A stretch of DNA of 64,000 nt from Gammaproteobacteria bacterium. GTDB taxonomy: Bacteria > Pseudomonadota > Gammaproteobacteria > JAABTG01. The position numbers and the translations under genes were made by a program. Below are positions 1 to 64,000 of the stretch, piece by piece (the stretch's first letter is position 1; the number at the start of each line of letters is the position of its first letter). The notes below the pieces were generated by a model. The model was not told the DNA's origin and did not search any database. It saw only the letters and a list, made by a program, of their open reading frames with translations. The stretch lies in the NCBI GenBank assembly GCA_017999615.1, contig JAGNLM010000008.1, forward strand, positions 1 to 64,000. Reading direction: 5' to 3'.

Positions 1-72
1 GCCCAGCATCAGCAATTTCACGCCCTTACGCTCGGCCATGCGCTGCTGCGCGGAGATAATGGGAAGAGTCAT
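1..72 (-). CDS. N-terminus of probable phage-type AAA ATPase (partial)
   Basis: Only the first 24 codons are present; the gene continues beyond the left edge. The start MTLPIISAQQRMAERKG followed by a beta strand (VKLLMLG) resembles the segment just before the Walker A loop in phage nucleotide-binding proteins of the AAA_24 type. The Walker loop itself would lie outside the window. Its ATG overlaps the TGA of the gene upstream (ATGA), so the two are translationally coupled. The family assignment is from memory and tentative. Confidence 0.45.
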   Translation of the reverse strand, partial: MTLPIISAQQRMAERKGVKLLMLG

Positions 73-551
73 GCCACACCTCCCTCGAGCGTCAGGGTGA
101 TGGTCGGCTTGCCTTCCTCGACCGTGCGCGCAGCGGCGAACTGCTCCTGCAATGCTGTCGGCCAGTTGGTGTAGCGGGATTCGGATACCGACAGCTTGAT
201 GTCGATGTAGTCCTCGACCTTGTCGCCCGAGGCGACGATACGTTCGGCCATCTCCTTCAGTAGCGACTGATTCCAGCTGGCTTTCTTGGGGAGCTCATAC
301 TTGACGTGTAGCGGGCCGTCGTTGATGTGGGCAGTGCCGAAGTCGCGGCCAGACTCACGCAATGCAGCGCGCGCCAGCTCGCCAAAGCGCTGCAGCTTGG
401 CGGCGTCGAGTTTGCTGCGTAACTGCTTGAGATAGGCGACGGCTTCATCGACATTGCGTTCGGCATCGACGAAATCGGCGATTGGTAGCGCCACCAGTTG
501 GGTGGTGCTCATGGCAGCCAGATCGGCGGGAAAGATGGTCAGATCGTTCAT
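69..551 (-). CDS. Hypothetical protein of the phage-like module
   Basis: A soluble 160-aa protein of unrecognised family. The N-terminal half is rich in helix with a coiled-coil-like stretch (ERNVDEAVAYLKQLRSKLD). The C-terminal half contains KYELPKKASWNQSLLKEMAE and ends in a threonine-rich strand. The start is placed at the ATG of MNDLTIF because a GGGAG element lies 6 nt upstream; a further upstream ATG and a TTG are also possible. It sits between the HTH protein and the AAA ATPase in one overlapping operon. Such small proteins commonly flank ATPase/nuclease replication or recombination modules of phages and ICEs. No function can be assigned. Confidence 0.6.
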   Translation of the reverse strand: MNDLTIFPADLAAMSTTQLVALPIADFVDAERNVDEAVAYLKQLRSKLDAAKLQRFGELARAALRESGRDFGTAHINDGPLHVKYELPKKASWNQSLLKEMAERIVASGDKVEDYIDIKLSVSESRYTNWPTALQEQFAAARTVEEGKPTITLTLEGGVA

Positions 552-562
552 GGCCATCTCCC

Positions 563-874
563 TCAAACCGGCACGCGTTCAGAGGTGGAGACGTAGAGAT
601 GGCGCTTCTCGTAATCGAGCACGCCGTTCTCGCCGTCCAAGGGATAGGCCACCTTCTTCGAAAACTTGTTGAAGACAGGGCCCCGACCGAGTCCGCGCCA
701 GCGCGTGAGCGTCTTGGGGGACATGCCCCAGCGATTGGCCAGCTCGACTTCGTTCAGGAAGCGTCGCTCGGACAGTTCCGACGGTTGGGGGGTGGGCGTC
801 GCACTGAAGCCGACGCCGGAATGCTGGCCCGGTTTGCCACCGAAGCCAGGGGACAGTGCCATTGAATAGGCCAT
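563..874 (-). CDS. Small helix-turn-helix DNA-binding protein (AlpA/excisionase-like)
   Basis: About 103 aa. Residues ~38-65 read LNEVELANRWGMSPKTLTRW, a MerR/excisionase-type helix-turn-helix (a layer of 'helper' domain that chooses a DNA site). A short basic wing (GRGPVFNKFSKKVAYP) follows. The start at ATG 874 is favoured over ATG 880 because the AAGGAG element is then 7 nt away. It heads the minus-strand operon that runs into the hypothetical protein and the AAA ATPase. A pair of palindromes lies about 100 bp upstream (970-1007). It probably regulates the element or directs excision. Confidence 0.65.
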   Translation of the reverse strand: MAYSMALSPGFGGKPGQHSGVGFSATPTPQPSELSERRFLNEVELANRWGMSPKTLTRWRGLGRGPVFNKFSKKVAYPLDGENGVLDYEKRHLYVSTSERVPV

Positions 875-969
875 TGCCATGCTCCTTTCCCGTTTAGGGA
901 TGGAGGCGTGAGCGGTGGCCAGTCCTGTACCGGCCGTTGACGCCGTTTCACGCCTTCATCGGGGAAGGC

Positions 970-1007
970 GCTACATCCGGCGTAGCAACAGCTACTTTTG
1001 GCGTAGC
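970..1007. repeat. Two tandem GCTAC...GTAGC palindromes, operator-like
   Basis: Two copies of a gapped palindrome, GCTAC-N6-CGTAGC at 970-986 and GCTAC-N6-CGTAGC-type at 991-1007, start exactly 21 bp apart, i.e. two helical turns. They lie in the noncoding gap between the HTH gene (start 874) and the ParB-like gene (end 1033), directly followed by an A/T run. This is what an array of operator half-sites for the adjacent HTH protein would look like. A recombinase accessory site is the alternative. Confidence 0.5.
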
Positions 1008-1032
1008 GGAAATTTTTTTGCGTGGCTCTTCG

Positions 1033-1509
1033 CTAGCCGAATGACTCAATCAACCGGCGTTGCTCATTCCAGTCCAAGGGCACCTTGGCCCGCAGGATGG
1101 CTTCCAGAGATACCGCCCGGGGAAGCCGTCCTTCGTAGGCTGCCTGCACAATGTCCGGGGCGAGAAGCGCCAGCCGCAACAGATCGTTGACCGTGGAGCG
1201 ATGTATGCCCTCGCGTTCGGCAATCTCAGTACCGCTGGCCACCGTGCCGTTGTCGATCAACTGCTGCCAGTAAATGCCACGCCCCATTGCCTTGAGCAGC
1301 GGACGATCCTGCTCGGGGGTAAGCACCGGGGTATCGGTGACGGCAACCGGCTGGCTGACGCCTTCCGGCCCGACGATCACCTTCTTGATGCCGCGTTTCT
1401 TAAAGTGGAAAGGAACAAAGGTGGTGATCCGTACACCGCCGCCCTCCAGCGGGTGGCGGCGTTCGTGAGGTTTGCCGTCGCCAATGAGCTTTTTGGAAGA
1501 CCGATTCAT
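1033..1509 (-). CDS. ParB/HTH-like accessory protein of serine recombinase cassette
   Basis: 158 aa. The C-terminal half contains GTEIAEREGIHRSTVNDLLR, a helix-turn-helix of the ParB/KorB type, and ends with LDWNEQRRLIESFG. The N-terminal half is strand-rich (VRITTFVPFHFKKRGIKKV). Proteins of this pattern accompany large serine recombinases with DUF2924 partners in proteobacterial elements. The ATG at 1509 is chosen because a strong GGAGGTGG stands 4 nt before it; it overlaps the recombinase stop as TGATG. It probably binds DNA and assists or controls recombination. Confidence 0.7.
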   Translation of the reverse strand: MNRSSKKLIGDGKPHERRHPLEGGGVRITTFVPFHFKKRGIKKVIVGPEGVSQPVAVTDTPVLTPEQDRPLLKAMGRGIYWQQLIDNGTVASGTEIAEREGIHRSTVNDLLRLALLAPDIVQAAYEGRLPRAVSLEAILRAKVPLDWNEQRRLIESFG

Positions 1510-2873
1510 CACACCACCTCCATTTCCAACATCTCACCGCCAATGGTGTCCGGCCGCAGCTCACCAGCCAGTTCCTGCCAGCCGGATTCGCGCCAGACGA
1601 TGTCAACTCCGTCCGAGAGGAGCTGGACACGTTCGATCAGCAGGTTGACCAGCCGTACCTGCTCGGCAGGAAACAGTTGCTTCCAGACATCGCCGAGGCG
1701 GCGCATCGCCAGAACGGTGGTCGGTTCGTCGATCTCCGGGTACTTGTGGCGCACGGTGTTCCAGACGCCCTGGATGCTTTCGGGCGACTGAAGTGCACCG
1801 ACCAGCAGGTTTACGACCACTTCCTCGATCTGGTCGGCGGGAATCATCCCGGTGGCGCTGCTGCGGTAACCGTACCTGCTGTCCGCCTTGGGGATGTAGT
1901 AACGGTACTTCTTCCCGGAGGGCTTCTTGCTATAGGTGATGTGGTACTTGCCGCCATCCGGCCCGAACATCAGTCCGCGTAGCAGCGCGTCGGTCTTGTG
2001 CCGGGTCTGCGTCTTGCCCATACGCTGATGGGCATCCTCGCCCAGAATCGCCTGCACCCGATCCCACAACTGACGGGTGATGATCGGTTCGTGCTGTCCG
2101 GCATACACCGCCCCCTTGTGGCGAATTTCGCCCACATAGATCGGATTGCGCAGCAACTTGGAGAGATACTTTTTGTCCATCGGCGTGCCATTGCGCACAC
2201 TACCGTCCTTGAGGCGGTTGGGTTTGGTCGTGATCCCCTCCAGGGCCATCTCGCGGATGATGTCGACGATGCAGCGGGTCTCGGTGAATCGAGTGAAAAT
2301 GCGCCGGATGATCTCGGCATCTTTCTCTACGATGACAAGCCTGCGGTCTTTGATCTCATAGCCCAACGGCGTGTAACCACCCATCCACAGTCCCTTGCGC
2401 TTGCTGGCGGCGATTTTGTCGCGGATGCGCTCGCCGGTGACCTCGCGCTCGAATTGCGCGAAGGACAGTAGGATGTTGAGCATCAGCCTGCCCATCGACG
2501 TGGTGGTGTTGAACTGCTGCGTGACCGACACAAACGACACCTTGTGGCGCTCGAAAATGTCCACCAGCTTGGCAAAATCAGTCAGGCTGCGCGTCAAGCG
2601 GTCGATCTTGTAGACCACCACAATATCGATCTGGTCGGCCATGATGTCGGCCATCAGGCGTTTCAGCGCCGGGCGCTCCATGTTGCCGCCGGAGTAACCA
2701 CCATCGTCGTAATCGTCACCGACCGGCAGCCAGCCCTCAGCGCGCTGGCTCACGATATAGGCTTGGCCCGCCTCGCGCTGGGCATCAAGGGAGTTGAAGG
2801 ACTGGTCAAGGCGTTCGTCCGTCGAGACGCGGGTGTAGACGGCACAGCGTTTTTTGGTCACAACGGCGTTCAT
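1509..2873 (-). CDS. Large serine recombinase
   Basis: 454 aa. The resolvase catalytic domain is at residues ~9-155 with nucleophile Ser17 in YTRVSTDE. The conserved downstream parts VVYKIDRLTRSLTDF and FAQFEREVTGERIRDK are visible. A Recombinase domain (~165-275, KGLWMGGYTPLGYEI and PIYVGEIRHKG) follows. The region that normally forms a zinc ribbon (~295-345) has no cysteine pairs, so zinc binding looks lost, as in some relatives. A helical C-terminus completes it. The enzyme would integrate and excise the island. It overlaps both the DUF2924 gene and the ParB-like gene by a few bases (ATGA-type). Confidence 0.93.
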   Translation of the reverse strand: MNAVVTKKRCAVYTRVSTDERLDQSFNSLDAQREAGQAYIVSQRAEGWLPVGDDYDDGGYSGGNMERPALKRLMADIMADQIDIVVVYKIDRLTRSLTDFAKLVDIFERHKVSFVSVTQQFNTTTSMGRLMLNILLSFAQFEREVTGERIRDKIAASKRKGLWMGGYTPLGYEIKDRRLVIVEKDAEIIRRIFTRFTETRCIVDIIREMALEGITTKPNRLKDGSVRNGTPMDKKYLSKLLRNPIYVGEIRHKGAVYAGQHEPIITRQLWDRVQAILGEDAHQRMGKTQTRHKTDALLRGLMFGPDGGKYHITYSKKPSGKKYRYYIPKADSRYGYRSSATGMIPADQIEEVVVNLLVGALQSPESIQGVWNTVRHKYPEIDEPTTVLAMRRLGDVWKQLFPAEQVRLVNLLIERVQLLSDGVDIVWRESGWQELAGELRPDTIGGEMLEMEVV

Positions 2874-3331
2874 TTGTCACCTCGCTTCGGCTTGTTCTTG
2901 GTAATCCCGAAAAAGAGCGGCCCCGACCACTGGGTGCCGGTGATGTGGCGGGCGACCCCGGACAGGCTCTTGAAACGGCGGCCTTCATATTCAAAAGAGC
3001 CATCGGCCTGCGCGGTAACGCGGTGCTCGCGGTTGTCGAACTCGCGCACCAGCACCGTGCCGGGTACTACCTGCACGTCAACGCCGCGCTGAGTTTTGAT
3101 GGCGGATTGGGCTTCGCCGATCCGCGCCATCTGCGTCTGTACGAGCAGCTTGGCACCCAGAGCTTCCTCTTGAATCTTGTAGGCGACGCGGCCTTCGACG
3201 TAGGCCCGGTTGTGGTGGGGCGGACGGTGGGGGAAGTACTTGTCCCAAATTGCCCAAAGATCGTTCATTGCCAGTTTGGGAAGGTTGGCAATTTGCGCCG
3301 CCAGAGACGGGCCAACTTGTGGTGCATTCAT
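2870..3331 (-). CDS. DUF2924 family protein, recombinase partner
   Basis: 153 aa. The N-terminal part (LPKLAMNDLWAIWDKYFP, followed by NRAYVEGRVAYKIQEEALG) and the C-terminal strand-rich part (PGTVLVREFDNREHRVTA, FEYEGRRFKSLSGVARHITG) match the DUF2924 pattern. The C-terminal segment looks like a small DNA/chromatin-type fold that follows '...YRSLSAIARHITG'. The ATG at 3331 has GGAG 7 nt upstream. Stop and start codons overlap with both neighbours, so it is co-translated with the recombinase. DUF2924 genes are typically found immediately upstream of this recombinase type; the molecular role is not known. Confidence 0.8.
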   Translation of the reverse strand: MNAPQVGPSLAAQIANLPKLAMNDLWAIWDKYFPHRPPHHNRAYVEGRVAYKIQEEALGAKLLVQTQMARIGEAQSAIKTQRGVDVQVVPGTVLVREFDNREHRVTAQADGSFEYEGRRFKSLSGVARHITGTQWSGPLFFGITKNKPKRGDK

Positions 3332-3528
3332 TTGCAAACTCCTTCTGTAGAGGGGTTTGTATGAACGCGCTCGGGTGGCGAGAAGCCAAGTGGAATATCG
3401 CTGTCTTGCGGGCGGGTGGAATGCAGACGGGCAATGGCTGCGGCAATGATCTCTGCGGCTTCCCGCGCGCGCTGTCTCGGTGACAGCAATTCAGGGAGTG
3501 TTTGTTCGACGGTCATTTCGGTATCCAT
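3328..3528 (-). CDS. Small protein heading the recombinase cassette
   Basis: 66 aa starting MDTEMTVEQTLPELLSPRQR. A helical core (RQRAREAAEIIAAAIARLHS) is followed by a proline-rich tail. Its TGA overlaps the DUF2924 ATG (ATGA), which supports it being translated as the first gene of the four-gene cassette. No good ribosome-binding site is visible; an upstream in-frame ATG at 3606 would add 26 residues. Short ORFs with an RQR...VA/I..A...L pattern precede DUF2924 genes in related cassettes, to my recollection. Function unknown. Confidence 0.55.
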   Translation of the reverse strand: MDTEMTVEQTLPELLSPRQRAREAAEIIAAAIARLHSTRPQDSDIPLGFSPPERVHTNPSTEGVCK

Positions 3529-3814
3529 TAAATTGTTCAGACCGTCACGAAGAATATGCCTGAGCCATGGTCGGAGTATCCCGTTTGGACGCGCATCAGC
3601 AGGCATGAGCGAAACTACGACCGGAGTCTTACTGGCATCGCCGACGGCGTACTACGCTTTTGCGCAGTCTGGCGAGGATGCTGGTACCGATTTCCCGACC
3701 AACAGGCGGAACCGGTTGTTCCAACCTGTGGCGCGCCCCCAATCTCGCCGTTGGATCGGTGACACATCTCTAAACGGTAGTCAGCAGAGAGAGGTGCGTC
3801 TGGGGTCGCCTCCA
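3529..3814. other. Intergenic divergent region, no gene seen
   Basis: The 339-bp gap between the minus-strand recombinase cassette and the plus-strand HTH gene begins here and has no convincing ORF on either strand. Base composition is lower in GC than the core chromosome. The plus-strand promoter and operator occupy its right end (3815-3843). I could not identify a clear minus-strand promoter. Confidence 0.5.
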
Positions 3815-3843
3815 TTGACCTGATGTTTATCAGGTCATATATT
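3815..3843 (+). promoter_or_regulatory. Promoter with embedded perfect palindrome (operator)
   Basis: A sigma70-type promoter: TTGACC (3815-3820), 17-bp spacer, TATATT (3838-3843). The spacer and the -35 contain TGACCTGAT-GTTT-ATCAGGTCA, a perfect 9-bp inverted repeat at 3816-3837. Any protein bound there would block RNA polymerase. The first gene downstream encodes a small winged-helix protein, so autorepression is the natural inference. The palindrome is not the canonical LexA CTGT-N8-ACAG box. Confidence 0.75.
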
Positions 3844-3867
3844 GCACAATGGGCGAGGAGCAATGCC

Positions 3868-4101
3868 ATGAGCAAAAAAAAGGTCGTGAGCATTACGCAG
3901 CCGCAGGCAAGAACGCTAAACGTCATCTGCCAAATCCTAGACAGCACGGGCCTGCCGCCCACCGTCAAGGAATTAGCCGAGGCGTTGGGGATTAGTCATG
4001 CCAGCGCGCATGAACAGATCAGCCAGCTGGTACGCAAGGGGTATTTGAAGAAAGAAGAAAAAAAGGCACGGAGCATCGTCGTCATCAAGCGCAACGAATG
4101 A
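3868..4101 (+). CDS. LexA-type winged-helix repressor-like protein
   Basis: 77 aa. It resembles the DNA-binding domain of LexA: TQPQARTLNVICQILDSTGL, then PPTVKELAEALGISHASAHE as the helix-turn-helix, then a wing ending in RSIVVIKRN. The Ser/Lys protease domain of LexA is absent, so it cannot self-cleave like LexA. The ATG at 3868 follows GGAG by a normal distance; an in-frame upstream ATG at 3823 would lie inside the promoter and is rejected. It sits 35 bp ahead of the next gene and probably represses its own promoter (operator 3816-3837) and hence the module. Confidence 0.75.
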   Translation: MSKKKVVSITQPQARTLNVICQILDSTGLPPTVKELAEALGISHASAHEQISQLVRKGYLKKEEKKARSIVVIKRNE

Positions 4102-4136
4102 TGGCAATGCACTGATCTCTACAAGGGGAGTTCTGG

Positions 4137-4925
4137 ATGGGGCATGTTCGGCTCGGGGTACTGCCAAGAACGAAGGCGTGGAAGGAGGTCGTCGAACTGA
4201 TCGCCGCCGGTGCTGACGTCTCCCAGATCGCCAATGCGACCATCACGGCGGCGGAAAAGGCCTTCTCCTTCGTGATGGACGATGTGGGCTACACCGAGGC
4301 TGTCTGGTTGATGACACAGATGGCGATTGCTGCCAAGAAACCGGACATCAACCAGCATCTCGCGGTAGCGGGCATCCATCTGCCTGCCGACCCCTCCCTC
4401 ATCGATGTAACCACGGCGATCACGGAGGCCCTAGATCGGCGGGTGGAGAGCAATGGCCAGCGCTCCGACCTCGGCGGCCTCGCCAACCGGGCTATCGTCG
4501 GTGCTGTAAACGATGTCCTCGCCCCCAAGTTGCAATCACTTTTTTCGTCCGATCCGGACACGATGCGGGCCGCCCTCGCGGACTTGGGAAAGCCGAAGGA
4601 GTTCGGCGAATTTTCCCGACGCTTCTTTGCCCGACTGGCCAATGAGGCGCTGCAGTATTTCCTGAGCAAGGTCGTCAACACCCAGCTTGGCGATGGAATG
4701 CGCTTTGCCACGATGAATCAGTCCGCCCAGTTCAATGCGGCGCTGGAAACGCATACCCGAGAGGCGTCGGTCATCGTCGAGAAGTTTTCAAGCGAGTGGT
4801 TCTCAAAGCACCGGTTTCATGAGGGCGGTGATATTTCCAGAAAATCGTCGGACGGATTCGCAGGCTATGCGCTGAAAAAGATGAAGGACGAGTTGAAAGC
4901 AGGGGCGCGCAGCGATGCAAAGTAA
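4137..4925 (+). CDS. Met-Gly-starting protein of unknown family, partner of QueC-like enzyme
   Basis: 262 aa, soluble, no signal peptide or membrane segment, family not recognised. It begins MGHVRLGVLPRTKAWKEVVE and has a predicted mostly helical body. A ribosome-binding site AAGGGGAG lies 8 nt before the ATG. Its end overlaps the QueC-like gene by 11 bp, so the two products are made together. In Qat defence the QueC-like QatC is paired with QatB, which also begins Met-Gly. Published work on QueC-like enzymes in defence reports attachment of a deazaguanine to a partner protein's N-terminus. By analogy this protein may be the substrate; that is inference only. Confidence 0.65.
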   Translation: MGHVRLGVLPRTKAWKEVVELIAAGADVSQIANATITAAEKAFSFVMDDVGYTEAVWLMTQMAIAAKKPDINQHLAVAGIHLPADPSLIDVTTAITEALDRRVESNGQRSDLGGLANRAIVGAVNDVLAPKLQSLFSSDPDTMRAALADLGKPKEFGEFSRRFFARLANEALQYFLSKVVNTQLGDGMRFATMNQSAQFNAALETHTREASVIVEKFSSEWFSKHRFHEGGDISRKSSDGFAGYALKKMKDELKAGARSDAK

Positions 4926-7053
4926 ACGATACGTTCTGTGCGGCAACGCGTCCGCCAAAGGCATCAGCGAAGATCCTTCGCGCGATCTGCGGCTGCGGCT
5001 CTCGGGCAAGGCCGGGCACGGCAACATCACCCTGCGGATCGAGGATGTCCACACCAAAATGTTTCGTGGCGTGCCACCGCTGTTCCATGACCTGCTGGAG
5101 ATCGCCACCTACGTCTACAGCGCCGATCAGGTGGTCAGACGAGGCGCGGACGATGTCGACACCTTTGGTGATGGGTGGCGGCGCGACCTGCACTTTGTGG
5201 TACCGGTGCGCAATCCTGACTTCTGGAACAGCGCGGAGGTACAGGAGACGCTGTGCTCGACGCTCAGCTTCCTGTCCGACGACCAGTACCAGTTTGATTT
5301 CGTCAAACTCGACCAGGATCATCAGTTCCAGGAGTACCTCGAGTTCAACGACACCCAGCATATATACGGGATGCCGGAGCAGGTGGTGATGTTCTCCGGC
5401 GGCCTGGATTCTTTGGCGGGAGCCATCGATGAGGTTGTAAACCAGAAGCGGCGCGTGCTCCTGGTCACCCACAAGTCAACCTCCAAGCTCAACAAACGTC
5501 ACCGCACCCTGGAAGAGATGCTGGCCCAGAAAGCGGGCGACAACGTGCCGCACCGCATTACCGTTCGGGTCCACAAGACCAAAGAGCTGAACCACGAGTA
5601 CACCCAGCGCAGCCGGTCATTCCTGTATGTCTCCATCGGCGCGACGATTGCCCGGATGCTCAACCTCAAGAGCGTGCGCTTCTACGAGAACGGCGTGATC
5701 AGCCTGAACCTGCCGGTGTGCGCCCAAGTGGTCGGTGGCCGCGCAACCCGGACGACGCATCCCAGGGTGATGAGGGGCTTCCAGGACATCGTCTCGCTGG
5801 TAGCGGGCGAGCCTTTCACCATCGAGAACCCGTACATCTGGAAAACCAAGGCTGACGTCGTCAAGGTCATCACGGATGCTGGTTGCCACGACCTGATCAA
5901 GCATTCGATGACCTGCACCCACACCTGGGAGATGACGAACCAGCACACCCACTGCGGGGGCTGCTCGCAATGCATCGACCGTCGATTCGCAGTTCTCGCC
6001 GCCAAGGCTGATCAACACGATCCGACCGAACACTACAAGTTCGACGTGTTCACCCAGAGCCGTGATGCCCAAGATCAGAAGAAGAACGTGGACAAGATCA
6101 TGGCCGCAGCCTATCTGGAGCGGGCCAATCAGGTGAATGGCCTCACGGACGTGGCGCAGTTCGTCAGCAGTTACCCCGACGTGGGCCGGGTCTTTAAGTA
6201 TCTGAACTACAACAGCGCCGGGCAGGCAGCGCAGCGGGTGTTCGATCTCTACAAGCGGCACGCCAATGAGGTGATGGGGGCATTGGATGAGCTGCTTAGT
6301 CGTCACAGCAAGGAGATTCGGGAGCGGACGCTTCCCGGAGATTGCCTGCTTCAAACGGCTTATCAGGCGAACTCCGTGATCTCAATGCCCGCCGTGGTGT
6401 CGGCAGAAAAGCTGCCGGACAACATTTTCCGAAAGCGCGGTGGTGTCTGGGAGGCACGGTTCCAAGGTCGGGGACGACACACCATCCTGATCCAGGGCGT
6501 GGACAAGGGGGCTGAGTACATCAACCTGTTGCTGGCGTTCCCGGATCGTGAAACCTCGGTTTTTGAAATCGTCTGCGGCAGCGAAATCGGGGCCGTTGAA
6601 TCGGCAGCGAACACCGGGTTGGATCACGATGACATCGAAGAGGGGTATCAAGTGTCTAACGGCGTGCCGCTGGGGGATGCTGGCGTGGTGGCGGACAGAA
6701 AAGCGATCCAGCAGTACCGTGGCAGATACAACGATCTGATCAGTGAAAAGGCGGATGCGGAGGCAGACGGTGACCACGAGCGGCTTGAAGAAATTCAAAT
6801 CGAAATGGCTCAACTTGTGGCTGCTGTGACGGGGGCACAGGGAAAGGGGGGCAAGCTACGCAGGGTCGCTGACAGGAGAAAGAACGTCCGGGACGCCTTC
6901 CGCAACGCGGTTGACCGAGCCATCAAGCAAATCGAGAAGTACGACAAGCCGCTGGCTGAGCACCTGAAAGCCAGTATCAAGCACGGCAACGAGGTGGTCT
7001 ACCGGCCGGAAATGTCGATCACTTGGGACGTCCGTCCAATCGCGAACACCTAG
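4915..7053 (+). CDS. QatC/QueC-like ATP-pyrophosphatase with extra C-terminal domain
   Basis: 712 aa, about three times the size of QueC. Residues ~1-155 form an N-terminal domain (HDLLEIATYVYSADQVVRRG) of the kind seen in QatC. Then comes the PP-loop SGGLDS at 161-166 and the zinc site Cys334, Cys347, Cys350, Cys353 (C-x12-C-x2-C-x2-C). So the ATP- and zinc-binding residues of 7-cyano-7-deazaguanine synthase are kept. Residues ~504-707 add a domain (FRKRGGVWEARFQGRG to YRPEMSITWDV) that I associate with C-termini of large bacterial signalling and transcription regulators. No other queuosine genes are near, so a role in defence or protein modification is more likely than tRNA modification. 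Confidence 0.75.
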   Translation: MQSKRYVLCGNASAKGISEDPSRDLRLRLSGKAGHGNITLRIEDVHTKMFRGVPPLFHDLLEIATYVYSADQVVRRGADDVDTFGDGWRRDLHFVVPVRNPDFWNSAEVQETLCSTLSFLSDDQYQFDFVKLDQDHQFQEYLEFNDTQHIYGMPEQVVMFSGGLDSLAGAIDEVVNQKRRVLLVTHKSTSKLNKRHRTLEEMLAQKAGDNVPHRITVRVHKTKELNHEYTQRSRSFLYVSIGATIARMLNLKSVRFYENGVISLNLPVCAQVVGGRATRTTHPRVMRGFQDIVSLVAGEPFTIENPYIWKTKADVVKVITDAGCHDLIKHSMTCTHTWEMTNQHTHCGGCSQCIDRRFAVLAAKADQHDPTEHYKFDVFTQSRDAQDQKKNVDKIMAAAYLERANQVNGLTDVAQFVSSYPDVGRVFKYLNYNSAGQAAQRVFDLYKRHANEVMGALDELLSRHSKEIRERTLPGDCLLQTAYQANSVISMPAVVSAEKLPDNIFRKRGGVWEARFQGRGRHTILIQGVDKGAEYINLLLAFPDRETSVFEIVCGSEIGAVESAANTGLDHDDIEEGYQVSNGVPLGDAGVVADRKAIQQYRGRYNDLISEKADAEADGDHERLEEIQIEMAQLVAAVTGAQGKGGKLRRVADRRKNVRDAFRNAVDRAIKQIEKYDKPLAEHLKASIKHGNEVVYRPEMSITWDVRPIANT

Positions 7054-7273
7054 CCCGGTCGCGGGGTCGGGTCGCCTGCGTGAAGGCGGTTTCGGAGACG
7101 AACAAGGAGCCGGAAACCCGCGCCAATGCGGACGCAAACGCGGCGGCGTCCTTCGCAGAATCAGAGAATGGGCAGGATCCGAGAACGGAAAACGGCTCGA
7201 AACCGACTTGTTCGGGGCAGCGGCGTCCGTCGCAGCAAGGCCCGAACCCGCGCCAGCACTGGGGGAAACGGGC
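7054..7273. other. Junction region between island and tRNA-Ala, repeat remnants
   Basis: No convincing gene. A 16-bp sequence occurs twice with one mismatch (GCGGCGTCC-T/G-TCGCAG at 7143-7158 and 7220-7235). ACCCGCGCCA occurs twice (7116-7125 and 7246-7255), flanking them. The right end of the island should lie in or near this stretch. No obvious copy of the tRNA-Ala 3' end is present. Confidence 0.4.
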
Positions 7274-7305
7274 AAAAAAAACCAACCGAGAGTGGTTGGT
7301 TTTTT
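7274..7305 (-). terminator. Intrinsic terminator of tRNA-Ala (bidirectional)
   Basis: An AACCAACC/GGTTGGTT stem with a 6-base loop is flanked by an A-run on one side and a T-run on the other. It lies just past the 3' end of the minus-strand tRNA gene. By symmetry it would also stop plus-strand transcription leaving the island. Confidence 0.85.
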
Positions 7306-7311
7306 GAATAG

Positions 7312-7387
<76 letters not shown>

Positions 7388-7400
7388 AAATCCGGCCGGC

Positions 7401-7406
7401 ATTATA
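7401..7406 (-). promoter_or_regulatory. -10 element of tRNA-Ala promoter
   Basis: On the minus strand a perfect TATAAT stands 14 nt upstream of the tRNA 5' end. Only a weak -35 (TGGCGA at about 17-bp spacing) is visible. Confidence 0.65.
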
Positions 7407-7486
7407 CATGCCGTTCCCGGTTTCGCCATACGCGGGGGCGAGCCAGCCGGGGCGGGCAGCCGGCCCCGCCGGCCTGCGCCCCGGAC

Positions 7487-8278
7487 TCAGCCTTCGCCCT
7501 CTCCAGGGGGCCGCAGTTTCAGCCGCTCGCGCTCGAGCCGCACGATGAACTGGGCGAGGGGAACCTGGTCGCGGCGCTGGATCTGGATGAAGCGCGTGCC
7601 GACGAGGGTCCAGCGCGAGCCCTCCCTCCGGGCCACGTGGGAGACCTCGAGCTCGCAGCGCAGGGAGCGGCCGTCGGGAAAGAAGACCAGGCAGTCGCTC
7701 AGGCGGTCCCCGCTCGCGAGGGGCGCGGTGTCGGGCAACTGCATGCGCAGGCCGAGGCCGCCCGTGGAGACGTCGCGCACCTCGGCGACGAGCATCCCTG
7801 CCTCGGCGTGTTGCATGTGCAGGGTCGTGGAGTTGCCTGCGCCCACCGAGGCCCGATAGCTCGCGCGCCTCTGGTGGTAGTGGAGCAGGTGGGGAAACGG
7901 GAGGGTGTAGACGGCGATCCCCTGTTCCACGGCGACGCTGGCCAGGGTCCCGCTGAACGCCACCTCGATGCCCGAGAGTCGGCAGGACGCCCGCAGGGAG
8001 CGCTCGGCGAGGAACACGTCGTGGCCGTGCCGCGGGGAGATCTCGTCGAGGCGGAACGACCGTTGGCGCCGGTCCACCCTCAGGATGGTGGTGAGGAAGT
8101 ACTCGTCGCTGCCGGGAAGGCGCACGGACACCAGCGCACGCCCATCGACGAGCTGCTGCAGGACCCTCGCGATTCGCTCGGGGTCGATGAGACGGCGCTC
8201 GGCGCCCGGGACCGTCTCGGACGGCATTTCGGCGCCTTGCAGGCGATTGACCCAGCGTTCGATGAGGCCCACGGGCAT
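7487..8278 (-). CDS. ycgR: Flagellar brake protein YcgR (c-di-GMP receptor)
   Basis: 263 aa. The N-terminal YcgR domain spans residues ~30-125 (RIARVLQQLVDGRALVSVRL). The C-terminal PilZ domain has the c-di-GMP-binding RRASYR (137-142) and DVSTGG (169-174). When c-di-GMP is high, YcgR-type proteins act on the flagellar motor or switch to slow it. It lies 42 bp downstream of flgN and probably ends the flgA-flgM-flgN-ycgR transcript; GC-rich inverted repeats follow the stop codon. Both ligand motifs are intact, so it should bind the messenger. Confidence 0.92.
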   Translation of the reverse strand: MPVGLIERWVNRLQGAEMPSETVPGAERRLIDPERIARVLQQLVDGRALVSVRLPGSDEYFLTTILRVDRRQRSFRLDEISPRHGHDVFLAERSLRASCRLSGIEVAFSGTLASVAVEQGIAVYTLPFPHLLHYHQRRASYRASVGAGNSTTLHMQHAEAGMLVAEVRDVSTGGLGLRMQLPDTAPLASGDRLSDCLVFFPDGRSLRCELEVSHVARREGSRWTLVGTRFIQIQRRDQVPLAQFIVRLERERLKLRPPGEGEG

Positions 8279-8320
8279 CCTCGTGGCCCGTGCGCGCGCC
8301 GGCGCGCAGGCCCCGTGTCG

Positions 8321-8800
8321 TCAAGCCGTCGCGAGCGGCTCGCTCCCGTCGGTGGGGCGTCGTTCCCCACAGCGGTCGTACACCTCCGAGCCGGGAACCG
8401 TGCCGCGCAGGGTCGCCAGGACTTCGCGGGCGAAGCGCCGGCTCATCTCGATCACGCCGCCGTTCACCAGGTTCTGTTGGCGGCACCGGCGCAGGAGGTC
8501 CTGGAGCTCGTCCCAGAGGGGCACGAGGTCTGCCATGCCCGCCTTCTGGAGGTTCTCGCGCAGGCTGGCGTTCCCCCCGGAGACCCCGCCGGTGCGGAGC
8601 AGCGCGCTCTGGCGCTCCGCCAAGGACTCCAGTGCGGCGATCAGTCGCTCCTTCTCGGCCGCCGCCTGCTCGATCGCCGGAAAGTCACGCCGTCCGAGCG
8701 CATCACGCTCGAGCGTGAGCACCTCCCTCAGGCGCCCGGCCCGGGCGAGCTCGGCGCGCAGCAGCTCTGCGAGGCCCTCACGCAGGGCTGGCGTCGCCAT
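8321..8800 (-). CDS. flgN: FlgN, export chaperone for FlgK and FlgL
   Basis: 159 aa. A long helical protein starting MATPALREGLAELLRAELAR with LTLERDALGRRDFPAIEQAA and NLVNGGVIEMSRRFAREVL, the pattern of FlgN. It holds the hook-filament junction proteins FlgK and FlgL unfolded for type III export. The ATG at 8800 starts 23 bp inside the end of flgM, so the two are co-translated. A longer reading frame exists upstream but it runs through flgM and is rejected. Confidence 0.88.
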   Translation of the reverse strand: MATPALREGLAELLRAELARAGRLREVLTLERDALGRRDFPAIEQAAAEKERLIAALESLAERQSALLRTGGVSGGNASLRENLQKAGMADLVPLWDELQDLLRRCRQQNLVNGGVIEMSRRFAREVLATLRGTVPGSEVYDRCGERRPTDGSEPLATA

Positions 8801-9113
8801 AGCGGGGCTCCGGAAGTATGAGCTCGAAGCGGATGATCTTGTCGGCCACCCGCACGTTGTCGATTTCGTAACTGCCGTCCACCACGGCCTCGCGCACACT
8901 GCTGACGCGGGCCAGGTCCACGACCGGGACGTGCTCGAGGGTTTTCGCAAGGGCCCGGACCTGGCTGCCCAGCCCGGTGAGCGATACCCGGTCTCCGACG
9001 GATGCCTGGCGCCCGGTATCCCGAGAGGCCGGTGCCGCAGGGGTCCCGGTTATCGCGTACAGGCCCGCGCTCCCGGCCTGGGCTCCTCGCACCCCCTTGA
9101 TCTCACTCGTCAT
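8778..9113 (-). CDS. flgM: FlgM, anti-sigma28 factor
   Basis: 111 aa. The N-terminus is disordered and rich in Gly, Ala and Ser. The C-terminal FlgM core runs from GDRVSLTGLGSQVRALAKTL to REAVVDGSYEIDNVRVADKI, the segment that clamps FliA. Once the hook is finished FlgM is exported and FliA is released to transcribe late genes. A sigma28-type promoter lies at 9150-9176, so FliA would drive its own inhibitor; readthrough from flgA is also possible. Confidence 0.92.
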   Translation of the reverse strand: MTSEIKGVRGAQAGSAGLYAITGTPAAPASRDTGRQASVGDRVSLTGLGSQVRALAKTLEHVPVVDLARVSSVREAVVDGSYEIDNVRVADKIIRFELILPEPRYGDASPA

Positions 9114-9149
9114 GATATTGGCTCTGGCAAGAAGGTTCTCTTGCTTCGG

Positions 9150-9176
9150 ATATCGCGTTCGCGCGGCGAAACTTTA
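9150..9176 (-). promoter_or_regulatory. Sigma28 (FliA) promoter of flgMN
   Basis: On the minus strand a perfect -35 TAAAGTTT (9176-9169) is followed after exactly 11 bp by CGCGATAT (9157-9150), which matches five of eight bases of GCCGATAA. The distance to the flgM ATG is about 36 bp. Confidence 0.65.
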
Positions 9177-9192
9177 GCCGCCGAACTGGGAC

Positions 9193-9891
9193 TCACATCC
9201 TCACTTCGACGCTTCCGTCCGCCGCGACCCGGCCCTCGACGACGCGTTGGGAGCTCAGATTGCGCACGGAGACGACCTCTCCCACCGCGGCATCGCGCAG
9301 GGCCTCGCCCTGCATGCGGACGTCCACGCCGCCCACGCGGGCGACCAGGGTCACCCGCTCGCCGCGGCGCACTCGCACGCTGCTCACCACGACCGAGGCG
9401 GTGAGGGGCTGGCCGGGGGCGACGGCCCGCTTCAGTGTGCGTCCGACCACGGTGGCAGGGTCCGGGAAATAGCCCGCGGGGCCTGTGCTCAGGTCACGCT
9501 CCTCCACGCTGAGGTCGGCCGCGGTGAGCACCGCGCCTGGGCTCGCCGGACGGGCGAGGACCACGACGGGCCCGAACCGGCGCACCCGGGCAGGGACGAA
9601 GAGTGACCAGGGGCGTTCGCCGGTGCAGCGCACGCCGACGGTGACGCTGCCGGCGCGCGGTCCGCCCGGGGGCAGGGACATCTCGAGCGGCTCCTCGCAC
9701 CGTGCGAGGCGAAGGCGGGGGTCGAGCTCGTTGACCTCGATCCGAAGCTGCGGCGACTCGGGGCCGACCTCCCGGGCGAGGAAGGCCCGCACCTCGGAGC
9801 GGATCTCGTCAGGTGCGTGCAGAGGCTGGGCGGCCGCGAGGGCCGGCAGGAGCGCCATGACGATGGTTGCTGGGAGCGTGGGGCGCTTCAC
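9193..9891 (-). CDS. flgA: FlgA, P-ring assembly chaperone
   Basis: About 232 aa. A secretion signal (PTLPATIVMALLPALAAA) precedes the mature protein. The C-terminal SAF-like domain carries ARPASPGAVLTAADLSVEER, GRTLKRAVAPGQPLTASVV and MQGEALRDAAVGEVVSVRN, typical of FlgA. It acts in the periplasm to help FlgI assemble into the P ring. The GTG at 9891 has GAGGG a suitable distance upstream and gives a normal signal peptide. ATG codons at 9929 and 9941 are alternatives lacking good ribosome-binding sites. It is divergent from flgB. Confidence 0.92.
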   Translation of the reverse strand: MKRPTLPATIVMALLPALAAAQPLHAPDEIRSEVRAFLAREVGPESPQLRIEVNELDPRLRLARCEEPLEMSLPPGGPRAGSVTVGVRCTGERPWSLFVPARVRRFGPVVVLARPASPGAVLTAADLSVEERDLSTGPAGYFPDPATVVGRTLKRAVAPGQPLTASVVVSSVRVRRGERVTLVARVGGVDVRMQGEALRDAAVGEVVSVRNLSSQRVVEGRVAADGSVEVRM

Positions 9892-10059
9892 GGGTTGGCC
9901 CTCGATGCAGGTCGTTCTCGGAATCATACGGTCTTTCATGAGGTCTTTGCGTCGCGCCGAGCGCGCCTCTTGAGTGAGCTCCGGGCTTGGGCGGGAGGCG
10001 GCCGGGGCCCGGGGGCGGGCCGGCAACGGCGGCCGGCTCGAGGCCCGGCACTTGCCGCC

Positions 10060-10079
10060 GCCGGCAGGTCCTTGCCGGT
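10060..10079. promoter_or_regulatory. Palindrome CCGGCAGGTCCTTGCCGG, candidate enhancer site
   Basis: A near-perfect inverted repeat in the flgA-flgB intergenic region, 66 bp upstream of the -24 GG of the flgB sigma54 promoter. A 17-of-19 match to it stands at a similar place before flgI (15310-15329). It may bind FleQ or FleR, or may be an RNA hairpin. Confidence 0.45.
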
Positions 10080-10143
10080 GGACGGCGCCTCGCAGACCGG
10101 CGGCCCGGGCCGGAAAGCCGCATTCCGCGAGGTAATCGGACGT

Positions 10144-10159
10144 TGGCACGCTCTCTGCT
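10144..10159 (+). promoter_or_regulatory. Sigma54 promoter of flgB operon
   Basis: TGGCACG-CTCT-CTGCT: the GG and GC dinucleotides are separated by exactly 10 bp, as required for RpoN. It deviates from consensus only in CTGC for TTGC. It lies 38 bp before the flgB ATG. Confidence 0.8.
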
Positions 10160-10196
10160 ACCTGCCCTGGCGAGCACACGAGGCGGCAGAGGCAAC

Positions 10197-10604
10197 ATGG
10201 CGGCGACCCTCCAAAACCCGCTGGGGATCCACGAGCAGGCGCTGCTGGTGCGCGAGCGCCGTGCCGAGTTGCTTGCCCAGAATCTCGCCAACGCGGACAC
10301 CCCCGGCTACAAGGCGCGGGACGTGGACTTCCGAAGCGTCCTCGCGGCGGCCGAGGGGCAGCGCGAGGCGGGAACGCTGCGGACCACCCGGGTCGGCCAC
10401 ATCGCCGGCGGTGCCGGCGTCGACGGGGCGGGCGGGGCGGAGGCCCTCTACCGTGTCCCGACGCAGCCCTCCATCGACGGCAATACCGTGGAAATGGAAA
10501 CCGAGCGCGGCGCCTTCCTGGACAACTCCCTGCGCTACCAGGCCAGCCTGCAGTTCCTCGGGAGCCGCCTGCGCACCCTGACCACGGCCCTGAAGGGGGA
10601 ATAG
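10197..10604 (+). CDS. flgB: FlgB, proximal rod protein
   Basis: 135 aa, normal length. The N-terminal flagellar rod motif RRAELLAQNLANADTPGYKARD (the ANaDTPGYK signature) is present; the C-terminus FLDNSLRYQASLQFLGSRL is the matching helix. It forms part of the rod that joins the MS ring to the hook and is exported by the flagellar type III system. The ATG at 10197 follows a GAGGCGGCAGAGG stretch and is preceded by the sigma54 promoter at 10144. It is the first gene of the flgBCDEFGH run. Confidence 0.95.
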   Translation: MAATLQNPLGIHEQALLVRERRAELLAQNLANADTPGYKARDVDFRSVLAAAEGQREAGTLRTTRVGHIAGGAGVDGAGGAEALYRVPTQPSIDGNTVEMETERGAFLDNSLRYQASLQFLGSRLRTLTTALKGE

Positions 10605-10607
10605 CAC

Positions 10608-11039
10608 GTGTCGCTCTTCAAGATCCTGGACGTCGCGGCGAGCGGCCTCGCCGCCCAGAACGTCCGCCTGAATCTCACTGCCAGCAACCTCGCCAACGCC
10701 GACGCGGTGAGCAGCAGCGTGGGCGAGACCTACCGGGCGCGGCACCCGGTCTTCGCCGCCGTCTACGAGGCCGCGGCCCTGGAGGCCGACGGCGCACCGG
10801 GCGCGTCGGGTGTCGGTGTCGCCGTGACCGGCGTCGTGGAGAGCCAGGAGCCGCTGAAGGCGGACTATCGGCCCGAGCACCCGCTTGCCGACGAGCGCGG
10901 TTACGTCTACCGCCCGAACGTCAACACGGTCGAGGAGCTCGCGAACATGATCTCGGCCTCCCGCAGCTACGAGACCAACGTCGAGGTCATCAACACCTCC
11001 AAGCAGCTTCTGCTGCGCACCCTCAGCCTGGGCCAGTGA
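10608..11039 (+). CDS. flgC: FlgC, proximal rod protein
   Basis: 143 aa. The N-terminal motif NVRLNLTASNLANADAV and the C-terminal FlgBC-type helix MISASRSYETNVEVINTSKQ are present, along with YVYRPNVNTVEELANM, as is usual for FlgC. It begins with GTG three bases after the flgB stop. It builds the proximal rod with FlgB and FlgF. Confidence 0.95.
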   Translation: MSLFKILDVAASGLAAQNVRLNLTASNLANADAVSSSVGETYRARHPVFAAVYEAAALEADGAPGASGVGVAVTGVVESQEPLKADYRPEHPLADERGYVYRPNVNTVEELANMISASRSYETNVEVINTSKQLLLRTLSLGQ

Positions 11040-11061
11040 GCGCGGGCGCGGAGCAACCGAG

Positions 11062-11742
11062 ATGAGCACGACCTCGAGCGTGAGTGGAAGCAGCTTCGCG
11101 GGCCTCGGGCTGGACCCGAGCACGAAGGCCGCAAAGGGGCGTACCGAGCTCGGGCAGGACGAGTTCTTCGAGCTCATGATCGCCCAGCTCGAGAACCAGG
11201 ACCCCATGAAGCCGCTCGACAGCAACGAGTTCCTCGGGCAGGTCGCCCAGTTCTCGGCGCTGAGCGGGATCCAGGAGATCCAGAAGTCGGTCGCCGACCT
11301 CGCGCTGTCGCTCACCTCGAGTCAGGCGCTGGAGGCCTCCACCCTGGTCGGGCGCGAAGTGCTGGTGCCCTCCAGCGTGGGGGTGCTCGGGGAACAGGGC
11401 GCCCTCGAGGGGACCGTGTCCCTCGGCGATTCTACCCACGCCCTCACCCTTTCGATCTACGCGCCGAGCGGGGCGCTCGTGCGCCAACTCGACCTCGGCG
11501 CCCAGCCGGCGGGCGAGGCCGCGTTCCAGTGGGACGGCCTGACGGCGGCGGGGGCACGCGCACCCGCGGGGCAGTACACCCTGGCCGCCCGTGCGGGCGC
11601 CGGCGCGGGTACGGTCGCCGCTGCGACCTCGGTCGTCGCCCAGGTGGAGAGCGTCACCCTGGGGCGCGCGGGGGCGGAGATGCAGCTCAACCTCGCGGGC
11701 CAGGGCTCGGTCGGCCTCGGCAGCGTCAGCGAGATCCAGTAG
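11062..11742 (+). CDS. flgD: FlgD, hook-cap protein
   Basis: 226 aa. The N-terminal segment LGQDEFFELMIAQLENQDPM is the FlgD hallmark. The C-terminal part contains the FlgD Ig-like and Tudor-like folds (LDLGAQPAGEAAFQWDGLTA and APAGQYTLAARAGAGAG). It forms the cap on which FlgE hook subunits polymerise and is replaced later by FlgK. It lies between flgC and flgE in one transcriptional unit. Confidence 0.95.
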   Translation: MSTTSSVSGSSFAGLGLDPSTKAAKGRTELGQDEFFELMIAQLENQDPMKPLDSNEFLGQVAQFSALSGIQEIQKSVADLALSLTSSQALEASTLVGREVLVPSSVGVLGEQGALEGTVSLGDSTHALTLSIYAPSGALVRQLDLGAQPAGEAAFQWDGLTAAGARAPAGQYTLAARAGAGAGTVAAATSVVAQVESVTLGRAGAEMQLNLAGQGSVGLGSVSEIQ

Positions 11743-11793
11743 CCGGGCCCAGCGCACCGGCCCGGTACGGAACACGAAGAAGAGGAGCTCAGC

Positions 11794-12990
11794 ATGGCAT
11801 TCCAGATGGCGGTAAGCGGCATTCGCGCGGCAACGTCGGACCTCGACGTCATCGGCAACAACATCGCCAATGCCAACACCACGGGCTTCAAGGCCTCGCG
11901 TGCGCAGTTTGCCGACGTCTACGCGGCCTCCAACCTGGGCACCAGCAAGGACGCCATCGGCCAGGGCGTGCAGCTCTCCACGGTGGCGCAGCAGTTCACC
12001 CAGGGGAACGTGGCCACCACCGACAACAGCCTGGACCTCGCCATCAACGGCGACGGGTTCTTCGTGGTGGAGGACAGCGAGGGTCGCTTCTACACCCGTT
12101 CCGGCGCCTTCGGCCTCGACGAACAGGGCTACCTGGTCAGCGCCACGGGCCAGAGGCTGCTGGGTTTCCAGGTCTCGGACGGCGCGATCACCGGCGGCAC
12201 GGGTCCGCTGAACATCCGCACCTCGAATCTCGCCCCGAAGGCGAGCGACAGCATCGCCGTGGAGGTGAATCTCGACGCGGCGTCAGAGATTCTCTCCGCC
12301 GGGTTCGACCCGGAGCAGCCCAGCTCGTACAACAATTCCACCTCGCTCACGGTCTACGACTCCCTCGGCCAGGAGCACCTGGCCACGACCTATCTCCGGA
12401 AGAGCGACGCCAACGACTGGACGGCGTATCTCTATCTGGACGACACCGAGGTGGGGAGCACGGCCCTGGCGTTCTCGGAGTATGGGCAGCTCACTTCACC
12501 GGGTCTGACCAGCTTCGGCGGCGTGGCCGTGGGGCCCGGCGTGGACGACATGACCCTCTCGATCGACTTCACCGGCACCACCCAGTTCGGGGCGGACTTC
12601 GGCGTCAATGCCCTCGAGCAGGACGGCTTCACCACCGGGCAGCTCTCGGGCGTCGACATCGACGAGCGTGGGGTCGTGCTGGCGCGGTTCTCGAACGGAC
12701 AGACCGCCCCCCAGGGCCAGGTGATGCTCGCGAATTTCGGCAACCCCCAGGGCCTGCAGCCCAACGGGGACACGCTCTGGACCGAGTCGACCGATTCCGG
12801 CCCCCCGCTCATCGGCGCCCCTGGCACCGCAGCCCTCGGTCTCGTGCAGTCCGGGGCGCTCGAGGAGTCCAACGTCGATCTGGCGGCACAGCTCGTCAAC
12901 CTGATCATCGCCCAGCGCAACTACCAGGCGAACGCGCAGGTGATCCAGGCTGAGGACGAGGTGACCCAGACCATCATCAACATCCGGTAG
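11794..12990 (+). CDS. flgE: FlgE, hook protein
   Basis: 398 aa. The N-terminus MAFQMAVSGIRAATSDLDVI with NNIANANTTGFKASRAQFAD matches FlgE. A central domain of Thr/Ser-rich strands follows (SLTVYDSLGQEHLATTYLRK, the FlgE D2 segment). The C-terminal helix VNLIIAQRNYQANAQVIQAE is the rod/hook signature. It polymerises to the hook. An AGGAG element stands 8 nt before the ATG. Confidence 0.96.
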   Translation: MAFQMAVSGIRAATSDLDVIGNNIANANTTGFKASRAQFADVYAASNLGTSKDAIGQGVQLSTVAQQFTQGNVATTDNSLDLAINGDGFFVVEDSEGRFYTRSGAFGLDEQGYLVSATGQRLLGFQVSDGAITGGTGPLNIRTSNLAPKASDSIAVEVNLDAASEILSAGFDPEQPSSYNNSTSLTVYDSLGQEHLATTYLRKSDANDWTAYLYLDDTEVGSTALAFSEYGQLTSPGLTSFGGVAVGPGVDDMTLSIDFTGTTQFGADFGVNALEQDGFTTGQLSGVDIDERGVVLARFSNGQTAPQGQVMLANFGNPQGLQPNGDTLWTESTDSGPPLIGAPGTAALGLVQSGALEESNVDLAAQLVNLIIAQRNYQANAQVIQAEDEVTQTIINIR

Positions 12991-13003
12991 GCGCTGATCG
13001 GCC

Positions 13004-13744
13004 ATGGACCGCATGCTCTACGTGGCGATGACCGGGGCGTCGCAGACGCTGAACGCCCAGGCCGCCAACAGCCACAACCTCGCGAACGCGGCGACACCGG
13101 GGTTCAAGGCGGACCTGCACCAGTTCCGCAGCATGCCGGTGCTCGGCGACGGTCTGCCCTCGCGCGTGTACGCCCTCGGCGAGCGCCCGGCCGTGGACCA
13201 CACCGTGGGTGCGCTGCAGACCACGGGACGCGAGCTCGACGTCGCGGTGGAAGGCGACGGCTGGATCGCGGTGCAGGCCCCGGACGGTAGTGAGGCCTAC
13301 ACCAAGCGCGGCGACCTGCAGGTGAGCGTCAACGGGATGGTCACGGACGGTGCGGGGCATCCCGTGATCGGCGACGGTGGCCCCATCGCGCTGCCGCCCT
13401 TCGAGAAGCTCGACATCGGCAGCGACGGGACGGTGAGCCTGCGCATGGTGGGGCAGGACGCGACCTCGCTCGCGGCGGTCGAGCGGGTCAAGCTGGTCAA
13501 GGTCGACCCTTCCCAACTCGAGAAGGGAGAGGACGGGCTCTTCCACCTGCGCGGGGGCGGAGAGGCGGGGGCGGACGCGAGCGTGCGCCTCGTGCCGGGC
13601 GCGCTCGAGGCGAGCAACGTCAACGCGGTGGACGCGCTGGTGCAGATGATCTCGCTGGCCCGGCAGTTCGAGCTGCAAGTCAAGATGATGGAGACCGCGC
13701 GGAGCAACGACGCGGCCGCGACCCAGGCGATGCGGATCGCCTGA
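13004..13744 (+). CDS. flgF: FlgF, rod protein
   Basis: 246 aa. [20 protein letters not shown] with [20 protein letters not shown] at the N-terminus and [20 protein letters not shown] at the C-terminus fit FlgF. Other conserved parts are [20 protein letters not shown] and [20 protein letters not shown]. It forms the proximal rod between FlgC and FlgG. It follows flgE by 13 bp. Confidence 0.95.
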
Positions 13745-13764
13745 GCAAGGAAGAGGAGAAGCCC

Positions 13765-14550
13765 ATGCATCCCGCACTCTGGATCGCCAAGACCGGCCTC
13801 GACGCGCAGCAGACGCAGATGGCCGTCATCACCAACAACCTGGCGAACGTCAACACCACCGGATTCAAGCGTGGGCGGGCCGTCTTCGCCGACCTGCTCT
13901 ATCAGACCGTGCGCCAGCCCGGCGCCCAGTCCTCCCAGGACTCCCAGCTGCCCTCCGGGCTGATGCTGGGAACGGGTGTGCGCTCGGTGGCGACCGAGAA
14001 GCTCTTCACCCAGGGCAACATCGTGCAGACGGGCAACCAGCTCGACCTCGCGGTCAACGGTCGCGGCTTCTTTCAGATCCTGCTTCCCGATGGCACGCGC
14101 GCCTACAGCCGCGACGGCTCGTTCCAGCTGAGCGCGAACGGGGAGCTCGTCAACTCCAACGGCTATGCCCTCGACCCCGGCATCACCATTCCCGAGCAGA
14201 CCCAGAGCGTCACCATCGGCGCCGACGGCACGGTGAGCGTCCTGGTCTCCGGCGAGTCCTCGCCGACGGAGGTGGGGCAGCTGCAGCTTGCGGACTTCAT
14301 CAACCCGGCGGGCCTGCAGCCGATGGGCGAGAACCTCTTCCTGGAGACGGCGGCGAGCGGCGACCCCCAGGCGGGGACGCCGGGCGAGGACGGGGTAGGC
14401 ACACTCGTGCAGGGCTCGCTCGAGAGCTCGAACGTCAACGTGGTCGAAGAGTTGGTGAATATGATCGAGACCCAGCGGGCCTACGAGATGAACTCCAAGG
14501 CCATCGCCACGACGGACGAGATGCTGGCGTTCGTGACCAACAACCTGTAA
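13765..14550 (+). CDS. flgG: FlgG, distal rod protein
   Basis: 261 aa, the normal length. [20 protein letters not shown] near the N-terminus, [20 protein letters not shown] in the middle and [20 protein letters not shown] at the C-terminus are the diagnostic FlgG segments. It builds the distal rod that crosses the periplasm through the P and L rings. GAGGAG precedes the ATG. Confidence 0.96.
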
Positions 14551-14564
14551 GGCGGGCCGCCAGG

Positions 14565-15293
14565 ATGAGCGAGCGAGGCCAGAGCGTGACCGCGGGACTC
14601 GGCAGGGGGATTCTCCTCGCCGGTCTGCTGGCGTCGGCCCTCACCGGCTGTCAGTCCGTGCCCACGCGGGACCCGGAGTTCGCCGCCGTGCGGCCTCTCG
14701 CGCCCACCCCGCAGGCGAACCGCAACGGGGCGATCTACACGGGTGGCTACGGTGTCGCGGTGGCGGAGGTGGATTTCTTCTCCGACATCCGGCCCCGGCG
14801 GGTGGGCGACAGCCTGACCGTCGTGCTGAAGGAGAAGACGAACGCGAGCAAGAAGAACGCCGCCAAGGTCGAGAAGGAGACCGACATGACGGCCGTGAAC
14901 CCGACGCTGTTCGGGCGCCTGCCGAGCGTCAACATCGGCGGCAAGAAGTACACGCTCGAGCAGTCCCTGCAGTCGGACCAGGAGTTCGACGGCGAGGGCG
15001 AGGCGAGCCAGAGCAACAGCCTGACGGGCGAGATCACGGTGACCGTCGCGGAGGTGTTGCCGAACGGCAATCTGGTGGTGCAGGGCGAGAAGATCCTGAC
15101 ACTCAACCGGGGTCACGAGCACGTGCGCCTCTCGGGCATCGTGCGCCCGGAGGACGTGGCCACGGACAACACCGTGCCTTCGACGCGTGTCGCCAACGCG
15201 ACGATCGTCTATTCGGGCGAAGGCGAGGTCGCCGACGCCAGCGCCATGGGCTGGCTCGCTCGCTTCTTCGTCAGCGCCTTCATGCCGTTCTGA
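14565..15293 (+). CDS. flgH: FlgH, L-ring lipoprotein
   Basis: 242 aa. A signal peptide ends in the lipobox ALTGC, so Cys is lipidated. The mature part includes [20 protein letters not shown] and [19 protein letters not shown], both typical of FlgH. It forms the L ring in the outer membrane around the rod. The 160-bp gap to flgI holds a palindrome and a new sigma54 promoter, so the transcript may end or be reinforced here. Confidence 0.95.
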
Positions 15294-15309
15294 CCCCCCG
15301 GTGGCAAGG

Positions 15310-15329
15310 ACCGGCAAGTCATTGCCGGT
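15310..15329. promoter_or_regulatory. Palindrome CCGGCAAGTCATTGCCGG, candidate enhancer site
   Basis: The inverted repeat ACCGGCAA-GTCA-TTGCCGGT starts 17 bp after the flgH stop. It ends 76 bp before the -24 GG of the flgI promoter, compared with 66 bp at flgB: a difference of one helical turn. It could instead be a weak terminator hairpin for flgH, although no T-run follows. Confidence 0.45.
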
Positions 15330-15403
15330 CTCCCGCACGCCACCGGGCGGTGTGCCCGCCTGCAGCCGGTGCCGGGGCGCTCCCCGCACCCCCGTGTCAC
15401 ATC

Positions 15404-15419
15404 TGGCACGGTGCCTGCT
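15404..15419 (+). promoter_or_regulatory. Sigma54 promoter of flgI operon
   Basis: TGGCACG-GTGC-CTGCT: GG and GC dinucleotides are 10 bp apart. It shows the same CTGC variant as the flgB promoter and lies 36 bp before the flgI ATG. Confidence 0.8.
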
Positions 15420-15454
15420 TCTCTTCTCCCCAGAACCGAACCTCGGGGTCTCCC

Positions 15455-16567
15455 ATGAACGTGCGCCTGGCCGCTGTCGCCGCCCTCATCGTCACCGCCT
15501 TCCTGCCGGCCGCCGTCCACGCGGAGCGGGTCAAGGACCTGGCGAGGGTCTCGGGGGTACGGGACAACCAGCTGATAGGCTACGGGCTGGTGGTGGGGCT
15601 GAACGGCACGGGCGACCAGACCGGCCAGACCCCCTTCACGGTGCAGAGCCTGAAGGCGATGTTGAACCGCTTCGGGGTCCAGATCCCGGCCGAGACGCGC
15701 CTGCAGCTGAAGAACGTCGCGGCCGTTACGGTGAGCACCAGCCTGCCGGCGTTCGCGAAGCCCGGACAGACCATCGACGTCACGGTCTCCACCATCGGCA
15801 ACGCCAAGAGCCTGCGCGGTGGCACCCTGCTCATGACGCCGCTCAAAGGGGCGGACGGACAGACCTACGCCATCGCCCAGGGCAACCTGACGGTCGGTGG
15901 CTTCGGGGCCTCTTCGGACGACGGGACGAGCAGCGTCACCGTCAACGTGCCCACCGTCGGGCGGGTACCGAACGGCGCCACCGTGGAGCGGCCTTCGCCG
16001 GCCCAGTTCCGGGACGACGGGGAACTGGTCCTGAACCTGCTGCGGGCCGACTTCACCACCGCCAAGCGCATCCAGGACGCCATCAACCGCTCTCTCGGCG
16101 AGGGCACCGCGAGCGCGGTGGACGCCACCTCCGTGCGGGTCTCCTCGCCGGCCGACGCGGCCCAGCGCGTGGCGCACCTCTCCCACATCGAGAACCTGAC
16201 CCTCAACGCGGGGGAGGCGCCCGCGCGGGTGATCGTGAGCTCCCGCACCGGAACGGTGGTCATCAGCCGCCACGTGAGCGTCGGGCACGCGGCGGTGGCG
16301 CACGGGAATCTGGCGGTCACCATCACCAACCAGCCCTACGTGAGCCAGCCCGCGCCGTTCTCGGGCGGGCAAACGACGGTGGTGCCGGACTCGACCATCG
16401 ACGTGCGCCAGGACCGGGCCCGCGCCTTCGTCTTCAACCCCGGGGTCTCGCTGCAGGACATCGTGCGTGCCATCAACCAGGTGGGCGCCGCCCCGAGCGA
16501 CGTCGTGGCCATCCTCGAGGCGTTGCGCGAGGCCGGCGCCCTGCACGCCGAGCTCGTCGTCATCTAG
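15455..16567 (+). CDS. flgI: FlgI, P-ring protein
   Basis: 370 aa with a cleavable signal ([18 protein letters not shown]). The mature part starts [20 protein letters not shown] and continues with [20 protein letters not shown], both diagnostic for FlgI. The family segment [20 protein letters not shown] follows. It polymerises into the periplasmic P ring around the rod with help from FlgA. The ATG at 15455 is chosen because the upstream extension has no signal-like character. Confidence 0.96.
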
Positions 16568-16582
16568 CGGGGGGCAAGGGCC

Positions 16583-17557
16583 TTGTCCCTCCCGTCGGCC
16601 GCCGCCAAGGCCAGCGCCCTGGATTTCCAGGGCTTCGCCGCCCTGCGCCAGGTCTCGCGCGAGCGGGCCGAACAGGGCGCGGCGCTGGTCGCGCGCCAGT
16701 TCGAGGGCATCATCCTGCAGACGATGCTGCGGACCATGCGCCAGGGCCTGCCCGGCGACCCGCTCCTCTCGAGCACGGGGAGCCGGATGTACCGGGACCT
16801 GTTTGACCAGCAGCTGGCCCTGCGACTCTCCGAGTCGAAGAGCGTCGGCATCGCGGACCTCTTGCTGGAGCAGTTGCGCCGCAGCGGCGCGCTCGGCGGG
16901 GAGGAGGGCGGGGCCTCCCGCGGACCGGCCGCGGGTGCGGCCGAAGGGTTGGCGACGGGCGTGCCCAAACGAGGCCTCTTCCCGAGCGTGTCGGGCCGCC
17001 CCGAGGATCCCGTCCCGGGTGGCGCCGGAGAGTCGGTGGCGCCCGGGAGCTCGCCCGTCCCCGCGGAGCCCGCGCGGACCGGGACGCAGGAGGACTTCAT
17101 CCGCGCGGTGCGCCCCCACGCGGTGCGCGCGGCCCGGGAGATCGGCGTCGACCCGGACGTGCTCGTGGCCCAGGCCGCCCTCGAGAGCGGCTGGGGGCGC
17201 TCGACGATGCGTTGCGCCGACGGCGCGAACGCCCACAATCTCTTCGGCATCAAGGCCACCCCGTCCTGGCGGGGTGACGTCGTGACGGTCTCCACGCTGG
17301 AGTACGAGGGAGGCGTCGCCGTGCGCCGGCAGGCGGCGTTCCGGGCCTACGGGTCCTATGCGGAGAGCTTCCAGGACTACGCCACGCTGGTGCGGGACAA
17401 CCCTCGCTACGCCCGGGCCTTGGAGTTCGCGTCGGACCCGCGCGCCTACATGCGGGAGCTGCAGGCTGCGGGCTACGCCACCGACCCCGCGTACGCGGAC
17501 AAGGTCCTGGGGATCTGGCAGAGCAAGCTGGCCGGCCTCATGTCGGCGCGCGCTTAG
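16583..17557 (+). CDS. flgJ: FlgJ, rod cap and peptidoglycan hydrolase
   Basis: 324 aa with two domains. Residues ~15-100 form the rod-binding part (ARQFEGIILQTMLRTMRQGL). A variable Gly/Ala/Pro linker follows. Residues ~170-320 form the glucosaminidase domain (VLVAQAALESGWGRSTMRCA, with the catalytic Glu in ALESGWG, then NAHNLFGIKATPSW). It caps the growing rod and cuts murein so the rod can pass. The start is TTG at 16583, since no ATG or GTG precedes the conserved sequence. Confidence 0.95.
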   Translation: MSLPSAAAKASALDFQGFAALRQVSRERAEQGAALVARQFEGIILQTMLRTMRQGLPGDPLLSSTGSRMYRDLFDQQLALRLSESKSVGIADLLLEQLRRSGALGGEEGGASRGPAAGAAEGLATGVPKRGLFPSVSGRPEDPVPGGAGESVAPGSSPVPAEPARTGTQEDFIRAVRPHAVRAAREIGVDPDVLVAQAALESGWGRSTMRCADGANAHNLFGIKATPSWRGDVVTVSTLEYEGGVAVRRQAAFRAYGSYAESFQDYATLVRDNPRYARALEFASDPRAYMRELQAAGYATDPAYADKVLGIWQSKLAGLMSARA

Positions 17558-17584
17558 CCGCAACAGGCAGAAAGGGGGGACGCC

Positions 17585-18994
17585 ATGGCGGGTATGGGAA
17601 TCCTGAACGTCGCCGTAACCGGGCTGACCGCGGCCAACCGGGCCCTGACCACGGTGGGCCACAACATCTCCAACGTCGACACCGAGGGCTACAGCCGGCA
17701 GCGGGTCGACATCGAGGCGTGCACCCCGCAGCTGGCCGGCGGCAGCTACCTCGGCAGCGGAGTCCGTGTGGCCAACACCCGCCGGGTCTTCGACGCCTTC
17801 GCGACCGCGCAGGTCCGCACCAGCAGCTCGAGTGTCGGCTATGCCGACACCTACTACGACCTGACGCAGGTCCTCGACAACCTGCTCGCGAGCTCCGAGA
17901 CCGGCCTGACCACGCCGTTGCAGAATTTCTTCAACGCGGCCGAGGACGTCGCGAGCGACCCCTCGTCCTCCTCCGCGCGCGAGGTCATGCTCGCCCAGGG
18001 GCAGACCCTCGCCAACCGCTTCCACACCCTGGACCAGGCGCTCGGCGACCTGGACAGGAGGGTCAGCGAGGGGATCGCGGGCACGGTGGAGGAGATCAAC
18101 ACCACCGTGGCGGCCATCGCGGACCTGAACCAGGAGATCCTCGTGGCCCGGGGGCGCAGCGACGGGGCCGAGCCGAACGACCTCCTCGACCAGCGCGACG
18201 AGCTCCTGCGCCAGCTCGCGGGGAAGATCGGCATCACCGTCATCGAGCAGGACGACGGCAGCGTCAACGTGGCCACCGGCAGCGGGCAGTCCCTGGTCAC
18301 CGGCACGCGCACCGCGACGCTCGTGGTCCTGCCCGGGGAGGACGACCCGGGCCGGGTCGAGGTGGGATACCGTTCCGGTGACCACACCGCGAACGTCACC
18401 CGCCTGGTGGGGGGCGGCGAGCTGGGGGCCTTCCTCACCTTCCGGCAGGAGGGGCTCGACGAGGCCCGCGACGAGCTCGGCGGCCTCGCCAAAGGCATCT
18501 CCGAGACCTTCAACGCCCAGCACCGCCAGGGCTACGGGCTCGACGGGGTGGGGGGGCGCGACTTCTTCCTTCCGCTGGACGCGGGCGTGCCCGCGCGCGG
18601 AGCCGCGGGGGAGTTCGGGGTGGCGGTCACGGACGGCGGGCAGATCGCCGCGGCGGGGAGCCCCGGTGCCTCCGGCGACAACGAGAACGCTTTGGCCCTG
18701 AGCGCCCTGCGGTCCGCGAGGACGCTGAACGGCGGCACGGACACCTACGGGGACGCCTACGGCGCGCTCGTGGCCCGGGTGGGCACCCGCACCAGCCAGG
18801 CGGAGGTCAACCAGGCGGCCCAGGCGGCCCTGCTGGACCAGGCGAGCGCCGCGCGCGCCGCCATATCCGGGGTCAACCTGGACGAAGAGGCGGCGGCTCT
18901 GATGCGCTACCAGCAGACCTACCAGGCGTGCGCCCAGGTCATCGCCGCCGCGAGCCTGCTCTTCGACACCCTGATCGAGGCGGTTGCGAGCTAG
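17585..18994 (+). CDS. flgK: FlgK, hook-filament junction protein 1
   Basis: 469 aa. The N-terminus GILNVAVTGLTAANRALTTV with HNISNVDTEGYSRQRVDIEA, and the C-terminus GVNLDEEAAALMRYQQTYQA, are both signatures of FlgK. It joins hook to filament with FlgL and is exported with FlgN. ATG 17585 is used; an in-frame ATG at 17594 is also possible. A GGGGGGA element lies close before the start. Confidence 0.95.
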   Translation: MAGMGILNVAVTGLTAANRALTTVGHNISNVDTEGYSRQRVDIEACTPQLAGGSYLGSGVRVANTRRVFDAFATAQVRTSSSSVGYADTYYDLTQVLDNLLASSETGLTTPLQNFFNAAEDVASDPSSSSAREVMLAQGQTLANRFHTLDQALGDLDRRVSEGIAGTVEEINTTVAAIADLNQEILVARGRSDGAEPNDLLDQRDELLRQLAGKIGITVIEQDDGSVNVATGSGQSLVTGTRTATLVVLPGEDDPGRVEVGYRSGDHTANVTRLVGGGELGAFLTFRQEGLDEARDELGGLAKGISETFNAQHRQGYGLDGVGGRDFFLPLDAGVPARGAAGEFGVAVTDGGQIAAAGSPGASGDNENALALSALRSARTLNGGTDTYGDAYGALVARVGTRTSQAEVNQAAQAALLDQASAARAAISGVNLDEEAAALMRYQQTYQACAQVIAAASLLFDTLIEAVAS

Positions 18995-18996
18995 CC

Positions 18997-19932
18997 ATGC
19001 GGATCTCCACTTCCGAATTCCAGCGCCAGGCCGTGCAGGCGATGCAGGACAACCAGGCGCGCCTGGCGAAGACCCAGCTCCAGGTCGCCACCGGCCGCCG
19101 CATCCTGACCCCCTCGGACGACCCCGCGGGCGCGCGGCGCATCCTCGAGCTCCGACAGACCATCGAGCAGCAGCGCCAGTACCAGCGCAACGGGGACGCG
19201 GCGCTGGACCGCCTGAGCCTGGAGGAATCCGCGCTCGAGGGCGTGACCACCGCCCTGCAGCGGGTGAAGGAGCTCGCGGTCAAGGCGGGCGGGGGGGCCC
19301 TCGCTGCGGCCGACCGGGCGGCGATTGCCACCGAGGTCTCGGAGGTCCTGTCCGAGGTGCTCGCCCTCGCGAACACCCGGGACGCGGGCGGCGACTACCT
19401 GTTCGCCGGCTACCGCGTGGACACCGCACCGTTCGAGAGCTCGAACGCAGGCGGGACCACGACGTTCAGCTATGGGGGCGACGATTCCGGCCGGCGCATC
19501 CAGGTGGGCCCCAGCCTGCGCGTGCTGAGCGCGGACTCGGGACAGTCCGTTTTCGTCGACGTCCCGACGCAGGCGGGCGGGATCCGGGACCTGCTCTCCA
19601 CCGTCCAGTCGCTCGTGGACGCGCTTCAGGGCGCGGCCTCGGGAGAGGCGGGCTTCCGCAGCCAGCTCGCGGCCAGCCAGGGCGACCTGGACCTCGCCCT
19701 GGAGCACGTCCTGACCGTGCGCGCGAGCGTCGGCGCCCGCCTGAACCAGATCGAGGCCGAGCAGGGGACGGCGGCGGAATTCGAGCTCTACGCGAAGGAG
19801 AGCCTCTCCGCGCTCGAGGACCTGGACTACGCGGAGGCGACCGGGCGCCTGCAGTTGCAGCTCACCATCCTGCAGGCCTCCCAGCAGGCCTTCGCGAGCG
19901 TGCAGGGACTGTCGCTGTTCCACTACCTGTAG
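18997..19932 (+). CDS. flgL: FlgL, hook-filament junction protein 3
   Basis: 311 aa. The N-terminal MRISTSEFQRQAVQAMQDNQ, QVATGRRILTPSDDPAGARR and the DYLFAGYRVDTAPFE segment match FlgL. The C-terminal half is flagellin-like (LQLTILQASQQAFASVQGLS). It forms the last junction layer between hook and filament. The ATG directly follows the flgK stop codon. Confidence 0.95.
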   Translation: MRISTSEFQRQAVQAMQDNQARLAKTQLQVATGRRILTPSDDPAGARRILELRQTIEQQRQYQRNGDAALDRLSLEESALEGVTTALQRVKELAVKAGGGALAAADRAAIATEVSEVLSEVLALANTRDAGGDYLFAGYRVDTAPFESSNAGGTTTFSYGGDDSGRRIQVGPSLRVLSADSGQSVFVDVPTQAGGIRDLLSTVQSLVDALQGAASGEAGFRSQLAASQGDLDLALEHVLTVRASVGARLNQIEAEQGTAAEFELYAKESLSALEDLDYAEATGRLQLQLTILQASQQAFASVQGLSLFHYL

Positions 19933-19994
19933 CCCTGCCGCTCGGGCGCACCGGAATACGCAAGCGGGGCGCCACTTTTCTCACGCTCGAGGCA

Positions 19995-20022
19995 TAAAGT
20001 CCCCCGCGGAGCCGGCCGCTAA
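19995..20022 (+). promoter_or_regulatory. Sigma28 (FliA) promoter of fliC
   Basis: TAAAG (19995-19999) and GCCGCTAA (20015-20022) are separated by 15 bp. This is one base longer than the usual spacing, but seven of eight -10 bases match. The predicted transcript has a leader of about 100 nt before the fliC ATG. Confidence 0.75.
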
Positions 20023-20130
20023 GGGTCCCGGAGGCGGTGAATACGCACCTGCTGTGTATATCCGCCAGGTACCCACCTGAGCCCCGAGCGCCGCCGTACG
20101 GTGCGGGCCGAGGGCGAAAGGAGAAAGGCA

Positions 20131-20952
20131 ATGGCTCAGACGATCAACACCAACATCATGTCCCTCAACGCCCAGCGCAACCTCGGCAAGTCCCAGAGCG
20201 CGCTGGCGACCTCCATGGAGCGCCTGTCCTCGGGCCTGCGCATCAACAGCGCGAAGGACGACGCCGCGGGTCTCGCGATCTCCGAGCGGTTCACCGCGCA
20301 GATCCGGGGACTCAACGTTGCGGTCCGCAACGCCAACGACGGCGTGTCGCTCGCCCAGACGGCCGAGGGCGCCCTGGGGTCGGTCACGGAGAACCTGCAG
20401 CGGATCCGGGAGCTCGCAGTCCAGTCGGCGAACGCGACCAACAGCGCGAGTGACCGGGATGCGCTCCAGGCCGAGGTCGACCAGTTGATCGCGGAGATCG
20501 AACGCGTCGCAACGCAGACCAAGTTCAACGGCGTCGCCCTCCTGGACGGCTCCTTCCTAGCTCAGACCTTCCAGGTCGGCGCCAATTCCGGAGACACCAT
20601 CACTCTTGACGCAATTGCCGACGCCACGACCGGGACTCTGCGTGTGGACGCGGTCGATATCGGTGATGGGGGTGACCCTGCCGCGGCACTCGGGCTGGTC
20701 GACACCGCTCTGGATACGATCAACAGCGCCCGCGCCACGCTGGGTGCGGTGCAGAACCGCTTCGAGTCGACGATTGCCAACCTGCAGACCGCGGCCGAGA
20801 ACATGTCGGCGGCGCGCTCGCGCATCCAGGACGCCGACTTCGCGGCCGAGACCGCCGAGCTCACCCGCACGCAGATCCTGCAGCAGGCGGGTATGGCGAT
20901 GGTGGCGCAGGCCAACGCGGCTCCCCAGAACGTGCTGACGCTGCTCCAGTAG
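20131..20952 (+). CDS. fliC: Flagellin FliC
   Basis: 273 aa. The N-terminal D0/D1 part ([40 protein letters not shown]) and the C-terminal D1/D0 part ([40 protein letters not shown]) are well conserved. Only about 50 residues separate them, so the surface domains D2/D3 are missing: a minimal flagellin. A strong AAGGAGAAAGG precedes the ATG. A sigma28 promoter and a downstream terminator frame the gene as its own unit. Confidence 0.97.
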
Positions 20953-20969
20953 TCGAAGGACGGTGGCAC

Positions 20970-21000
20970 GCCCGGGGCTCTCGCCCCGGGCGGGTTGTTT
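20970..21000 (+). terminator. Intrinsic terminator of fliC
   Basis: The GCCCGGGGC/GCCCCGGGC stem with a TCTC loop (20970-20991) is followed by GGGTTGTTT. It begins 18 bp after the fliC stop. Confidence 0.8.
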
Positions 21001-21025
21001 ATGGGTGCGCGGGAGGTGAAACGTC

Positions 21026-21397
21026 ATGGCGAATGACGTGCGACTGCAACCCGATCTGCCACCGGTCCGTCCGTCGAGTTCCGTCGCAGCGAGCCAGGGA
21101 GAGGCTCGAGCGTTTCACTCCATCGGGCGCCCTCCGCCCGGGAGTGCTCAGCCCATGCAGGGGGCGGCGGTTGGACGGCAGGAACTGTCGGAGCTGGCGG
21201 AGGAGTTGAGTGAGCTGGCGCAGGTCGTCCGGCGGGAGCTCGACTTCAGCGTGGACGAGGACAGCGGACGTACGGTGATCCGGGTCGTGGACTCCGAGAC
21301 GGGCAAGCTGGTTCGCCAGATCCCCCCGGAGGAGGTGCTGACCCTGGTCGCGCGGTTCAGGGAGTACCAGGCCGGTCTGGTGGAAGAGCAGGTGTAA
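21026..21397 (+). CDS. flaG: FlaG family protein
   Basis: 123 aa. The C-terminal half matches FlaG: ELDFSVDEDSGRTVIRVVDS, then ETGKLVRQIPPEEVLTLVAR. The N-terminal 50 residues are disordered and variable. FlaG affects filament length in Pseudomonas and Aeromonas. A strong GGAGGTGA precedes the ATG. It stands between fliC and fliD as in polar flagellates. Confidence 0.92.
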   Translation: MANDVRLQPDLPPVRPSSSVAASQGEARAFHSIGRPPPGSAQPMQGAAVGRQELSELAEELSELAQVVRRELDFSVDEDSGRTVIRVVDSETGKLVRQIPPEEVLTLVARFREYQAGLVEEQV

Positions 21398-21443
21398 GGG
21401 AAACAGCCGGCGTAAGGGTTCGTTGGCTGTATCCGTGACGTAC

Positions 21444-21479
21444 CCGGGGGCGGCAGGGCACAGGGCCGGCCGCCCCCGG
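21444..21479 (+). terminator. GC-rich inverted repeat between flaG and fliD
   Basis: CCGGGGGCGGC (21444-21454) and GCCGCCCCCGG (21469-21479) form a perfect 11-bp stem with a 14-nt loop. No T-run follows, so it may be a partial terminator, an mRNA-stabilising hairpin or neither. Confidence 0.4.
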
Positions 21480-21508
21480 TTCTGCAGGGGGCACGCGCGG
21501 CACAGGCT

Positions 21509-22951
21509 ATGAGCACCATCACCGCCTTGGGCGTCGGTTCGGGTCTCGACATCGCCGACATCGTCAGCCAGCTCGTGGCGGCCGAGCGCTCGCCGGTGCA
21601 GACGCGTCTCGACTCCCAGGAGAAGACCCTCGAGGCCAAGCTTTCGGCCTTCGGGACGCTGAAGTCCGCGCTCGCGCAATTCCAGACGGCCCTCGGAGAG
21701 CTGAGCGAGGTCGGTGCCTTCCTCGCCCGCACGGCGAGCTCGGGGAGCGAAGAGGTGTTCACCGCCTCTGCGGGCACCTCGGCGGTGCCCGGGACCTTCG
21801 ATCTGGTCGTCCAGCAGGTCGCCCAGAGCCACAGCCTGGTCTCGAAGGGTTACGAGAGCGCCAGTGCGGCCGTCGGGAGCGGCACGCTCACGATCTCGGT
21901 CGGCGGGAATGCCTTCTCGGTCGCGGTGGACGCCACCCACGGCACGCTCGCCGGGATTCGCGACGCCATCAACGGGGCGAGCGACAACACCGGCGTCGCG
22001 GCCAGCATCGTCCGCGTGGACGGAGCCTCGGGCGGCACGGTGGCCAAGCTCGTCCTGACCTCGACGGTGACGGGCACGGAGGGCTCCCTCACGGTCGCCG
22101 TCGACGATGCGGACGGCAAGGACCGGGACACCTCCGGGCTTTCGGCGCTTGCCTACCTGCCGAGCGCCAGGCCGACGGCCATCCGGAATCTGACCGAGCT
22201 GCGCGCGGCCCAGGACGCGAAGCTGACGCTCGACGGCCAGGCAGTGACGCGTTCGAGCAATACGGTCGACGACGCGATCGAAGGCGTGACCCTGACGTTG
22301 CAGGGAGTCTCCGGGAAGGACGCGAGCGGGGCCTGGAAGTCGTCGAGGCTCGCGATTGCCATCGACCCCTCCGCGGCCGCGGAGCGGGTCCAGGGCTTCG
22401 TGACCGCCTACAACGCCGTGCTCGACGCCATCCGGTCGGTGGCGAGCTACGACGCCGCCAGCCGGGAGGCGACGGCGCTCTTCGGCGACTCGGCCGTGCG
22501 CGGCCTGCAGTCCCGGCTGCGCGCGGAGTTGAGTCGCGTCGTCGCGGACCTGCCGGCGGGGCCGGCGAGCCTCGCGGAGATCGGTGTCCGGACGGGGCGG
22601 GACGGCAAGCTGGAACTGGATCAGGACCGGCTGGACGCCGCCCTCAACTCCAACCTGGATGCGGTCGCCAAGCTCTTCGCGGGCGAGGGAGGCTGCGCGC
22701 AGCGCCTGGACGACCTGGTCTCCAGCTACCTCGACGCGGACGGGATCATCGAGTCCCGGACCGAGGGGCTGGACGGGCGGTTGGAGGCCATCGAGGCGCG
22801 ACGCGAGGCCCTCGAGCGGCGCATGGAGAGTCTCGAGGCGCGCCTGCTGAAGCAGTACACGGCGATGGACACGCTGGTGGCCCAATTGCAGACGACCTCC
22901 AGCTACCTGTCGCAGCAGTTGGAGTTGTTGAAAATACAAACGAGCCAGTGA
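21509..22951 (+). CDS. fliD: FliD, filament cap protein
   Basis: 480 aa. The N-terminal FliD_N part (ALGVGSGLDIADIVSQLVAA) and the C-terminal coiled coil (RREALERRMESLEARLLKQY) are clear. The tail (QLQTTSSYLSQQLELLKIQT) matches the family end. It forms the pentameric cap that guides flagellin folding. The last few codons are unusually A/T-rich. Start at ATG 21509 after a GGGGGCACGCGCGG stretch without a strong ribosome-binding site. Confidence 0.95.
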   Translation: MSTITALGVGSGLDIADIVSQLVAAERSPVQTRLDSQEKTLEAKLSAFGTLKSALAQFQTALGELSEVGAFLARTASSGSEEVFTASAGTSAVPGTFDLVVQQVAQSHSLVSKGYESASAAVGSGTLTISVGGNAFSVAVDATHGTLAGIRDAINGASDNTGVAASIVRVDGASGGTVAKLVLTSTVTGTEGSLTVAVDDADGKDRDTSGLSALAYLPSARPTAIRNLTELRAAQDAKLTLDGQAVTRSSNTVDDAIEGVTLTLQGVSGKDASGAWKSSRLAIAIDPSAAAERVQGFVTAYNAVLDAIRSVASYDAASREATALFGDSAVRGLQSRLRAELSRVVADLPAGPASLAEIGVRTGRDGKLELDQDRLDAALNSNLDAVAKLFAGEGGCAQRLDDLVSSYLDADGIIESRTEGLDGRLEAIEARREALERRMESLEARLLKQYTAMDTLVAQLQTTSSYLSQQLELLKIQTSQ

Positions 22952-22990
22952 GGCCCCGCGGGGCCTCGCCACCGGGAGAACCGACAGAAC

Positions 22991-23425
22991 ATGAACGCGA
23001 TGCTCCGCAACGCGCTCCGGCAATACAGCAGCGTGGGCGTTCGCTCCGGCGTGGAGGACGCGAGCCCCCACCGCCTGATCCAGATGCTCCTCGAAGGGGC
23101 GCTGGCCCGGATCGCGGCCGCCATCGGTCATCTGGACCGGGGCGACGTGGCGGAGAAGGGCCGGAGCATCGGGCTCGCGATCTCCATCATCGGCGGGCTG
23201 CAGTCGAGCCTCGACACCGACCGGGGCGGGGACGTCGCGGGCAACCTGGACCGGTTGTACGAGTACATGGCTCGCCGCCTCCTCGAGGCGAACGCGAAGA
23301 GCGACCGCGGGGCGCTGGAGGAGGTTCACCGCCTGCTGTCGGAGGTCAAGGGGGCCTGGGACTCGATCGGGTCGCGCGCGGGAAGCGGGGCGCCTGTCAC
23401 ATTCCCGTCCCCCGCGCGGGGCTAG
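22991..23425 (+). CDS. fliS: FliS, flagellin export chaperone
   Basis: 144 aa. ALRQYSSVGVRSGVEDASPH, RLIQMLLEGALARIAAAIGH and the SIIGGLQSSLDTDRGGDVAG segment are FliS signatures. It binds the C-terminus of flagellin and stops premature polymerisation. It follows fliD by 39 bp. The C-terminal tail after residue ~125 is short and proline-rich. Confidence 0.94.
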   Translation: MNAMLRNALRQYSSVGVRSGVEDASPHRLIQMLLEGALARIAAAIGHLDRGDVAEKGRSIGLAISIIGGLQSSLDTDRGGDVAGNLDRLYEYMARRLLEANAKSDRGALEEVHRLLSEVKGAWDSIGSRAGSGAPVTFPSPARG

Positions 23426-23462
23426 ACTCTCCGCGGGAGCGATTCGCAGGGGACGAGGAGCC

Positions 23463-23774
23463 ATGAGCAACCTTCGAGACCTGGAGGACGCCCTGGGGCT
23501 GACCAGCGCCATGCTGGAGGCGGCCCACGCCGGGGACTGGGACCACCTGGTGGAGCTCGAGGCCGAGCGGCGGGCGCACATCGCGGCGGCCTTCGCGGGC
23601 CTGGTCACGGGGCCGGACGCGCCGCTCTTCGCCGAGATTGCCCACAGCATCCTGGCCCTCGACCGGCAGGTGGTGGCCCTCGGCGAACAGGGCCGCGTGA
23701 GCCTCGCCGAGGCGCTCAGCCAGCTGCGGGTCGGCCGCCGGGCCCAGGTCGCCTACGCGGCGGGGGGGCGCTGA
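23463..23774 (+). CDS. fliT: FliT-like flagellar chaperone
   Basis: 103 aa, all-helical. LTSAMLEAAHAGDWDHLVEL with EAERRAHIAAAF is the common FliT pattern (a helix, the AGDWD turn, another helix). Position directly after fliS supports the call, because the order fliD-fliS-fliT is conserved. FliT binds the FliD cap protein before export and can also bind the export ATPase. Sequence conservation in this family is weak, so the call rests partly on position. Confidence 0.75.
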   Translation: MSNLRDLEDALGLTSAMLEAAHAGDWDHLVELEAERRAHIAAAFAGLVTGPDAPLFAEIAHSILALDRQVVALGEQGRVSLAEALSQLRVGRRAQVAYAAGGR

Positions 23775-23780
23775 CCCGGC

Positions 23781-24353
23781 ATGGCCGAGGGCCCCGCGGT
23801 GGGCGCCGAGCTCTGCTGGGAGGACTGGCTCCCCGTCGGCTGGCGGCTCTCCCCGGTGGTCTCGGGGGCCGAGCTCTCCCACCTCTACGACGCGGCGCTG
23901 ACGCGCCTCAATGCCGTGCTGACCGTCGGCGAGGCGCTCGCGGCAGAGTCCCCGGATGAAGCCCCGCCCCGCGCCCAGGACATCCTGCGCCTGGAGGCGC
24001 GTCTGAACCTCCTGCTGGCGATGGTCGGCGAGCTGCTGGCGGCCCAGCGGCCGCGACCCGCGGCCCGGGCGGTCCGCCTGGGTGGAGGCTGGGTCGAGTG
24101 GCGCGACCCCCAACCCCCGGCGGTGGGCGACGCCCTCGCCATCGACCTTTACCTCAATCCGTCGATTCCGGACGCCGTGACGCTGCCGGCGCGGGTCGAG
24201 AGCGTGGGTGAGCTCCGCCAGGGCCTGGCGGTCGTTCGCGCCACGTTCCTCGAGATCCCGCCCTCCGTCCTCAACGCCATGGAGAAGCTGGTCTTCCGTT
24301 GGCACCGGCGTCGCGTTGCCGAACAACGCCGGGCCTCTCCGCCAAAATTTTGA
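23781..24353 (+). CDS. PilZ-like protein of the fliDST cluster
   Basis: 190 aa. The C-terminal half resembles an atypical PilZ fold: strands RAVRLGGGWVEWRDPQPPAV, DALAIDLYLNPSIP and the ending VLNAMEKLVFRWHRRRVAEQ, similar to the final helix of PilZ proteins. The c-di-GMP motifs RxxxR and D/NxSxxG are not visible, so ligand binding is doubtful. The N-terminal half is helical (LSHLYDAALTRLNAVLTVGE). It begins six bases after fliT. In Pseudomonas-type clusters a PilZ protein stands at the same place. The family name is tentative. Confidence 0.55.
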   Translation: MAEGPAVGAELCWEDWLPVGWRLSPVVSGAELSHLYDAALTRLNAVLTVGEALAAESPDEAPPRAQDILRLEARLNLLLAMVGELLAAQRPRPAARAVRLGGGWVEWRDPQPPAVGDALAIDLYLNPSIPDAVTLPARVESVGELRQGLAVVRATFLEIPPSVLNAMEKLVFRWHRRRVAEQRRASPPKF

Positions 24354-24456
24354 CATTTCCCCTCCGGGCGGCTTTACTGTTGCAGAAATAAATATCGTGG
24401 GGACGCGCGGTTAGCGCGCTTGCCTCACGTTCTGCTCAAGCTGCCGAGGGCCGGTC

Positions 24457-25875
24457 ATGAAGCGCGTGCTGGTGGTGGACGCGGACGCGGAGCGCCGTCG
24501 CTACCTGCAGGACGTCCTGGAATTCCTCGAGTACGAGGTGCTGCCGGTCGGCTCGGTCGCCGAGGGCGGTGAGCACCTGAGCGGCGAGGGCCGCGCGGAC
24601 ATCGCCCTGCTGGGGCCGGCCCCGAGCGAGCGCGAGCTCGCCGAGAGCTTCCGCTCCGTCAAGTCCGCGGACAGCTTCATCCCGGTGGTGCTGGTCGTCT
24701 CGCCCGAGTCCCGGGGCGAGACGAGTCGGGAGCTGGCCGAGGGGGTCCTCGCGCGGGTGACCCTGCCGCTGCGCCTGCAGGCCCTCCAGCACGCCCTGCA
24801 GCAGGTGGACGTGTACCTCGAGAACCGCTACGCGAGCGGCAACACCCGTTCCCTGGAGCTCTTCCGCAGCCTGGTGGGCACCAGCGCGGCGGTGCGGCGG
24901 GTGCGGCGGATGATCGAGCAGGTGGCGGACACCGACGCGACCGTCCTGATCCTCGGCGAGTCCGGCACCGGCAAGGAGGTGGTGGCGCGCAACATCCACT
25001 ACCAGTCCTCGCGCCGCTACAAGCCCTTCGTGCCCCTCAACTGCGGGGCGATCCCCTCCGAGCTCCTGGAGAGTGAGCTCTTCGGACACGAGAAGGGGGC
25101 GTTCACCGGGGCCATCAGCGCCCGCCGCGGGCGGTTCGAGATGGCCGAGGCCGGCACCCTGTTCCTCGACGAGATCGGCGACATGCCCCTCGCGATGCAG
25201 GTCAAGCTCCTGCGGGTGTTGCAGGAGCGCGTGTTCGAGCGGGTGGGGAGCAACAAGAGCATCACCGCCAACGTCCGCATCGTGGCTGCGACCCACGCCA
25301 ACCTGGAGGAGGCGATCGGCGCGGGGCGCTTCCGCGAGGACCTGTTCTACCGCCTGAACGTCTTCCCCATCGAGATGCCGCCCCTGCGCGAGCGGGGAGA
25401 GGACCTGCCGCTCCTCATCAACGATCTCGTCTCGCGGCTCGAGCACGAGAAGCGGGGCTCGGTCCGGCTCACGCCCCAGGTGGTCCGCACCCTCACCGCC
25501 TACCCCTGGCCCGGCAACGTGCGGGAGCTCGCGAACCTCGTGGAGCGTCTCGTGATCCTCTACCCGAACGGTGTCGTCGACGTCCAGGACCTGCCCGGGA
25601 AATACCGGATGGACGACTCGTTGCAGGACCTCCCGAGGGACGCGGACCTCGAGGTCTCCGGCCCGGCCGCGTCGACCCAGCGCCTGCCGCGCGAGGGCCT
25701 GGACCTGAAGGACTATCTGAACCAGCTGGAGTACGTCCTCATCCGGCAGGCCCTGGACGAGGCCGACGGGGTGGTGGCCCAGGCGGCGAAGCGGCTCAAG
25801 ATGGGCCGCACGACGCTGGTGGAGAAGATGCGCAAGTACGACATCCACCGGCCCGAGGGCGCGACGGAGTTCTGA
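24457..25875 (+). CDS. fleQ: FleQ, master flagellar regulator (sigma54 activator, c-di-GMP responsive)
   Basis: 472 aa. The receiver-like N-terminus (~1-120) lacks a proper phosphoacceptor pocket, as in Pseudomonas FleQ. The motif LFRSLVG at 135-141 is the linker used for c-di-GMP binding. The AAA+ domain has Walker A GESGTGKE (167-174) and the sigma54-contacting loop GAFTGA (214-219). A Fis-type HTH ends the protein (AAKRLKMGRTTLVEKMRKYD). It should activate the sigma54 promoters listed here. It is preceded by a 103-bp gap with no clear promoter. Confidence 0.96.
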   Translation: MKRVLVVDADAERRRYLQDVLEFLEYEVLPVGSVAEGGEHLSGEGRADIALLGPAPSERELAESFRSVKSADSFIPVVLVVSPESRGETSRELAEGVLARVTLPLRLQALQHALQQVDVYLENRYASGNTRSLELFRSLVGTSAAVRRVRRMIEQVADTDATVLILGESGTGKEVVARNIHYQSSRRYKPFVPLNCGAIPSELLESELFGHEKGAFTGAISARRGRFEMAEAGTLFLDEIGDMPLAMQVKLLRVLQERVFERVGSNKSITANVRIVAATHANLEEAIGAGRFREDLFYRLNVFPIEMPPLRERGEDLPLLINDLVSRLEHEKRGSVRLTPQVVRTLTAYPWPGNVRELANLVERLVILYPNGVVDVQDLPGKYRMDDSLQDLPRDADLEVSGPAASTQRLPREGLDLKDYLNQLEYVLIRQALDEADGVVAQAAKRLKMGRTTLVEKMRKYDIHRPEGATEF

Positions 25876-25939
25876 CGCCGCCGGCGCGAAGGAGCGAGCA
25901 GTCGTTCGTAAGGACCTGATCTCGCAGGGCATCGCTATC

Positions 25940-25955
25940 CGGCACAGCCTTTGCT
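25940..25955 (+). promoter_or_regulatory. Sigma54-type promoter of fleSR
   Basis: CGGCACA-GCCT-TTGCT: GG (25941-42) and GC (25953-54) are 10 bp apart and TTGC is perfect; the leading T is replaced by C. It lies 58 bp before the fleS start. FleQ activation of fleSR is known in Pseudomonas. Confidence 0.65.
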
Positions 25956-26012
25956 TCTTCGAGGCGAGCCAGGCGTGCCTTGGGGCCGCCGGCGAGACCC
26001 GGAAGAGGCCCG

Positions 26013-27121
26013 ATGCCCGCCGCGACCGCTGCAGTCCAGAATCGTTCCCCGACCCAGGGCCCCCGCGCGGGCCGTAACGCGACGCCATTGGCGCACGCCG
26101 CCGCCCTGGCGGCGAGACCCGGGGCCGGACGGGCAAACCAGACCCTCGAAGCCCTGCCGGCCGGCGTGGTCGTGCTGAACGCGCAGGGTCTGGTCGAGGT
26201 CTGCAACCCCGCGGCCCGTGCCCTGATGGGGGAGGACGCCCGGGGCCAGCGCTGGCGGGAGGTTGCGGCGCGGGTCTTCCGGCCGCGCCCCGACGACGGG
26301 CCGGACCTCTCGCTCGTGAACGGCCGGCGGGTGCACATCGACACCACGTCGCTGCGGGACCCGCCGGGTCAGCTGCTGCTGATACAGGACGTGACCGAGG
26401 TCCGCGCCCTGCAGACGCGGGTTGCGCAACTGGAGCGGCTCTCGGCGCTCGGCGAGATGGCGGCCGCGCTGGCCCACCAGGTGCGCACGCCCCTCGCCTC
26501 GGCTCTGCTCTACGCGGGGGCCCTGGCCCGGCCCGGTGTGGACGCGGCACGCTACTCCGGCAAGTTGGCGGACGTCCTGCGCCAGCTCGAGGGGCTGGTG
26601 CGGGACATGTTGCTGTTTGCCCGCCAGGGCCGCTTCGAGATGGAGGGCCTGTCGGTCGGGCAGCTGGTGGAGCAGGTGCGCCAGCCCCTCGGCCCCCGCA
26701 TGGAGGCCCGCGGGGTGCGCCTGGAATGCCGGGTCCCCTCGCCCGACACGCGGCTGTGGGGCAGCGGACAGGCCCTCGCCGGGGCCATCGGAAACCTGAT
26801 CGACAACGCCTGGGAGGTGGGCGCCCGCAACGTGCTCCTCTCGGTGGCGTCGCCAGGGCCAGGGCTGCTCACCATCGACGTCGTCGACGACGGTCCGGGC
26901 GTGCCGGCGGAGCTCCGGGAAAGCCTCTTCCGGCCCTTCTTCACCACGCGCCCGGGCGGGAGCGGCCTCGGGCTCGCCGTGGCCCGCGCGGTGGCCGAGG
27001 CCCACGGGGGGCGAGTGGCGCTGGTCGACAGCCCGGCGCCCGGGGCCCACTTCCGGATCGACCTGCCCCTGTGGGTGCAGCCCGAGCCGGCCCCCGGGCA
27101 CACGGCGACGGGAGCCAAGCC

Positions 27122-27125
<4 letters not shown>
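26013..27125 (+). CDS. fleS: FleS, sensor histidine kinase of flagellar hierarchy
   Basis: 370 aa, cytoplasmic, no membrane segment. A PAS-like region spans ~42-130 (LEALPAGVVVLNAQGLVEVC). The H-box ALAHQVRTPL places the phosphorylated His at 155. The kinase domain has IGNLIDNAWE (N box), DVVDDGPGVP (G1) and TTRPGGSGLGLAVARAVAEA (F/G2). The start ATG 26013 follows GGAAGAGG; longer frames upstream overlap the promoter. Its stop overlaps the GTG of fleR, so the pair is co-translated. Confidence 0.93.
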
Positions 27126-28471
<1,346 letters not shown>

Positions 28472-28476
28472 GGAGG

Positions 28477-28815
28477 ATGGCGATGAGAGTCTCCGGTGCA
28501 CCGGACCTGCAGGCGCTGCTCGCGCAGATGCGGGCGCTCGCGAACGAAGCCCGCCCCGCGCAGGGCGCGGACTGGGGACGCCCGGCCCAGGGCGCCGATT
28601 TCGGCCGGGTGCTGAGCGAGTCGCTCGCGGCGGTGAACGGGCTTCAGCAGCGCGCCGACGGGCTCGCGGAGTCCTTCGAGCTCGGCGACCCGAAAGTGAG
28701 CCTGGCCGAGGTCTCGGTGGCCCGGGAAAAGGCCGGGCTTGCGTTCCAGGCGACCCTGCAGGTCCGCAACAAGCTGCTCGCGGCCTACCAGGACATCATG
28801 AACATGCCCATCTAG
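28477..28815 (+). CDS. fliE: FliE, MS-ring/rod junction protein
   Basis: 112 aa. The C-terminal two-thirds is typical: DFGRVLSESLAAVNGLQQRA, VSLAEVSVAREKAGLAFQAT and VRNKLLAAYQDIMNMPI at the very end. It links the MS ring to the rod and is the first exported substrate. An AGGAGG lies before the start; ATG 28477 and ATG 28483 are both possible. A short direct repeat (RPAQGADWGRPAQGADFGR) sits in the N-terminal part. Confidence 0.94.
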   Translation: MAMRVSGAPDLQALLAQMRALANEARPAQGADWGRPAQGADFGRVLSESLAAVNGLQQRADGLAESFELGDPKVSLAEVSVAREKAGLAFQATLQVRNKLLAAYQDIMNMPI

Positions 28816-28848
28816 CGGCAGCGCGAAAGGGCAGGGGGCTGAGCGGAC

Positions 28849-30615
28849 ATGGCGGTGACGGCAGAGGGCGGACAGCAACTCCTGGCGCGGCGATCGGGGC
28901 CCATGGCGGCCCTGCAGGCGCTGAGCGAGATGCCGGTCCTGAAACAGGCGGGGGTCATGGCGGGACTGGCCCTCAGCGTGGCACTCGGGATCTGGGTGGT
29001 GCAGTGGTCGCGCTCGCCCGGGTACAGCGTGCTCTACGGAAACCTCGCGCCCAAAGAGGCGACGGAGGTGGTGGCAGGGCTCGAGCGGGCCCGGATCCCC
29101 CATCGGCTCGACGCCCAGAGCGGGGCGGTCCTCGTGCCGGGGGCGGACGTGCAGCGGGCGCGCATGGCGCTCGCCGGGGAGGGGTTGCCCCACAGCGCGG
29201 AGCTCGGCTTCGAGTTGCTGCAGCGCGAGCCCGAGATGGGCACCAGCCAGTTCATGGAGCAGGCCCGCTACCAGCGGGCCCTCGAGGTCGAGCTCGCCCG
29301 GTCGGTGGCGACCATCCAGGGCGTCGAGAAGGCAAGGGTGCACCTGGCCCTGCCCAAGGCCTCTGCGTTCGTGCGCGAGCGCAAGCGCGTCAGCGCCTCG
29401 GTGCTCGTGCACCTCTACGCGGGCCGCAGCCTGGAGCAGCCCCAGGTGGCGGCCATCGCGAACCTGGTGGCGGCCAGTGTCCCGGGGATGGACGTCGGGG
29501 ACGTCCGGGTCGTGGACCAGAAGGGGCGTCTGCTGACGGCGTCCGACCCCTCCCGGGAGGCGCTGCACTCGCAGCAGGAGTTCGATTTCAGCCGTCGGCT
29601 GGAGAGCTACTACATCAGGCGCATCGAGGACATCCTCTCCCCGATCCTGGGTCCGGACGGCGTGCGCGCCCAGGTGGTCGCCGAGGTCGATTTCACGCGC
29701 ACCGAGCAGACCCGGGAGAGCTTCAGCCCCGAGCTGACTGCCCTGCGCAGCGAGCAGGTGGCCGAGGACACGCGCGCGGGGGCGGCGGGTCTCGCCTCCG
29801 GCGTGCCGGGCGCGCTGAGCAATACCCCGCCGGGGGCGGGGTCGGCCCCGGAGCAGGCGGCCCCTGCGGTGCGCGCGCAGGGAGCGGGCGAGGCGCGGGC
29901 CCAGGGTCAGGGACCCGCCGGCGCGGCTGGCCTGCCGGCCGGGAGCGGAGCCCAGGGCAACGTCCTGAGCCGCCGGTACACGCGCAATTTCGAGGTCGAC
30001 CGTACCGTCAGCCACACGACCCTGCCCACCACGACCCTGAAGCGCCTCTCGGTGGCGGTGGTCCTGGACGACCTGCGCTCCGTCGGGGAGGACGGGGAGG
30101 CGGTGCGCCGCTCCCTGAAGCCCGAGGAGCTGGAGCGGTTCTCGGGCCTCGTGCGCGAGGCCATCGGATTCAGCACGGCGCGGGGCGACAGCGTCAACGT
30201 CGTCAACGTCCCCTTCACCACCGGCGTGGGGGGCGAGGCCTTCGAGGAGCCCACCGTTTGGGAGCAGTCCTGGGTCTGGGATCTCGGTAAGCAGCTGCTC
30301 GCCGCCGGCATCGTGCTCCTGCTGGTGCTCGGGGTGTTGCGCCCCACCATGCGCCGGCTGGCGAGCCAGGCCCCGTTGCTCGCCGCGCCGCCCGGTCTGG
30401 CGGGACCGCGGGGGCAGGCCGACCGGGTGTCCGGTGGCGGACTCGCCGAGGACCGGCTGAGCCTGTCGGATGCGCAGTCCGGGGCGTCGCGGCCTGGCGG
30501 GGGCGTCGCCCGTGACCGTCAGTTGCAGCAGGTGGACAGCCTGCGCTCCCTGGTGACCCAGGACCCCAAGCGGGTGGCCCAGGTCGTGCGGAACTGGATC
30601 GGCGAGAATGAGTGA
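28849..30615 (+). CDS. fliF: FliF, MS-ring protein
   Basis: 588 aa. A first membrane helix (~40-62, GVMAGLALSVALGIWVVQWS) leads to the YscJ/FliF ring motifs (VEKARVHLALPKASAFVRER). The periplasmic beta-collar region contains a Gly/Ala/Pro-rich insert. A second membrane helix (~480-500, LLAAGIVLLLVLGVLRPTMR) follows. The cytoplasmic tail that binds FliG ends the protein (DPKRVAQVVRNWIGENE). Its stop overlaps the fliG start by 8 bp. Confidence 0.96.
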   Translation: MAVTAEGGQQLLARRSGPMAALQALSEMPVLKQAGVMAGLALSVALGIWVVQWSRSPGYSVLYGNLAPKEATEVVAGLERARIPHRLDAQSGAVLVPGADVQRARMALAGEGLPHSAELGFELLQREPEMGTSQFMEQARYQRALEVELARSVATIQGVEKARVHLALPKASAFVRERKRVSASVLVHLYAGRSLEQPQVAAIANLVAASVPGMDVGDVRVVDQKGRLLTASDPSREALHSQQEFDFSRRLESYYIRRIEDILSPILGPDGVRAQVVAEVDFTRTEQTRESFSPELTALRSEQVAEDTRAGAAGLASGVPGALSNTPPGAGSAPEQAAPAVRAQGAGEARAQGQGPAGAAGLPAGSGAQGNVLSRRYTRNFEVDRTVSHTTLPTTTLKRLSVAVVLDDLRSVGEDGEAVRRSLKPEELERFSGLVREAIGFSTARGDSVNVVNVPFTTGVGGEAFEEPTVWEQSWVWDLGKQLLAAGIVLLLVLGVLRPTMRRLASQAPLLAAPPGLAGPRGQADRVSGGGLAEDRLSLSDAQSGASRPGGGVARDRQLQQVDSLRSLVTQDPKRVAQVVRNWIGENE

Positions 30616-31618
30616 CGCGGGCGAAGGTGCGCTGAAGGGCGTGGAGCGGGCGGCCGTCCTGCTCCTGATGCTCGGCGAGGAAGGGGCAGCCTCGGTGCTG
30701 CAGCACATGGGCCCCCGGGAGGTGCAGAAGCTCGGTGCCTCCATGTCCTCGATCCGCAACGTCTCCCAGGACCAGGTCAACGGGGTGGTCGACCGCTTCC
30801 TCGACGCGGTGGGCAAGCACACCGCCCTCGGCATCGACGCCGAGAGCTACATGCGCACCGCCCTGGTGAAGGCCCTCGGCGAGGACAAGGCGAGGGGCCT
30901 GATGGACCGGATCGTGCTCGGCGACGCCACCCAGGGCCTCGAGACCCTGAAGTGGATGGACCCGCGCTCGATCGCCGACATGATCCGCAACGAGCACCCC
31001 CAGATCGTGGCCATCGTGCTCGCCTACCTGGAGAGCGACCACGCGGCCGAGGTGCTCGCGCACCTCCCCGAGCGCACGCGCTCGGACCTCCTGCTGCGCA
31101 TCGCCACGCTGGACACCGTCCAGCCCGCGGCCCTGCAGGAGCTCAATCTCGTGCTGGAGAAGCAGTTCTCGGGCAGTGCCACCGTGAAGGCCTCCGCCGT
31201 CGGGGGTGTGCGCACGGCCGCCAACATCCTGAACTTCATGGACGGCAGCTCGGAGACCGAGGTCATGGACCGGATGCGCGACGCCGATGGCACGCTCGCG
31301 CAGCAGATCCAGGACCTGATGTTCGTGTTCGAGGACCTGATCGAGATCGACGACCAGAGCATCCAGGCGCTGCTGCGGGAGATCTCCTCGGAGACCCTGC
31401 TGCTCGCGCTGAAGGGCGCCGACGAGGAGGTCAAGGAGAGGTTCTTCAGGAACATGTCCAAACGCGCCTCCGAGATGCTGCGCGACGACCTCGACGCCAA
31501 GGGGCCGGTGCGGGTGAGCGAGGTCGAGGTGGCGCAGCGGGAGATCCTGAGCGTCGCCCGGCGCATGTCCGACGAGGGCCAGATCGTTCTCGGGAAGGGT
31601 GGTGAGGAGATGGTGTGA
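30608..31618 (+). CDS. fliG: FliG, motor switch protein
   Basis: 336 aa. The three FliG domains are clear: N-terminal (ERAAVLLLMLGEEGAASVLQ), middle with the EHPQ motif (MIRNEHPQIVAIVLAYLESD), and C-terminal torque helix with charged residues (DLMFVFEDLIEIDDQSIQAL). It transmits torque from the stator to the MS ring and takes part in switching. The ATG lies inside the end of fliF. Confidence 0.97.
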   Translation: MSDAGEGALKGVERAAVLLLMLGEEGAASVLQHMGPREVQKLGASMSSIRNVSQDQVNGVVDRFLDAVGKHTALGIDAESYMRTALVKALGEDKARGLMDRIVLGDATQGLETLKWMDPRSIADMIRNEHPQIVAIVLAYLESDHAAEVLAHLPERTRSDLLLRIATLDTVQPAALQELNLVLEKQFSGSATVKASAVGGVRTAANILNFMDGSSETEVMDRMRDADGTLAQQIQDLMFVFEDLIEIDDQSIQALLREISSETLLLALKGADEEVKERFFRNMSKRASEMLRDDLDAKGPVRVSEVEVAQREILSVARRMSDEGQIVLGKGGEEMV

Positions 31619-32298
31619 TGGCCGCCCCGCGCAAGCTCATCACGGCGGCGGAGCTGCGCCGCTTCGACCAGTGGGAGCTCCCCGTGATCGGCGTCGAGGA
31701 GGGCCGGCAGGGCCGGGGAGAGGACGAGCTCGCGCGCCCGCTGACCGCGGCCCAACTCGAGGCCCTGCACGCCGAGGCCTACCGGGACGGGTTCGAGCAG
31801 GGCCGGCAGGCGGGTGAGGAGGCGGGCTACCGGGACGGACGGGAGGCGGGGGAGGCGGAGGCGGCGGCGCGTCTGGCGCACATCCAGTCGATCCTGGACC
31901 TGCTGGCGCGCCCCCTCGAGGCCCTCGACCGGGAGGTGGAGGACTCTCTGCTCGCCCTCACCACGAGCGTCGCCCGCCACGTGCTCCGCCGGGAGCTGCG
32001 CACCGACCCCGGGCAGGTCATCGCGGTGGTCCGGGAGGCGGTCTCGGTCCTGCCGGTGGCGGCCCGAAGCGTCCGGGTGCACCTGAACCCGGCCGACGCG
32101 GCGCTGCTGCGCGAGCGGATGCGGGTGGGGGACGGCGAGGAGAGCCGCTGGCAGATCGTGGAGGACCCCATGCTCACCCGGGGTGGCTGCCGAGTCTCCA
32201 CCGACGTCTCCCTCGTGGACGCCAGCGTGGAACAGCGACTCGCCGCCGTGGTGGCGCGGGTGCTCGGCGAAGAGCGCGAGGGCGAACGTGTCTCCTGA
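31618..32298 (+). CDS. fliH: FliH, regulator of export ATPase
   Basis: 226 aa. A repeated GxxxG-like stretch ([30 protein letters not shown]) is characteristic of FliH. The C-terminal domain ([18 protein letters not shown]-type, then [20 protein letters not shown]) matches. It dimerises and holds FliI inactive. The start is ATG 31618, sharing one base with the fliG stop (TGATG); GTG 31615 is an alternative. Confidence 0.93.
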
Positions 32299-33709
32299 TC
32301 TCGACCGTCAGCGGCTCTGGGCCTCGCGCCTCGCGTCCTGCGGGCAGCGGGCGGAGAGCCCGCCGCCGCTCGTGGTCCAGGGGATGCTCACGCGGATGGT
32401 GGGGCTCACCCTGGAGGCCGTGGGGTGCCAGGCGGCCATCGGCGACCGCTGCCGGGTCGCCGGCCCCGGGGGCAGTGTCGTGGAATCCGAGGTGGTGGGG
32501 TTCGGGGCGGACCGGCTCTTCCTGATGCCCATCGGCGACATCCGTGGGCTCGCCCCGAACGCGCGCGTCACCCCGGTCGGGCGCGGGGGCGACGTGGGGC
32601 TCAGCGACGCGGTGCTCGGGCGCGTGCTCTCGGGCACCGGCGTGCCGCTGGACGGCAAGGGACCGGTTGCGGTGGCGCGGCGGGTCCCGCTCGCGGGGCG
32701 CGCCGTCAACCCCCTGTCCCGGCATCGCATCGACCAGCCTCTCGACGTGGGCGTGCGGGCCATCAACGCCCTGCTCACGGTGGGACGGGGGCAGCGCATG
32801 GGGTTGTTCGCGGGCAGCGGCGTCGGCAAGAGCCGGCTGCTCGGGATGATGACGCGGTTCACCGAAGCCGACGTGGTCGTGGTCGGTCTCATCGGCGAGC
32901 GCGGACGCGAGGTGAAGGAGTTCATCGAGGGCATCCTGGGCGAGGAGGGGATGGCGCGTGCGGTGGTCGTGGCCTCCCCGGCCGACGACCCCCCACTCAT
33001 GCGCCTGCACGGCGCCGCGCTGGCGACCTCGGTCGCCGAGTACTTCCGCGACCAGGGCCGGCACGTCCTGCTCCTGATGGACTCGCTCACCCGCTACGCC
33101 CAGGCCCTGCGCGAGATCGGCCTCGCGATCGGCGAGCCACCCGCAACCCGGGGCTACCCACCCTCAGTCTTCACCCGTCTGCCGCAACTGGTGGAGCGGG
33201 CGGGCAACGGGGAGTCGGGGGGCGGCTCCATCACGGCCTTCTACACGGTGCTGACCGAGGTGGACGAGCAGCACGACCCCATCGCCGACTCGGCGCGCGC
33301 CATCCTCGACGGTCACGTCGTCCTCTCGCGCACGCTGGCCGAGGCGGGCCACTACCCGGCCATCGACCTGGAGCGGTCCATCAGCCGGGCGATGGCGGAC
33401 ATCTGCGACCCGCGCCACTTGCAGGACGCGCGGCGCTTTCGGCAGGTGTACTCGGTGTACCGCCGGCACGAGGACCTGATCAGCGTGGGTGCGTACGCGG
33501 CGGGCAGCGACCCGCAGGTGGACCACGCGATTCAGATGTACCCACGCCTGATGGGCTTCCTGCGCCAGGACATCGGGGAACGGGACGTGATCGCGGACAG
33601 CCTGCAGGGCCTGCGCGCGACGGTGAGGTCCGGCGAGGCCGCGGGCGCCCCGGAGCGTCCGGGGGCGGGTGCGGTGCAACGGGCCGCACCCCCGGCTCGC
33701 CGCGGGTGA
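32288..33709 (+). CDS. fliI: FliI, flagellum-specific ATPase
   Basis: 473 aa. Related to F1 beta subunits. Walker A is in [20 protein letters not shown] (~175). Other marks are [20 protein letters not shown], Walker [21 protein letters not shown] and [20 protein letters not shown]. It energises entry of substrates into the export gate. The start GTG 32288 has GAGGG upstream and lies within the end of fliH; the conserved sequence begins soon after. A longer frame from ATG 32183 would overlap fliH heavily and is rejected. Confidence 0.96.
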
Positions 33710-33716
33710 CTGACGA

Positions 33717-34154
33717 GTGAACCGCTCGACCCGGCTGGAGCCCTTCGCCCGCCTCGCCGACCAGCGCCAGCAGGGCGCAGCCCGCTCGCTGCAGGCGAGC
33801 CGGGAGGAGCTCGTCCACTACGAGGCGCGTCTGGGCGAGCTCAAGGCGTATCGGGCCGAGTATGTGGAACGCCTTCAGAAGATAGGAAAGTCAGGTAGTT
33901 CTGCGAATCATATCAAGCGATTTCTCGTATTCATCAACCAGGTGGACGAGGGCGTGCGCCAACTGGAGTCGCTGATCGCCCTGACCCGGGGGCGATTCGA
34001 CCAGCGCCGAGAGGAATGGCTCGCCGCGCGTTCGCGCTTCCGCGTGCTCGACGAGGTGCTCACCCGGGCGCGCAGCGAGGAAGACCGGAACCGCCTGAGG
34101 AGCGAGCAGCGCGAAAGCGATGAGCGCGCCGCACAGGTCCCCCGGGCCCGCTGA
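33717..34154 (+). CDS. fliJ: FliJ, export chaperone-escort/ATPase stalk
   Basis: 145 aa. A long antiparallel coiled coil (FARLADQRQQGAARSLQASR, EELVHYEARLGELKAYRAEY) is typical of FliJ. It fits into the FliI hexamer and contacts FlhA. The start is GTG 33717. Codons in the middle (about 33878-33945) are A/T-rich and unlike the rest of the gene, although the reading frame and helix pattern continue. Confidence 0.9.
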   Translation: MNRSTRLEPFARLADQRQQGAARSLQASREELVHYEARLGELKAYRAEYVERLQKIGKSGSSANHIKRFLVFINQVDEGVRQLESLIALTRGRFDQRREEWLAARSRFRVLDEVLTRARSEEDRNRLRSEQRESDERAAQVPRAR

Positions 34155-34172
34155 CCCCCCTCGACCCCGACC

Positions 34173-34188
34173 TGGCCCGAGGGTTGCT
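34173..34188 (+). promoter_or_regulatory. Sigma54-type promoter of fliK
   Basis: TGGCCCG-AGGG-TTGCTT: GG (34174-75) and GC (34186-87) are 10 bp apart. A for C mismatch in TGGCAC is the only deviation in the -24 core. It is 33 bp before the fliK ATG and just after fliJ. Confidence 0.7.
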
Positions 34189-34220
34189 TTACACACCCCG
34201 GACCTCCTGGAGCCAGACCG

Positions 34221-35444
34221 ATGCAGGCCATTGTCGCCAACCTGACCGCTCCGCTTCCCGCCTTCGAGGCCGTCCGGACGGACGGCCCTCTCCCCGCCCC
34301 GGGACTGGCGGGGGAGGGCGCGCCCGCCGCGGAGAGCGCCGCGGGGCTGCCGTTTGCCTCCGTCTTCGCGGAGGCGCTCGGGCCACCGCCGGCCGGCGGC
34401 GCGCCAGCGCTGACCCCGGGGGCGTCGCCTCCTGCCCAGGGGGCGACGGAAGAGCTGCCGGACGGCAACGGTTTGCCGGTTGCGGCAACGTCCCTGCTGG
34501 CCCCGCTGCCTGCGTTGCCCCCGGCGTTGCCGCCCGGGGGGGTGGCTGCGGAGCCCGTCGAGCCCGAGCTGGGCGCCGAGGCCGGGAGCGAAGACGCCGG
34601 GCCCGCAGCGCCAGCCGCGACGGCCTTGCCCCTTGTGGCCCTCGGGCCCCCGGCGGGCGCCGGGCCAGGACCGGGCGGTCCGGTGCCTGCCGCCCCGCCC
34701 CGCGATGCCCTGGCCCCCGGGGACCTGGAACCCGCTTCCGTGGCGCCACGGGAGCACCCGGCGCACCGGACGTCGCGAGGCCCGGCGTTCCCCGCTCCCC
34801 TGCAGGGCGCGGTGGCGAGCGGGGCTGCGGAGGGCGCCGTCCAGGACCCGGTGTCCCTCGCCCCCGTGGCCGGGCCCGAGCCCGCGGAGCTCGCCGAATC
34901 CGGCGCGGCAGATGGGGACCCCGACCCCGGGAACCTCGCCCTGCTCTCCACCTCCCGTCAGCGCCACGCTGCCGCCCCCCAGGCGCTGTCCGCCGAAGGG
35001 ACCGGCGCCCCCGCGCTTTCCCCGCGGGTGGGGAGCCCCGGGTGGGCGCCAGCGCTCTCCGACCGTGTGGCGTGGATGGTGGAGGGCGAGGTGAAGCAGG
35101 CGGACCTGCGGCTCAACCCGCCCGAGCTCGGACCGCTCGAGGTCCGGATCTCGATGGTCGACGACGAGGCCCGCATCACCTTCACCGCCTCGCACCCCCA
35201 GGTCCGGGAGGCCCTGGAGGCGGCGCTGCCGAAGCTGCGGGACATGCTCGGCGGCAGCGGAGTGCAGTTGCTGCAGGTGGACGTCTCCGGACACGGCGCC
35301 GGGCACCGGCGGCCGCCCGAGGCAGGGTCCGGGGCCGCCGCGGGGCAGGCAGCGGCCTCGCGGGGTGGGTCACGGGAGGCCCTAGCGGCCCTCGGGACCG
35401 TGAGTCCGCACCGACAGCGGGGCCTGGTGGACGCCTACGCGTGA
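34221..35444 (+). CDS. fliK: FliK, hook-length control protein
   Basis: 407 aa. The long N-terminal part is Ala/Pro/Gly-rich and unstructured, as expected of the molecular ruler. The C-terminal switch domain has VAWMVEGEVKQADLRLNPPE, LGPLEVRISMVDDEARITFT and VREALEAALPKLRDMLGGSG. It measures hook length and then switches FlhB to filament substrates. A sigma54 promoter sits directly upstream. Confidence 0.93.
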   Translation: MQAIVANLTAPLPAFEAVRTDGPLPAPGLAGEGAPAAESAAGLPFASVFAEALGPPPAGGAPALTPGASPPAQGATEELPDGNGLPVAATSLLAPLPALPPALPPGGVAAEPVEPELGAEAGSEDAGPAAPAATALPLVALGPPAGAGPGPGGPVPAAPPRDALAPGDLEPASVAPREHPAHRTSRGPAFPAPLQGAVASGAAEGAVQDPVSLAPVAGPEPAELAESGAADGDPDPGNLALLSTSRQRHAAAPQALSAEGTGAPALSPRVGSPGWAPALSDRVAWMVEGEVKQADLRLNPPELGPLEVRISMVDDEARITFTASHPQVREALEAALPKLRDMLGGSGVQLLQVDVSGHGAGHRRPPEAGSGAAAGQAAASRGGSREALAALGTVSPHRQRGLVDAYA

Positions 35445-35450
35445 CCTCGA

Positions 35451-35482
35451 CCGGGTGCGCCGGCTCCCTGCGGCGCACCCGG
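35451..35482 (+). terminator. Strong hairpin after fliK
   Basis: CCGGGTGCGCCG and CGGCGCACCCGG form a perfect 12-bp stem with an 8-nt loop, 7 bp after the fliK stop. No clear T-run follows, so termination may be partial. The next promoter (35594) restarts transcription for fliL. Confidence 0.55.
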
Positions 35483-35593
35483 TGCGGGATTTCCATCGCG
35501 CCCCGGGGTGCGTGGCGCCCCGAGGGCGTCAAGAATCCGCGAAGGTCTCGGGAACATCGTTGTAACTCATTGATTTAAGAACCAGTCTCTTGA

Positions 35594-35609
35594 TGGCATG
35601 CCGTTTGCT
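35594..35609 (+). promoter_or_regulatory. Sigma54 promoter of fliL operon
   Basis: TGGCATG-CCGT-TTGCT is a near-consensus RpoN site: GG (35595-96) and GC (35607-08) are 10 bp apart. It lies 36 bp before the fliL ATG. An A/T-rich tract (35561-35580) precedes it and may be an activator-binding or bending region. Confidence 0.85.
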
Positions 35610-35644
35610 GTTCCGCCAGTGACCTTCGGCGCGGAGAGCTCGGC

Positions 35645-36157
35645 ATGGCGGACAAGGAGATCCAACTCGCAGCCCCGGCGGCACCGGCGGGTGGACGGCG
35701 CAAGGTCGTCCTGCTCGGCGCTGGCGCGGTCCTGCTCTTCCTGGGCGTGGGAGCGGCGGTGCTCTACTTCACCGGTTGGCTGCCCGGCCAGTGGCAAGCC
35801 GGCGCGGCGTCCTCCCAGGGGGCGAAGCCGGTCCGACGCGAGGCGGTGTACGTCTCCCTGGACCCGCCCTTCACCGTCAATCTGCAGGGGCACGGCCCCA
35901 CACGCTACTTTCAGGCCACCGTCGAGGTGTTGACGCGGGACCCTGCGGTCGAGGCGGCCCTGAAGCGCCACCTGCCGATCATCCGCAACGACCTGGTCAT
36001 TCTCTTCAGCAGCAAGGACGCCAAGGACCTGGCGTCGATGGAGGGCAAGGAGAGGCTGCGTGCCGAGGCCCTCGCCACGGTGAAGAAGGTGCTCGAGGGC
36101 GAGACCGGAACGGCCGACGTCGAGCAGGTGTTCTTCACCAGCTTCGTGATGCAGTAG
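35645..36157 (+). CDS. fliL: FliL, motor-associated membrane protein
   Basis: 170 aa. One membrane helix (~22-44, VVLLGAGAVLLFLGVGAAVL) is followed by a periplasmic domain with YVSLDPPFTVNLQGHGPTRY and VEAALKRHLPIIRNDLVILF, and VEQVFFTSFVMQ at the end. FliL rings surround the stator units and stabilise them. First gene of fliLMNOPQR. Confidence 0.95.
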   Translation: MADKEIQLAAPAAPAGGRRKVVLLGAGAVLLFLGVGAAVLYFTGWLPGQWQAGAASSQGAKPVRREAVYVSLDPPFTVNLQGHGPTRYFQATVEVLTRDPAVEAALKRHLPIIRNDLVILFSSKDAKDLASMEGKERLRAEALATVKKVLEGETGTADVEQVFFTSFVMQ

Positions 36158-36160
36158 CCC

Positions 36161-37180
36161 ATGCCCGCCACCGACATCCTGTCCCAGGACGAGATCGACG
36201 CGCTGCTGCACGGCGTCGACCAGGGCGAGGTCGAGACTGAGGGCCCCGGCGTTCCCGCCGGGGCGGCGGTGCGGCCTTACGATTTCACCAGCCAGGACCG
36301 CATCGTCCGGGGCCGGCTCCCGACCCTGGAGATGATCAACGAGCGCTTCGGGCGCCTGTTCCGGATCAGCCTGTTCAACCTGCTACGCCGTCTGCCGGAG
36401 GTCACGGTCGGCACGGTGCAGATGATGAAGTTCAGCGAGTACGTGCACTCGCTTTTCGTGCCGGCGAACATGAATCTGGTAAAGCTCCGGCCGCTGCGCG
36501 GGACCTCGCTGTTCGTGCTGGATCCGAAGCTCGTCTACATCGTGGTGGAGAACTTCTTCGGCGGGAGCGGACGCTTCCAGTCAAAGATCGAGGGGCGGGA
36601 GTTCACCGCCACCGAGATGCGGGTCGTCCAGCTGGTCCTCGAGCGCATGTTCCACGACCTGCGCGAGGCCTGGGCGCCCGTCCTCGACATCAGCCTCGAG
36701 TACGTCGGGTCCGAGGTCAATCCGCACTTCGCGAACATCGTCAGTCCGAGCGAAGTGGTCGTCACCACGGTGCTGCACGTGGAACTGGACGGAGGCGGAG
36801 GAGACCTGCACCTCACGCTGCCGTACTCCATGGTGGAGCCGATCCGCGACCTCCTCGACGCCGGGGTGCAGAGCGACCGTTCCGAGCGCGACGAGCGCTG
36901 GACCCGGACCCTGCGCGAGGAGCTGGAGTCGGCCAACGTGGAGATCGGAGTGACGCTGACCGAGGCGAGCCTCACGTTGCGCGAGCTGCTCGAGATGCAG
37001 CCGGGTGACGTCATCCCGGTGGAGATCCCGCCGCGGCTGGTGGCGCGGGTCGGCGAAGTGCCCGTCTTCTGGGCGAAATTCGGCACCTCGCGCGGAAAGC
37101 TGGCGCTCAAGGTCGAGCAGCCCGCGCGGCATGCCCGACCGGCAACGAGTGACTTGGACAGGGTGGCCATCGATGAGTGA
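36161..37180 (+). CDS. fliM: FliM, switch protein (CheY-P receptor)
   Basis: 339 aa. The N-terminal CheY-binding peptide ILSQDEIDALLHGV is intact, and GGSG appears in the middle domain (VENFFGGSGRFQSKIEGREF). The CheC-like middle domain and the C-terminal SpoA domain (LRELLEMQPGDVIPVEIPPR) are present. It forms the C ring with FliG and FliN. The intact CheY-binding peptide implies that chemotaxis genes exist elsewhere. Only 3 bp separate it from fliL. Confidence 0.97.
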   Translation: MPATDILSQDEIDALLHGVDQGEVETEGPGVPAGAAVRPYDFTSQDRIVRGRLPTLEMINERFGRLFRISLFNLLRRLPEVTVGTVQMMKFSEYVHSLFVPANMNLVKLRPLRGTSLFVLDPKLVYIVVENFFGGSGRFQSKIEGREFTATEMRVVQLVLERMFHDLREAWAPVLDISLEYVGSEVNPHFANIVSPSEVVVTTVLHVELDGGGGDLHLTLPYSMVEPIRDLLDAGVQSDRSERDERWTRTLREELESANVEIGVTLTEASLTLRELLEMQPGDVIPVEIPPRLVARVGEVPVFWAKFGTSRGKLALKVEQPARHARPATSDLDRVAIDE

Positions 37181-37610
37181 ACAGACGAAATCCCGGGAAG
37201 AGCTCATGGCCGCGGAGTGGGCCGAGTCCATCGGGCGGCAGGCGGACGCCGCGCCGGGCCCCTCCCCGAAACCACGTGCGGCGCGGGAGGCGAGCGTCGC
37301 GCGCGCCCCGCTGGAGGACCTTCGCGCGGACCCGGCGGTGCCCCCACGGGAGGTGAGCCTCGACGCGATCCTCGACATCCCCGTGAGCCTCTCCATGGAG
37401 ATCGGCAGGACCCGGATCAACATCCGTCACCTGCTGCAGCTCAACCAGGGCTCCGTCGTCGAGCTGGACCGCCTGGCCGGCGAGCCCCTTGACGTGCTCG
37501 TCAACGGCACGCTCATTGCCCACGGGGAGGTGGTGGTGGTGAACGAGAAGTTCGGCATCCGCCTGACGGACGTCGTGAGCGCGCACGAGCGCGTGCAGAA
37601 GCTGCGCTGA
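37173..37610 (+). CDS. fliN: FliN, switch protein
   Basis: 145 aa. The C-terminal SpoA domain (LDAILDIPVSLSMEIGRTRI, LNQGSVVELDRLAGEPLDVL, VNGTLIAHGEVVVVNEKFGI) is typical. A charged, flexible N-terminus of about 65 residues precedes it. It forms the bottom of the C ring and docks FliH. The ATG 37173 overlaps fliM by 8 bp. Confidence 0.96.
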   Translation: MSEQTKSREELMAAEWAESIGRQADAAPGPSPKPRAAREASVARAPLEDLRADPAVPPREVSLDAILDIPVSLSMEIGRTRINIRHLLQLNQGSVVELDRLAGEPLDVLVNGTLIAHGEVVVVNEKFGIRLTDVVSAHERVQKLR

Positions 37611-37627
37611 CGCGCCAGGGGATCGCC

Positions 37628-38077
37628 GTGCGGGCAATCATCACCGTGTTGGGGCTTGGCCTGTCGGGGCGCGCAGCCTGGGCGGGCGCGGCGACCTCCG
37701 CCGTCCCCCCGCCGGTACTGGACACGGGCCACGTGCTCTCCGTGCTCCTCGGCCTGCTGGCCGTGCTGGCGACCATCGCCGTCCTCGCCTGGGCCCTGCG
37801 CCACCTCTTCCGGGTGGGTGCGGGGGCCGAGGGGCTCGTGCAGGTCCTCGGCTCGACCTCGCTGGGGGCACGCGAGCGAGTGGTGCTGCTGCAAGTGGGC
37901 GGCGAGCAGATCCTGGTCGGCGTCGCGCCCGGGCGCGTGCAGACCCTGCACGTCCTCGACGAACCGGTGACGCTGCCTTCGCCGGGGGCGGCGCCGGGTT
38001 TCCATGCTCAGCTGGCCCGGTTCCTCGGGCGCCCGGCGATGGGGGAGCGCCGTGAGGTGGGGGAGCGCCGTGAATAG
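37628..38077 (+). CDS. fliO: FliO, export-gate assembly protein
   Basis: 149 aa. It has a signal-like N-terminus and one membrane helix ([20 protein letters not shown]). A small cytoplasmic domain follows ([36 protein letters not shown]). FliO helps FliP assemble. The start is GTG 37628. The last twelve residues contain GERREV repeated (an 18-bp tandem duplication), which also carries the fliP start region. Confidence 0.88.
38041..38073 (+). repeat. 18-bp tandem duplication over the fliP start
   Basis: GGGGGAGCGCCGTGAGGT at 38041-38058 is repeated at 38059-38073 (GGGGGAGCGCCGTGA). The unit holds a ribosome-binding site and a GTG codon in the fliP frame. So the duplication creates two possible fliP starts (38052 and 38070) and six extra residues in FliO. 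Confidence 0.85.
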
Positions 38078-38837
38078 GGGCCCCGCAGCCCTGGCGCCGG
38101 TCCTGCTGGGCCTCCTTCTCCTCGCAGCGTTGCCGTTCCCCGCGGGGGCGGCGGAGCCTGCCATCCCGGCCCTCGCCGTGACGACCTCGGGCGACGGTCA
38201 GCAGACCTGGTCGCTCAGTCTGCAGCTCCTGCTCCTCATGACGGTCCTGAGCGTGCTGCCCGCGGCGCTCATCATGATGACGTCGTTCACCCGCATCGTG
38301 GTGGTGCTGGCGATCCTGCGCCAGGCCCTCGGCACGACGACCACGCCGTCGAACCAGATCCTCCTCGGTCTCGCCCTGTTCCTCACGCTCTTCGTGATGA
38401 TGCCGGTCATAGACCGGGTGCGGGACGAGGCCCTGAGCCCGTACCTGGAGAACAAGGTCAACTTCACCGAAGCGCTGCAGCGGGCCGAGTCGCCGGTTCG
38501 CCGCTTCATGCTGAGCCAGACGCGGGAGACCGACCTCGCTCTCTTCGCCGAGCTCGCCGGGGCCGAGGCCATCGAGTCCGCGGAACAGGTCCCGTTCCGG
38601 GTCCTGATGCCGGCCTTCGTGACGAGCGAGCTGAAGACCGCGTTCCAGATCGGGTTCCTGATGTTCCTGCCGTTCCTGGTGATCGACCTGGTGGTGGCGA
38701 GCGTGCTCATGTCGATGGGCATGATGATGCTCTCGCCGCTGGTCATCTCGTTCCCCTTCAAGCTCCTGCTGTTCGTGCTGGTGGACGGCTGGGCGCTGGT
38801 CGTGGGAACGCTGGCCTCGAGCTTCTACGGACCCTGA
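38070..38837 (+). CDS. fliP: FliP, export-gate pore protein
   Basis: 255 aa. A signal peptide ([20 protein letters not shown]) leads to [40 protein letters not shown] and [20 protein letters not shown], the FliP family marks. Later [20 protein letters not shown] and [20 protein letters not shown] complete it. Five FliP subunits with FliR and FliQ form the export channel. GTG 38070 is chosen as the nearest start with GGGGGAG; GTG 38052 is an equally spaced alternative due to the duplication. Confidence 0.95.
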
Positions 38838-38873
38838 AGGGGGAGTCTGCGGGCGTGCGGAGGGAGGCTGTCC

Positions 38874-39143
38874 ATGGGTGCTGACGCCGTTCTCAGCATG
38901 GGTCGCGGGGCCCTGGAGCTGGTCATCCTCCTGGTGCTGGTGCTGCTGGTGCCGTCGCTGGTCGTGGGTGTCCTGGTGAGCCTGTTCCAGGCGGCCACCC
39001 AAATCAACGAAATGACATTAAGCTTCATCCCTAAGTTATTGATAACAGTACTTGTCATGGTGCTTGCGGGCCCCTGGATGATCACCCTGGTGACCGACTA
39101 CACCCGCCGCGTGATGGAGGCCATTCCCTCCCTCATCGGGTAG
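38874..39143 (+). CDS. fliQ: FliQ, export-gate protein
   Basis: 89 aa with two membrane helices (ALELVILLVLVLLVPSLVVG and LLITVLVMVLAGPWMITLVT). SLFQAATQINEMTLSFIPKL between them is a FliQ mark. It forms the gate together with FliP and FliR. Codons at about 38998-39060 are distinctly A/T-rich compared with the flanks. Confidence 0.95.
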   Translation: MGADAVLSMGRGALELVILLVLVLLVPSLVVGVLVSLFQAATQINEMTLSFIPKLLITVLVMVLAGPWMITLVTDYTRRVMEAIPSLIG

Positions 39144-39176
39144 GGAGCGGCGCGGCCAGCCCACTGCCCGAGCCCC

Positions 39177-39950
39177 ATGACCCTGCCCGCCGACACCGTC
39201 TCGCTGCTCCTGGCGACCTGGCTCTGGCCGTTCCTGCGGGTGGCGGCCTTGCTGACGTCGGCCCCGCTCCTCGGAGCAAGCTACGTGAACCGGCGCGTCC
39301 GGCTTGCGCTTGCCTTCGCGCTGGCCCTGGTCCTCACCCCCCTGGTGGAGGCCCCGGCCGCCTCCCCGTTCTCGCTGGCGGGGTTGCTCCTCGGTGTGGA
39401 GCAGGTGGTCGTGGGACTCCTGATGGGATTCGCGGCCCACCTCATGCTGCTGGTGTTCGACCTCGCGGGGCAGCTCGTCAGCCAGACGATGGGCCTCGGC
39501 TTTGCGGCCATGGTGGACCCCGCGAGCGGTGCGCAGGTGCCGGCGGTGAGCCAGCTCTATCTCATCCTGACCTCTCTCGTGTTCGTGACGCTCGACGGGC
39601 ATCTCCTGCTGGTGCAGGTGCTCGCCCGCAGCTTCGAGGTGCTCCCCCTCGGGGCGAGCGTCGACCCGGGCGCGTTCCGGGAGCTGGCGATGCGTGCCGG
39701 GTGGGTGCTCGGGGCCGGGGCCCTCATCGCGCTGCCGTCGGTCACCGCGATGCTGCTCGTGAACCTCGCCTTCGGCGTCATGACCCGGACGGCGCCGCAG
39801 CTGAACCTGTTCGCGGTCGGCTTCCCCATCACCCTGATCATGGGCTTCGTGGTCATCCTGCTTTCGCTGCCCGGGGTCCTGTCCCAGGTGGAGGCCACCA
39901 CGACGGAGGTCCTGTCTTGGGCCCTCGAACTGGTGGGCGGGGGAGGCTAG
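39177..39950 (+). CDS. fliR: FliR, export-gate protein
   Basis: 257 aa, multi-pass membrane protein. WLWPFLRVAALLTSAPLLGA, FDLAGQLVSQTMGLGFAAMV and LLVNLAFGVMTRTAPQLNLF, then FAVGFPITLIMGFVVILLSL, are FliR hallmarks. It caps the FliP-FliQ helix in the export pore. Its stop TAG abuts the flhB GTG. Confidence 0.96.
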   Translation: MTLPADTVSLLLATWLWPFLRVAALLTSAPLLGASYVNRRVRLALAFALALVLTPLVEAPAASPFSLAGLLLGVEQVVVGLLMGFAAHLMLLVFDLAGQLVSQTMGLGFAAMVDPASGAQVPAVSQLYLILTSLVFVTLDGHLLLVQVLARSFEVLPLGASVDPGAFRELAMRAGWVLGAGALIALPSVTAMLLVNLAFGVMTRTAPQLNLFAVGFPITLIMGFVVILLSLPGVLSQVEATTTEVLSWALELVGGGG

Positions 39951-41105
39951 GTGGCCGAGCACGAAGACGGCCAGGAACGCACCGAACAGCCGACCGAACG
40001 AAGGCTGCAGCGGGCACGCGAGCAGGGACAGGTTGCCCGCTCCCGTGAGCTCGCGAACCTGGGCCTGCTGCTCACCGCCGCCGCCGGCCTGATGGCGCTC
40101 GGCCCGGCGACCCTCTCGGGCCTGGTGGAGATCGTCCGCCGGGGGCTCACTCCCAGCCGGGAGGTGCTGGCCGGGGGGGGCAGCGACCTTCTTTCGACCC
40201 TGGCCGCCACCGCCGCCGACGCCCTGTTCCTGCTCCTGCCCCTGCTCGCTGCCCTGCTGGTGGTGGCCGTTCTGGCGCCCCTCGCCCTCGGGGGGTGGAC
40301 GTTCTCGACCGAGGCCCTCGCCCTGAAGCCCGAGCGTCTGAACCCGGTGAAGGGGCTTGCCCGGGTGTTCAGCCTGAACGGCCTCGCGGAGCTCGCCAAG
40401 GCCCTCGCCAAGTTCACCGTGCTCGCCCTGACCGCCGGGTTGCTGCTCTGGCGGGACATGGGCTCGATCCTGTCGCTCGGCACGCAGGGGCTCGCGCCGG
40501 CGCTGAGCGGTGCGGCCTCGCTGCTGCTGAATTCGTTCCTCGTCCTGTGCGGCGCGCTCGTGTCCATCGCCGCGCTCGACGTTCCCTACCAGTACTGGCG
40601 CCACCACCAGCAGCTGCGCATGAACCGCCAGGACCTCCGGGAGGAGTTGAAGGAAACCGAGGGCAAGCCCGAGGTCAAGTCGCGGCAGAGGATGCTGCAG
40701 CGAGAGGTGGCGCGGCGCCGGATGATGCAGGAAGTGCCGCGGGCGGACGTCGTGGTGACGAACCCCACGCACTTCGCTGTCGCGTTGCGCTATCGCCCCG
40801 AGAGCATGGCCGCGCCCCGCGTGGTCGCCAAGGGTGCGGACCTGGTCGCCCAGCGCATCCGCGAGCTCGCCGCCGAGCACGGTGTGCCCCTGCTCAGCGC
40901 GCCTCCGCTCGCGCGCGCCCTCTACCACGGGACGCGACTCGGCCAGGAGATCCCCGCGGGTCTCTACCAGGCCGTCGCCCAGGTGCTTGCCTACGTCTAT
41001 GCCCTGCGCCGGCAGCGGCGGGAGGGAGGGGTCGCCCCGGTCCCGCCGACTGACCTGCCGGTGCCCGACGGGCACGCCGTGCGCGGCGAGGAGATCAGCG
41101 AATGA
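39951..41105 (+). CDS. flhB: FlhB, export substrate-specificity switch
   Basis: 384 aa. The N-terminal half has four membrane helices. The cytoplasmic half contains the self-cleaving motif NPTH (271-274, VVTNPTHFAVALRY). EDGQERTEQPTERRLQRARE at the N-terminus is a family mark. Cleavage between Asn271 and Pro272 allows the switch from hook to filament export. The start is GTG 39951, directly after the fliR stop. The end overlaps the flhA ATG (ATGA). Confidence 0.96.
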   Translation: MAEHEDGQERTEQPTERRLQRAREQGQVARSRELANLGLLLTAAAGLMALGPATLSGLVEIVRRGLTPSREVLAGGGSDLLSTLAATAADALFLLLPLLAALLVVAVLAPLALGGWTFSTEALALKPERLNPVKGLARVFSLNGLAELAKALAKFTVLALTAGLLLWRDMGSILSLGTQGLAPALSGAASLLLNSFLVLCGALVSIAALDVPYQYWRHHQQLRMNRQDLREELKETEGKPEVKSRQRMLQREVARRRMMQEVPRADVVVTNPTHFAVALRYRPESMAAPRVVAKGADLVAQRIRELAAEHGVPLLSAPPLARALYHGTRLGQEIPAGLYQAVAQVLAYVYALRRQRREGGVAPVPPTDLPVPDGHAVRGEEISE

Positions 41106-43183
41106 ACGCGACGCTTGTGCTGGGAAGCCTGCGGGAGGCCTCCCGCAACGGGCTCGGGGCCGCGGTCCTGATGCTCCTCATGCTGGCGATGGTGGTCGTC
41201 CCGCTGCCGCCACTGCTGCTCGACGTCCTCTTCACCTTCAACATCGCGCTCGGCCTGGTAGTGCTGCTCGGTACGGTGTACGTCCGAAGCCCCCTCGAGC
41301 TCGCGGCGTTTCCGACCGTGCTGTTGCTGGCGACCCTGCTCCGGCTCTCCCTGAACATCGCCTCGACACGCGTGGTCCTGCTGAACGGACACCAGGGTCC
41401 CGCGGCGGCGGGGCACGTGATCGAGTCCTTCGGAAACTTCGTGATCGGCGGGGACTACGCGGTCGGACTGGTCGTCTTCGTCATCCTGATCATCATCAAC
41501 TTCGTCGTCGTCACGAAGGGCGCGTCGCGCGTCTCCGAGGTGAGCGCGCGCTTCACCCTGGACGCGATGCCCGGCAAGCAGATGGCAATCGACGCCGACC
41601 TGAGCGCGGGTCTCATCACCCAGGACGAGGCGCGCCAGCGGCGGGCGGAGGTCTCCCAGGAGGCGGACTTCTACGGGGCGATGGACGGTGCCGGGAAGTT
41701 CGTGCGCGGGGACGCAGTGGCGGGCATCCTGGTGCTGCTGATCAACCTCATCGGCGGGATCGCCGTCGGCACGCTGCAGCACGGCATGGCCTTCTCGGAG
41801 GCCGGCCGGGTGTATTCGCTGCTCACCATCGGTGACGGTCTGGTCGCGCAGCTCCCTGCCCTGGTGCTGTCGACCGCGGCCGCCATCATGGTGACGCGGG
41901 TCTCCTCCAGCCAGGACATGGGGCAGCAGATCCTCGCGCAGCTCTTCGACCGCCCGAAGAGCCTCGCGGTGACTGCGGGCGTGGTGGGCGCCATGGGGCT
42001 CGTGCCCGGCATGCCGAATCTCGCCTTTCTCTCCCTCGCCGCGCTCGCGGGGGGGGCGGCGTGGCTGCTGCAGCGCCGGCGGCGGGAGGCGCGGGAGAAG
42101 AGCGCGTCGCTCGCCGCGGTGCCCGAGCCCGCTCCGGTCGAGCTCGGCTGGGAGGACGTGACCCCCGTCGACCCGGTCGGGCTCGAGATCGGGTACCGCC
42201 TCATCCCGCTCGTGGACAAGGCCCAGGGCGGCCAGCTCATGGGCCGGATCAAGGGGGTGCGCAAGAAGCTCTCCCAGGACCTCGGCTTCCTGGTTCCGTC
42301 GGTACACATCCGCGACAACCTGGACCTTGCGCCAGCCGCCTACCGGATCACGCTGCACGGGGTGGTGGTGGGCCGGGCGGAGGTGTTCCCGGACCGGGAC
42401 CTCGCGATCAACCCGGGGCAGGTGTTCGGTCGGCTCGAGGGGACGGCCGGACGCGACCCCGTGTTCGGGCTGGAGGCGGTCTGGATCACGCCGGACCAGC
42501 GCGACCAGGCACAGACCTTCGGCTACACCGTGGTGGATTCGGCGACGGTCATCGCCACCCACCTGAACCAGGTCCTGCAGGACCACGCGAGCGAGCTGCT
42601 CGGCTACGACGAGGTCCAGCAGCTCCTCAACCGCCTGGCCAAGACGGCGCCCAAGTTGGTGGAAGACCTCGTCCCGAAGCAGCTGCCCCTCGGAACCGTC
42701 GTGCGGGTGCTGCAGGGCCTGCTGGCGGAGCAGGTGCCACTGCGCGATCTGCGCACGATTGCCGAAACGCTGGCGGCCCAGGCGTCGAGGAGTCAAGAGC
42801 CTGCCGTTCTGACCGCCGCGGTGCGCGAAGCCCTGGCCTCCATGATTGTTCAGAATATCAATGGGTTGGAAAAAGACCTTCAGGTCATCACGCTCTCTCC
42901 AAAGTTGGAACAGTTGTTGCTTCAGTCTGCGCAGGCCGGGAACGAGGGGGGATTGGGTCTGGAGCCGGGTCTCGCGGAATCCCTGCAGCGAGGGATCCGC
43001 CAGTCCGCGCAGCGCCAGGAGGCGGTGAACCGCCCGGCGGTGCTGCTGGTGTCCCAGGCCCTGCGCAGCTTCCTCTCACGATTCGCCCGGCAAGTGACCC
43101 CCACGCTGCGGGTGCTGGCCTGGAACGAGGTGCCGGACGACAAAGAGGTCCGCATCGTGGCGACGGTGGGCGGGGCAGATTGA
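41102..43183 (+). CDS. flhA: FlhA, export-gate/docking protein
   Basis: 693 aa. The membrane half carries ATLLRLSLNIASTRVVLLNG and the FHIPEP-type segments FVVVTKGASRVSEVSARFTL and DAMPGKQMAIDADLSAGLIT. The cytoplasmic half (~330-693) is the docking platform for chaperone-substrate pairs. About 30 codons near 42840-42935 are A/T-rich and unlike the neighbours, but the protein remains in frame and family-like. Confidence 0.97.
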   Translation: MNATLVLGSLREASRNGLGAAVLMLLMLAMVVVPLPPLLLDVLFTFNIALGLVVLLGTVYVRSPLELAAFPTVLLLATLLRLSLNIASTRVVLLNGHQGPAAAGHVIESFGNFVIGGDYAVGLVVFVILIIINFVVVTKGASRVSEVSARFTLDAMPGKQMAIDADLSAGLITQDEARQRRAEVSQEADFYGAMDGAGKFVRGDAVAGILVLLINLIGGIAVGTLQHGMAFSEAGRVYSLLTIGDGLVAQLPALVLSTAAAIMVTRVSSSQDMGQQILAQLFDRPKSLAVTAGVVGAMGLVPGMPNLAFLSLAALAGGAAWLLQRRRREAREKSASLAAVPEPAPVELGWEDVTPVDPVGLEIGYRLIPLVDKAQGGQLMGRIKGVRKKLSQDLGFLVPSVHIRDNLDLAPAAYRITLHGVVVGRAEVFPDRDLAINPGQVFGRLEGTAGRDPVFGLEAVWITPDQRDQAQTFGYTVVDSATVIATHLNQVLQDHASELLGYDEVQQLLNRLAKTAPKLVEDLVPKQLPLGTVVRVLQGLLAEQVPLRDLRTIAETLAAQASRSQEPAVLTAAVREALASMIVQNINGLEKDLQVITLSPKLEQLLLQSAQAGNEGGLGLEPGLAESLQRGIRQSAQRQEAVNRPAVLLVSQALRSFLSRFARQVTPTLRVLAWNEVPDDKEVRIVATVGGAD

Positions 43184-43237
43184 TGCGCGGCGGCTCGTGA
43201 ACACGGACCGGCCGCGAAAGACCGAGGGGTGCCTGCA

Positions 43238-44446
43238 GTGAAGATCAAGCGCTACGTCGCGACCGACATGCGCCAGGCGCTGCGGACCGTCCGCGACGCC
43301 CAGGGACCGGACGCGGTGATCCTCTCGACCCGCAAGGTCGACGGTGGCGTCGAGGTGGTGGCCGCCATCGATTATGACGAGGCCGAGGCGCGGGCCAGTG
43401 TCGATCTCCCTCCCGTTCCCCCGCGTCCCCGTGCCGGGGCGGCGGAGGGCCGGGCGCCCGGCGCCCGGACGGTCCAGGCGTCGTCGGATGCGGGCGCGGT
43501 CGGGGGGGAGCCTCTCGTGAGTGCCTTGCGCGAGGAGGTGCGCTCCATCCGCGGCCTCCTCGAGCGGCAGCTCTCGGGGTTGGCGTGGGGCGAGTTGGGC
43601 CGCCGCCAGCCCCAGCGGGCCGCCCTGATCCGGCGCCTCGCGGAGCTCGAGATCCACCCACGGCTGGTGCGGGAACTGGTGGCCCAGGTTCCGGCCGCGA
43701 CCGACGTGGAGACCGCCTGGCGCCAGGCGATGGGCCTGCTTGCGCAGTGGCTGCCGGTCGGCGACGGCGACCTGCTGGACAACGGTGGGGTCGTGGCGCT
43801 CCTCGGGTCGACCGGGGTGGGCAAGACCACCACTGTGGCCAAGATCGCCGCGCGCTTCGCGATGCGCCATGGGGCCGAGCAGGTGGCTCTGCTGACCACG
43901 GACAGTCTGCGCGTCGGCGCGGTCGAGCAGCTGCGCACCTACGCCCGACTGATGGGCATGCCGGTGCGAGTCGTGGGCGCGAAGGAGGAGCTGCGCTCCG
44001 CGATCGACGACCTGGCAGGTCGGCGACTGGTGCTCATCGACACCGCCGGGATGAGCCAGCGTGACATCCGCCTCTCGGAGCAGCTCGCGCTGCTGCAGGG
44101 CGGTTCCCCCATGGTGCGCGCCTACCTCGTGCTGTCGGCGACGGCCCAGCGCTCTGCCCTGGAGGAAGTGGTCACGGCGTTTCGGGGCGCGCCCCTCGAA
44201 GGCTGCATCGTCACCAAGCTCGACGAGGCGACCGGGTTGGGCGGCGTGCTGTCGGTCGTGGTGGAGCAGCAATTGCGGGTGGCGTACGTGAGTGACGGGC
44301 AGCGGGTGCCGGAGGACCTGCGCCCGGCGCGAGCCCACCACCTCCTGACCAGAGCGGTGAGCGCAGTCCAACGCCAGGGACAGACCTGCGACGATGAATC
44401 CCTTGAACTCACTTTCGGTGCGCTCGGTGCAGCCGGCCAGCTCTAA
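43238..44446 (+). CDS. flhF: FlhF, SRP-type GTPase for polar flagellum placement
   Basis: 402 aa. N-terminal VKIKRYVATDMRQALRTVRD is the FlhF start, followed by a variable Pro/Ala-rich segment. The NG domain has LLGSTGVGKTTTVAKIAARF (G1), LLTTDSLRVGAVEQLRTYAR (G2), LVLIDTAGMSQ (G3) and GCIVTKLDEATGLGGVLSVV (G4). It recruits early flagellar parts to the pole. GTG 43238 is chosen over GTG 43229 because it gives the normal N-terminus and better distance to GAGGGG. Confidence 0.95.
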   Translation: MKIKRYVATDMRQALRTVRDAQGPDAVILSTRKVDGGVEVVAAIDYDEAEARASVDLPPVPPRPRAGAAEGRAPGARTVQASSDAGAVGGEPLVSALREEVRSIRGLLERQLSGLAWGELGRRQPQRAALIRRLAELEIHPRLVRELVAQVPAATDVETAWRQAMGLLAQWLPVGDGDLLDNGGVVALLGSTGVGKTTTVAKIAARFAMRHGAEQVALLTTDSLRVGAVEQLRTYARLMGMPVRVVGAKEELRSAIDDLAGRRLVLIDTAGMSQRDIRLSEQLALLQGGSPMVRAYLVLSATAQRSALEEVVTAFRGAPLEGCIVTKLDEATGLGGVLSVVVEQQLRVAYVSDGQRVPEDLRPARAHHLLTRAVSAVQRQGQTCDDESLELTFGALGAAGQL

Positions 44447-45320
44447 CGCCTTCGCCAGCCAGGCGAGCGGGCTGCGGCGCATGCGTCAAATGCGGCCCGT
44501 GCAGGTCATCGCCGTCACCAGCGGTAAGGGTGGCGTCGGCAAGACCAACGTCTCGGTGAATCTCGCCATTGCCCTGGCCCAGGCCGGCAAGTCGGTGATG
44601 CTGATGGACGCCGACCTGGGGCTCGCCAACATCGATGTCCTGCTCGGTCTGCCGACGGGCCCGAATCTGGCGCACGTGATCGACGGGCGCTGCTCGCTCG
44701 AGGAAGCGATCGTCACCGGGCCCTCGGACATCAAGATCGTGCCCGCGGCCTCCGGGCTCCAGCGCATGGCGAGCCTGACCCCGCAGCAGCACGCGGGGCT
44801 CATTCACGCCTTCGGGCAGCTCTCCTTCGACCTGGACGTGATGGTGGTCGACACCGCCGCCGGCGTGTCCGACAGCGTGGTGCTCTTCGCGCTCGCGGCC
44901 CAGGAGATCGTGGTCGTGGTCTGCGACGAGCCGACCTCGATCACCGACGCGTACGCCCTCATCAAGCTGCTGCATCGGGACTACGGGCAGCAGCGGTTCC
45001 ACATCCTGCCGAACATGACGCGCAGCGAGCGCGAGGGAGAGGCGATGTTCCGCAAGCTGTCCAGGGTTTGCGACCGCTTCCTGGACGTGTCCATGGACCT
45101 GATGGGGGTGGTCCCTTACGACGAGCACGTGCGCAAGGCCGTGCAGCGGCAGTCGGCGGTGCTGGAGGCCTACCCGACGAGCAGCGCCGCGCTCGCGTTC
45201 AAGAAACTGGCGACTCATACCGATAAATGGCCCGTGCCGGACCGCGCACGCGGACACCTGGAGTTCTTCGTAGAGCGGCTCATCCAGGCCGGGCAGAGGG
45301 GAGCGGAGGCATACCCATGA
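44394..45320 (+). CDS. flhG: FlhG/FleN, MinD-like ATPase controlling flagellar number
   Basis: 308 aa. The deviant Walker A SGKGGVGKTNVSVNLAIALA, then LMDADLGLANIDVLLGLPTG and VVDTAAGVSDSVVLFALAAQ, match FlhG. In Pseudomonas FleN inhibits FleQ and limits flagella to one. It overlaps the end of flhF by 53 bp. The N-terminal extension (NAFASQASGLRRM) carries the FlhF-contacting DQAxGLR-type element in relaxed form. Confidence 0.96.
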   Translation: MNPLNSLSVRSVQPASSNAFASQASGLRRMRQMRPVQVIAVTSGKGGVGKTNVSVNLAIALAQAGKSVMLMDADLGLANIDVLLGLPTGPNLAHVIDGRCSLEEAIVTGPSDIKIVPAASGLQRMASLTPQQHAGLIHAFGQLSFDLDVMVVDTAAGVSDSVVLFALAAQEIVVVVCDEPTSITDAYALIKLLHRDYGQQRFHILPNMTRSEREGEAMFRKLSRVCDRFLDVSMDLMGVVPYDEHVRKAVQRQSAVLEAYPTSSAALAFKKLATHTDKWPVPDRARGHLEFFVERLIQAGQRGAEAYP

Positions 45321-46045
45321 ACGGGCTGGCGATGTACGTCGAGACGCAGGTCGGGACCCAGGACGAGGTCGTCATGCGATACGCGCCGCTGGTGAAGCGC
45401 ATCGCGTACCACCTGATGACGCGCCTGCCCCCGAGTGTGCAGGCCGACGACCTGATCCAGGCGGGGATGATCGGTCTCATCGAAGCATCCCGGAACTACG
45501 ACGCCAGTCAGGGAGCGAGCTTCGAGACCTACGCGGGCATCCGCATCCGCGGCGCGATGCTCGACGAAATCCGCAAGAGCGACTGGACCCCGCGCTCCCT
45601 GCACCGCAAGGTGCGGCAGGTCTCGGAGGCGATCCGGAACATCGAGAGCTCGGCGGGGCGCGACGCGCGCGACGTCGAGGTGGCCGAGCGCCTCGGGATT
45701 TCCCTCGAGGACTATCACCAGATCCTCCAGGACGCTTCGGGTCACAAGGTGTTCAGTCTGGAGGACCTCCCCGTAGGGGAGGACTCCGTGTCGGAGGGGC
45801 TCTCCGGCCCGATCAAGGGCCCGCTCGAATCGATCGAGATGGAGAAGTTCCGTGAGGCCCTGGCGGACGCGGTGGGCACGCTCCCCGAGCGCGAGCGACT
45901 GGTGATGTCGCTCTACTACGACGAGGAACTGAACTTGCGCGAGATCGGTGCGGTTCTCGGGGTGAGCGAGTCGCGGGTGTGCCAGATCCACGGACAGGCC
46001 ATGATGCGGCTGAAGTCGCGGATGGCCGATTGGCGCAACGACTGA
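45317..46045 (+). CDS. fliA: FliA, flagellar sigma28 factor
   Basis: 242 aa. Region 2 (YAPLVKRIAYHLMTRLPPSV, DDLIQAGMIGLIEASRNYDA, FETYAGIRIRGAMLDEIRKS) and region 4 (ERERLVMSLYYDEELNLREI, LGVSESRVCQIHGQAMMRLK) are clear. It transcribes late genes such as fliC and is held by FlgM. The ATG overlaps the flhG stop (ATGA). Confidence 0.97.
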   Translation: MNGLAMYVETQVGTQDEVVMRYAPLVKRIAYHLMTRLPPSVQADDLIQAGMIGLIEASRNYDASQGASFETYAGIRIRGAMLDEIRKSDWTPRSLHRKVRQVSEAIRNIESSAGRDARDVEVAERLGISLEDYHQILQDASGHKVFSLEDLPVGEDSVSEGLSGPIKGPLESIEMEKFREALADAVGTLPERERLVMSLYYDEELNLREIGAVLGVSESRVCQIHGQAMMRLKSRMADWRND

Positions 46046-46074
46046 CCTGCGCGCCAGGGTGCCAGGAGGCCGCG

Positions 46075-46128
46075 GTGGACACGGAGAAGATCGCAAAGAC
46101 CTTCGACTGCATCGAGAACGCCGCCTGA
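46075..46128 (+). CDS. Possible 17-aa leader or remnant ORF after fliA
   Basis: GTG start preceded by an AGGAGG 7 nt upstream, coding MDTEKIAKTFDCIENAA and a TGA. It lies in the 132-bp gap between fliA and motC, where che genes stand in related clusters. It may be a leftover of a deleted gene, a translated leader or chance. Confidence is low because of its size. Confidence 0.3.
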   Translation: MDTEKIAKTFDCIENAA

Positions 46129-46177
46129 GGCCGGCTCGATGCGGCTGACCTCGACACACCCGCGGGCACGCTGAGCG

Positions 46178-46918
46178 ATGGACGTCCTCAGCGCCGCCGG
46201 TCTCCTCATCGGCCTGGGTGCCATCCTCGGCGGCAACCTGCTCGAGGGGGGGCACCTCAGCTCGCTGGTCAACGGGCCGGCGCTCATCATCGTGGTCGGC
46301 GGCACGCTCGGGGCCACCCTGCTGCAGTCGCCGGTACCGGTTTTTCTGCGGGCGCTGAAGATCGTGGGCTGGGTCGCCAGGCCGCCGGCCTACGACCTCA
46401 CGGCGACCATCCAGAAGGTCGTCAGCTGGAGCCAGGTGGCCCGCCGCGAGGGCCTGCTCGGACTCGAGAGCCTGACCGAGACCGAGCCTGACATGTTCGC
46501 CCGCAAGGGGCTGCAACTCCTGGTCGACGGCAACGAGCCGGAGACCATCCGCAACACGCTGGAGGTGGAGCTCAGCGCCCGGGAGCAGCGGGACATGGCC
46601 TCCGCAAAGGTCTTCGAGGCGATGGGGGGGTACTCCCCGACCATCGGCATCATCGGTGCCGTGCTCGGACTGATCCACGTGATGGGGAACCTGGCGGACC
46701 CGAGCAAGCTGGGACCTGGTATCGCCACCGCGTTCGTGGCCACCGTCTACGGCGTCGGCCTCGCGAACCTGGTCCTCCTGCCGGTCGGCAACAAGTTGAA
46801 GGGTGTCATCCACGCCCAGACCCAGTATCGCGAGATGCTGGTGCAGGGGATCCTGGGGATCGCCGAGGGTGAGAACCCGATGAACATCGAGCTCCGGCTG
46901 CGCGGATACCTCGAGTAG
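46178..46918 (+). CDS. motC: MotC, MotA-like stator subunit
   Basis: 246 aa, four membrane helices. LLIGLGAILGGNLLEGGHLS and SLVNGPALIIVVGGTLGATL start the protein. The proton-path helices are GGYSPTIGIIGAVLGLIHVM (Pro in the PTIG motif) and VATVYGVGLANLVLLPVGNK. It forms the second stator of Pseudomonas-type polar flagella together with MotD. It follows fliA with no che genes between. Confidence 0.93.
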   Translation: MDVLSAAGLLIGLGAILGGNLLEGGHLSSLVNGPALIIVVGGTLGATLLQSPVPVFLRALKIVGWVARPPAYDLTATIQKVVSWSQVARREGLLGLESLTETEPDMFARKGLQLLVDGNEPETIRNTLEVELSAREQRDMASAKVFEAMGGYSPTIGIIGAVLGLIHVMGNLADPSKLGPGIATAFVATVYGVGLANLVLLPVGNKLKGVIHAQTQYREMLVQGILGIAEGENPMNIELRLRGYLE

Positions 46919-47829
46919 TGTCCTCCCGCCGCCGACACGAGGAGCACGAGAACCAGGAGCGTTGGCTTGTCTCCTACGCCGACTTCATCACGCTGCTGTT
47001 CGCGTTCTTCGTGGTCATGTACGCCGTGTCCTCCGTCAACGAGGGCAAGTATCGCGTCCTCTCCGACGCGATGGTCTCGGCCTTTCGCAGCTCGACCCGC
47101 AGCCTCGAGCCGATCCAGGTGGGCCAGTTGGTGCGCGCGCCACCGGTCCGCCAGCAACTTCCGGTGACCACCCCCCGGCCGATCCCGGTGCCCGTCCAGT
47201 TGGTGGAGGAGTTGGACGGGGAGAAGAGCGGGCGCGGGACGGAAGAGGAACCGGGCGGGGAGGGGCCCGAGGCGAACGTGGGGCCCGAGGCGAACGTGGG
47301 GCCCGAGGCGAACGGGGGGCCCGGTGGCCAGGAGCCCGGCGCGCTGGCCGCGCATCGGGAGAGCGTGGCACGCCAGATCGAGGTCGCTCTCGCGGGCTTG
47401 CTGGCCCGGGGGCTGGTGGACGTGCGCACCACAGAATTCGGGGTCGAAGTCGAGATCAAGACGAGCCTGCTCTTCCCGAGCGGGAGCGCGCGGCTGGTGG
47501 ACAGCGCCTTGCCCGTGCTGCGCGACCTCTCGGGTGTCCTGAAGACCTTTCCCAACCCCGTGCAGGTCGAGGGCTTCACCGACAACGTCCCGATCAACAC
47601 CGAGGTCTTTCCCTCCAACTGGGAGTTGTCCGCGGGGCGTGCGGCGAGCGTGGTGCACGTCTTCACGCGCAACGGCGTGAGGCCGGAGCGGCTGGTGGCC
47701 ATCGCCTTCGGCGAGCATCGGCCGGTCGCCGACAACGGTACCCCCGAGGGGCGGAGCCGGAACCGCCGGGTGGTTGTCGTGATCGCGGCGTCTGGCACGG
47801 CCCGTGCAAGGGTGCCCCCCGAGGGGTGA
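46918..47829 (+). CDS. motD: MotD, MotB-like stator subunit
   Basis: 303 aa. One membrane helix with the proton-binding Asp (WLVSYADFITLLFAFFVVMY), followed by a periplasmic linker, then an OmpA-like peptidoglycan-binding domain (VEGFTDNVPINTEVFPSNWE, LSAGRAASVVHVFTRNGVRP). GTG 46918 overlaps the motC stop. The linker contains three copies of an 18-bp repeat (GPEANV), so its length may vary among strains. Confidence 0.93.
   Translation: MSSRRRHEEHENQERWLVSYADFITLLFAFFVVMYAVSSVNEGKYRVLSDAMVSAFRSSTRSLEPIQVGQLVRAPPVRQQLPVTTPRPIPVPVQLVEELDGEKSGRGTEEEPGGEGPEANVGPEANVGPEANGGPGGQEPGALAAHRESVARQIEVALAGLLARGLVDVRTTEFGVEVEIKTSLLFPSGSARLVDSALPVLRDLSGVLKTFPNPVQVEGFTDNVPINTEVFPSNWELSAGRAASVVHVFTRNGVRPERLVAIAFGEHRPVADNGTPEGRSRNRRVVVVIAASGTARARVPPEG
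47263..47316 (+). repeat. Three 18-bp tandem repeats in motD
   Basis: The unit GGGCCCGAGGCGAACGTG occurs at 47263-47280 and 47281-47298. A third copy with one change ends at 47316. It encodes GPEANV three times and lies in the flexible linker of the stator protein. Confidence 0.9.
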
Positions 47830-47919
47830 GAGCGCCGGATCCTTGACGGCATTGGGGTGCCGCAAGGGGTCCGTCTGGCGGGAGATCCGCGGGAGCGAGC
47901 ACGCTCGAGGCGATCAGCG

Positions 47920-48342
47920 ATGGATATGACGTGGCCCTTTCTCGCAAGTCTGTCGATCCTGTTCACTGGCGCGGCCGGGGTGGCGGTCTACGTCCGCAGG
48001 CTGCGCGCGGAACTGGAGCGTCAGGAGGGCCTCGTGCGCGGACTGGAGCGGGACATGCAGGCGGTCTGTGTCGGGGCCCGGGGCATGGGCGAGGCGGTGG
48101 TGCTCCTCGAGGACCGGCTGCGCCGCCTGACCGAGCGCCAGGACGAGCTCGCCCTGCGTGAGCCCGACGAGGGCGTGTACCACCAGGCGATACGACTGGC
48201 GAGCCGCGGGGCCAGCGTCGAGGAGTTGGTGACGACCTGCGGGCTGCCCAGAGGCGAGGCCGAGCTGGTCCAGATCCTCCACCGCAGCGCCCGGGCCCGC
48301 CCGCCCGAAGCCCAACGCTCGGCCGCGACCGGTACCGGCTGA
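47920..48342 (+). CDS. DUF2802 membrane-anchored protein
   Basis: 140 aa. An N-terminal membrane helix (PFLASLSILFTGAAGVAVYV) is followed by a coiled coil (LRAELERQEGLVRGLERDMQ, VLLEDRLRRLTERQDELALR). A C-terminal DUF2802 helix-turn-helix-like part ends it (AIRLASRGASVEELVTTCGL, PRGEAELVQILHR). The same protein lies near motCD-parA-cheW in Pseudomonas. Its role is unknown; SwrB-like function has been suggested for related proteins. ATG 47920 is chosen over a longer frame that would have an atypical N-terminus. Confidence 0.75.
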   Translation: MDMTWPFLASLSILFTGAAGVAVYVRRLRAELERQEGLVRGLERDMQAVCVGARGMGEAVVLLEDRLRRLTERQDELALREPDEGVYHQAIRLASRGASVEELVTTCGLPRGEAELVQILHRSARARPPEAQRSAATGTG

Positions 48343-48374
48343 CCGACACTCCAGCCCGCGGCCCCACCGTGCCC

Positions 48375-48383
48375 TGGTAGAAT
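48375..48383 (+). promoter_or_regulatory. Extended -10 promoter of mrcB
   Basis: TGGTAGAAT is an extended -10 (TGn-TAGAAT) with no visible -35. It lies 8 bp before the mrcB ATG, so the message would be almost leaderless. Confidence 0.45.
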
Positions 48384-48391
48384 CCGGGGCA

Positions 48392-50695
48392 ATGAGTGCT
48401 CGACGAAAGAGAACGAAGACGCCCGCCCGCCGCGGTGGGCGGCTCGGGGTGGGTCTGCTGATCTTCGGTCTGGTCCTCCTGGTGGCCCTCCTGGGCTACG
48501 GGGTCTGGCTCGACCAGGTGATCCGGAAGCAGTTCGAGGGCAAGCGCTGGGCGCTGCCAGCGCGTATCTATGCGCGGCCCCTCGAGCTCTACCCGGATTT
48601 GCGGCTGTCCGCCGCGGAGCTGGTGCAGGAGCTCGAGCGGCTCGGCTACCAGAAGACCGTGCGGCTCGAGCGCCCCGGGAGCTACAACCGCAAGGACCCC
48701 GCGACGGTGGAGGTCTACGTCCGGGGGTTCCGGTTCTGGGACGGATCGGAGCCCACGCGCAAGGCTCGCCTCACGTTCTCCGGTGAGCGCCTCCAGCGGG
48801 TGAGCGCAGAGGGTGGGGACGAGGCTCCCCTGCTGCGCCTCGAGCCGCTGGAGATCGGCAGGATCTACCCCACCCATCACGAGGACCGTGTCCTCGTGCG
48901 GCTCTCCGAGGTGCCCCCCGCGCTCGTCCAGGGCCTCCTGGCGGTCGAAGACCGGGGCTTCTACGAGCACTGGGGACTCGACCCGCGCGGTATCGGCCGC
49001 GCGCTGTGGGCGAACCTCAGGGCCCGCGGGGTCGTGCAGGGCGGCAGCACGCTCACCCAGCAGCTCGTCAAGAACTACTTCCTGACGCGCGAGCGCACCC
49101 TCGCGCGCAAGGTCAACGAGGCCCTGATGGCGCTCCTGCTGGAGCGCCGGTACAGCAAGGACGAGATCCTCGAGGCATACCTGAACGAGGTGTACCTGGG
49201 GCAGCAGGGTCCCAGGGCCGTGCATGGCTTCGGGCTCGCGTCCGAGTTCTACTTCGGGCGCCCCCTGCGGGAACTGCGCCTGCAGGAGATCGCGGTCCTC
49301 GTGGGGCTGGCGCGGGGACCGAACCAGTACAACCCGCGGCGCTCGGCCGCGCGGGCCCTGGAGCGGCGCAACCTGGTCATCGATCAGATGCTGGCCCAGG
49401 GGTCCGTGAGCGAGCAGGAGGCGCGGGCTGCGCGCGCCGCACCCCTCGGAGTACGCCCCGACGCTGGCTTCGCGAACTCTCCATTCCCGGCGTTCGTGGA
49501 CCTTGTGCGCCGGCAGCTCGTGCGGGATTACCGCGAGGAGGACCTGCGCAGCGAGGGGCTGCAGATATTCACGACGCTCGCGCCGCCCGCGCAGGCGCAG
49601 GCCGAGCGGGTCCTCGCCCGGCGCCTGGCCGCCATCGAGAGTGCCCGGCGGGTCGCCCAGGGGACCCTGGAGGGGGCGGTGGTGGTCGCGGACCCCAAGA
49701 CCGGGGAGGTCCTCGCGCTCGTGGGAGGGCGCGACCCGCAGGCCCCGGGCTTCAATCGGGCGCTCGACGCCCGGCGGCCCATCGGGTCGCTGGTCAAGCC
49801 GGCGGTGTATCTGTCGGCGCTGCTGCCCGGGGAGGGGTTCTCTCCCGTGAGCCTCCTGCAGGACCAGCCGGTGCGCGTCAAGTCGGCGCCGGGACAGGTG
49901 TGGGCGCCCCAGAACTTCGACCACCGCAGCCACGGCGAGGTGACGGTGCAGACGGCCCTGGCTCGCTCCTACAATCTCGCCACCGTGCAGTTGGGCTTGC
50001 AGATCGGTCTGCGCAAGGTGGCGCGGACCCTGACCGGGCTCGGAGTGACGGCCGAGATCCCCCCGTATCCCTCGGTCTTGCTGGGGGCGTTGGATCTGTC
50101 CCCGTTCGAGACCGCCCAGATGTACCAGACGATGGCCGGACTCGGCTTCCGGATCCCGCTGCGCGCGATCCGGGAGGTGACGGGTCCCGACCACAAACCC
50201 CTCAAGCGTTACGGGCTCTCGGTGGAGCAGGCCTTCGACCCCGCCCCGGTGTACCTGCTCGACACGCTGATGATGGGGGTCCTGAGGGAGGGGACTGGGC
50301 AGCGTCCCTATCGCCGGCTTGCGGGCTCCCCGCGGCTGGCGGGCAAGACCGGCACCACCGACGACCTGCGCGACAGCTGGTTCGCGGGCTTCGGAGGTGA
50401 CCGGCTGGCCGTCGCCTGGGTGGGGCGGGACGACAACAAGCCGACGGGGCTCACCGGCTCCGACGGGGCCCTCGAGGTGTGGGTCGACCTGATGGGCGGG
50501 CTCGCGCCCGCGCCGTGGGACCCGCCGGTGCCGGCCGGGGTCGAGTGGCAGTGGGTGGACAAGACGGCGGGACACCGGCTCGAGCAGGACTGCCCGGGCG
50601 CGGTCCGCCTTCCGTTCCTGAAGGGTACGTCCCTGCCCGAAGGGAGCTGCGGTGGTGACGCGAGCCCCCTGGACGGGCTCTTCGGGGAGGGTTGA
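48392..50695 (+). CDS. mrcB: Penicillin-binding protein 1B
   Basis: 767 aa. A membrane helix (GVGLLIFGLVLLVALLGYGV) is followed by a UB2H-like domain (~60-160). The glycosyltransferase has the catalytic Glu186 in AVEDRGFYEH and QGGSTLTQQLVKNYFL. The transpeptidase has SxxK at Ser466 (GSLVKP), SYN (ARSYNLATVQ) and KTG (LAGKTGTTDD). It polymerises and cross-links peptidoglycan in the periplasm. The next gene encodes a lipoprotein likely to activate it. Confidence 0.97.
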   Translation: MSARRKRTKTPARRGGRLGVGLLIFGLVLLVALLGYGVWLDQVIRKQFEGKRWALPARIYARPLELYPDLRLSAAELVQELERLGYQKTVRLERPGSYNRKDPATVEVYVRGFRFWDGSEPTRKARLTFSGERLQRVSAEGGDEAPLLRLEPLEIGRIYPTHHEDRVLVRLSEVPPALVQGLLAVEDRGFYEHWGLDPRGIGRALWANLRARGVVQGGSTLTQQLVKNYFLTRERTLARKVNEALMALLLERRYSKDEILEAYLNEVYLGQQGPRAVHGFGLASEFYFGRPLRELRLQEIAVLVGLARGPNQYNPRRSAARALERRNLVIDQMLAQGSVSEQEARAARAAPLGVRPDAGFANSPFPAFVDLVRRQLVRDYREEDLRSEGLQIFTTLAPPAQAQAERVLARRLAAIESARRVAQGTLEGAVVVADPKTGEVLALVGGRDPQAPGFNRALDARRPIGSLVKPAVYLSALLPGEGFSPVSLLQDQPVRVKSAPGQVWAPQNFDHRSHGEVTVQTALARSYNLATVQLGLQIGLRKVARTLTGLGVTAEIPPYPSVLLGALDLSPFETAQMYQTMAGLGFRIPLRAIREVTGPDHKPLKRYGLSVEQAFDPAPVYLLDTLMMGVLREGTGQRPYRRLAGSPRLAGKTGTTDDLRDSWFAGFGGDRLAVAWVGRDDNKPTGLTGSDGALEVWVDLMGGLAPAPWDPPVPAGVEWQWVDKTAGHRLEQDCPGAVRLPFLKGTSLPEGSCGGDASPLDGLFGEG

Positions 50696-50698
50696 GCG

Positions 50699-51391
50699 GT
50701 GACGGTCGTGCGTGTCTTGTGGTTGTGGCCCGGGGTCTTGCTGCTCGGCGGTTGCGCGCTGGTGGCCGGGGACCGGGGCTCGGTGGTCTCTGTCGAGGAC
50801 CGTCCCCTCACGACCTCCTCCCGGGCAGAGCCGAGGGCGCAGGTGCCGCGGCCGACGGAGGTCGCATCGCTCCCGGCGCCCCCCGTGGCCGCCCCGCTGC
50901 CGGCTCCGGAGCCCGCCCCCGTGGTGGCGATCCCGCTGCCGCCGTCCCCGCGCCCCGCAGAGGTCGAGGCGCGGCCTTCGCCCCCGGCCCCCGCCGAGGC
51001 TTTGACGGTGGTATCGGCGGCGCCTGCGGTTCGGGAGGCCGGGCTCCCCGGGGCGTCGGCCTCCCAGAGCAAAGTGGTGGCCGCGCTTACCACGCAGGCC
51101 AATCAGCAGACCCGCGCGGGCAACCTGGAACAGGCGTCGGCGACGCTGGAGCGTGCGTTGCGGATTGAGCCCGACAACCCCTGGCTGTGGCACCAGCTCT
51201 CCCTGGTCCGGCTCTTTCAGCACCAGGACGAGCAGGCCGCCCAGCTGGCTGCGCGCAGCAATTCGCTGACCGCGGACGCCGCCCTGCAGGCCCGGAACTG
51301 GCGGGTGGTCGCCCAGGCGAGGGAACGCACCGGGGACACCGCGCAGGCGAGCGCGGCGGCGGCGCGGGCCCGGGCCCTCGGGGGGCCGTAG
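50699..51391 (+). CDS. LpoP-like TPR lipoprotein, probable PBP1b activator
   Basis: 230 aa. The N-terminus has a signal peptide with lipobox LLGGC. A long Pro/Ala/Val-rich linker (~25-120) precedes two to three TPR units (ANQQTRAGNLEQASATLERA, LRIEPDNPWLWHQLSLVRLF, ARSNSLTADAALQARNWRVV). In Pseudomonas the TPR lipoprotein LpoP, encoded beside the PBP1b gene, activates PBP1b. The same gene order and domain plan support the same role here. GTG start four bases after mrcB. Confidence 0.7.
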   Translation: MTVVRVLWLWPGVLLLGGCALVAGDRGSVVSVEDRPLTTSSRAEPRAQVPRPTEVASLPAPPVAAPLPAPEPAPVVAIPLPPSPRPAEVEARPSPPAPAEALTVVSAAPAVREAGLPGASASQSKVVAALTTQANQQTRAGNLEQASATLERALRIEPDNPWLWHQLSLVRLFQHQDEQAAQLAARSNSLTADAALQARNWRVVAQARERTGDTAQASAAAARARALGGP

Positions 51392-51418
51392 GGCGGGGGG
51401 CCTTCGGTCGGCGCCCGG

Positions 51419-51712
51419 CTATGCCTGCGGCCCCGGGCCGGTCCCCGGGGGGGCCTTGCCGGACAGGCGGTAGGCGAAGGCGATGACCTCGGCGACCGCC
51501 CGGTAGAGCTCGGCCGGGACCTCATCGCCCAGTTCCACGAGGGCCAGCAGCTGGACCAGGTTGCGGTCCTCGCGGACGGGGATCTGGTGCTCGTGGGCGA
51601 TCGCCAGGATCCGGTCGGCCACCTCGCCCCGTCCCCTGGCGGTGACGCGGGGCGCGCCCGTCCCGTCGTAGCGCAGGGCGACCGCAGTGGAGGGGACGGG
51701 CTCGCTGCTCAC
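51419..51712 (-). CDS. FhlB, FlhB C-terminal-like protein
   Basis: 97 aa. AVALRYDGTGAPRVTARGRG, VADRILAIAHEHQIPVREDR and LVELGDEVPAELYRAVAEVI align with the FlhB segment after the NPTH cut. No membrane part and no NPTH are present. Such FhlB proteins can stand in for the cleaved C-terminus of FlhB. Its GTG start overlaps the stop of the FliK-like gene, so the two are co-translated. Convergent with the LpoP-like gene. Confidence 0.85.
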   Translation of the reverse strand: MSSEPVPSTAVALRYDGTGAPRVTARGRGEVADRILAIAHEHQIPVREDRNLVQLLALVELGDEVPAELYRAVAEVIAFAYRLSGKAPPGTGPGPQA

Positions 51713-52938
51713 GCGCGGAGATCGAGCAGGGTATCGGGCAGGCGGGGCGCGCGGAATCCGGGTCCCGGGCCCGGCAGGCAGTGGACGCCGCGCGGCTCCA
51801 GCCCCGCGCCGCGCAGGGCGGCGGTGAGCTCCTCGCTCCTCTGGCGCAGCAGGTCGAGCGTCCCGGGGTCCTCCGCCCAGATCGTCGTGGCGACGCTCCC
51901 AGCCTGCCAGACGACGCGCGCCTGGACCGGGCCCAGCGCCTCGAGGTCGAGCGCGAGGGAGACGCTCCAGGGGCGGGGACCCCCACCGGGGTCGGCGCCA
52001 GTCTCGGGCTCGATGTGGAGGCTGAGCACGTCGAGGTGGTCGGTCGTGCGCACCGGGACCTCGACGAGCCACCCGGGGTGGGGCCCTTCGCCGTGGGGCA
52101 CTGCCCGGAGCTGATTCAGTTCGATGCGGGCGATGGCCGCCTCCACCTCGGACCTCGTCCGCAGGGTCCCGGCCGACACCCCCGCCGGCAGGACGGGCGG
52201 ACCGTCCGGCAACTCGCCCGGGGGCGGTGCGGTGTTCTCGGTGGTCCCCGACCGCGGCGGCTGGGCTAAAGGTTCCGCCTGGGTGGCCGCCCTCGGGAGC
52301 AGGGTCGCCAGCCGAAGCAACTGGGCCTTCAGATCGGTGGGCGGTGGCTGCCCAGGTGCCATGGCGGCGAGACGGGCCTCGAGAAAGGTGCCGCTGTCCT
52401 CCACCGCGGCGCGAAGTCCCGGCCCCTTCGAGACCTGATTGACCGTGGGCAGGGTGGCGAGGAGCGTATCGACCACCGGAGAGAGGTTGGCCGGCGCTCG
52501 AACCTCGGTCAGCAGTCGGGTCACCGACTCCAGCGCCCCCCCCAGGGAGCCGGCGGAGGGCAGAACGGACCGGAGGGCCTCGCGCAAGACGGCGTCCGGG
52601 GTTCCGTGGCCGGCCGGCGGGAGCGGCTGAGCCGAGCGGACCCCGGTGCCACCAGGGCTGTCGGGGTCTGGCGGGGCCAGGATCCGCAGCACCTGGGGCG
52701 GGTCGGCGGTCTCCACTCGTGCCGTCAACCGTTGCCCGGCAGTGAGGGGGACCTCGGTCTGGGCTTCGATGCGCTGGCCTGCCATCATCAGGACTGCGCG
52801 TCCCGGTGCCGGGGCCTCGACCACGCTGATCGGGAGGATCTGCCCGACCCGCCAGCTCTTCAGGGCGGGAGCGTCGGTGCCGGAGGGCCCGGCAGGCGGG
52901 CCGAGTGCGATGCGCGGGATGTCCAAGGGCCGGGCCAT
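51709..52938 (-). CDS. Second FliK-like hook-length control protein
   Basis: 409 aa, Pro/Ala-rich. The N-terminal part has strand-rich segments (ALKSWRVGQILPISVVEAPA, TAGQRLTARVETADPPQVLR). The C-terminal part resembles the Flg_hook domain in relaxed form (WSVSLALDLEALGPVQARVV, LRQRSEELTAALRGAGLEPR). It is paired with the FhlB gene, far from fliK. Such FliK-like/FhlB pairs occur in many proteobacteria. It may bind FlhB or FhlB; function unproven. Confidence 0.75.
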   Translation of the reverse strand: MARPLDIPRIALGPPAGPSGTDAPALKSWRVGQILPISVVEAPAPGRAVLMMAGQRIEAQTEVPLTAGQRLTARVETADPPQVLRILAPPDPDSPGGTGVRSAQPLPPAGHGTPDAVLREALRSVLPSAGSLGGALESVTRLLTEVRAPANLSPVVDTLLATLPTVNQVSKGPGLRAAVEDSGTFLEARLAAMAPGQPPPTDLKAQLLRLATLLPRAATQAEPLAQPPRSGTTENTAPPPGELPDGPPVLPAGVSAGTLRTRSEVEAAIARIELNQLRAVPHGEGPHPGWLVEVPVRTTDHLDVLSLHIEPETGADPGGGPRPWSVSLALDLEALGPVQARVVWQAGSVATTIWAEDPGTLDLLRQRSEELTAALRGAGLEPRGVHCLPGPGPGFRAPRLPDTLLDLRA

Positions 52939-52980
52939 GGGTTCGGCGGAGTTTGCCCGTGAAGAGGACTATCGGCATCC

Positions 52981-53892
52981 GTGTCGGACACTGAAGCGGG
53001 AAGAGAACGGGGCGGTTGGTACGTCCGGCGCGCCGGCGAGGTCCGGGGACCCTTTGCGGCGGCCCAGGTCGCACGCCACATCGTCCTCGGCCGGGTGCGC
53101 CTCGGCGACGAGGTGAGCCGCGACGGGACCGAGTGGGTGCCCCTCGGATCGCGCAGTGAGCTCCTGCCGGTGGGGCTGGACGAGCTCTCCGACGAGGACA
53201 CCCTGTGGCGGCTGCGTCTGCGGGAGGACGAGCGCAGCGGCATCGATCGACGTGCCGGCCAGGTGCCTTCCCCGGAGATCGCGGAACGGCGCTCGGGCAA
53301 GGAGCGGCGCCGTCCCGAGCCCGAGGCGCTCGTCCGGGCCCGCCGCAAGCGCCAGGACTTCCTGCGCGACGTGCGCCGGCCCGCCCCGAGCCGACGGGGC
53401 TGGGCGTGGCTGGGGGTCGCGGCGACTCTGGCGCTGGTGACCACGGTCGCGGTGCTCACGACGAAACCTCGACCGCCTCCCGGCCCGCACTGCAACAGCG
53501 ACCCCGACCCCGGGGTCGATTGGCACGATTGCCGGCTCGAAGGGCTCGATGTATCCGGTGCCGACCTTTCCGGCGCCCTCCTTCGCGGGGCGAAGGCCCG
53601 GGAGGCCCGAATGACCCAGACGCGGCTCCCCAGGGCCGACCTCGCCTATTCGGACCTCGCCCGCGCCAACCTGGCGGCGGCGGACCTCTCCGGTGCCTCG
53701 CTGGTGGGGACGAACCTGTCCGGCGCGGACCTCAGCGCGGCCGACCTCTCCGGTGCGGACCTTCGATACGCGGACCTCAGCCGGGCGCGGCTCCAGGGTG
53801 CCCGGCTCGAAGGTGCGGCACTGGGGAGGGCCGTTTGGGTGGACGGGCGCCTCTGCGCCCCGCAGTCGGTCGGGTCCTGTACCCCGGAGTGA
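52981..53892 (+). CDS. GYF-like / single-pass / pentapeptide-repeat protein
   Basis: 303 aa. Residues ~10-60 (WYVRRAGEVRGPFAAAQVAR, LGDEVSRDGTEWVPLGSRSE) match the GYF_2/DUF4339 pattern. A strongly charged segment (ERRSGKERRRPEPEALVRAR) leads to one membrane helix (~143-165). After it, residues ~175-285 are pentapeptide repeats of the A(D/N)LSG type (LSGADLSAADLSGADLRYAD). The layout suggests a cytoplasmic peptide-binding end and a periplasmic beta-helix. The start is GTG 52981. Function unknown. Confidence 0.75.
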   Translation: MSDTEAGRERGGWYVRRAGEVRGPFAAAQVARHIVLGRVRLGDEVSRDGTEWVPLGSRSELLPVGLDELSDEDTLWRLRLREDERSGIDRRAGQVPSPEIAERRSGKERRRPEPEALVRARRKRQDFLRDVRRPAPSRRGWAWLGVAATLALVTTVAVLTTKPRPPPGPHCNSDPDPGVDWHDCRLEGLDVSGADLSGALLRGAKAREARMTQTRLPRADLAYSDLARANLAAADLSGASLVGTNLSGADLSAADLSGADLRYADLSRARLQGARLEGAALGRAVWVDGRLCAPQSVGSCTPE

Positions 53893-53917
53893 CGGGGTCG
53901 GGACGGCCGGGCGCCGC

Positions 53918-54520
53918 TCAGGCGCTGCCGCAGCCGGGCGCCTCGCCGCCTCCCGCATCGCCGAAGCTCTCCGTGGTGTAGCGCCAGGCGTACAGCGGCT
54001 CCCGGGAGGGCCCTGACGGGATGCCGGCCTTGCGTTTGAGGTGAGCGAGGAACTGGGCGGGGTCGGGAAGGCTGTCCCAGACGGATGGCAGGAACGTCGC
54101 ACGCCGATGGCCCTGCGCGATGAGCAGCCCGTCCACCCCAGGGCGCAGCGACCGCAGGAGCTCCTCCTCGTCGCGAACGTCCAGCGGCTCGCGGGGGGAC
54201 AGCACGGAGACGTGCACGGTGAGGCGGGGCGCCTCCTCGGCCGTGACGGGTGGGAAGCGGGGGTCCTGGAACGCGGCGTCGAACGCGTGCTGGGCGACGT
54301 CTTCCACGAGCGGTTGGTGTGCCTCGAGGCTGCCGATGCACCCGCGCAGCGCGTCCCCCAACTCGAGGGTGACGAACGTCGCCCGCAGGGGGCGCAGTGC
54401 CGGCTCGTAGTCCGCCGCCCGAGTGGGGAGCGGGGCTCCGTGGGCGAGTCCGCGGGCGATGGAGGCGCGGGCCACCTCGAGCAGGGTGCGCCGCTGTTCC
54501 GCGGTCAGACTCTCAGGCAA
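53918..54520 (-). CDS. amrA: AmmeMemoRadiSam system protein A (AMMECR1 domain)
   Basis: 200 aa. The AMMECR1 core is clear: TLLEVARASIARGLAHGAPL, FVTLELGDALRGCIGSLEAH with the conserved LRGCIG, QDPRFPPVTAEEAPRLTVHV and the Gly-Val-Asp-Gly-Leu segment. The start is TTG 54520, overlapping the end of the Memo gene by 8 bp, because no ATG or GTG precedes the family start. It is part of a widespread trio of unknown biochemical function. Confidence 0.87.
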   Translation of the reverse strand: MPESLTAEQRRTLLEVARASIARGLAHGAPLPTRAADYEPALRPLRATFVTLELGDALRGCIGSLEAHQPLVEDVAQHAFDAAFQDPRFPPVTAEEAPRLTVHVSVLSPREPLDVRDEEELLRSLRPGVDGLLIAQGHRRATFLPSVWDSLPDPAQFLAHLKRKAGIPSGPSREPLYAWRYTTESFGDAGGGEAPGCGSA

Positions 54521-55298
54521 AGGCGTAGGCCCCGTAACCCACCACCCGGTCGCGCGGCCCCGCGGTGTCCCCCGAGTTCCGCAGATCGAGGAGTTGGACC
54601 TGCAGTCCGTGGTCGCGGGCGGCCTGCAGCAGTCCGTTGACGGGGCGGCAGCCGCAAGCCTGTTCCCCGTGCAGCGGGACCGGGGAGAGGCCCTCGATGA
54701 GACCCGAGGTCTCCCGGTCCATCCGGCGGGCACTCGCGTAGTCGTGATAGTGGCTCAGGTCCGAGCTCACCACGATCAGGGTCTCCGGCCCTCCCCAGAG
54801 CCGTTCGAGGACCTGGGCGACCTCTGCGGCCGTCGCGTCGCCCACGACGAGGGGGACGAGCGTGAAGTCCTTCAGTGCGACCTGCAGGAAGGGCAGGTGC
54901 ACCTCCAGGCTGTGCTCGCGCGCGTGGGCCGCGTCGAGGACCTGTACCTGCGGGAGGTCGGCGAGCTGGGCGAGCGCCCGGGTGTCCAGGGCGACCCTGC
55001 CGAGCGGGGTCTCGAAGAAGTCGGCGCGGGACGCCGCGAGCCCCCGGAAGGCCACGTGGTGGCTGGGGCCCAGCAGGACGACCCGGTGGACGGTCTCGCG
55101 TGCCTGCCCGAGACGTGCGTAGGCGGTGGCCGCGACAGGCCCCGAGTACTTGTAACCGGCGTGGGGCGCGACGAGGGCCTTGGGAGGTGAGCCGTCCTGT
55201 GCGGCGTCCGCGAGGAGCGCCGCGACCGTCTCGCGAAGCTCCTCCGGGTCGTCAGGGTAGAACATCCCCGCCACGGCGGGCCTGCGCACGACGCTCAT
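54513..55298 (-). CDS. amrB: AmmeMemoRadiSam system protein B (Memo-like)
   Basis: 261 aa. RRPAVAGMFYPDDPEELRET starts the protein; ALVAPHAGYKYSGPVAATAY, LLGPSHHVAFRGLA and VVSSDLSHYHDYASARRMD give the His-rich Memo pocket. EHSLEVHLPFLQVAL is also conserved. Memo-type proteins resemble class III extradiol dioxygenases. It is divergent from the radical-SAM gene and overlaps protein A. Confidence 0.93.
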   Translation of the reverse strand: MSVVRRPAVAGMFYPDDPEELRETVAALLADAAQDGSPPKALVAPHAGYKYSGPVAATAYARLGQARETVHRVVLLGPSHHVAFRGLAASRADFFETPLGRVALDTRALAQLADLPQVQVLDAAHAREHSLEVHLPFLQVALKDFTLVPLVVGDATAAEVAQVLERLWGGPETLIVVSSDLSHYHDYASARRMDRETSGLIEGLSPVPLHGEQACGCRPVNGLLQAARDHGLQVQLLDLRNSGDTAGPRDRVVGYGAYAFA

Positions 55299-55356
55299 GC
55301 TTGATTTTCCTCGCCACGAGGCCTACTTACGACGAGTATAGGAAAGTGCGGCGCGC

Positions 55357-56487
55357 GTGGGAGGGCCGGTCGTGACTTTCGAGGCGCAGGCGGTATCGTT
55401 GCGGGACCCCGGGGTGGTGCCGACCCGGTACTGGCACCGGCTCGAGGACGGACGCGTGCAGTGCGACGTGTGTCCCCGGTTCTGCAAGCTCCACGAGGGG
55501 CAGCGGGGTCTGTGCTTCGTGCGGGCGCGGGTCGAGAACCAGATCGTTTCGACCACGTTCGGGCGCTCGAGCGGTTTCTGTGTCGACCCGATCGAAAAGA
55601 AGCCCCTCAACCATTTCCTGCCGGGGACTCCGGTGCTCTCGTTCGGGACGGCCGGCTGCAACCTCGCCTGCAAGTTCTGCCAGAACTGGGACATGAGCAA
55701 GTCCCGGGAGATGGACACCCTGATGGATGCCGCGGACCCCGAGACCCTGGCGCGGGCCGCGGAGCGTCTCGGCTGCCGCAGCGTGGCGTACACCTACAAC
55801 GACCCGGTGATCTTCCTGGAGTACGCGGTCGAGACGGCGAAGGCCTGCCGGCCCCGGGGGATCCAGTCGGTGGCCGTGACGGCAGGCTACGTGACCGCCG
55901 AGCCGCGGCGGGAGCTCTTCCAGTGGATGGACGCGGCCAACGTGGACCTGAAGGGATTCCGCGACGACTTCTATCAGCGGCTCTGTGGCGGGCACCTGCA
56001 GCCGGTGCTCGACACTCTGGTCTACCTGAAGCACGAGACCCGGGTCTGGCTGGAGCTCACCACCCTGTTGATCCCGGGGGAGAACGACTCGAGCGAGGAG
56101 ATCGAGGCCATGACGCGCTGGGTGGTCGGGGAGCTCGGCCCCGACGTCCCCATGCACTTCACGGCCTTCCACCCTGCCTGGAAGATGACGGAGACCCCGG
56201 CGACCCCGCACGCGACGCTCACGCGCGCGCGCCGCATCGCGATGGAGAACGGGGTGCGCTACGCCTACGTCGGGAACGTCCACGACCCGCAGGGGGAGAG
56301 CACGTACTGCCATCAGTGCGGGCAGGTCCTGGTCGGGCGAGACGGGTACGTGCTGTCGACCTGGCACCTGACGGCCGACGGGCGCTGCGACCGTTGCGGG
56401 ACACCCTGCGCGGGCGTCTTCGAGGCCCGGCCCGGCCAGTGGGGCGGCCGCCGGCAACCGGTTCGCCTCGCCTCCTACTCTGCCTGA
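55357..56487 (+). CDS. amrS: AmmeMemoRadiSam radical SAM enzyme
   Basis: 376 aa. The radical SAM cluster motif CxxxCxxC is in CNLACKFCQNW. Before it a zinc-like pair CDVCPRFCKLHEGQRGLC occurs, and near the C-terminus CHQCG and CDRCGTPC. GIQSVAVTAGYVTAEPRREL and VDLKGFRDDFYQRLCGG are family marks. It is thought to act with proteins A and B; no substrate is established here. The start is GTG 55357 or 55372. A weak TTGATT-N17-TACTTA promoter stands upstream. Confidence 0.94.
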   Translation: MGGPVVTFEAQAVSLRDPGVVPTRYWHRLEDGRVQCDVCPRFCKLHEGQRGLCFVRARVENQIVSTTFGRSSGFCVDPIEKKPLNHFLPGTPVLSFGTAGCNLACKFCQNWDMSKSREMDTLMDAADPETLARAAERLGCRSVAYTYNDPVIFLEYAVETAKACRPRGIQSVAVTAGYVTAEPRRELFQWMDAANVDLKGFRDDFYQRLCGGHLQPVLDTLVYLKHETRVWLELTTLLIPGENDSSEEIEAMTRWVVGELGPDVPMHFTAFHPAWKMTETPATPHATLTRARRIAMENGVRYAYVGNVHDPQGESTYCHQCGQVLVGRDGYVLSTWHLTADGRCDRCGTPCAGVFEARPGQWGGRRQPVRLASYSA

Positions 56488-56574
56488 GGATTCGAGCCCT
56501 GCGCCGGGCGGTGCGGTCCTGCGCGACGGCGCCGCGGCGCGACGGCGCGGGCCCCCCGAATTGCGCCGGGACCC

Positions 56575-56583
56575 TGGTACACT
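56575..56583 (+). promoter_or_regulatory. Extended -10 promoter before zapG-like gene
   Basis: TGGTACACT (TGn-TACACT) in the context CCTGGTACACTCCGGG, nearly the same context as the mrcB promoter (CCTGGTAGAATCCGGG). It lies about 80 bp before the start codon. Confidence 0.4.
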
Positions 56584-56663
56584 CCGGGCGAGACCGGGGG
56601 CCGCCGGCTGCGGCGGCCGGTGCGGCTGGAAGGCGCAGGCGAACGACACGGGAGAGGGGGCAC

Positions 56664-57074
56664 ATGGGCGGGCTGTGGACCGGTGAGGAGTGGACGGTGG
56701 CGGTGGTGCCGTTTCTGGCGGGGTTCGCCATCGGTGCCTTCACCGTCTACCTGGTGCTGCTCCCCGACCATCTGCAGCGGCGCCGGCTCCAGGCGGAGAT
56801 CGACCGGCTCAACGCGGAATTGAAGGCCTACCGGGAGCAGGTCTATCAGCACTTCCGGCGGACCTCGGACCTGTTCCAGGGGCTCACCTCCTCCTACCGG
56901 GCCATCTACGAGCACATGGCGGGAGGGGTGCGGTCCCTCTGCAGTGCCGAGAGTCCGGCGCCGGCCCTGGAACTGCCCGAGAGGGGGCTTCTGGGGGGGG
57001 CAGAGGGCCTGGGCGGCCTGGGCGAAGAGCCTTCCGCGGACGCGTCCAGGAAGGGGTCAACGCCTTTCGGGTGA
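56664..57074 (+). CDS. zapG: YhcB/ZapG-like DUF1043 membrane protein
   Basis: 136 aa. One N-terminal membrane helix (VAVVPFLAGFAIGAFTVYLV) leads to a coiled coil (LQAEIDRLNAELKAYREQVY, QHFRRTSDLFQGLTSSYRAI). YEHMA ends the conserved part; the C-terminal tail is low-complexity. The family is linked to cell envelope growth and division. A strong GGAGAGGGGG precedes the ATG. Confidence 0.85.
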   Translation: MGGLWTGEEWTVAVVPFLAGFAIGAFTVYLVLLPDHLQRRRLQAEIDRLNAELKAYREQVYQHFRRTSDLFQGLTSSYRAIYEHMAGGVRSLCSAESPAPALELPERGLLGGAEGLGGLGEEPSADASRKGSTPFG

Positions 57075-57096
57075 CCCGGGGCGGGGGCGCGAAAGG

Positions 57097-57115
57097 GGGC
57101 GCCGGTGGGGCGCCC
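57097..57115. terminator. GC-rich inverted repeat between convergent genes
   Basis: GGGCGCC-GGTGG-GGCGCCC, a 7-bp stem just after zapG and at the stop of the 68-aa gene on the other strand. No T-run, so termination is only suggested. Confidence 0.35.
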
Positions 57116-57322
57116 TCAGACGAACCGGCCGCTGCGCAGCAGCTCGATGATGTTCCTGCGGTTGCGCAGCAGCACCGCGAGGACCTTCGCCTGTGCCCGG
57201 TCTTCCTCGCCGTCCTGCGCCAGAAGCGTATCCATGCGTGACTGCAGTTCGTCGATGTTGCGTTCCAGGTCGTCTTCACTGACCCGAGGGACGTTGCCCA
57301 GCGCTTGCTCGTTTTCGAACAT
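57116..57322 (-). CDS. Small conserved-looking protein of unknown function
   Basis: 68 aa. MFENEQALGNVPRVSEDDLE, RNIDELQSRMDTLLAQDGEE, and then a basic helix (RAQAKVLAVLLRNRRNIIEL). Mostly helical, soluble. AGAGG stands just before the ATG at 57322; a longer frame from 57484 has composition of noncoding DNA and is rejected. It is convergent with zapG and divergent from metY. I do not recognise the family. Confidence 0.6.
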   Translation of the reverse strand: MFENEQALGNVPRVSEDDLERNIDELQSRMDTLLAQDGEEDRAQAKVLAVLLRNRRNIIELLRSGRFV

Positions 57323-57505
57323 GACCTCTACCTGGCCGTTGCAGGGACCGCGCAGCAACCCCGCCCCCCATTCCCACCCCGGGAACGGTGCAGCGGCGAG
57401 GGCCGTGCGCCGTTGCGGCGCGTGCGCTGGCGCGAAAATGTAACAGGCCCGTCCCGCGCTGTCACCCGCCAGGGGGCGTCCCACGCATCGGGTCTGCCTT
57501 ACTGC

Positions 57506-57534
57506 TTGTGCCTGTTCAAGCCTGCCATTACACT
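57506..57534 (+). promoter_or_regulatory. Promoter of metY
   Basis: TTGTGC (57506-57511), 17-bp spacer, TACACT (57529-57534). The predicted start site lies a few bases before the tRNA 5' end. Confidence 0.7.
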
Positions 57535-57547
57535 AAGCGGGTTCGGG

Positions 57548-57624
57548 TGCGGGGTGGAGCAGTCTGGCAGCTCGTCGGGCTCATAACCCGAAGGTCGCAG
57601 GTTCAAATCCTGCCCCCGCTACCA
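57548..57624 (+). tRNA. metY: Initiator tRNA-fMet(CAT)
   Basis: A 77-nt tRNA with encoded CCA. The unpaired 1-72 position (T1/T72) and the three G-C pairs in the anticodon stem (TCGGG-CTCATAA-CCCGA) are marks of the initiator. It lies upstream of rimP-nusA-infB exactly as metY does in Escherichia coli. Confidence 0.96.
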
Positions 57625-57637
57625 AGTTCGAAGAGAG

Positions 57638-57661
57638 GCCCCGACGTCGGGGCTTTTCTTT
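57638..57661 (+). terminator. Intrinsic terminator after metY
   Basis: GCCCCGAC/GTCGGGGC stem followed by TTTTCTTT. It starts 13 bp after the tRNA 3' end and would cut most transcription into rimP. Confidence 0.88.
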
Positions 57662-57714
57662 ACGGTCGGCCAGGCAGTCCCCGGCCGGCGAGGTCGCCAG
57701 TGCGGACGTGAACA

Positions 57715-57741
57715 AGTGGGCCTCGCGCCCACTTTTTGTTT
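57715..57741 (+). terminator. Second intrinsic terminator in rimP leader
   Basis: AGTGGGC-CTCGC-GCCCACT stem followed by TTTTGTTT, ending 12 bp before the rimP start codon. Two terminators in series between metY and rimP suggest control of readthrough, possibly by NusA itself. Confidence 0.85.
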
Positions 57742-57753
57742 CTGAGGCCGGAA

Positions 57754-58224
57754 ATGCGCAATGAGGCGGAGCGGCTACGCCGCCTTCTCGAGCCGAGCGT
57801 GGTGGGTCTGGGGTACGAGCTCGTGGGCGTCGAGCTCCAGGGGCAGGGGGTTCGCTCGCTCCTGCGCCTGTACATCGACCGGCCCGAAGGGGTGACGCTC
57901 GAAGACTGCGAGCGGGTGAGTCGCCAGGTGAGCGGCGTGCTGGACGTGGAAGACCCCATCCGTGGGGCCTACACGCTGGAGGTGTCCTCGCCGGGACTCG
58001 AGCGCCCGCTGTTCACGCCGGCGCACTTCGATCGTTTCGCGGGCGAGCGGGTCAAGGTGAAGCTGGACGTCCCGGTGGAGGGGCGGCGGAGCGTCACTGG
58101 CGTTCTGCGCGGGATGCGGGAGGGTTGCGTGGTCGTGCTGGAGGATGGGGTGGAAAGGGTATTGCCGCTCGATGCGATCCGGCGGGCGCACCTCGCGCCC
58201 GACCCGGCCTTCGGAAAGCGCTGA
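57754..58224 (+). CDS. rimP: RimP, 30S ribosome maturation factor
   Basis: 156 aa. [40 protein letters not shown] and [20 protein letters not shown] are the family marks. It helps assemble the small ribosomal subunit. The start is ATG 57754; a TTG in frame at 57736 would lie within the terminator hairpin and is rejected. Confidence 0.95.
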
Positions 58225-58237
58225 TGGGGGCCTGGCG

Positions 58238-59755
58238 ATGAGTAAAGAGATCCTCATGGTCGTGGACGCCGTCTCCAACGAGAAGGGCGTTGGCAAGGAG
58301 GTCATCTTCGAGGCGATCGAAGCGGCGCTCTCGAGCGCGACGCGCAAGAAGCACGGCGGCGAGATCGACGTGCGCGTGTCGATCAATCGGGAGACCGGCG
58401 CGTACGACACCTTTCGCCGCTGGGAGGTCCTCCCCGACGAGGCCCCGGTGACGGAGGAGGCGCCTTTCGTCCCCGAGCGGCAGATCCGGCTGAGCGAAGC
58501 GGTGCTGCGCAAGCCGGGTGTTCAGGCGGGCGAATTCATCGAGGAACCGATGGAGTCCGTCGCGTTCGGTCGGATCGAGGCGCAGACGGCCAAACAGGTG
58601 ATCGTCCAGAAGGTCCGTGAGGCCGAGCGGGCCCAGGTCGTGGAGCAGTACCGTGAGCGCCAGGGCGAGCTCGTGACGGGCGTGGTGAAGCGGCTCGATC
58701 GGGGCAACGTGCTCATCGACCTGGGCGGTAATGCCGAGGCGGTGGTCCTCAAGGAAGAGCTGATCCCCCGCGAGGCGATTCGCCCCGGCGACCGGCTGCG
58801 CGGGTACCTGCGGGAGGTGCGCTCGGAGCCCCGCGGTCCGCAGTTGTTCGTGAGCCGCACGGCGCCCCAGTTGCTGATCGAGCTCTTCCGCCTGGAGGTG
58901 CCGGAGATCGCGGACGGGCTGATCGATCTGAAGGCCGCGGCGCGCGACCCGGGCTCGCGCGCGAAGATCGCGGTGCGCACCCGCGAGCAGCGCATCGATC
59001 CCATCGGGGCGTGCGTTGGCATGCGGGGCTCACGGGTTCAGGCGGTGTCGAACGAGCTCGCCGGCGAGCGTGTGGACATCGTGCTCTGGGACGAGAACCC
59101 TGCGAAGTTCGTCGTCAACGCGATGGCGCCCGCCGAAGTCTCCTCGATCGTGGTCGACGAGGAGGCGCACAGCATGGACGTCGCGGTCGCGGAGAACCAG
59201 CTCGCGCTCGCGATCGGCCGTGGCGGCCAGAACGTGCGGCTCGCCAGCGAGTTGACCGGGTGGACGCTCAACGTGATGACCGAGGGCGAGGCCGACGAGA
59301 AGAGCGAGGCGGAGGTCCAGGCGCTGCAGCGTTCGTTCATGGATCAGCTCGACGTCGACGAGGAGGTCGCGGCCATCCTGGTGCAGGAGGGCTTCACCAC
59401 CGTCGACGAGGTCGCCTACGTTCCGCTGGACGAGATGCTGAAGGTCGAGGAATTCGACGGCGACATCGCCAGGGAGCTGCAGTCGCGCGCGCGCGACGTG
59501 CTCCTGACCCGCGCGATCGCGAGCGAGGAGACGGCCGCGGACCTGGACGAAACGTTGCTCGCCGTGGAAGGGATGACGGTCGACCTGGCGCGTTCGCTCG
59601 CCTCGCACGGCGTGGCGACCGGGGACGACCTGGCGGAGCAGTCGGTGGACGAGTTGGTGGAGCTGGTCGGGATGGACCCTGGAGAGGCGGGAAAGCTCAT
59701 TATGGCCGCGCGAGCGACCTGGTTCGCCGAAGACCAAGCGGCGCAGGAGAGTTAG
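58238..59755 (+). CDS. nusA: NusA, transcription elongation/antitermination factor
   Basis: 505 aa. The N-terminal polymerase-binding domain begins [20 protein letters not shown]. Then S1 ([20 protein letters not shown]) and KH domains ([40 protein letters not shown]) follow. Two acidic C-terminal repeats ([40 protein letters not shown]) end it, as in gammaproteobacteria. NusA promotes termination at hairpins and could regulate its own leader. Confidence 0.97.
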
Positions 59756-59774
59756 GCAGTCGAGGCTCAGGATT

Positions 59775-62387
59775 ATGGCGAGCGTGACGGTAAGACAGTT
59801 TGCCGAGGTGCTGAAGGTCCCGGTCGAGCGGCTGCTCGGGCAGCTGCAGGAGGCGGGCCTGGCGCACAAGGAGGGCGAGGACCGCATCAGCGAGGAGGAG
59901 AAGGTCCAGCTCCTCGACCACCTGCGGGGCCGCCGCGGCAAGCCTGCTCCGACCGAAGAGCCCGCTGCGCATCCGATCACGCTCAAGCGCAAGACCGTCA
60001 GCGAGATCTCCGTCAGCGCGGAGAAGAAGGCGCGTGGCACGCTTGCGCCGCCCACGCGCAAGACGGTGACGGTGGAGGTTCGCACGAAGCGTGCCCTGGG
60101 CCGGCGGACGGAGTCGCCCACCATCGAGAGCCTCGAGCGCGGCCTGAACGACGAGGACATGCGCCGCCAGATGGACGTGGCCAAGCAGGCGCTGCTGGAA
60201 GAGGCACGCCGACGCCACGAGGAGGTCGGGGAGAAGCTGCGCGTCGAGGAGGTCGAGCGCCGCGAGGCGGAGGCGCGCCGGCGGATCGAGATGGAAGAGG
60301 AGGCGCGGCGGCGCCGGGAGGAGGAGGCGCTGCGGCTCGAAGAAGCCCAGCGGGCGGCCGAGGAGGAGGCGCGGCGCAAGGCCGAGGAGGAGACGCGGGC
60401 GCGCGAGGCGGCCGAGGAGCGCCACCGGGAGCGCAGTGCGCGCCCGACGCGAGAGCAGCGCGTGCTCGAGGCGGCGGTCGAGGACCTTCAGGAGGTCCCG
60501 GCTGCGCGCAGTGAGCTGCACGTGGCGAGCGACAAGAGCGGCCGCCGCCCGAAGAAGAAGACGCGTCCTCGGGGTGGGGTCGTCACGCCGGCGGCGCCTC
60601 GGCACGGGTTTGCCCGGCCGACGGCCCCGATCGTGCGGGAGGTGAACATCCCCGAGACCATCACCGTGGCCGAGCTCGCCCAGCGCATGTCGGTCAAGGC
60701 GACCGAGGTGATCAAGGCGATGATGCGCCTGGGCAGCATGGTGACCATCAACCAGGTGATCGACCAGGAGACCGCGGCAGTGGTGGTCGAGGAGATGGGA
60801 CACCGGGGAAAGCTGCTGAAGGAGAACGCGCTCGAGGAAGAGGTGCTGGGCGCGGCCGAGGAGGATCGCGACCTGCTGCCACGACCGCCGGTCGTGACCA
60901 TCATGGGGCACGTGGACCACGGCAAGACCTCGCTCCTCGACTACGTGCGCCGCACGCGGGTCGCCGCCGGGGAGGCGGGTGGAATCACCCAGCACATCGG
61001 CGCCTCCTCCGTGAAGACCCCGAAGGGGACCGTGACCTTCCTGGACACGCCCGGCCACGCGGCGTTCACGGCCATGCGCGCCCGGGGCGCGAAGGCGACG
61101 GACATCGTGGTCCTGGTGGTCGCGGCGGACGACGGCGTGATGCCGCAGACCGTGGAAGCCATCCAGCACGCGCGCGCCGCCGGCGTGCCCATCGTGGTTG
61201 CGGTCAACAAGATCGACAAGCCCGAGGCGGATCCGGACCGCGTGAAGCACGACCTCGCGAACCACGGGGTGATGCCCGAGGAGTGGGGTGGTGACGCGAT
61301 GTTCGCGCACGTCTCGGCGAAGACCGGGGCGGGTGTGGACCAACTGCTCGAGGCCATCTTGCTGCAGGCCGAGGTGCTGGAACTGACCGCCCCGAGAGAT
61401 GGACCCGCGGCGGGCGTCATCATCGAATCGCGGCTCGACAAGGGGCGCGGTCCGGTGGCGACCATGCTGGTCCAGAAGGGCACCCTGCGCCGCGGGGACA
61501 TTCTGCTGTCCGGCCAGGAGTTCGGTCGGGTCCGCACCATGTTCAACGAGAGCGGTGGGGAGGTGGCGGAGGCGGGTCCCTCCATCCCCGTCGAGGTGCT
61601 CGGGCTCTCCGCGATGCCCAATGCGGGCGACGAGGCGGTGGTCGTTCCGGACGAGCGCAAGGCCCGCGAGATCGCGCTGTTCCGGCAGGGCAAGTTCCGC
61701 GAGGTTCGACTGGCGAAGCAGCAGGCAGTGAAACTCGAGGACGTCTTCTCGCAGATGGAGGAGGGGCAGGTTCACACCCTGAATCTCATCGTGAAGGCGG
61801 ACGTCCAGGGTTCCTCGGAGGCCCTGCGCGATGCACTGGAGAAACTCTCCACGGATGAGGTCAAGGTGCGGATCCTGGCCACGGGTGTGGGCGGGATCAG
61901 CGAGACCGACGTGAATCTCGCGATCGCCTCGCGCGCGATCATGCTCGCTTTCAACGTGCGGCCGGACGGAGCCGCGCGCCGGGCCATCGAGTCGGGCGGC
62001 GTGGACGTGCGCTACTACAGCGTCATCTACGAGATCATCGACGACGTCAAGAAGGCGATGACCGGGATGCTGGCCCCGGAGGTGAGGGAGCAGATCGTCG
62101 GGGTCGCGGAGGTCCGGGACGTGTTCCGCTCGCCGAAGTTCGGCGCCATCGCCGGCTGCATGGTGGTCGAGGGCGTGGTGAAGCGCAACAACCCCATCCG
62201 TGTCCTGCGGGACAACGTGGTGATCTACGAGGGCAGCCTCGAGTCGCTCCGGCGCTTCAAGGAGGACGTGTCGGAGGTGAAGGCCGGCACCGAGTGCGGC
62301 ATCGGCGTGAAGAACTACAACGACGTGCGCGTGGGCGATCACATCGAGGTCTTCGAGCGCGTCGAAGTGATGCGCACGCTCGGCTGA
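59775..62387 (+). CDS. infB: Translation initiation factor IF-2
   Basis: 870 aa. The N-terminal IF2_N domain ([20 protein letters not shown]) is followed by a long charged Glu/Arg/Ala-rich linker (~110-240). A second IF2_N domain ([20 protein letters not shown]) precedes the GTPase domain with GHVDHGKT (378-385), DTPGHAAF and NKID. Domains II to IV follow. It loads the initiator tRNA onto the 30S subunit; its tRNA partner gene is metY upstream. Confidence 0.97.
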
Positions 62388-62469
62388 GGCGTGGCGGCAC
62401 GTCCGTCATCGCTCGGGGCCCCCGCGCGGGGGCGAGGTGAGTCTGTCCCGCATGGGAAGGTGTCCCTGA

Positions 62470-62868
62470 TTGGCTAGGGAATTCAGCCGTGTCGACCGGG
62501 TGGAGGAGGCGATCCACAGGGTCGTCGCCGAGTTGTTGCTGCAGGAGGTGGATGACCCGCGCATCAGCCACCTGACGGTGTCCCGCGTGCGGGTGTCCAG
62601 GGACCTCGCGAACGCCAAGGTCTTCGTCGTCGTGCCCGACGAGGAGGTCGCGGCGCGCGAGGCCCTGCGGGCGTTGCGCCGGGCCGCCGGGTTCCTGCGC
62701 CGGGGTGTGGCCCGCCGGTTGATGATGCGCATGGTGCCGGAGCTGCATTTCGCGCCGGATGCCTCCCTGGCGGAGGGCAATCGCGTGGCTGCGCTGATCG
62801 AGCAGGCAGCGGCCCGCGAAGAGGCGGACAAGAGAGAGGAAGATGACGAGGCAGCGGGCGAAGGGTAG
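62470..62868 (+). CDS. rbfA: RbfA, ribosome-binding factor A
   Basis: 132 aa. FSRVDRVEEAIHRVVAELLL, VDDPRISHLTVSRVRVSRDL and VARRLMMRMVPELHFAPDAS match. It helps 16S rRNA 5' end maturation, important at low temperature. The start is TTG 62470 with GGAAGGTG 9 nt upstream. The C-terminal tail is Glu/Asp-rich and overlaps the truB start. Confidence 0.94.
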   Translation: MAREFSRVDRVEEAIHRVVAELLLQEVDDPRISHLTVSRVRVSRDLANAKVFVVVPDEEVAAREALRALRRAAGFLRRGVARRLMMRMVPELHFAPDASLAEGNRVAALIEQAAAREEADKREEDDEAAGEG

Positions 62869-63763
62869 GGACCTGGACGGCATCGTCCTGCTGGACAAGC
62901 CGCTCGGCCTCAGCTCGAACGACGCCCTGCAGCGTGTGAAGCGGCTGTTCAGCGCACGCAAGGCGGGGCACACGGGAAGCCTGGACCGGCTCGCCAGCGG
63001 TTTGCTGCCCATCTGCCTCGGGGAAGCGACGAAGATCTCCGGGTTCCTGCTGAATGCCGACAAGTACTACCTGGCCACCTTCCGGCTCGGAGAGCGCACG
63101 ACGACCGGCGACGCCGAAGGCGAGGTGCTCGAGCGCCGCCCCCTCGAGGGGGTGACCCGGCAATCGGTGGAGGCGGCCCTCGCACGCTTCCTCGGTCCGA
63201 TCGCCCAGATTCCCCCGATGCACTCCGCCATCAAGTACCAGGGCAGGCCCCTGTACAAGCTGGCCCATCAGGGCATCGAGATCGAGCGCCAGCCGCGCTC
63301 GGTGGTCATCCACGCGCTCGACCTGCTGGGCTTCGAGGGCCGCGACGCGGAAGTCTCGGTTCGCTGCTCCAAAGGGACCTACGTGCGCACGCTGGCCGAG
63401 GACGTGGGCGAGGCGCTCGGCTGCGGGGCCTATGTGTCCTCGCTGCGGCGGCTCGGGTCCGGCCCCTACCAGTCTCCTGAGATGGTGACCCTCGAGCGGC
63501 TCGAGGCCCTCGCCGCCGAGGGGACCGCTGCGCTCGACGAGGTCATCCTGCCCGTGGAGTCTGCGCTCGGGGATTGGCCGGGCATCCACGTGCCCGAGGA
63601 CATGGCCTACTACCTGCGCCAGGGGCAGGCGGTCCTGGTGCCGCGCGCTCCCACGCGAGGCTGGGTCCGCATCTACGAGGGGGATGCCCGCCTGCTGGGT
63701 CTGGGGGAGGTGCTCGACGATGGCCGCATCGCGCCACGCCGGCTCTTCCACTCCCCGGAGTGA
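62843..63763 (+). CDS. truB: TruB, tRNA pseudouridine-55 synthase
   Basis: 306 aa. DGIVLLDKPLGLSSNDALQR and the catalytic Asp48 in HTGSLDRLASGLLPICLGEA are present. KYYLATFRLGERTTTGDAEG and the C-terminal PUA domain follow. The usual GxLDPxATG motif reads GSLDRLASG: Arg replaces the normally conserved Pro next to the catalytic Asp. It forms pseudouridine 55 in tRNA T loops. The ATG lies within the end of rbfA. Confidence 0.95.
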   Translation: MTRQRAKGRDLDGIVLLDKPLGLSSNDALQRVKRLFSARKAGHTGSLDRLASGLLPICLGEATKISGFLLNADKYYLATFRLGERTTTGDAEGEVLERRPLEGVTRQSVEAALARFLGPIAQIPPMHSAIKYQGRPLYKLAHQGIEIERQPRSVVIHALDLLGFEGRDAEVSVRCSKGTYVRTLAEDVGEALGCGAYVSSLRRLGSGPYQSPEMVTLERLEALAAEGTAALDEVILPVESALGDWPGIHVPEDMAYYLRQGQAVLVPRAPTRGWVRIYEGDARLLGLGEVLDDGRIAPRRLFHSPE

Positions 63764-63792
63764 GGACGCAGGACCAGGAAATCACTTGTTCC

Positions 63793-63823
63793 CACAAGGC
63801 CGTGGGTAGTCTTTGGCCTTGTG
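63793..63823. terminator. 9-bp inverted repeat between truB and rpsO
   Basis: CACAAGGCC (63793-63801) and GGCCTTGTG (63815-63823) form a perfect stem with a 13-nt loop. It overlaps the -35 of the rpsO promoter. It may end the truB message or act in rpsO regulation. Confidence 0.5.
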
Positions 63824-63847
63824 ACACCACGGGGGCGCGGCTAGAAT
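63819..63847 (+). promoter_or_regulatory. Promoter of rpsO
   Basis: TTGTGA (63819-63824), 17-bp spacer, TAGAAT (63842-63847), 40 bp before the start codon. GGGAGTAGG serves as ribosome-binding site. Confidence 0.75.
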
Positions 63848-63887
63848 AGCCCGCTCGCCAGAACGACGACCCGGGAGTAGGAATTCG

Positions 63888-64000
63888 ATGCCCCTCACAG
63901 CGCAGCGCAAGGCGGAGATTGTCACCCAGTACCAGCGTGGACCGGCGGACACGGGCTCGCCCGAGGTGCAGGTGGCGCTCCTCTCCGCCGAGATCAACGA
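63888..64000 (+). CDS. rpsO: Ribosomal protein S15 (partial, 3' cut by window)
   Basis: The first 37 codons: [20 protein letters not shown], then [17 protein letters not shown], the highly conserved S15 N-terminus. S15 binds 16S rRNA early in 30S assembly and regulates its own translation in Escherichia coli. The gene order truB-rpsO is conserved in gammaproteobacteria. Confidence 0.97.

Follow-up and report, generated by a model that had tools for sequence, protein, structure and literature searches.

A pair of overlapping genes at the end of a prophage-like element in the window (the whole stretch of 64,000 nucleotides that was analysed) is, as judged from structural models, a QatBC pair and a branch of the Qat lineage. 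This assignment follows from the QatB fold predicted for the first protein and from the full-length QatC match of the second, including Thr278 and Thr280. The pair is not QatABCD, since neither qatA nor qatD turned up in 152 related loci (some of them redundant), in a search that found both in control loci. By sequence phylogeny it belongs to a clade of its own, separate from canonical QatC and here named MGH-type QatBC for its N-terminal motif. On balance we favour the view that MGH-type QatBC is a self-contained immunity module, in which QatC would modify the N-terminal glycine of QatB and the C-terminal tail of QatC would be directed at DNA. An earlier note had proposed an undescribed two-gene module that is neither Qat nor CBASS. 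The module is indeed recurrent and joins a QatC-like enzyme to a Met-Gly partner, but defence by QatB plus QatC against some phages has already been published (PMC13279940), and "neither system" has to be given up because the partner has the predicted fold of QatB.

Locus, promoter and host element

The features referred to below are as follows.

1509 to 2873, minus strand: serine integrase of the element (Pfam Resolvase, 6.2e-39; PHROG integrase, 9.8e-109)
3815 to 3843, plus strand: sigma-70-type promoter with presumed operator (sequence; conserved in dozens of relatives)
3868 to 4101, plus strand: LexA-type winged-helix protein, 77 aa, no protease, presumed autorepressor (Pfam LexA_DNA_bind, E = 4.4e-14)
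4137 to 4925, plus strand: QatB-like protein, 262 aa, N-terminus MGHVRLGVLPRTKAW (AlphaFold2 model, structural match to QatB)
4137 to 4181, plus strand: N-terminal motif MGHxRLGxLPx(T/S)xxW, presumed modified tail, Gly2 being exposed once Met is removed (conservation)
4915 to 7053, plus strand: QatC-like enzyme with extra C-terminal domain, 712 aa (NCBIfam QatC, PADLOC QatC, fold match)
5395 to 5412, plus strand: SGGLDS ATP pyrophosphate-binding loop, residues 161–166 (alignment columns)
5746 to 5763, plus strand: TRTTHP, residues 278–283, with the QatC-type Thr pair (alignment columns)
5914 to 5973, plus strand: zinc cysteines C334, C347, C350 and C353 (alignment columns)
6364 to 7050, plus strand: extra C-terminal domain, residues 484–712, with strands, helices and a coiled coil (outside the QatC fold match)
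7312 to 7387, minus strand: tRNA-Ala(CGC), likely attachment site (ARAGORN, Rfam)

The three plus-strand genes, the 11-bp overlap between the second and the third, the operator-bearing promoter and the mobile-element setting were all found as the earlier note had described them. To the left of the pair lie the serine integrase, DUF2924 and phage gene families, and to the right the tRNA-Ala that the module adjoins. Related loci adjoin tRNA-Ala or tmRNA and usually reside in a prophage or integrative element; their defence-gene neighbours, as seen by PADLOC in the part of the flanks that was scanned, are scattered. The family is present at 65 loci in viral contigs and has no match among 50,697 annotated phage records.

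The promoter consists of a −35 element TTGACC (3815–3820), a 17-bp spacer and a −10 element TATATT (3838–3843). Across it runs a perfect inverted repeat with 9-bp arms, TGACCTGAT-GTTT-ATCAGGTCA (3816–3837), which is the presumed operator; palindrome arms of this length arose in 2 of 2000 shuffles. An in-frame ATG at 3823, upstream of the start of the 77-aa gene, falls within it. The LexA-type protein, by which the operon is presumably repressed at this operator, is a DNA-binding domain alone with no room for the self-cleaving protease domain of LexA, and it stays below the LexA equivalog cut-off (48.7 of 110.95 bits).

An HTH gene and two overlapping genes under a single operator would also suit a module for prophage addiction or of toxin-antitoxin type, in which a toxic QatBC pair is repressed or neutralised by the LexA-type protein. 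This is distinctly improbable: the HTH gene stands directly upstream of the pair in only 8 of 78 sequence clusters, which are close relatives, and is thus not a required antitoxin, and the only toxin fold is the nuclease tail of one member (see below).

The QatB-like protein

Pfam, NCBIfam, PADLOC and PHROGs contain nothing that matches the 262-aa protein, and a search of the PDB with its sequence returned noise only. Annotation by these curated libraries would therefore miss it, since no family in them covers the QatB-like protein. Its earlier description as a Met-Gly protein of no recognised family thus stands for sequence families but not for the fold. The best structural match of its AlphaFold2 model (pLDDT 84, pTM 0.85) is the crystal structure of QatB (9y01 chain A; Z 12.2, 207/215 residues, rmsd 3.8), and the next unrelated structure scores Z 5.6. 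Foldseek alone gave no significant match to QatB, which emerged only on re-alignment of the chains that Foldseek had ranked lower, and helical proteins can score Z near 13 through a common arrangement. The case for homology to QatB therefore depends on the distance in score to the next structure, on the full-length coverage and on the pairing with the QatC-like gene.

Gly2 is present in 72/72 representatives and Trp15 in 71/72, part of this set having been found with the N-terminal motif itself. The glycine recalls that at the N-terminus of QatB, but it lies within MGHxRLG rather than MGTS, and the tail ahead of helix 1 comprises about 12 residues as compared with 30–90 disordered residues in QatB (PMC13279940).

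The QatC-like enzyme

Residues 58–399 of the 712-aa protein match QatC (NCBIfam 1e-67; PADLOC 1.8e-60); QueC is matched too, and the cut-off of the QatC equivalog NF041925 is not reached (228.8 of 280 bits). In the structural comparison, residues ~3–483 match full-length QatC (9y02 chain B, residues 2–456) with Z 31.4 over 408 residues. The model scores lower on QueC (Z 13.5) and Cap9 (Z 13.1), and it has the N- and C-terminal extensions that QatC carries around the QueC core. The QatC active-site set (SGGxDS, Thr pair, RxR, ExG, HP, PxxxxTK and four Cys) is kept in 52 relatives and 10 canonical QatC. The SGGLDS loop and the QueC zinc cysteines, both pointed out in the earlier note, are part of it: five of the six loop residues are invariant throughout (position 164 varies), as are all four cysteines. 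Thr278 is found in 46 of the 52 relatives (Ser in the remainder) and Thr280 in 51, and all 10 canonical QatC have both. This Thr pair stands in place of the Tyr/Asp of QueC and Cap9, its role being taken from PMC13279940.

It is extremely unlikely that the 712-aa protein is instead a QueC, ordinary or auxiliary, that supplies preQ0 for modifying tRNA or phage DNA. It does contain the PF06508 domain, and phages carry QueC-like genes (PHROG 1550). However, the QueC-specific Tyr/Asp are replaced by Thr, the score for the QueC equivalog is far below the cut-off (30.2 of 150.3 bits), the host has a separate QueC gene of its own (G000 C18), and the 712-aa gene is constantly paired with a gene for a QatB-fold protein and has no queD or queE beside it. 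Nor does the pair lie in queuosine operons, a location that the earlier note had named as fatal to a two-gene system.

An interchangeable tail

Residues 484–712 have no counterpart in the QatC crystal structure. This extra tail is an interchangeable domain, in some cases of DNA-binding or DNA-cutting type: among relatives its type varies while the QatB-like/QatC-like pair stays constant. For example, the tail is Trans_reg_C in L061 (2.8e-9) and a DpnII-MboI nuclease in a Leptospira member (1.2e-9), and in the second-largest tail group the alignment is to winged helices of response regulators (hhalign 89%, 2.1e-6). The window-type tail is also found at the end of a TPR protein (L004) and has matches in actinobacterial proteins, one of them annotated as AAA ATPase; against the PDB its profile found mostly coiled-coil and designed proteins. 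Its winged-helix likeness to response regulators is weak (hhalign 7.7%) and its comparison with the second tail type negative (0.2%), so that a common winged-helix origin of all tails is not claimed. Tail classes were separated by BLAST only, and the parsimony count of 12 changes was dropped as a number of swaps: the classes are roughly as numerous, which puts it near the minimum.

The tails could also be read as those of a prophage or host transcription regulator, a QatC with a DNA-binding tail that is switched by modification of the QatB-like protein, for example in superinfection immunity or lysogeny control. Many tails are indeed of winged-helix type, the window type recurs on the TPR and actinobacterial proteins just mentioned, and the module lies at a prophage end beside an integrase. 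The nuclease tail in Leptospira, the constancy of the pair while tails differ and the defence role of its relatives QatBC and Cap9 (PMC13279940) speak against a regulator, which we consider unlikely.

Distribution and phylogeny

A QueC-family gene directly follows the gene of the 262-aa family in 77 of 78 sequence clusters from many phyla, nearly always with an overlap. The pairing is therefore not due to chance, and the recurrence that the earlier note had asked about is there. In the tree the canonical QatC bipartition has a support of 1.0 and the MGH clade, which includes one IS-damaged member, of 0.948. For the genome scan a 10-sequence alignment was used, a 26-sequence alignment having been set aside as too varied, and the best 80 of 124 matches were kept; weak class-wide matches in G260 and G341 were judged by eye to be probably due to chance.

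The absence of QatA and QatD reported in the earlier note extends well beyond the window. In 152 related loci from many phyla (some redundant, flanks up to 9 kb) neither the KAP ATPase gene qatA nor the TatD nuclease gene qatD was found, and the same search of eight canonical QatABCD loci was positive in 8/8 and 7/8, respectively. An incomplete QatABCD system with QatA and QatD acting from elsewhere in the genome would accord with these flanks being all that was covered and with QatA and QatD broadening the phage range of QatABCD (PMC13279940). It is nevertheless very improbable, as absence from all 152 loci, together with a separate clade and its own tail domains, argues for a stable QatBC-only design.

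QueC, QueD and QueE were all undetectable in 8 of 40 carrier genomes, pathway-positive hosts scoring in the same searches, which argues against 7-carboxy-7-deazaguanine as an obligate co-substrate.

Proposed mechanism and significance

MGH-type QatBC would function as follows. The LexA-type protein would repress the operon from the conserved operator. The QatB-like and QatC-like proteins would form a complex, and after removal of Met the N-terminal glycine of the former would enter the active site of the latter. QatC would then spend ATP on activating a carboxylate, which it would attach to this glycine in the way that Cap9 treats its CD-NTase partner. The Thr pair and the existence of carriers lacking QueC, QueD and QueE suggest that a group other than 7-carboxy-7-deazaguanine is attached. 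The QatC tail, that of the window included, may supply the DNA-directed function that in the four-gene system is ascribed to the DNA-binding NTPase QatA and the TatD nuclease QatD, and the pair could thus work alone as a phage defence on a prophage-like element. The combined proposal, a stand-alone QatBC lineage with both a swappable DNA-directed tail and a carboxylate other than a 7-deazaguanine on the glycine, is put forward tentatively.

In published work on the canonical proteins, QatBC alone can defend E. coli and suffices against phage lambda, and defence is lost in QatB G2D and QatC active-site mutants (PMC13279940); canonical QatC failed to complement an E. coli queC mutant (PMC13329287). 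Both the chemistry of QatC and the way in which modified QatB halts phages are named there as questions still to be answered (PMC13279940). A pair that naturally occurs without QatA and QatD isolates this unsolved chemistry of the immune module. The branch also offers dozens of diverse QatBC pairs and suggests that the tail is a DNA-directed part which can be exchanged, and the carriers without detectable QueC, QueD and QueE are hosts in which the QatB N-terminus could reveal whether a deazaguanine is needed. If the glycine indeed carried another group, this would be a second protein N-terminal conjugation chemistry in bacterial immunity.

Comparison with QueC, CBASS Cap9 and QatABCD

With QueC the 712-aa protein shares the Rossmann core, SGGxDS and the zinc cysteines; it differs in its replaced substrate residues, its N- and C-terminal extensions, its protein partner and its lack of queuosine neighbours. 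Type IV CBASS Cap9 with its CD-NTase has in common with the window pair the QueC fold, the ATP site and a presumed protein substrate with an N-terminal glycine. However, Cap9 has ~185 residues, a partner of unrelated fold and the Tyr/Asp nucleobase pocket (PMC13279940, PMC13329287), where the 712-aa protein has Thr278/Thr280 and a partner with the predicted QatB fold in place of a CD-NTase.

The closest known system is QatABCD (PDB 9y01, 9y02, 9vlk). The window pair differs from it in the lack of nearby qatA and qatD, in its separate clade, in a QatB-like protein of ~7% identity with another N-terminal motif and a much shorter tail, in ~230 added C-terminal residues on the QatC-like protein and, among close relatives, in the LexA-type regulator. 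Shared with QatABCD are both folds, the order B then C with overlapping genes, the N-terminal Met-Gly of the partner, the active-site residues including the Thr pair, and the zinc site.

The element and its gene order

The window opens at the edge of a contig, within a prophage-like element that carries a serine integrase, a DUF2924 gene and phage families to the left of the gene pair considered here. Every part of the module described in the earlier note is present, in the following order:

3815-3843: sigma-70-type promoter overlapping a perfect 9-bp inverted repeat (presumed operator)
3868-4101 (+): 77-aa LexA-type HTH protein without protease
4137-4925 (+): 262-aa QatB-like protein
4915-7053 (+): 712-aa QatC-like enzyme
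7312-7387: tRNA-Ala

Dozens of relatives have these 29 bases of promoter and presumed operator almost unchanged ahead of their HTH gene, in flanking DNA that differs. In relatives the corresponding element end lies at a tRNA-Ala(CGC) or tmRNA gene, and the element therefore probably integrates there. Such ends are seen in the window (7312-7387) and at loci L088, L092, L093, L094, L098 and L104, which suggests that one integrase reads the Ala-type 3' end common to both genes. In relatives a thermonuclease-like gene separates DUF2924 from the HTH gene (e.g., L086, 7920-8642), whereas in the window this interval (3620-3803) has only 183 bases. Most genes adjoining the pair encode recombinases or integrases or serve phage replication. 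Defence genes are scattered among them, and one copy has an HmaA-like helicase as its neighbour.

A QatC-type enzyme with a variable tail

Residues 58-399 of the 712-aa enzyme match QatC models, and by sequence it matches solved QatC with 7.7e-31. In its AlphaFold model (mean pLDDT 80), residues 3-482 match QatC with a Z of 31.4, those for QueC and Cap9 being far lower. SGGxDS (position 164 variable), RxR, ExG, HP and four cysteines are conserved across 52 relatives as well as 10 canonical QatC proteins. QueC and Cap9 have a Tyr/Asp nucleobase pocket, which a Thr pair replaces in QatC (PMC13279940). The 712-aa enzyme is of the QatC type in this respect, and its Thr278 and Thr280 positions are Thr or Ser in 52/52 relatives.

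Residues beyond about 484 fall outside QatC. By BLAST these tails form a window type (86), a second group (32) and several small groups. Two tails score above the Pfam cut-off: a Trans_reg_C winged helix in L061 and a DpnII-MboI nuclease in the pair on a Leptospira noguchii plasmid (L006, 8001-10645). In hhalign the second group pairs with winged helices of response regulators (89%, 2.1e-6). The window type resembles a winged helix weakly and also terminates a TPR protein; it has matches in plasmid sequences of actinobacteria, of which one is annotated as AAA ATPase. The tail may thus supply a DNA-directed function, for which the case is stronger in the second group than in the window. In L015 an in-frame TAG (9520) directly follows ILALY in the QatC-like gene; the frame runs on and encodes an L057/L062-type tail, and an HmaA-like helicase adjoins.

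A QatB-like partner

No family library searched gave a match for the 262-aa protein, which the earlier note had assigned to no recognised family. Its model, built from 21 relatives (pLDDT 84, pTM 0.85), nevertheless matches QatB (Z 12.2, rmsd 3.8, 207 residues, 7% identity; next unrelated match 5.6). Helical folds demand caution here, and Foldseek alone did not report QatB. The match spans nearly the whole domain, however, and the gene occupies the qatB position, so that the protein is probably QatB-like.

Its N-terminus reads MGHxRLGxLPx(T/S)xxW, after which the branch is named MGH-type. Gly2 is found in 72/72 and Trp15 in 71/72 representatives, figures biased upward by those found by means of the motif. 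The motif is also present in members from whole-protein searches (Leptospira and genomes G334, G344, G681 and G717). Defence by QatB depends on its own Gly2 and on a Pro and a Trp that are conserved in the tail (PMC13279940); the N-terminal tail is much shorter in the MGH-type protein. An orphan QatB-like gene in L070 (6001-6765) starts with MD instead of MG and has lost its QatC-like gene; L152, 91% identical, has both. The same change, G2D, abolishes QatB function in the published system (PMC13279940).

Pairing, phylogeny and spread

Loci were found in viral contigs (65) and genome contigs (79; best 80 of 124 taken). The QatC-like gene lies directly downstream in 77/78 QatB-like clusters (90% identity), L117 being the sole exception. 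Neither QatA nor QatD was detected in 152 loci, redundant ones counted, as the earlier note had held for the window; identical queries recovered QatA in 8/8 and QatD in 7/8 control loci with above-cut-off QatC. In the QatC tree canonical QatC splits off (support 1.0) from an MGH-type clade (0.948) that includes L007, whose QatC-like gene follows an IS3 element without a QatB-like partner.

Host contig titles name proteobacteria, Desulfobacterota, Planctomycetota, Verrucomicrobia, Acidobacteria, Bacteroidales, Leptospira and others. Of 398 genomes sampled evenly across the window's phylum, 8 have above-cut-off canonical QatC and 3 the MGH-type pair (own genome included, a weak broken match left out).

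A second QatC-like two-gene type occurs in L189 (5841-6410 and 4459-5844, both -), L190 and L191, with no QatA or QatD found at these loci. The partner (about 190 aa) has an MSDGP N-terminus, preceded by an in-frame start in L190 and L191; in the QatC-like enzyme the loop is degenerate, reading S(D/E)G(L/M)DS, and Asp/Arg take the place of Thr278/Thr280.

Queuosine pathway in carriers

QueC is above cut-off in 28/40 carrier genomes and in 336/398 of the phylum sample, and carriers are therefore not richer in QueC (fewer, Fisher p 0.027, with taxa mixed across the sets). Among 12 carriers without QueC, searched together with seven pathway-positive genomes, eight (G681, G752, G771, G772, G775, G776, G779, G782) lack QueD and QueE (TIGR04508), and TIGR04349 gave no or only weak radical-SAM matches. 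In seven of these eight both genes of the pair are open over their full length; in G775 (L155) the QatC-like gene is broken. No QueC or QueE match was obtained either in G454, which has canonical QatC, or in G488, whose qatC is interrupted by a stop. Host-made 7-carboxy-7-deazaguanine as obligate co-substrate is hard to square with such carriers, although a missing HMM match in a draft genome does not prove absence, hosts might salvage the compound, and genes acquired recently may be inactive.

Relation to known systems

The earlier conclusion that the pair belongs to neither Qat nor type IV CBASS holds for the missing QatA and QatD, but not for the pair itself, which by both fold matches is a branch of QatBC and no unrelated system. 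By analogy with work on QatBC and Cap9, it would act in defence and modification. We regard it as a variant because, compared with QatABCD, it lacks QatA and QatD, has an N-terminal motif of its own and carries a variable tail on QatC.
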